A DNA stretch of 39,607 nucleotides from Maribacter sp. (lineage in GTDB: Bacteria; Bacteroidota; Bacteroidia; Flavobacteriales; Flavobacteriaceae), in the NCBI GenBank assembly GCA_024643345.1, contig JAHENB010000027.1, forward strand, positions 1-39,607, in the 5' to 3' direction. The notes under the pieces were generated by a model, which did no database searches, had not been told where the DNA came from, and saw only the letters and a program-made list of their open reading frames with translations. Below, piece after piece: positions 1 through 39,607 of this stretch (its first letter is position 1; each line of letters opens with the position of its first letter). The position numbers and the translations under genes were made by a program.

Positions 1-4
1 TGAT

Positions 5-79
<75 letters not shown>

Positions 80-132
80 CAAAATTTCAGACCGCAAAGG
101 AAATACTTTTTAGGAAAGTTTCAAAGCACTAA

Positions 133-930
133 TCAATCTTTCTTTACGCTGAGTACCAAAACGGGGATGGGAGAAAAGAATTCCGATTTTAGAATGGTGT
201 CCTTTTCCCATAGCTTATTGAAAAAACCGCGTTTTCTTCTGAATACACAAAGCAGATCGGGATGGTGTGCCCGAAAGTGTTCCAACACCCCTAAATAGGT
301 GGTAGGGTTCTCGGTAATGGTGAGCCTGGTACTGATGTCCATCAGGGCGGTATCGATCATAAGATCTTCATCGGTATAGCCCGGCGTTTTTACCAAAAGC
401 AGGTTCACCTCGGCTCCAAATTTTTTCTTGATGTCGATCAGCGGGTTCAAGATCCGCGATCTTTTTAAAACCCCCGACCTAAAAGCGGTCAATATTTGGC
501 GCAACGGGGTGAGGGTGGTCCCTTTTGGGACGATCAAAGTTGGGATGTTGGTTCTTTTAATGATCTTTCCGGAGGTATAGCCCAGGTAGAGTTCTTCCTG
601 AATGTCATTGCTCCTTGGCGACATAATGATCAGATCGATCCCCAATTCCCTGTCGATTTCCTTCAGACCATCAACGATGTCGCCATTGTAGGTCGCTATT
701 TTTATGGGAACATCTTTGGCATCAACTTTATCGATGACCTCCTTCATCCGCTCCTTACTGCTTTCTGCCACGATTTCGGTGATATTGGCCAAACTACCGG
801 CTTTGGCACTTACACTGAACACTTCCATCACATAAATGGTGCACGAAAAGGCTTTTGCGAAATCAACCGCATATTGTAAAGTGTCATGCGATTCGGGATT
901 GGAGCCAATAGGAACGAGGATGTTTTTCAT
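133..930 (-). CDS. Universal stress protein, tandem UspA domains
   Basis: The protein has 265 residues if it starts at the ATG at 930, where the typical Usp opening MKNILVPIGS begins; an in-frame ATG 12 codons upstream adds a peptide with no Usp character. Residues about 1-145 form a complete Usp domain: beta strand one, a Usp-like acidic strand around IDLIIMSPRS, and the region LGYTSGKIIKRTNIPTLIVP that corresponds to the ATP-binding G-S/T segment. The second half is a more divergent Usp domain ending in PVLVLSV. Tandem Usp proteins are cytoplasmic and usually act in stress survival, but the specific role cannot be predicted. It lies upstream of tRNA-Gly on the same strand and is divergent from the GNAT gene. 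Confidence 0.9.
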   Translation of the reverse strand: MKNILVPIGSNPESHDTLQYAVDFAKAFSCTIYVMEVFSVSAKAGSLANITEIVAESSKERMKEVIDKVDAKDVPIKIATYNGDIVDGLKEIDRELGIDLIIMSPRSNDIQEELYLGYTSGKIIKRTNIPTLIVPKGTTLTPLRQILTAFRSGVLKRSRILNPLIDIKKKFGAEVNLLLVKTPGYTDEDLMIDTALMDISTRLTITENPTTYLGVLEHFRAHHPDLLCVFRRKRGFFNKLWEKDTILKSEFFSPIPVLVLSVKKD

Positions 931-1054
931 TGGTTTTTGATTATTTATAGTATGGGTCAGTGGCAATGCGACAAATTATAACCGTTGCGCCATATTGATT
1001 TTCAATGGCTTATTCAGAGTAACATTTGATGAATTATACCCTAAATTTACAACT

Positions 1055-1062
1055 TAATTTTG
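1055..1062 (+). promoter_or_regulatory. Bacteroidota -7 element TAATTTTG
   Basis: This is an exact match to TAnnTTTG, only 7 bp before the GNAT ATG at 1070. Transcription would begin almost at the start codon, giving a leaderless or nearly leaderless mRNA. No well-spaced TTG -33 element is visible, so the call is tentative. Confidence 0.4.
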
Positions 1063-1069
1063 TGTGTCC

Positions 1070-1570
1070 ATGATTCGAAGTGCAAAGATATCGGAAATAT
1101 CGGATATTTTAAAGTTGACCGAAGCCTGTGCGAAGGCCATGATAGAACAGGGAATTTATCAATGGAACGAGCACTATCCCTCACGATCGGTATTTGAAAA
1201 AGATGTGCGGGAAAAATCGCTTTATGCGCTGATCATCGATGGCCAGCTTCTTGGTACCGTGGTCATTTCACCAAAAATGGATCAAGAATATGTTCCGGTA
1301 AAATGGCTCACGCCCAACCAAAATAACTTGTACATCCACCGGCTTGCCGTGGCGCCCGAACATCAGGGGAAGGGTTATGCCCAGCGCTTGATGGATTTTG
1401 CGGAACGGCAGGCCAGGGAAAAAGGTTATGTCTCGGTCCGTCTCGATACCTTTAGTCAAAACCGGAGAAACCAAATCTTTTACGAAACACGTGGTTACCA
1501 AAAACTGGGCGATATATTCTTTCCCAAACAGAGCGAATACCCCTTCCATTGTTATGAACTGCCCCTATAA
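1070..1570 (+). CDS. GNAT family N-acetyltransferase
   Basis: This 166-residue single-domain GNAT protein is predicted to transfer an acetyl group from acetyl-CoA to an unknown amine. The acetyl-CoA-binding motif A is visible as LAVAPEHQGKGYAQRLM (the Q/R-x-x-G-x-G/A loop), followed by VRLDTFSQNRRNQIFYETRGY, which is motif B with the usual late aromatic residues. I prefer the ATG at 1070 over a GTG two codons earlier. It is the first gene of a rightward run: the MATE gene begins 12 bp after its stop. Acetyltransferase followed by multidrug exporter could suggest a detoxification unit, but that is inference. Confidence 0.88.
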   Translation: MIRSAKISEISDILKLTEACAKAMIEQGIYQWNEHYPSRSVFEKDVREKSLYALIIDGQLLGTVVISPKMDQEYVPVKWLTPNQNNLYIHRLAVAPEHQGKGYAQRLMDFAERQAREKGYVSVRLDTFSQNRRNQIFYETRGYQKLGDIFFPKQSEYPFHCYELPL

Positions 1571-1581
1571 GCGCGATTGTA

Positions 1582-2916
1582 TTGAAAACGGCCATCACCT
1601 TTCGGAACATCAACAGAATTGCTATCCCCGCGACCATTGCCGGTATTGCTGAACCCGTTCTCTCTCTGACCGACACCGCCATAGTGGGCAATATCCCGGT
1701 AAACGGCTTGGAGTCTTTGGCCGCGGCGGGCATTGTTGGCTCGTTCCTTTCCATGTTGATTTGGGTACTTGGCCAAACCCAAAGTGCGATCTCGGCCATC
1801 ATGTCACAATATCTGGGCGCAGATCGACTTGAAGAGGTTCGCTCCCTGCCCGCGCAGGCCATCGTCTTGAATATCGCCTTGAGCTTTGTGATCTTGTTTT
1901 CAACGGTCTTTTTCATAGAAGAGATATTTGTAATGATGGAGGCGTCCGGTAAAATTCTGGATTATTGTATTTCCTATTACGGAATCCGCATTTGGGGATT
2001 TCCATTGAGCCTTTTCACGTTCGCCATTTTTGGGATTTTTAAAGGACTTCAGAATACCTTTTGGCCCATGGTGATCGCCATTACGGGTGCTTTGCTCAAC
2101 CTAGGTCTCGATTTTGCCCTGGTCTACGGTATCGAAGGTTATGTCCCTGCCCTGTATTTGGAAGGGGCCGCATGGGCCAGTCTCATTGCCCAGACCGTTA
2201 TGGCAGCGATGGCTTTTGTGCTGTTGGTTAGAAAAACAGATATCAGTTTGAAGCTTCGGGGCCCCTTGCACCCCGAGTTGGGCCGATTGGTGGGGATGAG
2301 CCTCAATCTGTTTGTGCGTTCCTTTGCCTTGAATACCGCTTTGGTACTCTCTGTAAGGGAGGCCACCCGTTTGGGCGACCATTTTATCGGCGCCCATACC
2401 ATTGCCATCAATCTTTGGCTGTTTGCCGCTTTTTTCATCGATGGGTATGGTACCGCCGGCAATGTCATGGGTGGCAGACTTTTGGGGGCAAAAAATTATG
2501 ATGCCCTGTGGGAACTCACCAAGAGGATCGTACGTTATGGCTTGGTCGTAAGCTTATTGTTGATCATCGGTGGCGTTCTGTTCTATGACCCGATCGGAAG
2601 CCTGTTTTCAAAGGACACACAGGTTCTGCAAAGTTTTGGCAGTATCTTTTTTATCCTATTGCTCGCCCTTCCCATCAATACGGTAGCCTTTGTTCTGGAT
2701 GGTTTGTTCAAAGGGCTGGGAGAGATGAAGTTTTTGAGGAACTTGTTGCTTTTGGCCACCTTTTTGGGGTTCGTACCCATCATGTATATTGGAAATTACT
2801 TCGACTGGCAACTTTATGGCATTTGGGCCGCCTTCACCTTTTGGATGCTGATTCGCGCAAGTGCCCTGGTCTGGAAGTTTAACAGAAAGTTTCGACCGCT
2901 CGTTCAAAACGTTTAA
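1582..2916 (+). CDS. MATE family efflux transporter (DinF-like)
   Basis: This 444-residue inner-membrane protein has about 12 hydrophobic segments in two similar halves. The first helix region, INRIAIPATIAGIAEPVLSL followed by TDTAIVG, is typical of DinF-type MATE transporters, which export organic cations or drugs using a Na+ or H+ gradient. No suitable ATG lies near the N-terminus in frame. The only start that preserves the first helix is a TTG at 1582, 12 bp after the GNAT stop, so translation is probably coupled. The crotonase gene starts 21 bp after its stop. The substrate cannot be predicted. Confidence 0.9.
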   Translation: MKTAITFRNINRIAIPATIAGIAEPVLSLTDTAIVGNIPVNGLESLAAAGIVGSFLSMLIWVLGQTQSAISAIMSQYLGADRLEEVRSLPAQAIVLNIALSFVILFSTVFFIEEIFVMMEASGKILDYCISYYGIRIWGFPLSLFTFAIFGIFKGLQNTFWPMVIAITGALLNLGLDFALVYGIEGYVPALYLEGAAWASLIAQTVMAAMAFVLLVRKTDISLKLRGPLHPELGRLVGMSLNLFVRSFALNTALVLSVREATRLGDHFIGAHTIAINLWLFAAFFIDGYGTAGNVMGGRLLGAKNYDALWELTKRIVRYGLVVSLLLIIGGVLFYDPIGSLFSKDTQVLQSFGSIFFILLLALPINTVAFVLDGLFKGLGEMKFLRNLLLLATFLGFVPIMYIGNYFDWQLYGIWAAFTFWMLIRASALVWKFNRKFRPLVQNV

Positions 2917-2937
2917 TTTTGACCAAAACAAGCTAAG

Positions 2938-3705
2938 ATGGTTACCGATAGAGAAAATGGAAGCCTTTATACCAAGATTGATGGCAAAACGGCCTATGTA
3001 GAGTTCGGACATCCCGCTGGAAACTCCTTTGTTGCCGAACTTTTGGATCGGTTGACCAGGGAATTTGAGCTGCTTTCAAAAAATGAGTCGATCAATGTCA
3101 TTGTACTGAAATCTGAAGGAAATCGGGCTTTCTGTGGCGGGGCCTCTTTTGATGAACTTTTGGCGATCGAAAATTTCGAACAAGGGAAACTGTTTTTTTG
3201 CGGATTTGCCAATGTCATCAATGCCATGCGCAATTGCAACAAGATCATCGTAGGCCGGGTTCAGGGCAAAACGGTGGGCGGGGGCGTTGGTTTGGCCGCC
3301 GCCTGCGACTATGTTTTTGCATCGGTCGATGCTGCAATTCGCTTATCGGAACTTACCATCGGTATCGCGCCTTTGGTGATTGCCCCGGCCTTGGAACGAA
3401 AATTGGGAAAAGCCGCACTCTCCGAACTGTCGTTATCCCCGACAGACTGGAAAAATGCCTATTGGGCCCAGGAAAGGGGGCTTTTTTCAAAGGTTTACGA
3501 TACCATGGCCGACCTTGATAAAGACCTTTTGTTTTACGTAGAGAAATTGGCTGCATACAATCCCATGGCGCTAATGGCCTGGAGAAAAGTATTATGGGAA
3601 GGCACGGATCATTGGGGCCAACTCTTGAGCGAAAGGGCCGCGATCACCGGGCAATTGGCACTTTCCGAATTCACTAAAAAAGCGCTATCGGATTTTAAAA
3701 AATAA
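2938..3705 (+). CDS. Enoyl-CoA hydratase/isomerase family protein (crotonase fold)
   Basis: The protein has 255 residues, normal for a crotonase. Both halves of the oxyanion hole are present: AFCGGASFDEL (residues 65-74) and GKTVGGGVGLAAACDYVFA (110-128). Of the two catalytic glutamates of rat mitochondrial hydratase, the second is kept in RLSELTIG (E138), while the first, expected just after GGG, is Gly118. A single-acid active site fits isomerase or other crotonase chemistry better than classical hydration. The name methylglutaconyl-CoA hydratase sometimes given to relatives is therefore not secure. It is third in the run starting with GNAT and MATE, whose common purpose is unclear. Confidence 0.85.
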   Translation: MVTDRENGSLYTKIDGKTAYVEFGHPAGNSFVAELLDRLTREFELLSKNESINVIVLKSEGNRAFCGGASFDELLAIENFEQGKLFFCGFANVINAMRNCNKIIVGRVQGKTVGGGVGLAAACDYVFASVDAAIRLSELTIGIAPLVIAPALERKLGKAALSELSLSPTDWKNAYWAQERGLFSKVYDTMADLDKDLLFYVEKLAAYNPMALMAWRKVLWEGTDHWGQLLSERAAITGQLALSEFTKKALSDFKK

Positions 3706-3746
3706 TATTCGCTGAATCTTGGCGTTCTTATCCTAAAAGACAGAAT

Positions 3747-3860
3747 ATGAGGTTTTTGGATTTCTTAAACGGGAACATGGTATTCCCGGTTTTGGCCCTT
3801 CTGCTACTGGTAATCTATTTTGTAAACCGGGTACGCACGAGAAGGAGATTTAAAAGGTAA
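3747..3860 (+). CDS. Small single-pass membrane protein, 37 aa
   Basis: The ATG opens a 37-codon frame ending at TAA 3858-3860. The protein has a short N-terminus (MRFLDFLNGN), one hydrophobic helix at about residues 11-27 (MVFPVLALLLLVIYFVN) and a strongly basic tail RVRTRRRFKR. By the positive-inside rule the tail should be cytoplasmic. The layout (helix, then Arg/Lys anchor, then stop) is that of genuine small membrane proteins and is unlikely by chance. It begins 41 bp after the crotonase stop on the same strand, so it could be the last gene of that operon. Function unknown. Confidence 0.6.
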   Translation: MRFLDFLNGNMVFPVLALLLLVIYFVNRVRTRRRFKR

Positions 3861-4062
3861 AGGCCGAAGATGGGGTTTCGTGAAGACCTTGGATTTGATT
3901 TGAAACAACACTATACGTTTTTACCACAGAGGCAAGCTTTTGATAATGCAGATGATGTTCGTCTTTTTGAGGTCCCTACCGTTCAATTGATTTTTTTTGG
4001 CCCACCTCCTTATCCTTAGCCCAAGGACAAAATAAAGCGGAGGTTTCATTTCCAAGAATTCC
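3861..4062. other. Intergenic stretch before queD
   Basis: This has no recognisable gene. A 49-codon plus-strand frame (3870-4019) exists, but its product has no recognisable features. No terminator hairpin or repeat is evident. Confidence 0.4.
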
Positions 4063-4070
4063 TACCTTTG
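4063..4070 (+). promoter_or_regulatory. Bacteroidota -7 element TACCTTTG before queD
   Basis: This is an exact TAnnTTTG match ending 17 bp upstream of the queD ATG, which implies a short leader of about 10 nt. A -33 element is not obvious. Confidence 0.5.
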
Positions 4071-4087
4071 CCCTGCAAATACAGAAT

Positions 4088-4543
4088 ATGGGCAACATAA
4101 GAATCACCAAGCAGTTCAGTTTCGAAACGGGCCATGCCCTCTATGGCTATGACGGTTTGTGCCGCAATGTACATGGGCACAGCTACAAACTTTCGGTAAC
4201 CGTTATCGGGGAACCCATAACGGATCCTTCGCATGTTAAACTCGGGATGGTCATCGATTTCGGCGACCTCAAGAAGATCGTGAAGGAAGAAATCGTAGAT
4301 GAGTTCGACCATGCCACGGTCTTCAATAAGCATACGCCCCATGTAGATCTGGCCAAAGAACTCAGCGAGCGTGGCCACAAGGTGATCTTGGCGCCATACC
4401 AACCGACCAGTGAGAACATGGTGGTCGATTTTGCAAAAAAAATTATGGCCCGGTTACCTCAAAACATCAGTTTGCATTCGTTAAAGCTTCAAGAAACTGA
4501 AACCTCCTATGCCGAATGGTATGCCGCTGACAATTTATCTTAA
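4088..4543 (+). CDS. queD: 6-carboxytetrahydropterin synthase / PTPS family (QueD)
   Basis: The 151-residue enzyme of the 6-pyruvoyl-tetrahydropterin synthase fold converts 7,8-dihydroneopterin triphosphate to a 6-substituted tetrahydropterin. In QueD enzymes this is the first committed step toward queuosine. The zinc ligands are visible as H16 (FETGHAL) and H29/H31 (NVHGHSY), and the catalytic cysteine is C25. The downstream EFDHA and LQETETS motifs supply the His and the pterin-anchoring Glu. The insert SERGHKVILAPYQPTSENM is longer than in E. coli QueD. The lpxH gene follows 82 bp downstream. Other queuosine genes are not in this window, so a role in another pterin pathway remains possible. 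Confidence 0.88.
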   Translation: MGNIRITKQFSFETGHALYGYDGLCRNVHGHSYKLSVTVIGEPITDPSHVKLGMVIDFGDLKKIVKEEIVDEFDHATVFNKHTPHVDLAKELSERGHKVILAPYQPTSENMVVDFAKKIMARLPQNISLHSLKLQETETSYAEWYAADNLS

Positions 4544-4557
4544 CCCCCATTGGGGTT
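4542..4557. other. Hairpin overlapping the queD stop codon
   Basis: This is a perfect 6-bp inverted repeat, AACCCC-CATT-GGGGTT, whose left arm includes the last two bases of the queD stop. No T-run follows, so it is not a standard intrinsic terminator. It could protect the mRNA 3' end or attenuate read-through into lpxH. Confidence 0.35.
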
Positions 4558-4625
4558 GCAATAAATTATGGATAGGTTGATTTATGAAAGAGCTCACTGG
4601 GCTTTTTCCTTATCTTTATCACCAT

Positions 4626-5396
4626 ATGGAATCGATCAATGTCCCCTTGGGAAAGAAAATTTATTTTGCCAGTGACAACCATCTGGGCGCCCCAACCCCA
4701 AAACTGAGTTTGCCACGCGAAAAGAAGTTCGTGGCCTGGCTTGATGAGGTCAAAACCGATGCCGCGGCCATATTTCTCTTGGGAGATCTTTTCGATTTTT
4801 GGATGGAATATAAGACCGTGGTCCCAAAAGGGTTTACCCGCACCTTGGGGAAATTGGCGGAAATATCGGATTCCGGAATTCCCATTTACTATTTTGTAGG
4901 CAACCACGACCTATGGATGAACGGGTATTTCGAGGAAGAACTCAATATTCCCGTTTTCCATCGACCACAACAGTACAGCATCAATGGCAAGCGTTTCTTC
5001 ATCGGCCACGGCGACGGACTTGGTCCTTATGACAAGGGCTACAAACGCATGAAAAAAGTATTTACCAACCCGGTCGCACAGTGGTTGTTTAGGTGGCTGC
5101 ACCCCGATTGGGGGGTTCGGATGGCCCAATACTTTTCGGTAAAGAACAAATTGCTTTCCGGGGAAGAGGATGTCAAATTTTTGGGCGATGAAAAAGAATG
5201 GCTGGTGCAATATGCCAAACGCAAGTTGGAAGATCAACATTTCGACTATTTCCTCTTTGGGCACCGGCATCTTCCTTTGAACATCGACCTCAATGGAAAA
5301 TCAACCTACGTCAACCTGGGCGATTGGATTTCCTATTTTACCTATGCCGTATTCGATGGGGAAAGCTTATCGCTGGAGAAATATAAGGTCAACTAG
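4626..5396 (+). CDS. lpxH: UDP-2,3-diacylglucosamine diphosphatase (LpxH-type)
   Basis: This 256-residue metallophosphoesterase is predicted to cleave UDP-2,3-diacylglucosamine to lipid X and UMP in lipid A synthesis at the inner-membrane face. The metal-binding motifs are in order: SDNHLG (D17, H19; DLHLG in most relatives), GDLFDFW (D54), GNHDLW (N93, H94), GHGDGLGP (H128) and GHRHLP (H213, H215). I chose the ATG at 4626 because it sits directly before the first strand. An ATG 14 codons upstream adds an unlikely peptide, and a near-consensus -7 box (TATCTTTA, 4611-4618) lies inside that extension. Its 3' end overlaps the convergent MFS gene by 8 bp. Confidence 0.88.
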   Translation: MESINVPLGKKIYFASDNHLGAPTPKLSLPREKKFVAWLDEVKTDAAAIFLLGDLFDFWMEYKTVVPKGFTRTLGKLAEISDSGIPIYYFVGNHDLWMNGYFEEELNIPVFHRPQQYSINGKRFFIGHGDGLGPYDKGYKRMKKVFTNPVAQWLFRWLHPDWGVRMAQYFSVKNKLLSGEEDVKFLGDEKEWLVQYAKRKLEDQHFDYFLFGHRHLPLNIDLNGKSTYVNLGDWISYFTYAVFDGESLSLEKYKVN

Positions 5397-6648
5397 TCGA
5401 TTCGTGAAGTTCAATATCTTTTTGCAGGTCCAATTTCCTGAAACTGGGCGAAAGAATGGCGGTCAACCCGACCGTCGCCAAGGTCATGCATCCTCCGAAA
5501 ACAACGGCGACCACGGTGCCCATATACTTTGCCGTTAAGCCGCTTTCAAAGGCGCCAAGTTCGTTAGAAGAACCCACGAACATAGAATTTACCGAAGCTA
5601 CCCTGCCCCGCATATGATCGGGGGTCTTCAATTGCAAAATGGTTTGACGGATGACCATGGAGATACCATCCACGGCCCCGCTCAAAAACAGGGCGATCAC
5701 CGATAGCCAAAATATTGTGGATAGTCCAAAAACGATCATGCAAATTCCAAAAGCGAAAACTGCCAAAAGCAGTTTCCGCCCTGCAGATCTGTGCAATGGG
5801 AAACGCGTGGAACCCAACATGGTTACGGCTGCGCCAACAGCAGGTGCCGCCCTTAAAATGCCAAAACCTTCTGCCCCTACCTGTAAAATATCCTGGGCAT
5901 AAATTGGCAAAAGTGCCACGGCACCGCCAAAGAGCACCGCGATCATATCAAGGGTAAGGGCGCCCAAAATGGCCTTGGTTCCAAAAACAAAGCGAAGGCC
6001 TTCCTTAAGGCTATCCATTACCGCTTCCCCCAATTTCGGATTCAGGATCGGTTTTCTGGAAATTTGCAATAACGCCATCAGCGCCATTAACGAAAAGAAA
6101 AAAACCAGGCACATAGACCAATGTACCCCGATCCAACCAATGGAAAACCCCGCTAAGGCAGGTCCCAATACCGACGCCAATTGCCAGGTGGTACTGCTCC
6201 ATGTAGCCGCATTAGGGTATACCTTTTTGGGTACGATCAATGCCAATAAAGAAAATACGGTAGGCCCCAAAAACGCCCTGACGATACCCCCAAGGAAAAC
6301 GAGCAAATAAATGCAATAAAGGATGGTTGTGGTGTCCGCTTCGGCCACTACCGAAGGGAGGCTTATGATGAACAGTCCCAAACTGATGACCGAAAACCCT
6401 AAAATACATTTTACCAAGAGGTTGCGTTTCTCATTTTGGTCTACCACATGGCCAGCGAACAGGGCCATAACAATCGCTGGAATAATCTCCATGAGGCCGA
6501 TCAAACCCAATGACAAGGGGTCTTTGGTCAAGGAATATACCTGCCATTCTATGACAATGAATTGCATTGACCAGGCAAAGACCATGGCAAAACGCACCCC
6601 AAGAAAAACATTGAATTCTTTAAAACGTAAAGCGGCGTATGGATCCAT
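5389..6648 (-). CDS. MFS transporter, EntS/DHA3-like
   Basis: This 419-residue protein has about 12 hydrophobic segments and belongs to the major facilitator superfamily. The N-terminus RFKEFNVFLGVRFAMVFAW and the cytoplasmic loop FAGHVVDQNEKRN between helices 2 and 3 resemble the drug/siderophore-exporter branch (DHA3, EntS-like). It probably exports a small hydrophobic compound or siderophore by proton antiport, but the substrate is unknown. The ATG at 6648 fits the family. Its stop overlaps the convergent lpxH gene tail to tail by 8 bp. A consensus -7 element lies 29 bp upstream. Confidence 0.85.
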   Translation of the reverse strand: MDPYAALRFKEFNVFLGVRFAMVFAWSMQFIVIEWQVYSLTKDPLSLGLIGLMEIIPAIVMALFAGHVVDQNEKRNLLVKCILGFSVISLGLFIISLPSVVAEADTTTILYCIYLLVFLGGIVRAFLGPTVFSLLALIVPKKVYPNAATWSSTTWQLASVLGPALAGFSIGWIGVHWSMCLVFFFSLMALMALLQISRKPILNPKLGEAVMDSLKEGLRFVFGTKAILGALTLDMIAVLFGGAVALLPIYAQDILQVGAEGFGILRAAPAVGAAVTMLGSTRFPLHRSAGRKLLLAVFAFGICMIVFGLSTIFWLSVIALFLSGAVDGISMVIRQTILQLKTPDHMRGRVASVNSMFVGSSNELGAFESGLTAKYMGTVVAVVFGGCMTLATVGLTAILSPSFRKLDLQKDIELHESTS

Positions 6649-6676
6649 AATGGCAGCCAGTGGAAAAAATAAGTGC

Positions 6677-6684
6677 CAAAGATA
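6677..6684 (-). promoter_or_regulatory. Bacteroidota -7 element TATCTTTG before the MFS gene
   Basis: This is an exact TAnnTTTG on the minus strand. Predicted transcription starts near 6671, about 23 nt before the MFS start codon. It argues for transcription separate from recJ, which lies 145 bp upstream on the same strand. Confidence 0.5.
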
Positions 6685-6793
6685 TTATTATAATGCCATA
6701 GATGTCGATACCTGCCAAAATAAATCTCACCCATAATTACCATTGGGCCCTATGCCTTCGTCCCGGAAAGTGGTAATCGGTTATCCATTTGCG

Positions 6794-8485
6794 CTATTCC
6801 CTTAGATCCTTGATTTTTAGTTGGATGCTGACGTTCCCCTGCCATTCATTCTCCTCTAGGGTATAGAGGGCACTAAAGGTTTTTTTATTTGAAACAACAT
6901 CTATTTTTTTTCCCAGATTGAAGCCAATGCCCCCAAATGGGCCATGCCCGTTTTGTATCAGAGATACCTTTAAGTGCGCCCCGTTTTCACCGACCTGTTT
7001 CACATAGCCCGTATCGGTTAAATGATCGGACATGAAAACGGGGGCCATATTACCGGGACCGAACGGTGCAAATTGCTGAAGGATGCGCAACAATTTCGGA
7101 TTGATTTGATCGAACCCGATTTGAACATCGGCCGTTAGTTCGGGAATCAATAGATTGGGATCTATGCTTTCCGAAACCACTTGCTCGAACCGTACTTTGA
7201 AGGTCTCATATTGTTCCTCCAACAGGGTTAGGCCTGCGGCATATTTGTGCCCGCCAAACTGCTCGATACAGTCGGCACAGCCCTCCAAGGCATGGTACAC
7301 ATCGAACCCCTTTACCGAACGTGCGGAGGCGGCCAGTTTGTTGCCGCTTTTCGTAAAAACGAGCGTAGGCCTATAATAGGTTTCCGTTAAACGGGAAGCC
7401 ACGATGCCGATGACCCCCTTGTGCCAAGTATCTTTGTAGACCACCGAGGTAAACCGGTCTTCTTCCTTGTTCTGTTCGATCTGCCCTAGGGCCTCCAATG
7501 TTATTTCCTGATCCAAACTTCTTCTATCGGTATTGAACTGTTCAATGGCCTTGGCAATGGTTTCCGCAATTTCGGTATCTGTTGCAGTAAGCAGGTTCAC
7601 CGCAAATTGTCCGTGTTCCATACGCCCCGCAGCATTGATTCTCGGAGCGATGATAAAGACCACATCGGTAATGGTGAGTGCGCTTTTGTTGATTTGGTTG
7701 ATAATGGCCCGTATACCGGCCCTTGGGTTGCCATTGATTACCTGAAGGCCATAATGGGCGAGTACCCTGTTCTCGCCGGTTATGGGAACGATGTCTGCCC
7801 CGATTGCCGTGGCCACCAAATCGAGATAGGGAATTAAGGCATCTATGTGCTCGCCCCGTCTTGATGCCAAGGCCTGGATCAATTTAAATCCCACCCCACA
7901 GCCGCAAAGTTCATCATAGGGATAATTGCAATCTTCCCGTTTGGGATCAAGTACCGCATTCGCATTGGGTAGTTGGGCGCCCGGTCTATGATGGTCGCAA
8001 ATGATAAAGTCAATACCTTTCTTCTTGGCATATGCTACCTTTTCAACGGCCTTTATGCCGCAGTCCAATGCAATGATCAAGGAAAAAGAATTGTCTTCGG
8101 CAAAATCGATGCCCTGATGGGAAATACCATAACCTTCGGTGTACCTGTCGGGGATATAGGTAGCCACATTCGGATAATATTGTAAAAGAAAAGAGGAAAC
8201 CAATGCTACGGCCGTGGTGCCATCCACATCATAATCCCCAAAAACCAAAATGTTCTCCTGGTTCTCGATTGCCGTTTCAATACGTGCCACCGCCAAATCC
8301 ATATCCTTCATCAAAAAAGGATCGTGGAGATGGGCCAACTGGGGGCGAAAGAACTTTTTTGCCTCATCATAATTGCCGACGCCCCGCTGTAAAAGCAATT
8401 GCGCGACCACGGCATCTACTTTGAGCGCCTTGGCCAATTGGTCGATCTGGTTTTGATCCGGTCTTGCTTTAAGCGTCCAACGCAT
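6794..8485 (-). CDS. recJ: Single-stranded-DNA-specific exonuclease RecJ
   Basis: The 563-residue DHH/DHHA1 phosphoesterase is a 5'-3' exonuclease on single-stranded DNA, used in RecF-pathway recombination, mismatch repair and replication-fork processing. The DHH-domain metal motifs are visible: GDYDVDGTTA, ALDCGIK and the signature CDHHRPG. They are followed by the DHHA1 part (KGVIGIVASRLTETYYRP; FGGHKYAAG) and a C-terminal OB-like domain (FAPFGPGN). The start is set at the ATG at 8485 (MRWTLKARPD); the longer reading begins with a GTG three codons earlier. The length matches other Bacteroidota RecJ proteins. Confidence 0.95.
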   Translation of the reverse strand: MRWTLKARPDQNQIDQLAKALKVDAVVAQLLLQRGVGNYDEAKKFFRPQLAHLHDPFLMKDMDLAVARIETAIENQENILVFGDYDVDGTTAVALVSSFLLQYYPNVATYIPDRYTEGYGISHQGIDFAEDNSFSLIIALDCGIKAVEKVAYAKKKGIDFIICDHHRPGAQLPNANAVLDPKREDCNYPYDELCGCGVGFKLIQALASRRGEHIDALIPYLDLVATAIGADIVPITGENRVLAHYGLQVINGNPRAGIRAIINQINKSALTITDVVFIIAPRINAAGRMEHGQFAVNLLTATDTEIAETIAKAIEQFNTDRRSLDQEITLEALGQIEQNKEEDRFTSVVYKDTWHKGVIGIVASRLTETYYRPTLVFTKSGNKLAASARSVKGFDVYHALEGCADCIEQFGGHKYAAGLTLLEEQYETFKVRFEQVVSESIDPNLLIPELTADVQIGFDQINPKLLRILQQFAPFGPGNMAPVFMSDHLTDTGYVKQVGENGAHLKVSLIQNGHGPFGGIGFNLGKKIDVVSNKKTFSALYTLEENEWQGNVSIQLKIKDLRE

Positions 8486-8621
8486 TGTATTCACTAGTAT
8501 TGGTTAACCCTACAAGGGCTTTGATAACAAATGAAATCGTGCAAAGAAGTTATGGCCAAAAAAAACTGGCCCCCTAAAGGAATTACCAAAAGCCATGGTT
8601 CAGCAACCTATAAGGCCAAGG

Positions 8622-9050
8622 CTACTGATGATGAAAAATTGATTTGATCTCGAGCTTGGCAAAATGTCGGAACATTTCCATAACCCCACAATACTTCTCA
8701 ACCGATAGGTCTACCGCCCTTTTTAGCTTGTCTTCGTTCAAGTTTATGCCGTGAAAATGGAATTCTACCAAAACCCTATCATAATATTTGGGGTGTTCCT
8801 CCGTAAGATTGGCTATAGTCTCGATATGGAAGGATTCCACCTCCAGTTTCATTTTTTTGATTAGGCCGGCCACGTCCAGTCCAGAGCAACCTGCCATAGC
8901 GGAGAGCATCAATGCCTTTGGCCTGAAGCCGTTTCCTTCACCACCGTCACTCGGGCCCGCGTCGATTTTTAGGGTCAATCCAGAAGGGTTAGTGCTCTCA
9001 AAGGCCATCTTGCCCAACCATTTGGTACTGATATGATTTGTGGTCCCCAT
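8622..9050 (-). CDS. OsmC family protein
   Basis: This is a 142-residue protein of the OsmC/Ohr fold, whose members reduce organic hydroperoxides with paired cysteines at the dimer interface. Both conserved cysteines are present: C55 in SAMAGCSGLDV and C121 in VEKYCGVMEMF. The region GEGNGFRPKALMLSAMAGCS is typical of the general OsmC branch rather than Ohr. The ATG at 9050 (MGTTNHISTKW) is chosen over one 11 codons upstream, which adds a Lys/Asn-rich extension. It is divergent from a CxxC carboxymuconolactone-decarboxylase-like gene, so the two may form a peroxide-defence pair. Confidence 0.9.
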   Translation of the reverse strand: MGTTNHISTKWLGKMAFESTNPSGLTLKIDAGPSDGGEGNGFRPKALMLSAMAGCSGLDVAGLIKKMKLEVESFHIETIANLTEEHPKYYDRVLVEFHFHGINLNEDKLKRAVDLSVEKYCGVMEMFRHFAKLEIKSIFHHQ

Positions 9051-9087
9051 TATTTTTTGTTTCTTGTTAATATATTTATTCAAGATT

Positions 9088-9095
9088 CAAAAGTA
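9088..9095 (-). promoter_or_regulatory. Bacteroidota -7 element TACTTTTG before osmC
   Basis: This is an exact TAnnTTTG on the minus strand, 37 bp upstream of the osmC ATG at 9050. The 73-bp divergent spacer also holds a weaker plus-strand box, TATATTTA (9071-9078), for the gene at 9124. The two promoters would overlap and could be co-regulated. Confidence 0.5.
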
Positions 9096-9123
9096 GCACA
9101 AAACCCCGTAAAAACCTTACAGT

Positions 9124-9726
9124 ATGCCATTGGTAAAACCGCTTGATGCAGATTACGATACAGAAACAAAAGAATTGTCGCGCTTCTTTAACGAAACCTT
9201 GGGTTTTTGCCCCAATTCGGTGCTCACCATGCAGCACCGTCCTGCCATTTCAAAGGCTTTCATCAACCTCAATAAGGCTGTCATGGCCAATGAAGGCAGG
9301 GTTACCTCAGCCCTTAAGCGGATGATAGCCTGGGTCAGCAGCAATGCGAGTGGTTGTCGATACTGTCAGGCCCATGCCATTCGGGCCGCAGAACGTTATG
9401 GGGCCGAACAGGAGAAGCTCGACCATATTTGGGAGTATCGCACCCATAGTTCATTTTCAGAGGCGGAAAGGGCCGCCCTGGACTTTTCCCTATTGGCCTC
9501 CCAAGTACCCAACGGGGTGAATGCCGAGATAAAGGAACGACTTTACCGCTATTGGAACGAAGGGGAAATCGTTGAAATATTGGGCGTTATTGCCTTATTC
9601 GGATATCTGAACCGATGGAACGACTCAATGGGCACCACCATTGAGGAAGGTGCGGTTGAAAGTGGGGAACAGTACTTAGGGAAACACGGCTGGGAAAAAG
9701 GGAAACATGGGGGAGGTGTTTATTAA
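9124..9726 (+). CDS. Carboxymuconolactone decarboxylase family protein (AhpD-like)
   Basis: The protein has 200 residues, with the AhpD-type redox motif GCRYCQAHA (C78, C81, H84) in the middle of a helical bundle. AhpD-like proteins of this family act as CxxC thiol reductases or peroxidases; the true decarboxylases lack the CxxC. It is therefore more likely a peroxidase or alkylhydroperoxidase than an aromatic-degradation enzyme. The divergent osmC gene supports an oxidative-stress role. The C-terminal 30 residues (EEGAVESGEQYLGKHGWEKG) are polar and probably flexible. It ends 27 bp from the convergent DUF819 gene. Confidence 0.88.
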   Translation: MPLVKPLDADYDTETKELSRFFNETLGFCPNSVLTMQHRPAISKAFINLNKAVMANEGRVTSALKRMIAWVSSNASGCRYCQAHAIRAAERYGAEQEKLDHIWEYRTHSSFSEAERAALDFSLLASQVPNGVNAEIKERLYRYWNEGEIVEILGVIALFGYLNRWNDSMGTTIEEGAVESGEQYLGKHGWEKGKHGGGVY

Positions 9727-9753
9727 TTTACCTCAAATCTTCACAAAGGGATT

Positions 9754-10890
9754 TCAGTGCATACCCAACAGAAAATGACGTAGCAGATAAATGGTGAACA
9801 TCCCCCAAAAAGTACCCGTCGCCATACTCAAAATCGCCAGAACGATGGCATGCGGCATCCATTTTTTTTCATAGGCCGCCGTAACGGCAGGTGCCGTTGC
9901 GATGCCCCCGACATTCGCCATACTGGCAATGGGTACCCAGGCCATATTTACATTTAACAATTTCGCGACCAGGACCATAAATACAAAATGGCCCAAGATC
10001 CAAATGGTCAAAAAAACCAAAAAAGTACTATTGAAACCGAGGGTCGCAAATTGCAGCTTCAGACCCAAGACCGCCATGACCACGATGATCAGGATGCCGC
10101 CCAATTTCAAGGAAAAATGAAAGTCCCATTTGGGAATAAAATTGCTCAAGGCCAGCCCCAATATCGACAAGACGACCACCTTGGCCACAAAACTGTCGAT
10201 TGAAAAATGGCATAAAAGAATGGCCAATAGCATGATTGTGCCACAGAGCCATGGGGAAAGTGGATTCTTGGCTTCGCCACGCAGGTCTTCCGGCATGGCA
10301 ATATCTGAAATGCGGAACATCTTATTCAGGAATTGGCTTTTTTTGATGGTTTGGAACATCAAGATGGTCCAAATGTTCACCAATATATTGTCCATCACCA
10401 AAACCGATAGAAAAATATGCTCAGGGCATTCGACGAGTTCCTTCAATACCAATTGACTGGTACTCCCGCCGATCCAGCTGCCCACTATGGGCGGAATACC
10501 CATCCAATATCCCTCTTGAACCATAGTGGTGGTGACCAGTTCTGATTCCGACATGCCCAATACCAATACTACGGGGAACAGGGCTATAAAAAAAGATCCG
10601 GACAAAAAAAGCAGGATCGGTTTCCACCCAATGGCTTTCAATTGTCCGATCGATAGGCTGGCCATCACCGAAATGATGGCCAAAGGTATAAAAAGATCTC
10701 TGCTGTATCGGTGGATTTCGGCCTGCGAAAAATCCACATCCAGACCATACGAAATCAAGGCGGGAATGAGGTAGGCGAGCAAGATAGCGGGTACCCAATC
10801 AAAAAGCGATTGGATATGCCGGTTTTCCCATCGGTCCATAAAATAAACGGCCAATACGGTGAACAACGAAATGAGCCATGGCCATATCAT
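9754..10890 (-). CDS. DUF819 family membrane protein
   Basis: The 378-residue protein has about 11 hydrophobic helices in two halves of similar pattern. Segments such as GIPPIVGSWIGGSTSQLVLKE and MANVGGIATAPAVTAAYEKK match the paired Gly-rich motifs of the DUF819 (YjcL-like) family, which belongs to the bile-acid/Na+ symporter-like superfamily. The substrate is unknown. I start at the ATG at 10890, since the codon before it is GTG. It lies 36 bp downstream of rsmI on the same strand, so the two could be co-transcribed. Confidence 0.85.
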   Translation of the reverse strand: MIWPWLISLFTVLAVYFMDRWENRHIQSLFDWVPAILLAYLIPALISYGLDVDFSQAEIHRYSRDLFIPLAIISVMASLSIGQLKAIGWKPILLFLSGSFFIALFPVVLVLGMSESELVTTTMVQEGYWMGIPPIVGSWIGGSTSQLVLKELVECPEHIFLSVLVMDNILVNIWTILMFQTIKKSQFLNKMFRISDIAMPEDLRGEAKNPLSPWLCGTIMLLAILLCHFSIDSFVAKVVVLSILGLALSNFIPKWDFHFSLKLGGILIIVVMAVLGLKLQFATLGFNSTFLVFLTIWILGHFVFMVLVAKLLNVNMAWVPIASMANVGGIATAPAVTAAYEKKWMPHAIVLAILSMATGTFWGMFTIYLLRHFLLGMH

Positions 10891-10926
10891 CACTTGAATT
10901 TAAGATATTTCAATTTAGCCCTCGCT

Positions 10927-11598
10927 TCATTTCTTGCCGGCTACCACGATTACGATTTCGCCCTTTGCCGGTTTTTTGGTGTAATGTTCCAAGACTTGTG
11001 CAGCTGTTCCCCTGATGGTCTCTTCGTACATTTTTGTGAGTTCCCTGCAAACGGCAACTTGGCGTTCCGCACCGAAAAAAGCGACAATATTGGTCAAGGT
11101 CTTGAGCAGTTTATGGGGCGATTCGTAGAGAATCAGGGTGCGGCTTTCTTCGGCCAACAGTTGCAGTCGGGTCTGTCGGCCCTTTTTGACCGGTAAGAAC
11201 CCCTCAAAAACAAATCGATCGCTTGGCATACCGCTGTTCACCAGAGCGGGAACAAAAGCCGTTGGTCCTGGAAGGCATTCCACTTCGATGGCATTTTCGA
11301 TACAGGCCCGTGTCAAAAGGAATCCTGGGTCCGAAATGCCAGGGGTGCCCGCATCCGATATCAAGGCCATTTGTTCCCCGTCCAATAATCGTTCGATCAG
11401 ATGATCAAGTTTTTTATGCTCGTTATGCATGTGGTGGCTCTGCATCGGAGTGGAAATTTGAAAATGGTGCAGCAATTTACCACTGGTACGGGTATCTTCC
11501 GCCAAAATTAAGTCGACCTCTTTTAATATTCGCAAGGCACGAAGGGTAATGTCTTCCAAATTACCGATCGGCGTGGGCACCAGGTATAATTTTCCCAT
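10927..11598 (-). CDS. rsmI: 16S rRNA (cytidine1402-2'-O)-methyltransferase RsmI
   Basis: This tetrapyrrole-methylase-fold enzyme uses SAM to 2'-O-methylate C1402 of 16S rRNA in the decoding centre. Diagnostic segments are LYLVPTPIGNLEDITLRAL at the N-terminus, EDTRTS, LISDAGTPGISDPG (SAM binding) and CLPGPTAFVPALVNSGMPSD. At 223 residues it is shorter than E. coli RsmI (286); it stops after the catalytic domain with KGEIVIVVAGKK. That is the usual Bacteroidota form, not a truncation. Confidence 0.95.
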   Translation of the reverse strand: MGKLYLVPTPIGNLEDITLRALRILKEVDLILAEDTRTSGKLLHHFQISTPMQSHHMHNEHKKLDHLIERLLDGEQMALISDAGTPGISDPGFLLTRACIENAIEVECLPGPTAFVPALVNSGMPSDRFVFEGFLPVKKGRQTRLQLLAEESRTLILYESPHKLLKTLTNIVAFFGAERQVAVCRELTKMYEETIRGTAAQVLEHYTKKPAKGEIVIVVAGKK

Positions 11599-11664
11599 CG
11601 ATTGCTAAGGTATTCATTAATAATTCATTCGAAGATCACACTTTGTGAGCTTAAAACCTTTCCA

Positions 11665-11690
11665 TAAAAAAACCCTACGATCTGTAGGGC
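11665..11690 (-). terminator. Intrinsic terminator after the 11717-12406 gene
   Basis: On the minus strand, CCCTAC-AGATC-GTAGGG is followed by seven T residues, 27 bp beyond the gene's stop. A T-rich stretch also follows on the plus strand, so it may work weakly in that direction. Confidence 0.8.
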
Positions 11691-11716
11691 TCTTCTTTTA
11701 TACTTCCGAGCGGGAA

Positions 11717-12406
11717 TCAGGCAAATTTTCGCTCGATCAACTCCATGAATCTGGCTTCGTATTCCTCTTTTCCTTCCCAGTTATTGTAATCGGGCTTTAC
11801 CATATTATTCACAAAAGAGATCGATCGCTCATGGGTCTCAATGGTGCCCAACTGGGACAAAACACGATTATAGTCTTCAGAACTGCCATTGAAAAGATGT
11901 TTGATAAAAGCGAGCTTGTTGTTAAGGTCTACCTTTATTTCCTTTTTGGCCAGTTGGTCGTTCAATGATTTTTGCTTGGTTTCTTCCTTTGGCTGGGACT
12001 CCTTTTTTGGCATAAAAAGTTCCTTGTCGTTTTTCATGTAATTGGGCTTTGCCAAAAATTCCGCCAAAACATCTTCTTCATCGGCACTATTGGACATTTC
12101 AGAGACCATGTGCTTTATGGTATCCATTCCTGGGGTAATAATGTCTTCTTGATGTGGGTTGTTTTCGGGAACCGATGCATTGGCGCTGAGCACCATACTT
12201 GCCATTTTCTCGAATTTTGCGGCGAATACGTTCTTCGAAACATCGATTTCGATGTCATGAAGTTTTTCCTCGATAAATTTTAGCACGGCCAATTTCTCGT
12301 ATAGGGCTTTGGAAGCCTCATATAGTTCTGTTATCTCGTTCAGATCACGGGCATTGATAATGTCGGTCGACAATTTTCGCAGCTCTTCCTTCAATTTTTT
12401 CTTCAT
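11717..12406 (-). CDS. Conserved-looking flavobacterial protein of unknown function
   Basis: The protein has 229 residues from the ATG at 12406; an in-frame ATG 21 codons earlier adds only a Lys-rich leader. Three regions are visible. A charged, probably coiled-coil N-terminal segment (KKKLKEELRKLSTDI through about residue 75) comes first. An acidic, low-complexity middle follows (NNPHQEDIITPGMDT, ADEEDVLAEFLAKP, KKESQPKEETKQ). The compact C-terminal region of about 70 residues starts at DLNNKLAFIKHLFNG and ends with the aromatic, acidic EEYEARFMELIERKF. It has no signal peptide or membrane helix and is probably cytoplasmic. It is divergent from tdk and has its own terminator. I do not recognise a characterised family. 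Confidence 0.75.
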   Translation of the reverse strand: MKKKLKEELRKLSTDIINARDLNEITELYEASKALYEKLAVLKFIEEKLHDIEIDVSKNVFAAKFEKMASMVLSANASVPENNPHQEDIITPGMDTIKHMVSEMSNSADEEDVLAEFLAKPNYMKNDKELFMPKKESQPKEETKQKSLNDQLAKKEIKVDLNNKLAFIKHLFNGSSEDYNRVLSQLGTIETHERSISFVNNMVKPDYNNWEGKEEYEARFMELIERKFA

Positions 12407-12507
12407 CACAATAATTTTTCCTTGCGTATCAGGGCTGTTCTTTTTTTTAATTTTATCTTTCTTAAACAAGAACGAAAAAACCCCTTATTTTCGTCTAAAA
12501 TTACGAA

Positions 12508-13152
12508 ATGTTTCTCGAAAACACGGTAAACCCTAAAGAACAATTCGGCTGGATCGAGGTGATCTGTGGCTCGATGTTCTCCGGAAAGACCGAAGAACTG
12601 ATCCGCCGGCTGAAAAGGGCGAAATTTGCCAAACAGAAGGTTGAAATCTTTAAGCCTATGGTCGATACCCGATATCATGACGATAAGGTAATTTCACACG
12701 ATGCCAACGAAATCAGGTCTACCCCGGTACCCGCCGCGGCCAACATTAGACTTTTGGCCGATGGCTGCGATGTAGTGGGAATCGATGAGGCACAGTTTTT
12801 CGATGATGAAATCGTTACGGTCTGTAACGACCTGGCCAATAAAGGGGTTAGGGTAGTGGTCGCCGGTCTGGATATGGATTTCAAGGGAAATCCCTTTGGC
12901 CCAATGCCCGCTTTGATGGCCACCGCGGAATATGTTACCAAAGTACATGCCATTTGTACACGCACGGGTAATTTGGCCAATTATAGTTTTCGAAAATCGA
13001 AAAACGATAAATTGGTATTGCTGGGAGAAACCGATGCCTATGAACCTTTGAGCCGTGCCGCCTTTTTTAAGGCAATGCTACGGGAAAAAGTGAACAAAAT
13101 GGAAGTACAAGCCGAAGAAGTTATCCCAGACGAAAAGAAAAAAAATGCCTAA
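12508..13152 (+). CDS. tdk: Thymidine kinase (TK1-like)
   Basis: The 214-residue type II thymidine kinase phosphorylates thymidine to dTMP in salvage. The P-loop GSMFSGKT (21-28) and the Walker B/catalytic DEAQFF (E94) are intact, as is the [15 protein letters not shown] segment. The zinc-binding lasso is degenerate: of the four usual cysteines only C150 remains. The others are T153 (in CTRTG) and S182 and A185 (in LSRAAF). The last 20 residues are charged. A near-consensus -7 box (TATTTTCG, 12486-12493) lies 14 bp before the ATG. The gene overlaps alr by 8 bp, which implies translational coupling. Confidence 0.95.
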
Positions 13153-14254
13153 GGCCACTGAAACGGTTCTGGAAATCGACTTGGGTGCCCTGGAACACAA
13201 CTATAGGTTTTTGCGTTCCAGGCTAAATCCCGAAACCAAATTTTTGGGCGTTGTAAAAGCCTTTGCTTATGGCAGTGATGCCGATCGGGTCGCCCTGACA
13301 TTGCAGACCCTGGGTATAGATTATTTTGCCGTGGCCTATGTAAAGGAGGGCGTGGCATTGCGAAATGCGGGCATCACCAGACCAATATTGGTATTACATC
13401 CCCAACCATGCAATTTTGGGGAACTGATCAAGCATTGTCTCGAACCCAGTCTGTATTCGCCCAGAATCCTGAAAACGTTTCTTGCCGTTGCGGTTGAAAG
13501 CGCCCAAAACTCATATCCCGTACATTTAAAGTTCAATACGGGCCTGAACCGTCTTGGTTTTTGGGAAAATGATATCGATTTTATTGCAGAACAATTGAAG
13601 GGGCGGAAGGAAATCAGGGTTAAGTCTATCTTTTCACATTTGGCGGCTTCTGAAGATCTGGCCGAAAGGGAATTTACTTTGGGTCAAATCGCATCTTTCA
13701 AAAAAATTGCGGAAGAAATAGAGCTTAAACTTGATCAGAAGCCTTTTCGTCATATCCTCAATACATCGGGGATCCTGAACTATGTGGAGGCGCAGTACGA
13801 TATGGTACGCAGCGGAATCGGTCTGTACGGTTTCGGCAACAATCCCAAAATAGATGCGCACTTAAGGCCCATGGCCACGCTAAAGACCGTTATCTCCCAA
13901 ATACATCGCCTTGAACCTGGTGAAAGTGTGGGGTACAACAGGGGATATACTTCCGTCGGCTACCGCACCACCGCCACCCTTCCCTTGGGTCATGCCGATG
14001 GCATTGGCCGCCAGTACGGTAATGGCAATACCTATGTGACGGTCAATGGAAAAAAGGCCTTGATCATCGGTAATGTATGTATGGATATGATTATGATCGA
14101 TGTTACGGAAATCGATTGCAATGAGGGCGATGAGGTCATTATATTTGGATCAGATCCCACGGCCTCATATTTTGCTTCAACGGCCCACACGATATCCTAT
14201 GAATTATTGACGGGCATATCGCAAAGGGTAAAACGTATTTTTATTGACCGTTAA
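13145..14254 (+). CDS. alr: Alanine racemase
   Basis: The 369-residue PLP enzyme makes D-alanine for peptidoglycan. The PLP lysine is K38 in [10 protein letters not shown]. The substrate-binding region [12 protein letters not shown] and the catalytic tyrosine Y264 in [10 protein letters not shown] are present, together with the PLP-phosphate site RSGIGLYG and the late [11 protein letters not shown] motif. It is a stand-alone racemase, not fused to MurF as in some Bacteroidota. Its ATG lies inside the end of tdk (8-bp overlap). Confidence 0.95.
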
Positions 14255-14317
14255 CAATTCATCAAGGGTATAATTTTATTACATTGTGACTCATTAACCA
14301 ATTAAATCTACTGTATC

Positions 14318-14719
14318 ATGTTAAAAGAATTTAAGAATTTCATTATGACCGGTAACGTCATTGAGTTTGCAGTTGCGGTAATCATGGCAGGTGCCGTAGG
14401 CCTTGTTGTGAACGGCTTTGTTTCCGATATTATCATGCCAATTGTAGGCCATTTTTCGGGCGGGGTCGACTTTTCGAATTTGAAAATCATACTTTCCGAG
14501 GCCAGCGGTGTGGCAGGAGAAGCGGGCTATGTGGCCGAAAATGCCATTCGATGGGGGGCATGGGTAAATACCATTGTCAACCTGATTATCGTCGGATTGG
14601 TGATGTTTATCATCATCAAAGCCTATAACAAGACCAAAACACCACCAGCACCCCCGGCGCCAAGTGGTCCTTCACAAGAGGAGTTATTGACACAGATCCG
14701 AGATCTTCTAAAAAAATAA
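14318..14719 (+). CDS. mscL: Large-conductance mechanosensitive channel MscL
   Basis: The 133-residue protein has the MscL layout: an amphipathic N-terminus (LKEFKNFIMTGNVIEFAVAV), TM1 running through GAVGLVVNGFVSDIIMPIVG, a periplasmic loop, TM2 (WVNTIVNLIIVGLVMFIIIK), a Pro-rich linker (TPPAPPAPSGPS) and the C-terminal helix EELLTQIRDLLKK. It forms a homopentameric pore that opens under membrane tension and releases solutes during hypo-osmotic shock. It is followed by a strong terminator. Confidence 0.96.
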   Translation: MLKEFKNFIMTGNVIEFAVAVIMAGAVGLVVNGFVSDIIMPIVGHFSGGVDFSNLKIILSEASGVAGEAGYVAENAIRWGAWVNTIVNLIIVGLVMFIIIKAYNKTKTPPAPPAPSGPSQEELLTQIRDLLKK

Positions 14720-14772
14720 TTGCCAATTGCTCCCCATTGATACCGGGGATGCCGCTACACTATATAGTTCTA

Positions 14773-14803
14773 AACCCCTGCTTTTTGACAGGGGTTCTTT
14801 TTT
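14773..14803 (+). terminator. Intrinsic terminator after mscL
   Basis: An 8-bp perfect stem, AACCCCTG/CAGGGGTT, with an 8-nt loop is followed by CTTTTTTG. It lies about 54 bp after the mscL stop and separates it from asd. Confidence 0.85.
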
Positions 14804-14868
14804 GCCTTTTGTATTTTGTTTTAAATATAACATTTTGTTGTAATAATTATAAATCGATGGTGCTTTGC

Positions 14869-14899
14869 TTGTGCAATCACAAAGCTTGAAGTACTTTTA
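14869..14899 (+). promoter_or_regulatory. asd: Probable asd promoter (TTG-N20-TACTTTTA)
   Basis: A TTG (14869-14871) is followed after 20 bp by TACTTTTA (14892-14899), one mismatch from the -7 consensus and 18 bp before the asd ATG. The -33 side overlaps an inverted repeat, TTGTG-CAAT-CACAA (14869-14882), flanked by GCTTTG and CAAAGC, a possible operator. Confidence 0.45.
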
Positions 14900-14917
14900 C
14901 GGTCTAAATCATTAAAA

Positions 14918-15907
14918 ATGACAGTAGCGGTTGTAGGTGCCACAGGAATGGTCGGCGAAGTAATGTTAAGGGTTCTGGCGGAGCGAAATTTTCCGTTGAC
15001 CGAATTGCTATTGGTCGCTTCCGAACGGTCTGTGGGCAAGACCTTGTCCTATAAGGGAAAGGAACATAAGATCGTTTCCCTGGCCGATGCCGTGGCCGCG
15101 AAGCCCCAGATCGCCATATTCTCAGCGGGAGGGGAGACTTCGTTGGAATGGGCGCCCAAATTTGCCGCTGTGGGGACTACCGTGATAGACAATTCATCGG
15201 CCTGGCGAATGGATCCCGATAAAAAACTCATTGTCCCTGAAATCAACGCCCATGAATTGACGATCCATGATAAGATAATAGCCAACCCCAATTGCTCGAC
15301 CATTCAACTGGTGATGGTCTTGGCCCCACTGCACAAAAAATACCATATGAAACGGGTGGTGGTATCGACCTATCAATCGGTATCGGGTACCGGCGTGAAA
15401 GCTGTGAGGCAATTGGAAAATGAAATCAATGGAGTTCAAGGGGAAATGGCCTATCCCTATCCTATAGGGCGAAATGCGCTGCCGCACTGTGATTCGTTTT
15501 TGGAAAATGGCTATACCAAAGAGGAGATGAAACTGGCTCGCGAACCACAAAAAATACTTAATGATCGTACCTTTTCAGTGTCGGCCACAGCAGTAAGGAT
15601 CCCGACTGCAGGGGGGCATTCCGAATCGGTCAACGTTGAATTTATCAATGACTTCGCCCTCAATGAAGTGCGTCAACTTTTACAGGCCACCCCTGGGGTT
15701 GTCGTGCAGGACAATCCCGATACCAACACCTATCCCATGCCCATTTATGCCCATGACAAGGATGAGGTGTTCGTGGGGCGCATCCGAAGGGATGAAAGCC
15801 AGCGCAATACTCTACATCTGTGGATCGTAGCCGATAATCTTAGGAAGGGGGCCGCGACGAATGCAATACAGATCGCAGAATACCTGTTAGAAAAACAATT
15901 GGTATGA
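14918..15907 (+). CDS. asd: Aspartate-semialdehyde dehydrogenase
   Basis: The 329-residue NADPH enzyme reduces L-aspartyl-4-phosphate to the semialdehyde, the branch point to lysine/diaminopimelate, threonine and methionine. The Rossmann motif VAVVGATGMVGEVMLRVL, the catalytic cysteine C126 in NPNCSTIQ and the active-site histidine H234 in PTAGGHSESVN are present. It is monocistronic here, with its own promoter and terminator. Confidence 0.96.
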   Translation: MTVAVVGATGMVGEVMLRVLAERNFPLTELLLVASERSVGKTLSYKGKEHKIVSLADAVAAKPQIAIFSAGGETSLEWAPKFAAVGTTVIDNSSAWRMDPDKKLIVPEINAHELTIHDKIIANPNCSTIQLVMVLAPLHKKYHMKRVVVSTYQSVSGTGVKAVRQLENEINGVQGEMAYPYPIGRNALPHCDSFLENGYTKEEMKLAREPQKILNDRTFSVSATAVRIPTAGGHSESVNVEFINDFALNEVRQLLQATPGVVVQDNPDTNTYPMPIYAHDKDEVFVGRIRRDESQRNTLHLWIVADNLRKGAATNAIQIAEYLLEKQLV

Positions 15908-15930
15908 TCCGGTCACATAAATTTCTGTTA

Positions 15931-15968
15931 AACCTATGGAACCACTGCTTTCCAAAGGTTTTTTTTGT
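15931..15968 (+). terminator. Intrinsic terminator after asd
   Basis: AACCTaTGGAA pairs with TTCCAaAGGTT (10 bp with one A-A mismatch, 8-nt loop) and runs directly into eight T residues. Confidence 0.85.
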
Positions 15969-15999
15969 TTTATTTTAGGGCCTTTAATATCCCGCTCCC

Positions 16000-18156
16000 A
16001 TGAAACAATTCTGGCCTATCCTCATAGCCTCCACAGCTTTGATCGCATGCCACGGTGATTCCCAAAAAAATACCATTGAAGTGAAATACCCAACTACCGC
16101 AAAAGTTGATACCATAGATACCTATTTCGATATCCAGGTCAATGATCCCTACCGTTGGCTGGAAGATGATCGCAGCCCCGAGACCGAAGCTTGGGTCAAC
16201 GACCAAAACAGGGCGACCTTTGGCTATCTGGAACAGATCCCTTTTCGGCAACAGTTAAAAGATCGACTTGAAAAATTATGGAATTACGAAAAATTAGGTG
16301 CGCCATTCAAAGAAGGTGATTACACATACTTCTATAAAAACGACGGGCTACAAAACCAAAGCGTGCTCTATAGGCAGAAAGAGGGGGGCGAAGTGGCCGT
16401 TTTTTTAAATCCCAACACATTTTCCAAGGATGGCACTACCTCGTTGGCAGGACTTAGTTTTACCATAGATGGCGCCTTGGCCGCCTATCAAATATCCGAA
16501 GGGGGAAGCGATTGGCGAAAGGGCATCGTTCTGAATACCCAGACTATGGAAATCGTGGAGGACACTATCGTGGATATCAAATTCAGTGGAATTTCCTGGT
16601 TGGGCAACGAGGGCTACTACTATTCGAGCTACGATAAACCCAAAGGAAGTGAACTCTCCGCCAAAACCGATCAACACAAGGTTTTTTACCATAAAGTGGG
16701 CACCCCCCAAGAAAGCGACATTTTGGTTTATGGAGGAACCGCAGCGCAAAAACACCGGTACATAGGGGCTTCGGTTACCGAAGACCAACAATATTTGATC
16801 ATTACGGCCTCGAATTCAACTTCCGGGAACAAATTGTTCATCAGAGACCTCACCAAGGCGAACGGGGAATTGACCACCATATTGGATGATGAGGAATCGG
16901 ATAGCTATGTCATTGATAATATGGGTTCGAAACTGTATATCGTTACCAATAGGAATGCCCCCAACAAAAAAATAGTTACGGTCGATGCTTCCAATCCTAG
17001 ACCGGAACATTGGGTAGACTTTATTCCTGAAACCAAAAATGTGCTATCCCCAAATAAGGGGGGCGGATACTTTTTTGCGGAATATATGGTCGATGCCATT
17101 TCAAAAGTTCTGCAATACGGTTATGACGGCAAATTCGTTCGTGAAGTTCAGCTTCCTGGCTTGGGCAGTGTTTCCGGGTTTGGTGGAAAAAAGGAAGACA
17201 AGGAGTTCTATTTTTCCTTCACCAATTATATCATCCCGGGCTCGTCCTATAAATACAATGTGGAAACCGGGGATTACCAACTTTATTGGAGACCAGAAAT
17301 AGATTTCAATCCCGAGGATTACGAATCGAAACAAATTTTTTATGCATCCAAGGATGGCACCAAAGTACCCATGTTCATCACTTATAAAAAAGGCCTGAAA
17401 TTGAATGGTAAAAATCCAACGATCCTCTATGGCTATGGCGGGTTTGATATAAGTCTCACCCCTTCCTTCAGCATTGTGAATGCCATTTGGATGGAGCAAG
17501 GTGGCGTTTACGCGGTTCCCAATTTACGGGGCGGCGGTGAATATGGTAAAGAATGGCACGATGCGGGGATCAAAACAAAAAAACAAAACGTATTCGATGA
17601 TTTCATTGCCGCGGCCGAATACTTAATTGACAATGAGTATACTTCCCCAGATTTTCTGGCCATTCGTGGTGGTAGTAACGGAGGGCTTCTGGTAGGTGCC
17701 ACGATGACCCAACGGCCCGATCTAATGAAAGTGGCCCTGCCCGCAGTTGGCGTTATGGACATGTTGAGGTACCACACCTTCACGGCGGGCGCCGGATGGG
17801 CCTATGACTATGGCACCTCCCAAGACAGTAAGGAAATGTTCGAATATCTAAAAGGATATTCCCCGGTACATAATGTAAAACAGGGGATGTCTTACCCTGC
17901 AACCTTGATCACCACCGGAGATCACGATGATCGGGTGGTGCCTGCACATAGCTTTAAATTTGCGGCCGAACTACAGGAAAAACAAACATTTGACAACCCT
18001 ACACTGATCCGCATAGAGACCAATGCAGGACATGGAGCCGGTACGCCCGTACGCAAGACCATTGAACAATATGCAGATATTTTTGCCTTTACGTTCTATA
18101 ACATGGGTTATGAAACCCTTCCCAATCAATCTGTTTTTAAGGAATTTAAAGATTAG
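16000..18156 (+). CDS. Prolyl oligopeptidase family (S9A) lipoprotein
   Basis: This 718-residue secreted serine peptidase is predicted to cut short peptides after proline. The N-terminus is a type II signal, with lipobox LIAC and lipidated cysteine C17, so it should be anchored to a membrane facing the periplasm. Residues about 30-440 give the S9A N-terminal segment ([11 protein letters not shown]) and seven-bladed propeller. The C-terminal alpha/beta hydrolase domain has the triad S559 (RGGSNGG), D644 (DHDDRVVP) and H678 (NAGHGAG), with [13 protein letters not shown] before it. The length matches other bacterial prolyl oligopeptidases. A cytoplasmic form is the usual state in some relatives, so the lipobox is a useful distinction. 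Confidence 0.94.
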
Positions 18157-18395
18157 ATATCCGATTTTGGTAGCAGAAACTGAGAAATACTGAAGTTTTC
18201 TCGACAATATGCCACTCATTTGAAAACAACAAATATGTGGTTCCCAAACCGCTTTAAAACCATTTTTATCTGGCTTTTTCAATGGAAGCATCACCTTAGG
18301 TTCCCCATTAGCACCCCTAAAAAATTAAGGGCTCTTACTTTATTAACGGAAGTACGCTTAATTTCGCCCTAAATTGTTATACTCCAAAATAAACG

Positions 18396-19373
18396 ATGCT
18401 ACAGCTCGAACATGTTAGTTTTACTTATGGTACCATTCCGGTGTTGGAAGATATCAACTTAAAGGTATCGAAGGGAGAACACCTTTCCATAATCGGTGAA
18501 AGTGGTTGTGGGAAAAGCACCTTGCTTAAAATAATCTATGGCCTATTGCAGCTAGAGAAAGGCAAGGTGTACTGGAATGACCTGGAAGTACTCGGGCCAA
18601 ATTTCAATCTAGTGCCCGGAGAACCCTATATGAAATACCTTTCCCAAGACTTTGACCTAATGCCGTTTACCACCGCGGAGGAAAATGTGGGACAATTCCT
18701 TTCGGTCTTCGAGCCCGATGAAATGAAGCGACGTACGGCAGAACTGCTCACTATGCTCGAAATGACCGATTTCGCAAAAATAAAAGTGAAATATTTAAGT
18801 GGTGGGCAACAGCAGCGGATTGCACTGGCGCGGGTACTCGCACAGGAACCGGAAGTAATCTTATTGGATGAACCCTTTGGCCATATCGATAACTTCAGAA
18901 AGAACAGCCTTCGCCGGAACCTCTTTACGTATTTGAAAGAGAAGCATATCACCGTGCTTACGGCAACACACGACCATAACGATGTGCTCCCTTACGCGGA
19001 TCGGGTCGTGGTCATTAAAAACACCCACATCATAGCCGACAATACCCCGAAAAACCTCTATGAAAGGCCTAAAAGTATGTACATCGCTTCATTATTCGGG
19101 GAAGCCAATCTCATACCATTGCACATCATAAAATCTTACGTCGATACCAAAAGGCATATCATCGTGTACCCCCAAGAATTTAAAGTTTCAGAGAAATCAG
19201 GGCTTGAAGTGGTCGTCGAAAAATCGTTCTATATTGGGGGCAGTTATATGATGGTTGGCAACTATGACGGTCAACGGCTATATTTCAACCACAATTTACC
19301 CTTGGAAAAAGGCAAAAAAGTCTTTCTCAATATTGCCATTGAAACCATCAACCAGCGATTGGCAGATACTTAG
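18396..19373 (+). CDS. ABC transporter ATP-binding protein (FbpC/PotA-like), orphan
   Basis: The 325-residue ATPase has Walker A GESGCGKST (34-42), a Q-loop (SQDFDLMP), the signature LSGGQ (134-138), Walker B VILLDEP (154-160) and the switch histidine H192. Residues about 245-325 form a C-terminal extension like the TOBE-type regulatory domain of ferric-iron, polyamine or sugar importers. No permease or binding protein is adjacent, so its partner must be elsewhere. The arfB start codon comes three bases after its stop. The 239-bp region upstream holds a weak -7-like box, TAATTTCG (18359-18366), and nothing else I can name. Confidence 0.88.
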   Translation: MLQLEHVSFTYGTIPVLEDINLKVSKGEHLSIIGESGCGKSTLLKIIYGLLQLEKGKVYWNDLEVLGPNFNLVPGEPYMKYLSQDFDLMPFTTAEENVGQFLSVFEPDEMKRRTAELLTMLEMTDFAKIKVKYLSGGQQQRIALARVLAQEPEVILLDEPFGHIDNFRKNSLRRNLFTYLKEKHITVLTATHDHNDVLPYADRVVVIKNTHIIADNTPKNLYERPKSMYIASLFGEANLIPLHIIKSYVDTKRHIIVYPQEFKVSEKSGLEVVVEKSFYIGGSYMMVGNYDGQRLYFNHNLPLEKGKKVFLNIAIETINQRLADT

Positions 19374-19376
19374 ACC

Positions 19377-19781
19377 ATGAACAAGGCCCAATTATTAAAG
19401 GAACTACAATTCAAGGCCATAAGAAGTGGCGGGGCCGGTGGGCAGCATGTAAACAAAGTTTCATCGAAAATCGAGATCGCATTCAATGTATTGGCATCGA
19501 ACGCCCTTTCTGCATTGGAAAAAGAACGTATTTCACTAAAATTGGGCAAACGTTTGACCAAGGAAAAGGTATTGATGATCCAATGTGATGAAAGTAGGAG
19601 CCAACATAAAAACAAGCAACTGGCCATTATACGGCTACTTGAAATCCTAGAAATGGCACTCAAGGTCGCTAAAAAAAGAAGGCCTACGAAGCCTTCAAAA
19701 TCGGCCATGGAGAAACGTTTACAACGGAAAAAGAGCTTGGCCCAAAAAAAACAAAGCCGCAAAAAGTTCGATTTGGAATGA
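19377..19781 (+). CDS. arfB: Ribosome rescue hydrolase ArfB (YaeJ-like)
   Basis: The 134-residue protein has the release-factor catalytic core, with the GGQ motif at residues 21-23 (RSGGAGGQHVNKVSSK). The C-terminal tail is strongly basic (RPTKPSKSAMEKRLQRKKSL and onward), the part that enters the empty mRNA channel of a stalled ribosome. ArfB hydrolyses peptidyl-tRNA on non-stop ribosomes independently of tmRNA. It lacks codon-recognition domains, which separates it from RF1/RF2. It is translationally coupled to the ABC ATPase upstream. Confidence 0.93.
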   Translation: MNKAQLLKELQFKAIRSGGAGGQHVNKVSSKIEIAFNVLASNALSALEKERISLKLGKRLTKEKVLMIQCDESRSQHKNKQLAIIRLLEILEMALKVAKKRRPTKPSKSAMEKRLQRKKSLAQKKQSRKKFDLE

Positions 19782-19939
19782 CCATTGCCATGAAAGATAA
19801 AACCGATATGCCGGACCGCCATCGATTTTTTGCACCTTACTCAAAATTAGACCCTCGCTACATTTCTTTCATGAAAACCCATCCTGTTTTTGTGAATGAA
19901 AGATGAATTGAAAATCATCATAGCTTTATAAATCTCTAT

Positions 19940-21061
19940 CTATTTCTGTTGCAGTTCAAGCGCCGTGGCGGGCATCTGTTTCTTGTCGATCTCCAGTTCT
20001 AACCACTGCATGATGGTCGGTGCAATTTGATCGCTATAAAGCTGTTCGGGGGTTCCTGTTTCTCCAAAGGGTGCGATTCCATTACCAAAGGCCACCAACC
20101 ATACCTCACCTGCACCTTTGACCTTCTCCCCATGACCTTTCCATGTCTTTAATGGGCTTGTTCCCCTCCCGTGATCTGTGGTGATCAAGAACACGGTTTG
20201 ATCTTTATAGAAAGGGTCTTCTTGGGTAAAATCCCATAATTCCCTTATCAAGGCGTCGGTGTTGTGTGCCGACTCCAGGTAGGCCTCATAGTCTCCGTCA
20301 TGTGCAAAATCATCGGTTTCCCCATAAGCGATGAATACCAGTTCGGGATGTTTTTTATTCATGGTCTCCAAGGCGTAATGATGGGTGAAAGCGTCAAGCC
20401 TTACGCTACTCCATGGACTCGGAACCTGTGCCTGAAGTTCGTTGAGGAAGATTTCCCTTTCGCTCAAATCAGGCCCCGTGGCATTTTTAAAACCAGCATT
20501 TACAGGCACCCCTGAACGATCCTCATTTACGATAAAGGGGAAGACATCCCAACTGCCAAAGGCGACAACCTTACCATTATATTTTAAACTTTTGTTGGCC
20601 CTTTCCAGGATCGTAATGTTGGGATTGTCTATTTTATCATTGCTGTTGATTCGGATATCATCTGCCTTACCTGTCAAAATCTCATTATATCCCGGATAGG
20701 AGAACCACAATTGGTTCGTGAGGTTCACCTTACTGCCCTTGCTTCGGTTGCCATGGATCTGTCCCGTTTTAACCACAACGTCCCATATAAAGGGCATCAG
20801 GGCTTCCCTTCTTTCTTCGGCCGTGTTGCGCCAAAACTGTGCTTTCAAACCCTTCGTATCTTTGACATAATCTTCGTTCCCGATCAATAGGGGATCGGCG
20901 CCCGTGAAAAGCTCTTGCCATCGAAATCCGTCCAAGGTAATGAGCACTATTTTGGGGTGTTCAGGTTTTTGGGCCCATAGGGTAATCGTACACAGCATGC
21001 TAGCCAGGACGGTCAGAAGTACCATGCTTGTTTTTTTCTCGCTATTCTGTAAACTCTTCAT
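19940..21061 (-). CDS. Secreted alkaline-phosphatase-superfamily phosphodiesterase/phosphatase
   Basis: The 373-residue protein has a signal peptide (hydrophobic core about residues 13-28, probable cleavage after LWA). The two-metal site of the alkaline phosphatase superfamily is visible: D44 (LITLDGFRW), likely nucleophile S121 (LWFSYPGYNE), D250/H254 (GETDDFAHDGDY), D296/H297 (TTDHGRG) and H310 (WKGHGE). The pattern is closest to nucleotide pyrophosphatase/phosphodiesterase-like members. It is predicted to be periplasmic and to release phosphate from an unknown ester. It does not sit in a phosphate-regulon context. Confidence 0.85.
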   Translation of the reverse strand: MKSLQNSEKKTSMVLLTVLASMLCTITLWAQKPEHPKIVLITLDGFRWQELFTGADPLLIGNEDYVKDTKGLKAQFWRNTAEERREALMPFIWDVVVKTGQIHGNRSKGSKVNLTNQLWFSYPGYNEILTGKADDIRINSNDKIDNPNITILERANKSLKYNGKVVAFGSWDVFPFIVNEDRSGVPVNAGFKNATGPDLSEREIFLNELQAQVPSPWSSVRLDAFTHHYALETMNKKHPELVFIAYGETDDFAHDGDYEAYLESAHNTDALIRELWDFTQEDPFYKDQTVFLITTDHGRGTSPLKTWKGHGEKVKGAGEVWLVAFGNGIAPFGETGTPEQLYSDQIAPTIMQWLELEIDKKQMPATALELQQK

Positions 21062-21138
21062 GGTTCTTAATGCTATGGTTTTTCGATTTTGACCCTAACG
21101 ATTATAATCTTAGGATGGCGAACATGAGTCGACTGTTT

Positions 21139-21597
21139 TTACAGGATTTCGAGCACCTTGATCTGTTCGTCATTAAAAACGATCACCTCGCCTTGCGATT
21201 TCCCCAAAAGCAACTGGCCTATGGGAGTGGATGTTGAGATGCAATACACCGCCTGATCGTCTTCCTTGAATTGGCCTGCTGAAATGGCCAAAAAATAGTT
21301 GTGCTTTGATGTCTGCACAAGACTGCCCAACCCAATAGTTTCATTTACCGATCTTATATTGACCTTTCCCAAAACGCTTTCCATTTTCTCGGCCTCCGAA
21401 AGCTGCTGGCCCAGTTTTTCCTGTTCGAGTTGTAACATGGCACGGCCAGTCTCGTGCTTATCCCCTGAGCTATTTTTATCCTCTGAATCCAAAGCATCCC
21501 GAAGGTCTTTTTGGCTATTTTTGATTCTTGATATCCTGTTTTTCACGAAAGTGTCGCAAAATAGGAATAAGTTCGACTTCAGATTACGATTGAGCAT
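21139..21597 (-). CDS. GreA/GreB C-terminal-like protein
   Basis: The protein has 152 residues. The N-terminal half is a helical hairpin (KNRISRIKNSQKDLRDALDS through LGQQLSEAEKMESVLGKV) containing the conserved-looking segment SSGDKHETGRAMLQLE. The C-terminal half has the small beta fold of GreA/GreB (VNETIGLGSLVQTSKHNYFL; STSTPIGQLLLGKSQGEVIV). In Gre factors this binds the secondary channel of RNA polymerase. The hairpin tip differs from the paired acidic residues of true Gre factors, so cleavage stimulation is uncertain. As I recall, relatives often carry the misleading label 3-oxoacyl-ACP synthase, and nothing in the sequence supports that. It lies 77 bp upstream of the phosphodiesterase gene on the same strand. 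Confidence 0.75.
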   Translation of the reverse strand: MLNRNLKSNLFLFCDTFVKNRISRIKNSQKDLRDALDSEDKNSSGDKHETGRAMLQLEQEKLGQQLSEAEKMESVLGKVNIRSVNETIGLGSLVQTSKHNYFLAISAGQFKEDDQAVYCISTSTPIGQLLLGKSQGEVIVFNDEQIKVLEIL

Positions 21598-21692
21598 CGG
21601 ACAGCAGATTGGGTTGTAAAAAATTAGGGGTAATATGGCCTTAAAAGTAGAGTTATTTTGGCAAAAACGCCATTTAATTTCGAATTCCTTGT

Positions 21693-22337
21693 TTAATCTA
21701 CCGCATGGTAGAGGTCGGCCAATCGATATTCCAAAAACTCGATGATGGTCTCATCCCCTTCGCCTCTTGATGCCATTTGATAAACCCGATTGAAGTTCTC
21801 GGCTTTAAAAAACTCAAGGTCCGCGGTTCTCTCCTCACTAAAAATATTCCATGACAACAATCCTTCCAACATTTTTCTGTGCGCATTATAGCGCTTGTTG
21901 ATCAGAGCATGCTTATTGTTGCCGATCTCATTTCGAAATTGTTGATCTAAGAGGTATTGCTCGTTCAACTTTTCTTGCTCCGACCGAAGGCGACTGTCCG
22001 CTTTTTGTGCCTCCGCTATGATCTTGAAATAGGCTCTCGTGACCAAATTGTGATATTTCTCTTTAAACTGAAGCTCCCTGCTGCCATCCGATGAAAATGG
22101 TCTGGCATAGGCATCGGTGTCGGGCACAGCGCGGGAGTCTTGCCCTTTTTTCTCTTCTTTAATGGTATTGCTTGCCAGTAAAGAATTTGTCCATGCTTCG
22201 GATTGTACTATTTCATCCCAAACCTTGTCATATTCACGATCATATTTTGTTTTTGCCGGCGCGCAGCTCTCGCTGGTCGTTAAGAATAGCGCCAATGTAC
22301 AGATTGTAAGGAGAAAATTGAGTGATTCCTTGATCAT
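21693..22337 (-). CDS. Putative lipoprotein or secreted protein of unknown function
   Basis: The protein has 214 residues from the ATG at 22337, which directly precedes a signal-like helix (SLNFLLTICTLALFLTT) and a cysteine, C25. The lipobox is poor (SESC instead of LxGC), so it may be a lipoprotein or an ordinary secreted protein. The mature part is hydrophilic and mostly helical, with a long charged central segment (EAQKADSRLRSEQEKLNEQY). The end, IEFLEYRLADLYHAVD, may be a second short domain. An in-frame ATG 10 codons upstream exists but fits the signal worse. I do not recognise a family. Confidence 0.65.
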   Translation of the reverse strand: MIKESLNFLLTICTLALFLTTSESCAPAKTKYDREYDKVWDEIVQSEAWTNSLLASNTIKEEKKGQDSRAVPDTDAYARPFSSDGSRELQFKEKYHNLVTRAYFKIIAEAQKADSRLRSEQEKLNEQYLLDQQFRNEIGNNKHALINKRYNAHRKMLEGLLSWNIFSEERTADLEFFKAENFNRVYQMASRGEGDETIIEFLEYRLADLYHAVD

Positions 22338-22375
22338 ATGATAACTTCTAAACATTGTACGCATCAACCAAACAG

Positions 22376-22416
22376 CCTTAAAAAAGGGCAGGGCAAAAGC
22401 CTAAGCCTTTTTAAGG
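22376..22416 (-). terminator. Probable terminator hairpin in the 22338-22623 gap
   Basis: CCTTAAAAAAGG (22376-22387) pairs with CCTTTTTAAGG (22406-22416), enclosing a GGC/GCC inner stem. On the minus strand the GC stem is followed by a T run, which fits a terminator for the oxidoreductase/acc operon, although it lies over 200 bp past the last stop. The rest of the 286-bp gap shows only the direct repeat GCGCAC and no convincing gene. Confidence 0.5.
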
Positions 22417-22623
22417 GACCTGTGTTTTAGCAATAAGTGTATAATGGGTTCGATATCCCGTTTAAAACGAAAATTGAAGGTAAGGCTGAGGGGTAAAGCC
22501 AATTATTAATAGGGCGCACAAGATAATAAATTATAGCGCACCTACCTCAGAAAATGGTTCATTGATCATTAAATCGGATGAAGCTGCCCTAAAGGGTTGT
22601 CCCTGTCAAATGATCGGGCTGGG

Positions 22624-23736
22624 TTATGCCAAATCTGACAATTCTTTTCCAACGGCGCTTCCTATGGCTATGCCCATACCGCCTAATCTGACACCGCAAT
22701 AAACATTATTGGACACTTGCTTAACGATGGGCCTTTTTTGATCGCCCATGCCCATGATGCCGCTCCATCGGTGTTCTACCTCAAATGGGGTATTGGGCAA
22801 AATCATCTTTTTCAAAATACTTTCAAGTTGGTTTTGTATCAGTGGAGTCTCTCCGAACGATGTGGTTTCCTCAGTTTTGAAGTCGAGGTTTCTGCCTCCC
22901 CCAAATAAGATGCGATCATCGATATTGCGGAAATAATAATACCCTTCATCAATATGAAAAGTACCTTTTATATGAAGTTTTTTAATGGGTTTGGTAATCA
23001 ACACTTGGGCACGGGCCGGCTTTACAGCCTCGGGAACCAACTGTGAAGCAAAACCGTTCGTTGCGATAAACAATTTTTTGGTGTTGAATTCAAATTGGTC
23101 CGTTTCGACCGAAATGGTATTTCCCTGATCTGAAAAATTCTTGACCGAAATAGAATTCAATAAAACAATCCCCTTTTTATGCACCAAATGCAAGAGGGAG
23201 GCCATCATTTCACCCGTATTCAATTGGGCTTCCTGATCGTTGGTAATATAGTTGGGCCGTATCCTTTGAAAGTGGAAACTGTTCGCCTGGATTCTAAAGG
23301 CCTCTTTGCCAAAAACCGGGCGTAACAAATCATTGATCATGACCATCTGATCAAGGCATTCTTCATACAGACTGCCCTGTTCCTCGGTAAATAACTCATG
23401 GCCGCCCTGTTGCCGGAAGTCGATATTGCCATCTCCCAGGGTCTTCCTTAACAGCTGTATCCCGTCCCATCGCTTCTGTACCAGATCAAAAACTTCTTCC
23501 TGGCTATGGGCCAGTAGATCGGCCTTTATTTCAGAAATACTTCCAAAACAGGCAAATCCGGCATTTTTGGTACTTGCTCCCTGTGGCAATATTCCCTTTT
23601 CCAGAACCATTATTTTTGCTTTTGGAAATCGCGAATGAAGTTGAAGGGCACAGTTAAGTCCCACAATTCCGCTACCCACAATGGTAAAATCGATATTCGA
23701 TAACCAGGTTTTGTATTCCCAATAGCTCAGGTTCAT
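22624..23736 (-). CDS. FAD-dependent oxidoreductase, DAO family
   Basis: The 370-residue flavoenzyme has an N-terminal dinucleotide-binding motif FTIVGSGIVGLNCALQL, a following acidic strand end (MVLEKG) and the segment GASTKNAGFACFGS that packs on FAD. The C-terminus VYCGVRLGGMGIAIGSAVGK is the second FAD-contact loop of the D-amino-acid-oxidase/glycine-oxidase family. The substrate is probably an amine or amino acid but is not predictable. There is no signal peptide. It starts 32 bp after accC on the same strand and may be the last gene of that operon, with no obvious link to fatty-acid synthesis. Confidence 0.85.
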   Translation of the reverse strand: MNLSYWEYKTWLSNIDFTIVGSGIVGLNCALQLHSRFPKAKIMVLEKGILPQGASTKNAGFACFGSISEIKADLLAHSQEEVFDLVQKRWDGIQLLRKTLGDGNIDFRQQGGHELFTEEQGSLYEECLDQMVMINDLLRPVFGKEAFRIQANSFHFQRIRPNYITNDQEAQLNTGEMMASLLHLVHKKGIVLLNSISVKNFSDQGNTISVETDQFEFNTKKLFIATNGFASQLVPEAVKPARAQVLITKPIKKLHIKGTFHIDEGYYYFRNIDDRILFGGGRNLDFKTEETTSFGETPLIQNQLESILKKMILPNTPFEVEHRWSGIMGMGDQKRPIVKQVSNNVYCGVRLGGMGIAIGSAVGKELSDLA

Positions 23737-23768
23737 ACTGCTAAAATGCTAACAAATTAGAGTGAAGT

Positions 23769-25121
23769 TTACGCTTCAGGTTGTGGTTTCATCACGAAGT
23801 CTTCCATGAACTTGGTGGTATAGTTTCCGGCCAGGTAATCGGGATGATCCATCAGTTGCCTGTGAAATGGGATGGTGGTTTTGACCCCCTCTATGACAAA
23901 TTCATCCAAAGCACGCTTCATTTTATTGATCGCTTCTTCCCTGGTCTGGGCCGTGGTGATCAATTTGGCAATCATGGAATCGTAATTGGGTGGAATGGAA
24001 TATCCGCTGTATACATGGGTATCGAGACGTATCCCATGCCCTCCTGGCGTATGCAGGGTCGTGATTTTGCCCGGGGAGGGACGAAAACCGTTATACGGGT
24101 CTTCGGCATTGATCCTGCATTCTATGGAATGTAACTTTGGGAAGTAATTTTTTCCGGAGATGGGAACCCCTCCAGCTACTAAAATCTGTTCCCGAATCAA
24201 ATCATAGTCTATGACCTGTTCGGTAATGGGATGCTCTACCTGGATTCGAGTGTTCATTTCCATAAAATAGAAGTTCCGATGTTTGTCTACCAAAAATTCT
24301 ATGGTCCCGGCCCCTTCATACTTGATATATTCGGCGGCCTTAACAGCAGCTTTCCCCATGTCGTCCCTTAGCTTATCGGTCATGAACGGTGACGGTGTTT
24401 CTTCCGTCAATTTCTGGTGCCTGCGTTGAATTGAGCAGTCCCTTTCGGAGAGGTGACAGGCCTTACCATACTGATCGCCTACCACTTGAATCTCGATATG
24501 GCGGGGTTCCTCGATCAATTTTTCCATATACATGCCCCCATTGCCAAAGGCCGCCTTGGCTTCCTGAACCGCACTGTTGAAAAGCTCTTCCATCTTTTCT
24601 TCCTTGAATACAGCCCGCATCCCTTTGCCACCACCTCCCGCGGTCGCTTTGATCATTACGGGGTAGCCCATCTTCTTGGCCACTTTTTTGGCATCTTCAA
24701 CATCTTTCAGCAGCCCGTCCGAACCGGGAACGGTAGGCACGCCTGCCTTCTTCATGGTCTCCTTTGCCGTGGCCTTATCGCCCATCTTATCGATCTGTTC
24801 CCCGGAAGCCCCGATGAATTTGATCTGATGTTCGGCACATATCCTTGAAAATTTCGAATTTTCCGATAAGAACCCATACCCGGGATGAATGGCATCTGCA
24901 TTGGTAATTTCGGCCGCAGCGATGATATTGGGTATCTTAAGGTATGATTCACTGCTTGGCGGTGGCCCTATGCATACTGCCTCATCGGCAAAACGAACAT
25001 GAAGGCTATCCTTATCGGCCGTTGAATACACCGCAACCGTTTTGATCCCCATCTCTTTGCAGGTGCGTATCACTCGTAGTGCGATCTCGCCCCTGTTTGC
25101 AATCAATATTTTTTTGAACAT
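23769..25121 (-). CDS. accC: Acetyl-CoA carboxylase, biotin carboxylase subunit
   Basis: The 450-residue ATP-grasp enzyme carboxylates biotin on AccB with bicarbonate and ATP, the first half-reaction of malonyl-CoA formation. Visible features are the N-terminal [30 protein letters not shown], the glycine-rich ATP loop [29 protein letters not shown] and RINAEDP. The length is standard. It follows accB after 82 bp. The carboxyltransferase subunits are not in the window. Confidence 0.97.
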
Positions 25122-25203
25122 ACCTTTTGAAAATTAAAAAATCCGACCACATGGCATTCCGCTTCGAACAGAGGGCCAAAATTTTGTGATTTGAAATTGA
25201 TCG

Positions 25204-25692
25204 TTATGATGGATCTACCAAAAACAGCGGTTGATCGAATTCGACCGGAGAAGAGTCATCGACCAATATTTTTACGATTTTACCCGAAATTTCAGATTCG
25301 ATGTCATTGAACAGTTTCATGGCCTCAATGACACAAAGTACATCACCTTTGTTTATGTTGTCCCCAACCTCTACAAATGAAGGCTTATCGGGAGAAGGCT
25401 TTCTATAGAACGTGCCGATTATGGGCGATTTTATGGTGATGTATTTACCATCATCATCTGCAGCGGCCTTGGTTGTTGAACTTTCGGACGCAGCCGCAGC
25501 CACTGATGGTGGTGGGGCCATTTGAGCAGGCTGTTGTGCCATTGGAATCTGTTGCACGTAGGTGGTTTCGCGCCCACTGCCCAAAGCACCGGTACGAATC
25601 GAAATCTTTACGTCTTTCATCTCAAGTTTCACTTCCGTGGCACCCGATTTGGCTACAAATTTGATCAGGTTTTGAATGTCTTTGATATCCAT
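25204..25692 (-). CDS. accB: Acetyl-CoA carboxylase, biotin carboxyl carrier protein
   Basis: The protein has 162 residues. A short helical/beta N-terminus ([20 protein letters not shown]) is joined by an Ala/Pro/Gln-rich flexible linker (about residues 48-80) to a biotinyl domain. The biotin attachment site is K126 in EAMKLFND. The domain begins at [20 protein letters not shown], the usual thumb-containing form of AccB. It lies 25 bp after fabH and upstream of accC. Confidence 0.97.
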
Positions 25693-25717
25693 GTAATTTA
25701 ATTTTTGTTAGTGATCC

Positions 25718-26716
25718 CTATTTACTGTATGCCCATTTCAAATAAATGGCGCCCCATGTGAAGCCGCCGCCGAAGGCCGCAAATACGATATTGTCTCCCT
25801 TCTTAAGTTGCTTTTCATAGTCTGCGAGCAATAAGGGCAGGGTGGCCGAGGTCGTATTGCCGTAATACTGTATGTTCATCATCACCTTGGAGTGATCGAG
25901 GCCCATTCTGTTCGCCGTGGCATCGATGATGCGTTTATTCGCCTGGTGCGGGACCAGCCAAGCCACGTCTTCGTGGTTCAATTGGTTATGCTCCATAATA
26001 TATGCCGCAGCATCGGCCATATTGCTTACCGCAAACTTGAATACCGATTTACCGTCCTGATAGATGTAATGTTTTCTGTTCTTTACCGTTTCCATGGAAG
26101 CCGGCAATAAGGATCCCCCAGCATCCATGTTCAAGAAATTCCTTCCTACCCCATCCGATCTTAAGTACTCGTTCTGAAAACCCAATCCTTCTTTGTTGGG
26201 TTCAAATAAGACCGCCCCTGCGCCATCCCCGAATATAATACAGGTGGTGCGGTCGGTATAATCAACAATCGACGACATTTTATCGGCCCCGATGAGCAAA
26301 ACTTTTCGATACCTCCCCGATTCGATATAACTCGCAGCGGTCGACATCCCGAACAAAAAACTCGAGCAGGCCGCAAGAAGGTCATAACCAAAAGCATTGG
26401 ATGCCCCAATCTCGGTCGCGACGTAGGCCGCAGTGGAAGCCACCAATGTATCCGGTGTTACAGTGGCAACAATCACCAAATCTATATCTTTTGGATCTAT
26501 TTTTCCTTTTTTAAGAAGGTCCTTAGCAGCCTTAATGGCCATGTAGGAAGTGCCTTGACCTTCTTCCGGCTTTAAAATCCGTCTTTCTTTGATTCCCGTG
26601 CGGCTGGTAATCCATTCATCATTGGTTTCGACCATCGCTTCCAGCAACTTGTTGGTCAGTACAAAGTTTGGAACAAAAGCTCCCACAGCAGTAATTGCAG
26701 CTGTTAATTTACCCAT
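25718..26716 (-). CDS. fabH: Beta-ketoacyl-ACP synthase III
   Basis: The 332-residue enzyme condenses an acyl-CoA primer with malonyl-ACP to start fatty-acid synthesis. The Cys-His-Asn triad is visible: C117 (LLAACSSFLFG), H257 (LVPHQANKRI) and N287 (YYGNTTSA). I use the ATG at 26716; another lies two codons upstream. A 273-bp gap with a terminator separates it from rpmF, so it probably has its own promoter (weak box TATTTTTC on the minus strand). Confidence 0.96.
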   Translation of the reverse strand: MGKLTAAITAVGAFVPNFVLTNKLLEAMVETNDEWITSRTGIKERRILKPEEGQGTSYMAIKAAKDLLKKGKIDPKDIDLVIVATVTPDTLVASTAAYVATEIGASNAFGYDLLAACSSFLFGMSTAASYIESGRYRKVLLIGADKMSSIVDYTDRTTCIIFGDGAGAVLFEPNKEGLGFQNEYLRSDGVGRNFLNMDAGGSLLPASMETVKNRKHYIYQDGKSVFKFAVSNMADAAAYIMEHNQLNHEDVAWLVPHQANKRIIDATANRMGLDHSKVMMNIQYYGNTTSATLPLLLADYEKQLKKGDNIVFAAFGGGFTWGAIYLKWAYSK

Positions 26717-26940
26717 TACCATGAATTGATTTGTTTCGAAAAAGTTTCAAAAACACCACAAAATTCGTGAAAAATAGTGATTTTTAATGACTTTTAGCTG
26801 ATAAACGGTGTTTTTAAGCGATATCTGAGATCAAGATCCGTATGGTGCATGCCTTGATTCATTCCGGCGCATAAATAGCGGCCAAGGTTTTCTTAAAATG
26901 CTTTTTGAACAAATGGTTTGGTACCTGCCCCATAATGCAC

Positions 26941-26969
26941 AAAAAAACCCCCAACTTTTGAATTGGGAG
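26941..26969 (-). terminator. Intrinsic terminator after rpmF
   Basis: On the minus strand, CTCCCAA-TTCAAAAG-TTGGGGG (7 bp, one G-T pair) runs into seven T residues, 27 bp past the rpmF stop. The remainder of the gap to fabH (26723-26940) contains only a 24-codon minus-strand frame (26859-26933) of doubtful reality. Confidence 0.85.
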
Positions 26970-26995
26970 CTTTGTCTTATCAAACTATTGAAGCC

Positions 26996-27193
26996 TTATG
27001 CCTCAGCGGTTTCGGTTTTGTCGATAAGGATTTGACCTTTGTAATAAAGTTTTCCTTCATGCCAATGAGCCCGGTGGAACAAATGCATTTCGCCTGTTGT
27101 AGGGTCTTTTGCCAATGTGGGAGCTACGGCCTTATAATGGGTTCGTCTTTTATCCCTTCTAGTTTTCGATATTTTTCTCTTAGGATGTGCCAT
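26996..27193 (-). CDS. rpmF: Ribosomal protein L32
   Basis: This 65-residue, strongly basic large-subunit protein begins [20 protein letters not shown] and ends in a short acidic tail. It lacks the zinc cysteines found in some L32 forms, so it is the C-minus type. It starts 7 bp after the DUF177 gene, the widely conserved yceD-rpmF pairing. Confidence 0.97.
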
Positions 27194-27200
27194 TGATCAC

Positions 27201-27731
27201 TTATTTATCCGTTTTAAATTTTTTTAATGCGTCCCATCTCGGGTCGTTTTCTGTTTTATGCTCCTGTATTTCTTTTGGTTGAAGCGCCTTTAACTTATCA
27301 AGGGCCTCCGATTTTAAGGTTCCGTCCAGGACACCGGGATGGATTCGCTTTTGCGGCACCGCCAACACCAACATCTCGTAAAGGTACTGGGCAATGTTGA
27401 TCTGGTGATCCCCGTGCGGTATGATCAATAATTCGTCATCCTCATCATTAAATGTCTCCCCGAATTTCACGACCAGATCCATGGTCGTTTCTATCGGTAG
27501 GTCAAAGGGTTCGTTGGTGACATCACAATCAACATTTACAGTGCCTTTTGCAGAGAACTCCAGCTCAAGCATTGTAACGGTTTTGTTCAATACAACATCG
27601 ACCATGATATGGCATTCCCTAAATTCGTCGTAACCAAAAGATTCAAAGAACTCGTTTTCAATTATGTAATCAAACTTGTGTTTTCCTATCTTCAATCCTG
27701 AGAAAGGAATGATATATTCCTTATTCTTCAT
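27201..27731 (-). CDS. DUF177 (YceD-like) protein
   Basis: The protein has 176 residues from the ATG at 27731 (MKNKEYIIPFSGLKIGKHKF); an upstream in-frame ATG is less likely. The core VNVDCDVTNEPFDLPIETTM and the acidic stretch FNDEDDELLIIPHGDHQINI match the DUF177 family. Members are linked to rRNA processing or 50S assembly and nearly always precede rpmF, as here. The C-terminus ENDPRWDALKKFK is the usual family ending. Confidence 0.93.
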   Translation of the reverse strand: MKNKEYIIPFSGLKIGKHKFDYIIENEFFESFGYDEFRECHIMVDVVLNKTVTMLELEFSAKGTVNVDCDVTNEPFDLPIETTMDLVVKFGETFNDEDDELLIIPHGDHQINIAQYLYEMLVLAVPQKRIHPGVLDGTLKSEALDKLKALQPKEIQEHKTENDPRWDALKKFKTDK

Positions 27732-27880
27732 CCTTAACGACACTTGTTCAACGTAATTGACCATCTAAAAGATGGGGTGCAAAGATAATATTATTTTGCT
27801 AAATGCCAATTCTTAACAAGAAATAAACGCATGTTTCCCCTGTCCATTTTTTTGGGAAAATTTACACCTCTAAAATAGGC

Positions 27881-28927
27881 CTATCGTCTCATCTTCTGTT
27901 TCTGCATGGCATGTTCGGTAAGGTCTTGAAATTCTTGGCGATTCTTAAAAATTTGCAGGGCCGTAAAAACAGCTTCTTTAAAGGAACTATGATCGGCCAA
28001 CCCTTTTCCCGCAATTTCATATGCCGTACCATGATCTGGGGAGGTGCGGATTTTCGGGAGGCCCGCTGTAAAATTCACCCCTTTGCCAAACGATAGGGTT
28101 TTAAAGGGAATCAGGCCCTGATCGTGATAGGCCGCCAACACCGCGTCAAAATCGCTATAGGCTTGTGAACCAAAAAACCCATCCGCGGAATAGGGCCCAA
28201 AGACCAGATGCCCTGCATCGTACATTTCCCGGATCACCGGTTTCATGGTTTCCTCGTCTTCCTTCCCTATGACCCCATGGTCGCCACTATGCGGATTAAT
28301 GCCCAAAAGCGCAACTTTGGGGCGCCTAATTCCAAAGTCCATCATCAATGACTTCTCCATAATCCTTACTTTGGTGCGGATCAAAATGGGATTGATGGCC
28401 GAGGGCGCATCCTTGAGAGCCACGTGATCGGTGAGCAGGCCCACCTTAAGTTCGTCACTGACCATGAACATAAGGCTTTCACCTCCAAGTTCCTGGGCAA
28501 GATAATCGGTATGTCCGGGAAAATTGAAATCCGGGGCCTGGATATTATTCTTGTTGATGGGCGCAGTGACCAATACGTCGATTTCGTCGTTCTTGAGCGC
28601 AGCTACCGCAGCTCTAAGCGATTTTATGGCATAATCACCAGCTTCCCGGGTTTCCTGTCCGAACGTTATATTGGGCACTTCTTTCCATACGTTCACCACA
28701 TTGATTTTTCCATCGAGGGCATCTGAAGCCTCACTGATTCCGTGGTAGTTGATTTCGATGCCGAGCTCGGTCTTTTGAAACGAGATGGTCTTGTTGGAAG
28801 CAAAGAAGATCGGTGTACAAAAATCGAGCATACGGGTGTCTTCAAAGGTCTTTAGGGCGACCTCGCAACCTATTCCGTTAAGGTCTCCCACGGATATGCC
28901 CAACTTTATTTTCGCATTCTCCTCCAT
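27881..28927 (-). CDS. pdxA: 4-hydroxythreonine-4-phosphate dehydrogenase
   Basis: The 348-residue NAD-dependent enzyme oxidises 4-phosphohydroxy-L-threonine in the DXP-dependent pyridoxal-phosphate pathway. Motifs seen are LGISVGDLNGIGCEV at the N-terminus, the metal-binding histidines in FPGHTDYLA, LLTDHVALK and AAYHDQGLIPFK, and the C-terminal IRTSPDHGTAYEIAG. It is divergent from ribE, with the two sharing a 58-bp spacer. Confidence 0.96.
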   Translation of the reverse strand: MEENAKIKLGISVGDLNGIGCEVALKTFEDTRMLDFCTPIFFASNKTISFQKTELGIEINYHGISEASDALDGKINVVNVWKEVPNITFGQETREAGDYAIKSLRAAVAALKNDEIDVLVTAPINKNNIQAPDFNFPGHTDYLAQELGGESLMFMVSDELKVGLLTDHVALKDAPSAINPILIRTKVRIMEKSLMMDFGIRRPKVALLGINPHSGDHGVIGKEDEETMKPVIREMYDAGHLVFGPYSADGFFGSQAYSDFDAVLAAYHDQGLIPFKTLSFGKGVNFTAGLPKIRTSPDHGTAYEIAGKGLADHSSFKEAVFTALQIFKNRQEFQDLTEHAMQKQKMRR

Positions 28928-28935
28928 TATATCTT

Positions 28936-28943
28936 TACCTTTG
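28936..28943 (+). promoter_or_regulatory. ribE: -7 element TACCTTTG for ribE
   Basis: This is an exact TAnnTTTG on the plus strand. Predicted transcription start is near 28950, leaving a leader of about 36 nt. It is too short for an FMN riboswitch, and none is seen. It faces the pdxA box. Confidence 0.55.
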
Positions 28944-28960
28944 TGTCTAAATTAGCAGCA

Positions 28961-28968
28961 CAAAACTA
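28961..28968 (-). promoter_or_regulatory. pdxA: -7 element TAGTTTTG for pdxA
   Basis: This is an exact TAnnTTTG on the minus strand, with predicted start near 28954 and a leader of about 27 nt. Its reading direction is toward the ribE box, so the two promoters overlap face to face. Confidence 0.55.
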
Positions 28969-28985
28969 CTTAAATTATACGGAAG

Positions 28986-29579
28986 ATGTTTACGGGAATT
29001 ATTGAAACTTTGGGTACGGTCGGTAAACTTGAAAAAGAGGGAAGCAATCTGCACATCACGGTAAAATCGCCTATGGCCGGCGAACTGAAAATCGATCAAA
29101 GTGTAGCACATAATGGCGTTTGTCTTACGGTAGTAGAGGTTAATGGTGATCGCTATAAGGTCACCGCCATTGAAGAGACCCTGCAAAAAACCAATTTGGC
29201 CCAATTAAAGGTTGGGGAGACCCTAAATCTGGAACGGGCTATGCTTTTAGGTAGCCGTCTCGATGGGCATCTTGTTCAGGGCCATGTAGACCAAACAGGG
29301 GTATGCACCGCGATTGAACATAAAGATGGCAGTTGGATTTTTTCTTTTACCTATGCTCCTTCCTCCGATCATCTTACCATAGAAAAGGGTTCGATTACCA
29401 TTGATGGTACAAGTTTAACGGTTATCGATTCAGGGGAAAATACCTTTAGCGTGGCCATTATTCCATTTACCTACGAGCACACGCGATTTAAGTCTTACCA
29501 AGTGGGCAGCATTGTAAATCTTGAATTCGATATGGTAGGGAAATATGTAGCCAAACTTATGTTGGCCCATAAAGGATGA
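28986..29579 (+). CDS. ribE: Riboflavin synthase alpha subunit
   Basis: The 197-residue enzyme dismutates two 6,7-dimethyl-8-ribityllumazine molecules to riboflavin. It shows the internal duplication of the family: MFTGIIETLGTV and SVAHNGVCLTVVEV in the first barrel, LVQGHVDQTGV and SITIDGTSLTVID in the second, with a short C-terminal helix for trimer formation. It converges on the amidoligase operon, whose last stop is 64 bp away. Confidence 0.97.
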   Translation: MFTGIIETLGTVGKLEKEGSNLHITVKSPMAGELKIDQSVAHNGVCLTVVEVNGDRYKVTAIEETLQKTNLAQLKVGETLNLERAMLLGSRLDGHLVQGHVDQTGVCTAIEHKDGSWIFSFTYAPSSDHLTIEKGSITIDGTSLTVIDSGENTFSVAIIPFTYEHTRFKSYQVGSIVNLEFDMVGKYVAKLMLAHKG

Positions 29580-29643
29580 CATGGGTCTCTCCGATGTAGT
29601 CGGATCTCATCTGCCGGGATGGCCCTTCCGAACGATCAAACCA

Positions 29644-30840
29644 TTATTCCTCAAAAAAACTGATGGAAGAACCGATCCAGGTGTCTTCGGTCAAATGGGA
29701 TACGTTGATCAGGTCGCCCTTCCCCATTCGCGTAAGGTTAATGATGGGCTTCAGCCGGTTTTCATCTGTATTCCATGCATAAAGAATGCGCAGTTCAACT
29801 TTTGAATTTTTTTCGGTATTGGTCTTTATCAGCGGGGCATAGGAAACTTTGCGCTGAAGCAGATAATTCTGTTTGTCTTTGATCTGTGCTATGGTCTCCA
29901 AAGTTGGATGCAGGTCGATTCCTTTGCCCGCAAAGGAGAATAAGGGCTTCATTACGTAATCCTTCAGGTCGATCCCTTCGGGGTAGTCGTTCAAATAATA
30001 TGATGGCGGAATGGCTTGATGCCTAAGTAAGGGCATAATACATTTTGAGATGATAAAAAACCAATCGGGGTGGGTGATCCATTCCACATTAACATCGTCA
30101 AATAGGTTGAAATCGGTCTTTAAATTTTCGATTCGTTGCAACTCATCGAAAATCACCCTATTGTAGATGCGGGTAATCGGCGTCTTTTTTCCATTTTTTT
30201 CATAATAAAGACTTTTTCCTTCCTTCATTACCTTTGTCAAACAAACCACTTCAATACCCAAAGCTTGTTTGGTCGCCCAAAAATCGATCCTGGTCTTCTG
30301 CTTTTCAGGGAACAACTCGAGTAGGATTACATTCTCCGGATTTTCGTTTCCTATTATGACCTTTCTAACTTCTTCCATATAACGCGCTTCATCGAGGCCA
30401 TCAAGGAAATATTGAAATCCTGCTTTGGGGATGTTCGGATAATTTTTAAGAAAAGCCTTGCCCAAAAAAGGTTGGTAGAACATAAGGGAAGGAAAGGCCT
30501 GTAATTCAATAAGTTGCGGGCCTATTCCGCCCTTTCCATCATCGCATAATCCAAAATCGATCGCCAAAAAATGGGGGTTGCCCAATGGGGACGGGGATTG
30601 TAAATGCTTTGGGGTAAACCGTTGCCTCAGGGCCTCGAAATCCAAGGTGTCGATCTGTGCAAGAATGGCGTTACAGGCCTCAAAAACACTTTGCTTTATC
30701 GCCTTATCAAGAAAGACCGGTGTCTCCGAAATTCGGAACGCACAAGGTTCCCCAAAGGTATCGGCCACTTCTTTTTGAAGGTTTTCATAATACGACTCCT
30801 TGAAATCGCGGTTAAAGGCCTCCCTGATACTTGGAATCAT
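29644..30840 (-). CDS. Permuted ATP-grasp-like amide ligase (unknown substrate)
   Basis: The protein has 398 residues. Motifs look like a circularly permuted ATP-grasp fold, as in the synthetase domain of glutathionylspermidine synthase. An acidic metal-site segment comes first: AIDFGLC (D95) and PQLIELQAFPS (E112, Q114). Later come HPDWFFIISK (K266) and DYVMKPLFSFAGKGIDL (K298 and the glycine loop), then VELRILYAW (R351) and LTRMGKGDLINVS. In ordinary ATP-grasp enzymes the KP...GKG part precedes the acidic part. It is predicted to activate a carboxylate with ATP and join it to an amine. Its start overlaps the stop of the amidotransferase gene (ATGA), so the two are translationally coupled. 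The similarity is by eye and distant; the substrate is unknown. Confidence 0.65.
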   Translation of the reverse strand: MIPSIREAFNRDFKESYYENLQKEVADTFGEPCAFRISETPVFLDKAIKQSVFEACNAILAQIDTLDFEALRQRFTPKHLQSPSPLGNPHFLAIDFGLCDDGKGGIGPQLIELQAFPSLMFYQPFLGKAFLKNYPNIPKAGFQYFLDGLDEARYMEEVRKVIIGNENPENVILLELFPEKQKTRIDFWATKQALGIEVVCLTKVMKEGKSLYYEKNGKKTPITRIYNRVIFDELQRIENLKTDFNLFDDVNVEWITHPDWFFIISKCIMPLLRHQAIPPSYYLNDYPEGIDLKDYVMKPLFSFAGKGIDLHPTLETIAQIKDKQNYLLQRKVSYAPLIKTNTEKNSKVELRILYAWNTDENRLKPIINLTRMGKGDLINVSHLTEDTWIGSSISFFEE

Positions 30841-31673
30841 ACAGACAGTAATTTAAAGGCATCGATATTGTCGGCCGCCTGTTTTAGAAATCGCGGAATA
30901 ATGGTATGGTTGGTCTTCATGATCTTGTCGTTATCGTCTAAATGGGCAATCATATCGAGATATTTGGTTTTCCCGTAGCGCTTAACGATTTGATCCCTTT
31001 TGTCGGCCCGTTGAAAATAGTGGAGCATGCCCAATGAATCTGCTTCGGGATGAAATTGAACCCCAAATATTTCCTTGCTGAATCGAATGGCCATAACCGC
31101 CCTTTCCAAGGGGACATGGTCTCGGATCTTCTCCCGACAGAGCACTTTGCCATCCAAGGTGTCCAACTTCCATTCTTTTGGGCCCACTACTTGGTAGTCC
31201 CTAGAATCTACCGCATAAAATGGGTCATCGAGGCCCTCGAAAAGGGGCTCATGTTCTCCACTTTTTGTTTTGTAAATGGGCAAAATACCAAAGGAAGTGG
31301 ACTTGCGTTTGGTCACTTTCGCCAAATCCCAATGAACACATGCCATTTGAAACGAATGGCAGATCAGGAAAAGGTGTTTTTTGTTGGGCTTCGAAAGGTT
31401 GTGGCGCAAAATAGCATCCAAAAAGCCAAAATATGCAGCCTCCCAGAATTCTCCCAAAATCATTGGAGATCCGGGGCCTCCCGAGGAAATAAAGATGTCG
31501 TAGTCTTCCACAGCCGGGATTTCCCCTTCGACCCTAACCTCGAAAACATCAAAATTCCCGCCGACATGGTCCTCTGATAAAAATTCAGTCACCAATGCCT
31601 TGATGCACCGCATCCCTTCATTGGGGTGGCCTGCATTCATGTCCAAGACCGCGACATTATAGTTGTTGTGCAT
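30837..31673 (-). CDS. Class I glutamine amidotransferase-like protein
   Basis: The protein has 278 residues, with a complete Cys-His-Glu triad: C105 in LICHSFQMAC, and H208 and E210 in GVQFHPEAD. The oxyanion region ISSGGPGSP (63-70) is present. Class I domains either feed ammonia to a synthase or, when free-standing, hydrolyse gamma-glutamyl amides (as PuuD does). No classical acceptor synthase is fused or adjacent; the next gene, overlapping by 4 bp, is a permuted ATP-grasp ligase. A ligase/amidase pair is therefore a reasonable reading. The C-terminal 60 residues (from QRADKRDQIVKRYG on) are extra to the core domain. It follows the GCS2 gene by 32 bp. Confidence 0.82.
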   Translation of the reverse strand: MHNNYNVAVLDMNAGHPNEGMRCIKALVTEFLSEDHVGGNFDVFEVRVEGEIPAVEDYDIFISSGGPGSPMILGEFWEAAYFGFLDAILRHNLSKPNKKHLFLICHSFQMACVHWDLAKVTKRKSTSFGILPIYKTKSGEHEPLFEGLDDPFYAVDSRDYQVVGPKEWKLDTLDGKVLCREKIRDHVPLERAVMAIRFSKEIFGVQFHPEADSLGMLHYFQRADKRDQIVKRYGKTKYLDMIAHLDDNDKIMKTNHTIIPRFLKQAADNIDAFKLLSV

Positions 31674-31705
31674 GTATTGAATTTTGTTCAGGCCACTGCT
31701 CCCCT

Positions 31706-32803
31706 TTATAATCCTTTAGCCGTCTCCGCAACTACATATTTAACCACTTCCTTTAGGTCTTTGGTTTCTTCGTAAACCTTGAGCTGCCTATCTGCACCTG
31801 AGCCCTGTTCCAACATTTGATAAACAAAGTTAACCTCTTTTCGGCAGCCTAGATCGTCTACCACGTCATCGATGAATTCCAAAAGTTCCTGCATCAAGAT
31901 GGGAAATGGCACTTCTTCCTCCTTTCCAAAATCGATCAATTTGGCCTCGATGCCCCAGCGAGCGGCACGCCATTTATTCTCGTTGATCAAGATGCGTCGG
32001 TATCCCCTAAAACTTTGGTTCTTCTGGTGCAATTTGCTCAATTTGGCGATGACACACTGCATTAAAGCTGCGACACAGACCACTTCATCGACGGTCATGA
32101 GCATATCACAGACCCTGAATTCCACGGTAGGGTAAAAGGGATGAAGACGAATATCCCACCATATTTTTTTGCCATTATCGATGCAGTTGGTCTTTACCAA
32201 TAATTCCACAAACTTATCGTACTCCCCAACACTGGCAAAATATGGGGGTATTCCCGTTCTGGGGAATTTATCGAAGATTTTTGACCGGAATGATTTAAAT
32301 CCTGTCTCTCGACTTTCCCAAAACGGTGAATTGGTCGAAAGGGCATAGAGGTGGGGCAAAAAATAGCGGGCCACGTTCATGATCTGAAGTCCTTCTTCCC
32401 TGCTTGGGATGCCCACATGTACGTGCATCCCAAAAATGAGGTTCGATCGGGCCACATCTTTCATCTCTTGGATCAATACATCGTATCGAGGATTGGGCGT
32501 GATCAATTGTTCGCTCCAATGTGAAAATGGATGGGTACCGGCTGCGGCCACCTTAAGATCTTCCTTGGCCGCAAGCTCAAATATTTGTTGTCTTAAATAC
32601 GAAACCTCGTCCCTGGCCTGTTGGATATTTTCACAGACATTGGTGCCCATTTCCACTACCGACTGGTGCATCTCTTCCTTGATGCGTTCTTTAAGGACCA
32701 CTTTTCCCCCATCGATAATCTTCGACATTTGGGAATGCAATGTTAATGTATTGGCATCCAGTATCTGAAATTCTTCCTCTATTCCCAGTGTGAATTTATG
32801 CAT
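31706..32803 (-). CDS. Carboxylate-amine ligase, YbdK/GCS2 family
   Basis: The 365-residue enzyme has the glutamine-synthetase-like fold of YbdK, a weak glutamate-cysteine ligase in E. coli. Diagnostic motifs are FTLGIEEEFQILD (GIEEE at 7-11), AAAGTHPFSHW (86-96), GMHVHVGIPS (125-134) and RLHPFYPTVEFRVCDM. It is expected to make an amide (often gamma-glutamyl) bond with ATP. It is the third gene of the leftward operon, 29 bp after the ATP-grasp gene. Family membership is secure; the substrate is not. Confidence 0.9.
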   Translation of the reverse strand: MHKFTLGIEEEFQILDANTLTLHSQMSKIIDGGKVVLKERIKEEMHQSVVEMGTNVCENIQQARDEVSYLRQQIFELAAKEDLKVAAAGTHPFSHWSEQLITPNPRYDVLIQEMKDVARSNLIFGMHVHVGIPSREEGLQIMNVARYFLPHLYALSTNSPFWESRETGFKSFRSKIFDKFPRTGIPPYFASVGEYDKFVELLVKTNCIDNGKKIWWDIRLHPFYPTVEFRVCDMLMTVDEVVCVAALMQCVIAKLSKLHQKNQSFRGYRRILINENKWRAARWGIEAKLIDFGKEEEVPFPILMQELLEFIDDVVDDLGCRKEVNFVYQMLEQGSGADRQLKVYEETKDLKEVVKYVVAETAKGL

Positions 32804-32832
32804 AACGATTCTTTCTGATAGTACGGCCTAGT

Positions 32833-34128
32833 CTATTTTGTTTTTTTCGTGCCGCTCTTGTGCGCTGTTTTTGACGGAAGTTCCAAACCCCCTTTTGCGG
32901 GTTCCCGTTTCACCGCGGTTGTTACAAGTTTCATTTTCTTGGCTTCGACACCGCTTTTCGTGGTCTCCTTTTTAACGATCGCGCGCTTTGGTTTTGTTGC
33001 GCCCGCTTTTGGTTTGCCCGTGGTTTTGGCTTTTGGCGCTGCCTTGGCTTTGGCAACGGTCGGTTTTGCGGCCTTGGTGGCGGCCGAAGGTTTTTTCGCA
33101 GGGGCCTTTTTCACTACGGCCTTTTTGGCCGGGGCACTCGCCTTGGCACCTGCCTTTTTCGTTTTTGGTGCTTCTGGTACGGCAGCATTTTTGATAAATG
33201 TTCCCCATGAAGAATTGTTCTGTTTTTCTTTGTGGGAAAGGGCCTTTTCTATGGCAAACTTTGCCGCGTGTTTCACGATCCAATCGAAGTTGGCCTGGCC
33301 TACCGAATTTACATCGGCATCGGGTGCCGGATTGCAGAAGTCTATGGCGTACGGGATCCCGTCGCGAACCGCAAATTCCACGGTATTGAAATCGTAGCCC
33401 AATGCCTTATTGAGCTTTATGGTATAATCATGGATGGTTTTCATCAGTTTTTTGTGTTCCTCGCCCGTGGTCTTGGGTTCGGTGGCATAGCGCAAATGAA
33501 ATTCGTTCCTAGGTTCATAGGGCATGATATGAACATATTTTTGGCCCAGGCAATACACCCTGTAATAGTCTTCAAAAACGATTTCTTCTTGAAGCATCAT
33601 CACCAATTGGCCGGTTTCCCCATGTTTACTGAACAAATCCTCGGCGTTATCGACACGATAAACACTTTTCCATCCCCCACCGGAATGTGGCTTCATATAG
33701 GCCGGAAAGCCGATATAGTTGAAAATATAGTCCCAATCCAAAGGGGCCTTTAAATTCCGGAACGACTTTTCAGTGGTGTCATCGGGCCGCTCCTTTGACG
33801 GTAATAGTACGGTCTTTGGGACCGGGACACCCAATTGCATGGAAAGGCAATTGTTAAAAAATTTTTCGTCGGCACTCCACCAAAAAGGGTTGTTGATCAC
33901 TGCCGTTCCCATAAGGGCCGCATTTTTGAGATAGGCCCTGTAAAATGGTGCTTCCTGGGAAATACGATCGATGATCACATGATACCCATAATCAATGCCC
34001 TGTTGTACCTTGTCGATAAGGACTGGCTCAGCGACTACTTTGCCCTCGCCCTGTGCGTTCACTTCATCGATAAACGCCCATGGGAAAGTGTCTTCCATCC
34101 CAAATAAAATTCCTACTTTTTTTGCCAT
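32833..34128 (-). CDS. ATP-grasp ligase with histone-H1-like C-terminal tail
   Basis: The protein has 431 residues. Residues 1-310 resemble RimK/D-Ala-D-Ala-ligase-type ATP-grasp enzymes. They have an N-terminal alpha/beta domain (KKVGILFGMEDTFPWAF), FPAYMKPHSGGGWKSVYRV (ATP lysine K146 and Gly loop), QEEIVFEDYYRVYCLGQ, and the metal-binding VEFAVRDG and AIDFCNPAPDADVNS (D263, N266). Residues 321-431 are a Lys/Ala/Pro/Thr-rich tail with repeated AKK/APK units, similar in composition to histone H1 or AlgP. The frame is continuous to TAG, so the tail is not an obvious frameshift product. It lies 33 bp after the esterase gene. It is predicted to form an amide bond, with the tail perhaps binding nucleic acid or polyanions. 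Confidence 0.8.
   Translation of the reverse strand: MAKKVGILFGMEDTFPWAFIDEVNAQGEGKVVAEPVLIDKVQQGIDYGYHVIIDRISQEAPFYRAYLKNAALMGTAVINNPFWWSADEKFFNNCLSMQLGVPVPKTVLLPSKERPDDTTEKSFRNLKAPLDWDYIFNYIGFPAYMKPHSGGGWKSVYRVDNAEDLFSKHGETGQLVMMLQEEIVFEDYYRVYCLGQKYVHIMPYEPRNEFHLRYATEPKTTGEEHKKLMKTIHDYTIKLNKALGYDFNTVEFAVRDGIPYAIDFCNPAPDADVNSVGQANFDWIVKHAAKFAIEKALSHKEKQNNSSWGTFIKNAAVPEAPKTKKAGAKASAPAKKAVVKKAPAKKPSAATKAAKPTVAKAKAAPKAKTTGKPKAGATKPKRAIVKKETTKSGVEAKKMKLVTTAVKREPAKGGLELPSKTAHKSGTKKTK
32836..33168 (-). repeat. Low-complexity Lys/Ala/Pro-rich coding segment
   Basis: This is the DNA for residues 321-431 of the ATP-grasp gene. It consists of irregular repeats of AAA/AAG lysine and GCC/GCA alanine codons, giving motifs such as APAKK, KKAPAKKPSAA and KAAPKAK. 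No exact tandem unit is evident. Confidence 0.75.
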
Positions 34129-34161
34129 GATATTTTATATTGTTTGTTGTTCGTTTTATAA

Positions 34162-34872
34162 TTAAAAATACTTGCTTATATACTCGGGAAAAACCATTTT
34201 CCAGAGGGGCCAATCATGTTCGATCCACTTTTTTTCATCGTACCAATATGGGATGCCCTTCGCTTCCAAAATGCCGGCCATGTGCGCATTTTTAGGTTGG
34301 CAACTGTCCCAATCGGAAGTGCTCAATACGATATGCATATGATGGTATTTCCAAGCTTCCGCATTTTGCATAAATTCATCCGGACAATTCAAATAGATGC
34401 GCAAATCATCGGATAAAGGGGTGAAATTGCGAATATTGAAGACCCCGCTCATGGAGAAAAGGTGTGAAACAAGATCGGGATAGCGAAAAGCGGTATTGGC
34501 CGCATGGTAGCCCCCAAAACTGACGCCCGCAACGGCAACCCTATGGGTGTTGCATTCGTTTTGTATATAAGGGATCAGCTCCTCCTTCAGGAACTGCATA
34601 TACAGTTCATAGTTATGTATTTTCTCCTCCGATGCCATATTGTCGGCATAGAACGACAGCATGTCCAAAGTCTCGACATTGTAAAGTTTTATACGGCCTT
34701 CTTCCACAAACTGCATCACCGAACCGTTCAGGCCAAAGTCTGAATTTTGCGTGAATTGCCCGCCCGAAGAAGGAAACATCAAAACGGGATGGCCCCAATG
34801 GCCTGTAACTTCGAGATTGATATTTCTCGATAGGATGTTCGAATAATATGGAATGTACTTCACCTCGGCCAT
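34162..34872 (-). CDS. Putative esterase, alpha/beta hydrolase (PF00756-like)
   Basis: The 236-residue hydrolase has nucleophile S118 in AVAGVSFGGYHA, a late histidine H219 in WIEHDWPLW and a probable acid in STSDWDS (D187 or D189). The HPVLMFPSSGG segment (residues 28-38) precedes the oxyanion region. It resembles the esterase-D/antigen-85-like family. There is no signal peptide, so it is probably cytoplasmic. It is the first gene of the five-gene leftward operon of amide ligases, so its substrate may be the pathway product or an activated intermediate. Confidence 0.82.
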   Translation of the reverse strand: MAEVKYIPYYSNILSRNINLEVTGHWGHPVLMFPSSGGQFTQNSDFGLNGSVMQFVEEGRIKLYNVETLDMLSFYADNMASEEKIHNYELYMQFLKEELIPYIQNECNTHRVAVAGVSFGGYHAANTAFRYPDLVSHLFSMSGVFNIRNFTPLSDDLRIYLNCPDEFMQNAEAWKYHHMHIVLSTSDWDSCQPKNAHMAGILEAKGIPYWYDEKKWIEHDWPLWKMVFPEYISKYF

Positions 34873-34922
34873 AGTCTACAATATAAACTAAAATTACTTA
34901 ACTCTCAATCAATTAAAGCCGG

Positions 34923-34930
34923 CAAAAGTA
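34923..34930 (-). promoter_or_regulatory. -7 element TACTTTTG for the amidoligase operon
   Basis: This is an exact TAnnTTTG on the minus strand, with predicted start near 34916 and a leader of about 44 nt before the esterase ATG at 34872. A weaker box, TAATTTTA, lies closer to the gene. Confidence 0.5.
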
Positions 34931-34971
34931 ATTAATTTTCGAATGTGAACGCCACATTTTCATGGAATCCT

Positions 34972-34979
34972 TATACTTG
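34972..34979 (+). promoter_or_regulatory. -7-like element TATACTTG for the second esterase
   Basis: This has one mismatch to TAnnTTTG and lies 19 bp before the ATG at 34999. It sits inside the longer reading that begins with GTG at 34945, which argues for the shorter protein. Confidence 0.4.
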
Positions 34980-34998
34980 CAAACCCAATGTAAAATTC

Positions 34999-35808
34999 AT
35001 GCGGTTCCAGATTGAATGTATTAGTTTAAAGGGAAGTATTGTATCAAAACACCTGGATAGAAAGGTCAAATTCCGTTTGGAGGCGCCTCCGAACTATAAA
35101 GATTCCAAACAGACTTTTCCAGTACTGCTGATGAACGATGGTCAAGACTTTCTCAAAATGAACTTGGAAAAGTCGTTGACCCAGGCCTATGCCTCCCCAA
35201 CGATCGTCCCGTTTATTTATGTGGGTATCGAATGTAATGAAGACCGCCTCCAAGAATATGGGACGGCGTCTTCAGCAGACTTCAAGGGCAGGGGCGATAA
35301 GGCCTTAAAGTATTCCAAGTTTATATTGGAAGAGATGATCCCCTTTTTAAAAAGCGAATTCAAAGTTTCGAAAAGTCCCCAAGAATGGGTCTATTGTGGT
35401 CTGTCTTTGGGCGGTTTGTCGGCTTTTGACATTGTCTACAACCACCCGCAATATTTTGGTAAAGTGGGTGTTTTCAGTGGCTCGTTCTGGTGGCGCAAAA
35501 AAGCGTACAAAAAGAACGATAAGGAAGATCGAAGTCGTATCGTCCTGGATATGGTAAAACACGGGAAATTTAGTCCCCATTTAAAATTCTGGTTTCAATG
35601 CGGTACGGAAGACGAGACCGCGGACCGTAATAACAATGGCATTATAGACGCCATTGACGACACCCTAGATCTTATGAAGGAACTGACCGAAAAAGGCTAT
35701 TCTTACCCGGGCGACATCACCTATGTGGAAATTGAGGGAGGCAAACACGATTTGCCCACATGGGGGAACGTTTTTCCGGAATTCATCACATGGGCTTTTA
35801 GCAAGTAG
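34999..35808 (+). CDS. Putative esterase with EF-hand-like loop
   Basis: The 269-residue alpha/beta hydrolase of the PF00756 type has nucleophile S136 in YCGLSLGGLSA, probable acid D205 in QCGTEDE and histidine H250 in EGGKHDLPTW. Directly after the acid, residues 209-220 read DRNNNGIIDAID, which fits the calcium-binding EF-hand/dockerin loop. I start at the ATG at 34999; a GTG 18 codons upstream would add a segment containing the likely promoter. There is no signal peptide. It is divergent from the operon of amide ligases and probably belongs to the same system, though its fold-mate at 34162-34872 is only distantly similar. Confidence 0.82.
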   Translation: MRFQIECISLKGSIVSKHLDRKVKFRLEAPPNYKDSKQTFPVLLMNDGQDFLKMNLEKSLTQAYASPTIVPFIYVGIECNEDRLQEYGTASSADFKGRGDKALKYSKFILEEMIPFLKSEFKVSKSPQEWVYCGLSLGGLSAFDIVYNHPQYFGKVGVFSGSFWWRKKAYKKNDKEDRSRIVLDMVKHGKFSPHLKFWFQCGTEDETADRNNNGIIDAIDDTLDLMKELTEKGYSYPGDITYVEIEGGKHDLPTWGNVFPEFITWAFSK

Positions 35809-35844
35809 GGTCTGTCATAAATGGGGGAATAGGGCCATTGCCCT

Positions 35845-36933
35845 TCATACTTTTACGAAAATTCCCTTTTTATGAAGTACATATCCCAATAGCACATAGA
35901 AGCCGACTACCGTAAGGGCATACAAAAGGGAGGACATTTGCATCGACATAAAATCATGGATATAGATCGATTGAAAGAGCCATCCATGCAGGGAAGTATT
36001 CTCTTCGACCTTGATCATCCCCAATATCTTACTGATGAAGCTCGAGAAAAAATATAGGATGATGGCATTGGCGCCCGCATATCTGAACAAGCTTCCGAAC
36101 TGGATCTTTTTCACGTCGGTCAAATAATAGATCAGTGCCAACACCAAATTGGCCCATCCTGCGGTTACCAAAACAAAACTGCTGGTCCATAAGGCTTTGT
36201 TGATGGGGAAAATTAGATCCCATACATGGCCCAGAATCAAAAATAATCCACCTAGACCCATCAAAATCGTCGCTTTTTTAACTTGTTTGGAAGTCAATAT
36301 CAAACCGGTTAAGATACCCAATAAAGCGCTCACAATGGCCGGGATGGTGCTCAGAAGGCCCTCTGGATCGTAATCGGCCTTCCACATATGGGTGCCCAGC
36401 ACCTTCAGATCTAAATAGTTTGCGAGATTGTTCGGCGCTCGCTCCAGGGTAGATTCCATGCCGTTGACCGGCACAAAGACCATCAGCAACCAATAACCGA
36501 TCAATACAAAGGCTGAAATAGCCGCCAAGGTTTTCCAATTCGTATTGATGAACAGTATGGAAGCAAAGAAGAAAACGACCCCAATACGTTGCAGCACGCC
36601 TGGGAACCGAATGTCGGCAAAATCTTTGAAAAAGGGAAAACTTAGAGTGAAGGCGCCCAGAAAAAGACCGAGCCCTATCAATTTTAAACTTCTCATGGTT
36701 ATTTTTTTATAGGTGCCCAAAGAAGCCGTTTTGTTCTTGTACGAAAAGGAGATGGAAGTGCCCACTATAAAAAGGAAGAAGGGAAATACGAGATCGGTCG
36801 GGGTATACCCATGCCACTCCGCATGTAAAAAAGGGGCATAAACACTAGACCAGGTTCCCGGGGTATTGACCAAAATCATCAAAACGATGGTCATGCCTCG
36901 GAAAATATCAACGGAAACGATTCTATTCCCCAT
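35845..36933 (-). CDS. DUF5009/NagX-type membrane acyltransferase
   Basis: The 362-residue protein has about 10-11 membrane helices, related to heparan-alpha-glucosaminide N-acetyltransferase and bacterial NagX. The N-terminal signature is clear: RIVSVDIFRGMTIVLMILVN, then AEWHGYTPTDLVFPFFLFIV. Members transfer acyl groups from cytoplasmic acyl-CoA to sugars across the membrane. It is the last gene of an operon with DUF3052 (22 bp upstream) and a sodium:solute symporter, which suggests uptake and modification of a sugar or amino sugar. That pairing is inference. Confidence 0.85.
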   Translation of the reverse strand: MGNRIVSVDIFRGMTIVLMILVNTPGTWSSVYAPFLHAEWHGYTPTDLVFPFFLFIVGTSISFSYKNKTASLGTYKKITMRSLKLIGLGLFLGAFTLSFPFFKDFADIRFPGVLQRIGVVFFFASILFINTNWKTLAAISAFVLIGYWLLMVFVPVNGMESTLERAPNNLANYLDLKVLGTHMWKADYDPEGLLSTIPAIVSALLGILTGLILTSKQVKKATILMGLGGLFLILGHVWDLIFPINKALWTSSFVLVTAGWANLVLALIYYLTDVKKIQFGSLFRYAGANAIILYFFSSFISKILGMIKVEENTSLHGWLFQSIYIHDFMSMQMSSLLYALTVVGFYVLLGYVLHKKGIFVKV

Positions 36934-36955
36934 AATTCATTTTTTTTCAAAAAGG

Positions 36956-37375
36956 TTAGTGCTTATCTCTATTTTTCAATCGATGTACAAATTTCAATCC
37001 GCTCCAATCCCGGTCGATCGCAGCGACCTTAATATCAACCAAGCCAATTTTCAGTACGGTTTCCCTAATCAGATCCCTGTTAAGTTCGGTAGGCAATTGC
37101 GAACTCCCTTTGGGCCAACTGATCCAAAGGGCTCCATTTTTCTTCATTGCCTTGGAATACCTTTCCAGAACCTGTTTGAGTTCATCGAAACCGGTGCAAA
37201 ACAAATGTATAAAATCAGCATTCCCATTTTCAATTTGAGTCATCGGAATCACCTGGTCCGGGAAATCATCGAACAGATCAAAGTAATGCACGGGCGGATC
37301 ATAAAGCAATATTTGCATCCCCGCTTTTATGCCCAACTTTTTTTCCAAGGACGTTTTTGAATACCCTGCTTTCAT
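36956..37375 (-). CDS. DUF3052 family protein
   Basis: The protein has 139 residues from the ATG at 37375. A longer reading would run back into the symporter gene and is rejected because this ATG opens directly on the family N-terminus (MKAGYSKTSLEKKLGIKAGM). The rest, LLYDPPVHYFDLFDD, FIHLFCTGFDELKQVL and KNGALWISWPKGSS, matches DUF3052, a small cytoplasmic domain of unknown function that as I recall resembles a reduced methyltransferase-like fold. It lies between the symporter gene and the DUF5009 gene. Confidence 0.82.
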   Translation of the reverse strand: MKAGYSKTSLEKKLGIKAGMQILLYDPPVHYFDLFDDFPDQVIPMTQIENGNADFIHLFCTGFDELKQVLERYSKAMKKNGALWISWPKGSSQLPTELNRDLIRETVLKIGLVDIKVAAIDRDWSGLKFVHRLKNRDKH

Positions 37376-37413
37376 CTTCGTTTCAAAGCTATCCGATGCA
37401 TCAAAAAGGGGGC

Positions 37414-39225
37414 TTACAAAATATGATCCTTCATCCTGTTCCATGCCTTGATCAAGAGATATCCCGAAACAAAGGCAACTGCGGTAAGGACCATGGCCGA
37501 TGTAGTCCTGCCATAAATCCAATACCCTGTGGCGAACATGATCGAGTAGATCAGAACACAGCCCAAAAGCATTGCAGTGATGCCCGAGGGCACACTCCAT
37601 TTTTCTTTGGCACTAACAATGGTTGCCCCGTCCGTTTTGGCTTCTGCCACCACCTTCTTCCAACCCGGGCCCCCAGGTTGTATCTTTTTATAAAAATCGC
37701 GGAGTACTTCCTTTGATTCGGGTTGGGTCATATAGGTGGCCGACACCCAAATCGCCGTGGTCACCAAGACCACGAAGGGATACTCGGTCCAATCAGGGAA
37801 TAAGCCGGTTTCAGGAGCAAAAAGATAGGGTCCCAATGCGGTGGTTTTCAACAATATGGAAATGATCCCCGAAGCGAACATGGCCGTGATCTCACTCCAA
37901 GAGTTGATCCGCCACCAAAACCAGCGAAGGATAAAAATAAGTCCGGTTCCCGCCCCGAAGGTCAATAAGATGTCAAATATCTGTAACGCATTTTCCAAGG
38001 CAAGTGCCAAGACGGCGCTTAAGACCATCAATACTATGGTCGATACCCTACCCACGGCCACCATTTGTTTTTCCGTTGCGGCCGGATTGATCTGTTGCTT
38101 ATAAAAGTCGAAAACAATATACGATGAGCCCCAGTTCAATTGCGTGGAAATGGTGCTCATATAGGCCGCGATCAGCGAGGCCAAGACTACCCCTAAAAGG
38201 CCGCTTGGCAATTTGGTCAACATGGCCGAATAGGCCAAATCCTGGCCCAATTTGCTCTCCGCCACATTGGGGAAGGCTTCATGGATGCTCGCGATATCAG
38301 GATAGACCACCAAGGAGGCCAAGGCAACCAAAATCCATGGCCAAGGCCGCAAGGCATAGTGCATGATATTAAAAAAGAAGGTCGCCCCAATGGCATGGTT
38401 CTCGTTTTTGGCCGCCAGCATCCGCTGTGCGATGTACCCGCCGCCGCCAGGCTCGGCCCCGGGATACCAAGAGCTCCACCATTGCACCGCCAACGGAATG
38501 ATAAATAGGGTGATCAATGCCTTTTTGTTGCTGAAGTCTGGAACGATGTTCAGTTTCTCAGAAACGACCTCATGCGCCATCAATGCCTCTATGCCCCCAA
38601 CTTCTGGGATATTAACCAAATAAACCGCCGCGGCAATGGCCCCCGACATGGCCACAAAAAATAGTAAAAAATCGGTATAGACCACGCCTTTAAACCCCCC
38701 TAGCGCACTAAAGGTCACGGTAATCAAACCTGCACTGACCACAGTGACCCATGGGTCGAGGCCCAGCATGATGCCCCCAATTTTTATGGCGGCCAAAGTA
38801 ACCGAGGCCATGGTGATCACATTGAACAAGACCCCCAGGTAAACTGCGCGAAACTTTCTTAAGAATTTGGCGGGGGCCCCACCATAGCGCATCTCATAAA
38901 ACTCAAGATCGGTATTCACGTTCGATTTCCGCCAAAGCTTGGCATATACGAATACGGTCAAAAGTCCCGTGATCAAAAAAGCCCACCATACCCAATTGCC
39001 CGAAACCCCGTTGGTACGTACAATATCGGTCACCAGATTTGGCGTATCGGTCGAAAAGGTGGTCGCCACCATCGATAGGCCCAACAACCACCACGGCATG
39101 GTCCTTCCAGAAAGAAAAAATTCTGAAGAACTTTTTCCCGACTTTTTGGAAACAATGATCCCGATGGCCAAAACGATGGAAAAGAAGACGACAATAAAAC
39201 TATAATCGAGAGTGCTTAATTGCAT
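37414..39225 (-). CDS. Sodium:solute symporter family (SSS) transporter
   Basis: The 603-residue protein has about 13-15 hydrophobic helices of the SSS (SGLT/PutP-like) family, which imports sugars, amino acids or organic acids with Na+. Family features include LSGRTMPWWLLGLSMVATTF near the N-terminus, TFSALGGFKGVVYTDFLLFF and LGVVLASLIAAYMSTISTQL. A cytoplasmic segment (about residues 515-550) precedes the last two helices. A near-consensus -7 box (TATCTTTA on the minus strand, 39248-39255) lies 22 bp upstream of the ATG. Its substrate is unknown; the operon partners hint at a sugar. Confidence 0.9.
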   Translation of the reverse strand: MQLSTLDYSFIVVFFSIVLAIGIIVSKKSGKSSSEFFLSGRTMPWWLLGLSMVATTFSTDTPNLVTDIVRTNGVSGNWVWWAFLITGLLTVFVYAKLWRKSNVNTDLEFYEMRYGGAPAKFLRKFRAVYLGVLFNVITMASVTLAAIKIGGIMLGLDPWVTVVSAGLITVTFSALGGFKGVVYTDFLLFFVAMSGAIAAAVYLVNIPEVGGIEALMAHEVVSEKLNIVPDFSNKKALITLFIIPLAVQWWSSWYPGAEPGGGGYIAQRMLAAKNENHAIGATFFFNIMHYALRPWPWILVALASLVVYPDIASIHEAFPNVAESKLGQDLAYSAMLTKLPSGLLGVVLASLIAAYMSTISTQLNWGSSYIVFDFYKQQINPAATEKQMVAVGRVSTIVLMVLSAVLALALENALQIFDILLTFGAGTGLIFILRWFWWRINSWSEITAMFASGIISILLKTTALGPYLFAPETGLFPDWTEYPFVVLVTTAIWVSATYMTQPESKEVLRDFYKKIQPGGPGWKKVVAEAKTDGATIVSAKEKWSVPSGITAMLLGCVLIYSIMFATGYWIYGRTTSAMVLTAVAFVSGYLLIKAWNRMKDHIL

Positions 39226-39268
39226 AATTTGGTTGTTGGTTAATAGCTAAAGATATAATTTTTTAGGA

Positions 39269-39276
39269 TATTTTTG
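39269..39276 (+). promoter_or_regulatory. -7 element TATTTTTG before the permease gene
   Basis: This is an exact TAnnTTTG, 43 bp before the ATG at 39320. It overlaps the upstream region of the divergent symporter promoter. Confidence 0.4.
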
Positions 39277-39319
39277 GGATTTGGCCCACAAACCCCAAAA
39301 TTGATTTTCAAAGACCGTT

Positions 39320-39607
39320 ATGGAAATTTCTACCGCCGCCTGGACACTTGCTTTTATGGCCTCTTTTGTGGTAGGGATTTCAAAGGGCGGAATCAAGGGC
39401 ATCGAGGTGCTGACGGTGACCCTTATGGCCCTGGCTTTCGAAAGTAAGGCCTCTACCGGCATCCTGGTGCCCTTACTGATCATGGGCGATATCTTTGCGG
39501 TCATCTACTACAACCGACATGCCCAATGGAAATATGTGTTTCGTTTTCTGCCATGGATGCTTGGCGGCGTGCTCATCGGGGTAATGGTAGGCAACCACCT
39601 CGATGCG
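39320..39607 (+). CDS. TauE/SafE family permease, N-terminal part (runs off the window)
   Basis: Ninety-six codons are visible from the ATG, open to the end of the window. The protein begins MEISTAAWTLAFMASFVVGI and continues SKGGIKGIEVLTVTLMALAF. This is the first helix and Gly-rich loop of TSUP (TauE/SafE, formerly DUF81) permeases, which move sulfite, sulfonates or other organic anions. A second hydrophobic segment (GILVPLLIMGDIFAVIYY) and a third (FLPWMLGGVLIGVMVG) follow. It is divergent from the SSS gene with a 94-bp spacer. The C-terminal half is not available. Confidence 0.85.
   Translation, partial: MEISTAAWTLAFMASFVVGISKGGIKGIEVLTVTLMALAFESKASTGILVPLLIMGDIFAVIYYNRHAQWKYVFRFLPWMLGGVLIGVMVGNHLDA

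Follow-up and report, generated by a model that had tools for sequence, protein, structure and literature searches.

Genes of the locus and their predicted families

The window is a stretch of 39,607 nucleotides from Maribacter sp., and the locus lies between positions 29644 and 35808, where six open reading frames (A to F) were verified (Table 1). When the coordinates were rechecked, the layout agreed with the original prediction, namely five leftward genes, transcribed from the minus strand in the order E-D-C-B-A with gaps of 33 bp (E-D), 29 bp (D-C) and 32 bp (C-B) and a 4-bp overlap (-4) between B and A, plus a divergent esterase gene, F. The start of F is ambiguous (GTG 34945 as listed, or ATG 34999); the ATG would give a protein of 268 aa, the same length as the homologue at locus L032. 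Judged from the gene coordinates, the short gap between the divergent genes E and F is the likely site of both promoters.

Table 1. Features of the locus, with positions given in the window
Feature	Position	Strand	Basis
E, first operon gene, cytoplasmic-looking esterase (PF00756)	34162..34872	-	Pfam 46.4 bits over 22
D, predicted ATP-grasp ligase, catalytic part ~residues 1-316	32833..34128	-	model matches Ddl/LysX/ArgX
D tail, disordered, Lys/Ala/Pro-rich, varies among relatives	32833..33180	-	low pLDDT
C, predicted YbdK-type carboxylate-amine ligase (GCS2)	31706..32803	-	NF010039 544.7 over 371
B, predicted class I amidotransferase fold, read as probable amide hydrolase	30837..31673	-	PF00117 28.6 over 22.8
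A, predicted glutathione/glutathionylspermidine-synthetase-fold ligase	29644..30840	-	model matches 3n6x, YgiC, GspSA
F, divergent esterase (PF00756), start possibly 34999	34945..35808	+	Pfam 95.9 bits over 22
E/F intergenic stretch, putative site of both promoters	34873..34944	.	gene coordinates

Conserved residues were read from alignments of 128 (A), 103 (B), 105 (C), 137 (D), 101 (E) and 47 (F) sequences, from which matches under set scores were dropped. For all six genes, the residues to which a catalytic role is assigned by analogy are retained in nearly every aligned sequence.

C scored above the cut-off of three curated models (NF010039, Table 1; TIGR02050, 301 over 176.4; PF04107, 211.8 over 21), which points to membership of the YbdK/GCS2 ligases, as originally proposed, and it is the sole GCS2 match of the source genome. 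It is a clear relative of E. coli YbdK (1r8g, E-value 6.4e-48) but differs in falling below the cut-off of the YbdK-named equivalog NF010040 (250.5 vs 425) while passing NF010039.

D gave zero Pfam matches at E-values up to 0.1. Its AlphaFold2 model is of high confidence to about residue 300, and residues 328-431 have pLDDT values mostly under 50. When the model was compared with known structures, Ddl (3r23, E-value 3.7e-14) and LysX/ArgX (5k2m, E-value 2.0e-13) were matched, and PsnB, which like LysX/ArgX is a ligase acting on proteins or peptides, was also among the fold matches. K146, E251 and D263 were found in 137 of 137 sequences and N266 in 136 of 137. The model thus carries a predicted ATP-grasp fold with a conserved lysine and metal-site acids, whose roles are assigned by analogy, and the ATP-grasp assignment made earlier held despite the lack of a Pfam match.

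A is a protein of 398 aa with a model of mean pLDDT 90.5. The structural matches were headed by 3n6x and included E. coli YgiC and YjfC (7uk8, E-value 2.1e-12; 7uk6, E-value 5.0e-12), eukaryotic glutathione synthetases and GspSA (2io7, E-value 3.9e-11), with 2hgs among the best. The overall fold predicted for A is that of the glutathione/glutathionylspermidine synthetases. Its sole Pfam match, GSP_synth (PF03738), scored 13.5 with a gathering cut-off of 29.3, and this model gave zero matches across the whole source genome; the description of A as glutathionylspermidine-synthetase-like was therefore upheld by the model fold and not by the sequence score. A stretch of 72 residues matched the YgiC sequence with an E-value of 0.0027, but A differs from YgiC and YjfC in scoring under the GSP_synth cut-off and in accompanying D (see below). 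D95, E112 and K298 were found in 128 of 128 sequences. A sequence relationship between D and A was rejected (profile comparison probability 0.2 %).

The original assignment of an amidotransferase and two esterases was borne out, as B passes Pfam GATase (PF00117) and both E and F pass Pfam Esterase (PF00756) (Table 1). The triad C105, H208 and E210 of B was found in 103 of 103 sequences, and by family score and Cys-His-Glu triad B resembles a class I glutamine amidotransferase. In E, S118 and H219 were found in 100 of 101 sequences and D189 in 101 of 101.

Co-occurrence and gene order across Bacteroidota

When 296 genomes drawn from Bacteroidota were searched, with profiles for A, B and A' (E-value up to 1e-30) and for C (E-value up to 1e-100), D was found in 109 genomes, A in 93, B in 70, C in 101 and A', a protein of about 458 aa described below, in 16. 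Counted by genus (n = 140), the numbers were 79 (D), 65 (A), 50 (B), 66 (C) and 11 (A'). There was one D match per genome, save in G272, where the match was in two pieces. Of the 109 D genomes, 104 had A or A', and A and D occurred together in 89 genomes, which is 89 of the 93 A genomes; these counts and the Fisher tests of co-occurrence treat related genomes as independent. The five D genomes without A or A' hold the most divergent D matches, with identities of 34 % (G007), 34 % (G087), 42 % (G160), 36 % (G287) and 28 % (G291, tail region only). The four genomes with A and without D are G047 (a 75-base stretch), G144, G154 and G220; the last three have A and C with no D match, and in G154 the genes stand as C-B-A with D not nearby. 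B was accompanied by D in 69 of 70 genomes and always (70 of 70) by A or A', and 91 of the 101 genomes with C also had D. The pairing of D with a second ligase, be it A or A', is near-obligate; C and B usually belong to the set, though not in every genome. C was missing from 18 of the 109 D genomes at the profile threshold given above, and D was followed directly by B, without C between, at four fetched loci. Thus, C is not an obligatory step everywhere, and a strict C-D-A sequence does not hold generally.

Gene order was compared at loci fetched from 60 D genomes, picked by eye out of the 108 besides the source genome so as to spread the sample, and at a further set of named loci, the best 80 of a longer list, closest to the window protein. 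The full E-D-C-B-A order on one strand was observed in 14 of the 60 fetched loci and in 57 of the best 80, and the strand of D lacked all of A, B, C, E and A' in 16 of the 60 and in 1 of the best 80. Among the 60 fetched loci, A recurred near D in 25, B in 28, C in 29, E in 29 and F in 12. As a control, the outer-flank genes were counted at the same loci (symporter, 362-aa membrane protein, PdxA and DUF177 in 2 each; RibE in 3). Since A, B, C and E recurred in 25-29 of 60 loci and the outer flanks in 2-3, the cluster exceeds chance; it is a functional unit, and the genes do not look like a chance row. Conservation in relatives had been named at the outset as the check on which the prediction could fail, and the neighbourhood is kept as a unit through much of Bacteroidota, with Muriicola, Maribacter, Chryseobacterium, Elizabethkingia, Dyadobacter, Hymenobacter and Algoriphagus as holders among the matches listed. 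That unrelated enzymes merely share an operon is extremely improbable: the genes are scattered in certain families, and neither C nor B is indispensable, but D co-occurs with A or A' in 104 of 109 genomes, also when A is encoded away from D.

F is directly divergent from E or D at 46 of 138 unique loci. At 26 of the 138, the gene directly upstream of E encodes an additional ATP-grasp protein, and an M17 aminopeptidase lies upstream of that protein at 25 of the 138, in Chryseobacterium and relatives. We also fetched 36 loci around A genes not beside D, from a subset of such genomes; B was a same-strand neighbour of A in 7, lay on the opposite strand in 1 and was not nearby in 28, and C-B-A was intact in 3. 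At 8 of 9 fetched loci of groups f24 and f27, an amidohydrolase-like protein (label c216) is found directly upstream of lone A; the label lumps divergent proteins, the NCBIfam matches of one example all stay below cut-off, and the association is a hint only.

A specialised antibiotic or signal dipeptide, comparable to bacilysin or E-64, was considered as the product, as such compounds are made by stand-alone ATP-grasp ligases according to the accessible part of PMC12568646. However, D is a single-copy gene in 109 of 296 genomes from many families, D and A gave zero tblastn matches in 72,556 plasmid records, and clustering of the loci revealed no exporter or tailoring gene as a frequent neighbour. 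We regard this product class as very improbable.

Replacement of A and B by other proteins

A' was placed after D in 11 of the 60 fetched loci, of which none contained A or C and 10 contained B. It substitutes for A in nine families of the genome sample, and the two were found together in 1 of 296 genomes, where A' was weak (378 bits). One A' example barely reaches Pfam CP_ATPgrasp_2 (32.4 over 32) and another had no Pfam match. The A' profile retrieves 3n6x (E-value 2e-8), which is also the top structural match of A. Despite this shared match, a sequence relationship between A and A' was rejected (profile comparison probability 5.3 %).

B is missing from 40 of the 109 D genomes. At four loci (L054, L056, L058 and L072) a Peptidase_M29 protein, assigned to the family from one protein tested (64.7 over 27), lies between C and A, the usual place of B. 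When a profile built from four M29 proteins was searched in 40 D genomes without B and 40 with B, matches over 530 bits were found in 6 of 40 and 0 of 40, respectively, and weaker matches (90-127 bits) were present in both groups alike. In five of the six genomes (G055, G093, G251, G255 and G271) the M29 gene lies between C and A with B absent; in G208 it is located elsewhere and does not adjoin A. Four of the six had supplied the profile, leaving G251 and G208 as independent finds, and the Fisher p values (0.026 for 6/40 vs 0/40; 0.055 for 5 vs 0) are both partly circular.

Because an M29 peptidase takes the place of B in five genomes that lack it, B was read as an amide hydrolase and not as a glutaminase. 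The glutaminase motif of class I amidotransferases is C-x-G-x-Q, and B has Ser at position +2 from the nucleophile in 103 of 103 sequences and Gln at +4 in 102 of 103, which is a further reason for this reading. B is probably an amide hydrolase. Alternatively, B could be a glutaminase subunit supplying ammonia, with A or D making a terminal amide and an amidated peptide as the product; N-acetylglutaminylglutamine amide, an osmolyte, is similar in spirit. The predicted class I fold with its intact triad, the overlap of B with A and the occurrence of B only with A or A' all suit such a subunit, but the M29 peptidase in its place, its absence from 40 D genomes and the Ser in place of the motif Gly speak against it, and we consider it unlikely.

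The dispensability of C, the replacement of A by A' and the M29 peptidase in the place of B had been missed by the original prediction.

A putative peptide-amide pathway

We tentatively read the cluster as one NRPS-free pathway that builds and then hydrolyses a short peptide or amide, the product being putative and the order of steps inferred. C, where present, would form a carboxylate-amine bond, perhaps gamma-glutamyl; D, with its Ddl/LysX-like fold, would append a residue; and A would phosphorylate the C-terminal carboxylate and then join an amine or amino acid to it as a cap. B, the Cys-His-Glu protein beside A, would cleave an amide of the product, so that the B-A pair could be a split counterpart of the E. 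coli synthetase/amidase GspSA, and E and F may hydrolyse an ester or thioester form of the substrate or product. Overall, two or three ATP-driven amide bonds would be followed by hydrolysis, and the earlier idea that the enzymes build and recycle a product fits an amide hydrolase beside ligases.

The product is possibly a new peptide-amide, such as an amine-capped gamma-glutamyl or acidic di- or tripeptide, from a widespread chromosomal pathway of bacillithiol hosts that combines an obligate pair of ATP-grasp-type ligases with interchangeable, unrelated hydrolases (a class I amidotransferase fold, an M29 peptidase and perhaps an amidohydrolase). D occurs in over a third of the sampled Bacteroidota, nearly always paired with A or A', and the D-A ligase pair is coupled and left unnamed by Pfam. 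If the proposal is true, a new metabolite common among environmental bacteria is directly accessible, and its identity can be probed sharply, by genetics and biochemistry, through three features: the coupling of D with A, the exchange of A for A' and that of B for the M29 peptidase.

Another candidate is a low-molecular-weight thiol resembling glutathione, or its polyamine conjugate, that would serve in redox defence, E then acting as an S-acyl-thiol esterase. By family or fold, C, D and A parallel the steps of GshA, GshB and GspS. However, bshC (bacillithiol) was found in 291 of 296 genomes, including the source genome, and N-methyl-bacillithiol has been measured in Polaribacter (accessible part of PMC6282198). 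As a main thiol is already present, a substitute for glutathione is unlikely, and this candidate was lowered; the original interpretation stood as far as one conserved unit is concerned and was weakened in its suggestion of a glutathione-like main thiol. The polyamine family PF01916 was found in 27 of 30 D genomes, including the source genome, but 23 of 30 genomes lacking D have it as well, and NspC exceeded its cut-off in 3 of 40 genomes with D and 1 of 40 without. Being about equally common with and without the cluster, both markers are uninformative on a polyamine link, and a polyamine conjugate and a capped dipeptide are both candidate products. E scored just 15.4 bits against the S-formylglutathione hydrolase model (cut-off 281.7). 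A redox thiol or its polyamine conjugate is quite unlikely.

The cluster might instead modify proteins, its ligases attaching amino acids or amines to a protein end in the manner of RimK and its hydrolases removing the mark. The best NCBIfam match of D is the RimK-family model TIGR00768, LysX/ArgX and PsnB are among its fold matches, and some D proteins have Lys-rich tails. On the other hand, the TIGR00768 score is far below cut-off (25.8 vs 143.4), the Lys-rich tail was found in only 27 of 138 unique loci, and no recurring substrate-protein gene was found in the operon among open reading frames of 90 aa or more. No LysW-like carrier gene was found inside the operon, where the gaps of 29-33 bp in the window are too short for one. 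The two aminopeptidase families that accompany the cluster suit small peptides, and protein modification is unlikely. An anti-phage role was rejected, as PADLOC gave no credible match for the seven proteins scanned (only a 16-bit Csx19 match to A, E-value 0.0038).

The enzyme classes are known already, and as far as our searches reach the coupled set, its swaps and its product are undescribed. No paper assigning this gene set was found in a literature search whose reach excluded the Iyer 2009 survey and most subscription papers. That survey of amide ligases is said to be the likeliest place for an earlier mention. The gene set is not described in the accessible parts of PMC4431377 and PMC2922099. 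The Hil-operon ligase and a Maribacter RimK-type protein, compared from the portions of the literature available, had no bearing on the cluster.

Among worked-out systems, glutathionylspermidine synthesis and hydrolysis is the nearest in logic. In the peptide-amide reading, the combination of a carboxylate-amine ligase, an ATP-grasp ligase, a synthetase-fold ligase and a Cys hydrolase resembles GspSA together with the GshA/GshB steps. GspSA joins synthetase and amidase in one protein, the amidase being a fused CHAP domain (PMC6272389, in part); here the presumed amidase is a separate gene with a class I amidotransferase fold, and no CHAP domain was found in A with Pfam. Unlike in GspSA and GshA/GshB, C is YbdK-type and the hosts carry bacillithiol genes. 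YgiC and YjfC, which share the predicted fold of A, have been termed peptidylpolyamine synthetases (Pederick 2023, as cited in the available text of PMC12568646). The neighbourhoods predicted by Iyer, Aravind and colleagues in 2008 are alike in that a GCS2-sized ligase adjoins an amidotransferase-like thiol peptidase; in the accessible portion of that paper (PMC2588565) they are named for proteobacteria and firmicutes, the ligase-peptidase pair for proteobacteria, unlike the present Bacteroidota set.

Genes beside E and lone A

In L038 the gene of the PF00756 esterase E is preceded by two others, one for an aminopeptidase of the M17 family and one for an extra ATP-grasp protein; similar loci in Chryseobacterium and relatives share this arrangement. 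The top NCBIfam model for the extra ATP-grasp protein was PRK02186, at 63 bits, below the cut-off of 625. When the gene of A (glutathione/glutathionylspermidine-synthetase-fold ligase) stands apart from that of D (ATP-grasp ligase), an amidohydrolase-like protein is encoded directly 5' of it in L177, L178, L181, L193 and L206-L209 (families f24 and f27), and this protein is possibly a third hydrolase partner, in addition to B (class I amidotransferase fold) and the M29 peptidase.

C-terminal tail of D

Lys-rich ends were observed in D proteins from 27 of the 138 unique D loci, and their length varies among close relatives.

Flanking and other window genes

No Pfam family scored above cut-off for the 362-aa membrane-type protein. 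Of 60 loci, 2 have this protein close to D; for the symporter the count is likewise 2. The real start of the 214-aa ORF is probably internal to the listed ORF. The biotin carboxylase and beta-ketoacyl-ACP synthase III genes are of ordinary type.

Features in the window and in L038
Feature	Position	Strand	Remark
M17 aminopeptidase and extra ATP-grasp protein	L038:3340-6107	same as E	upstream of E
Disordered tail of D, Lys/Ala/Pro-rich, histone-H1-like	window 32833-33180	-	composition
Membrane-type protein, 362 aa	window 35845-36933	-	adjoins cluster
214-aa ORF	window 36956-37600	-	overlaps 3' part of symporter ORF
Sodium:solute symporter	window 37414-39225	-	near cluster
Biotin carboxylase and beta-ketoacyl-ACP synthase III	window 23769-26722	-	fatty-acid genes
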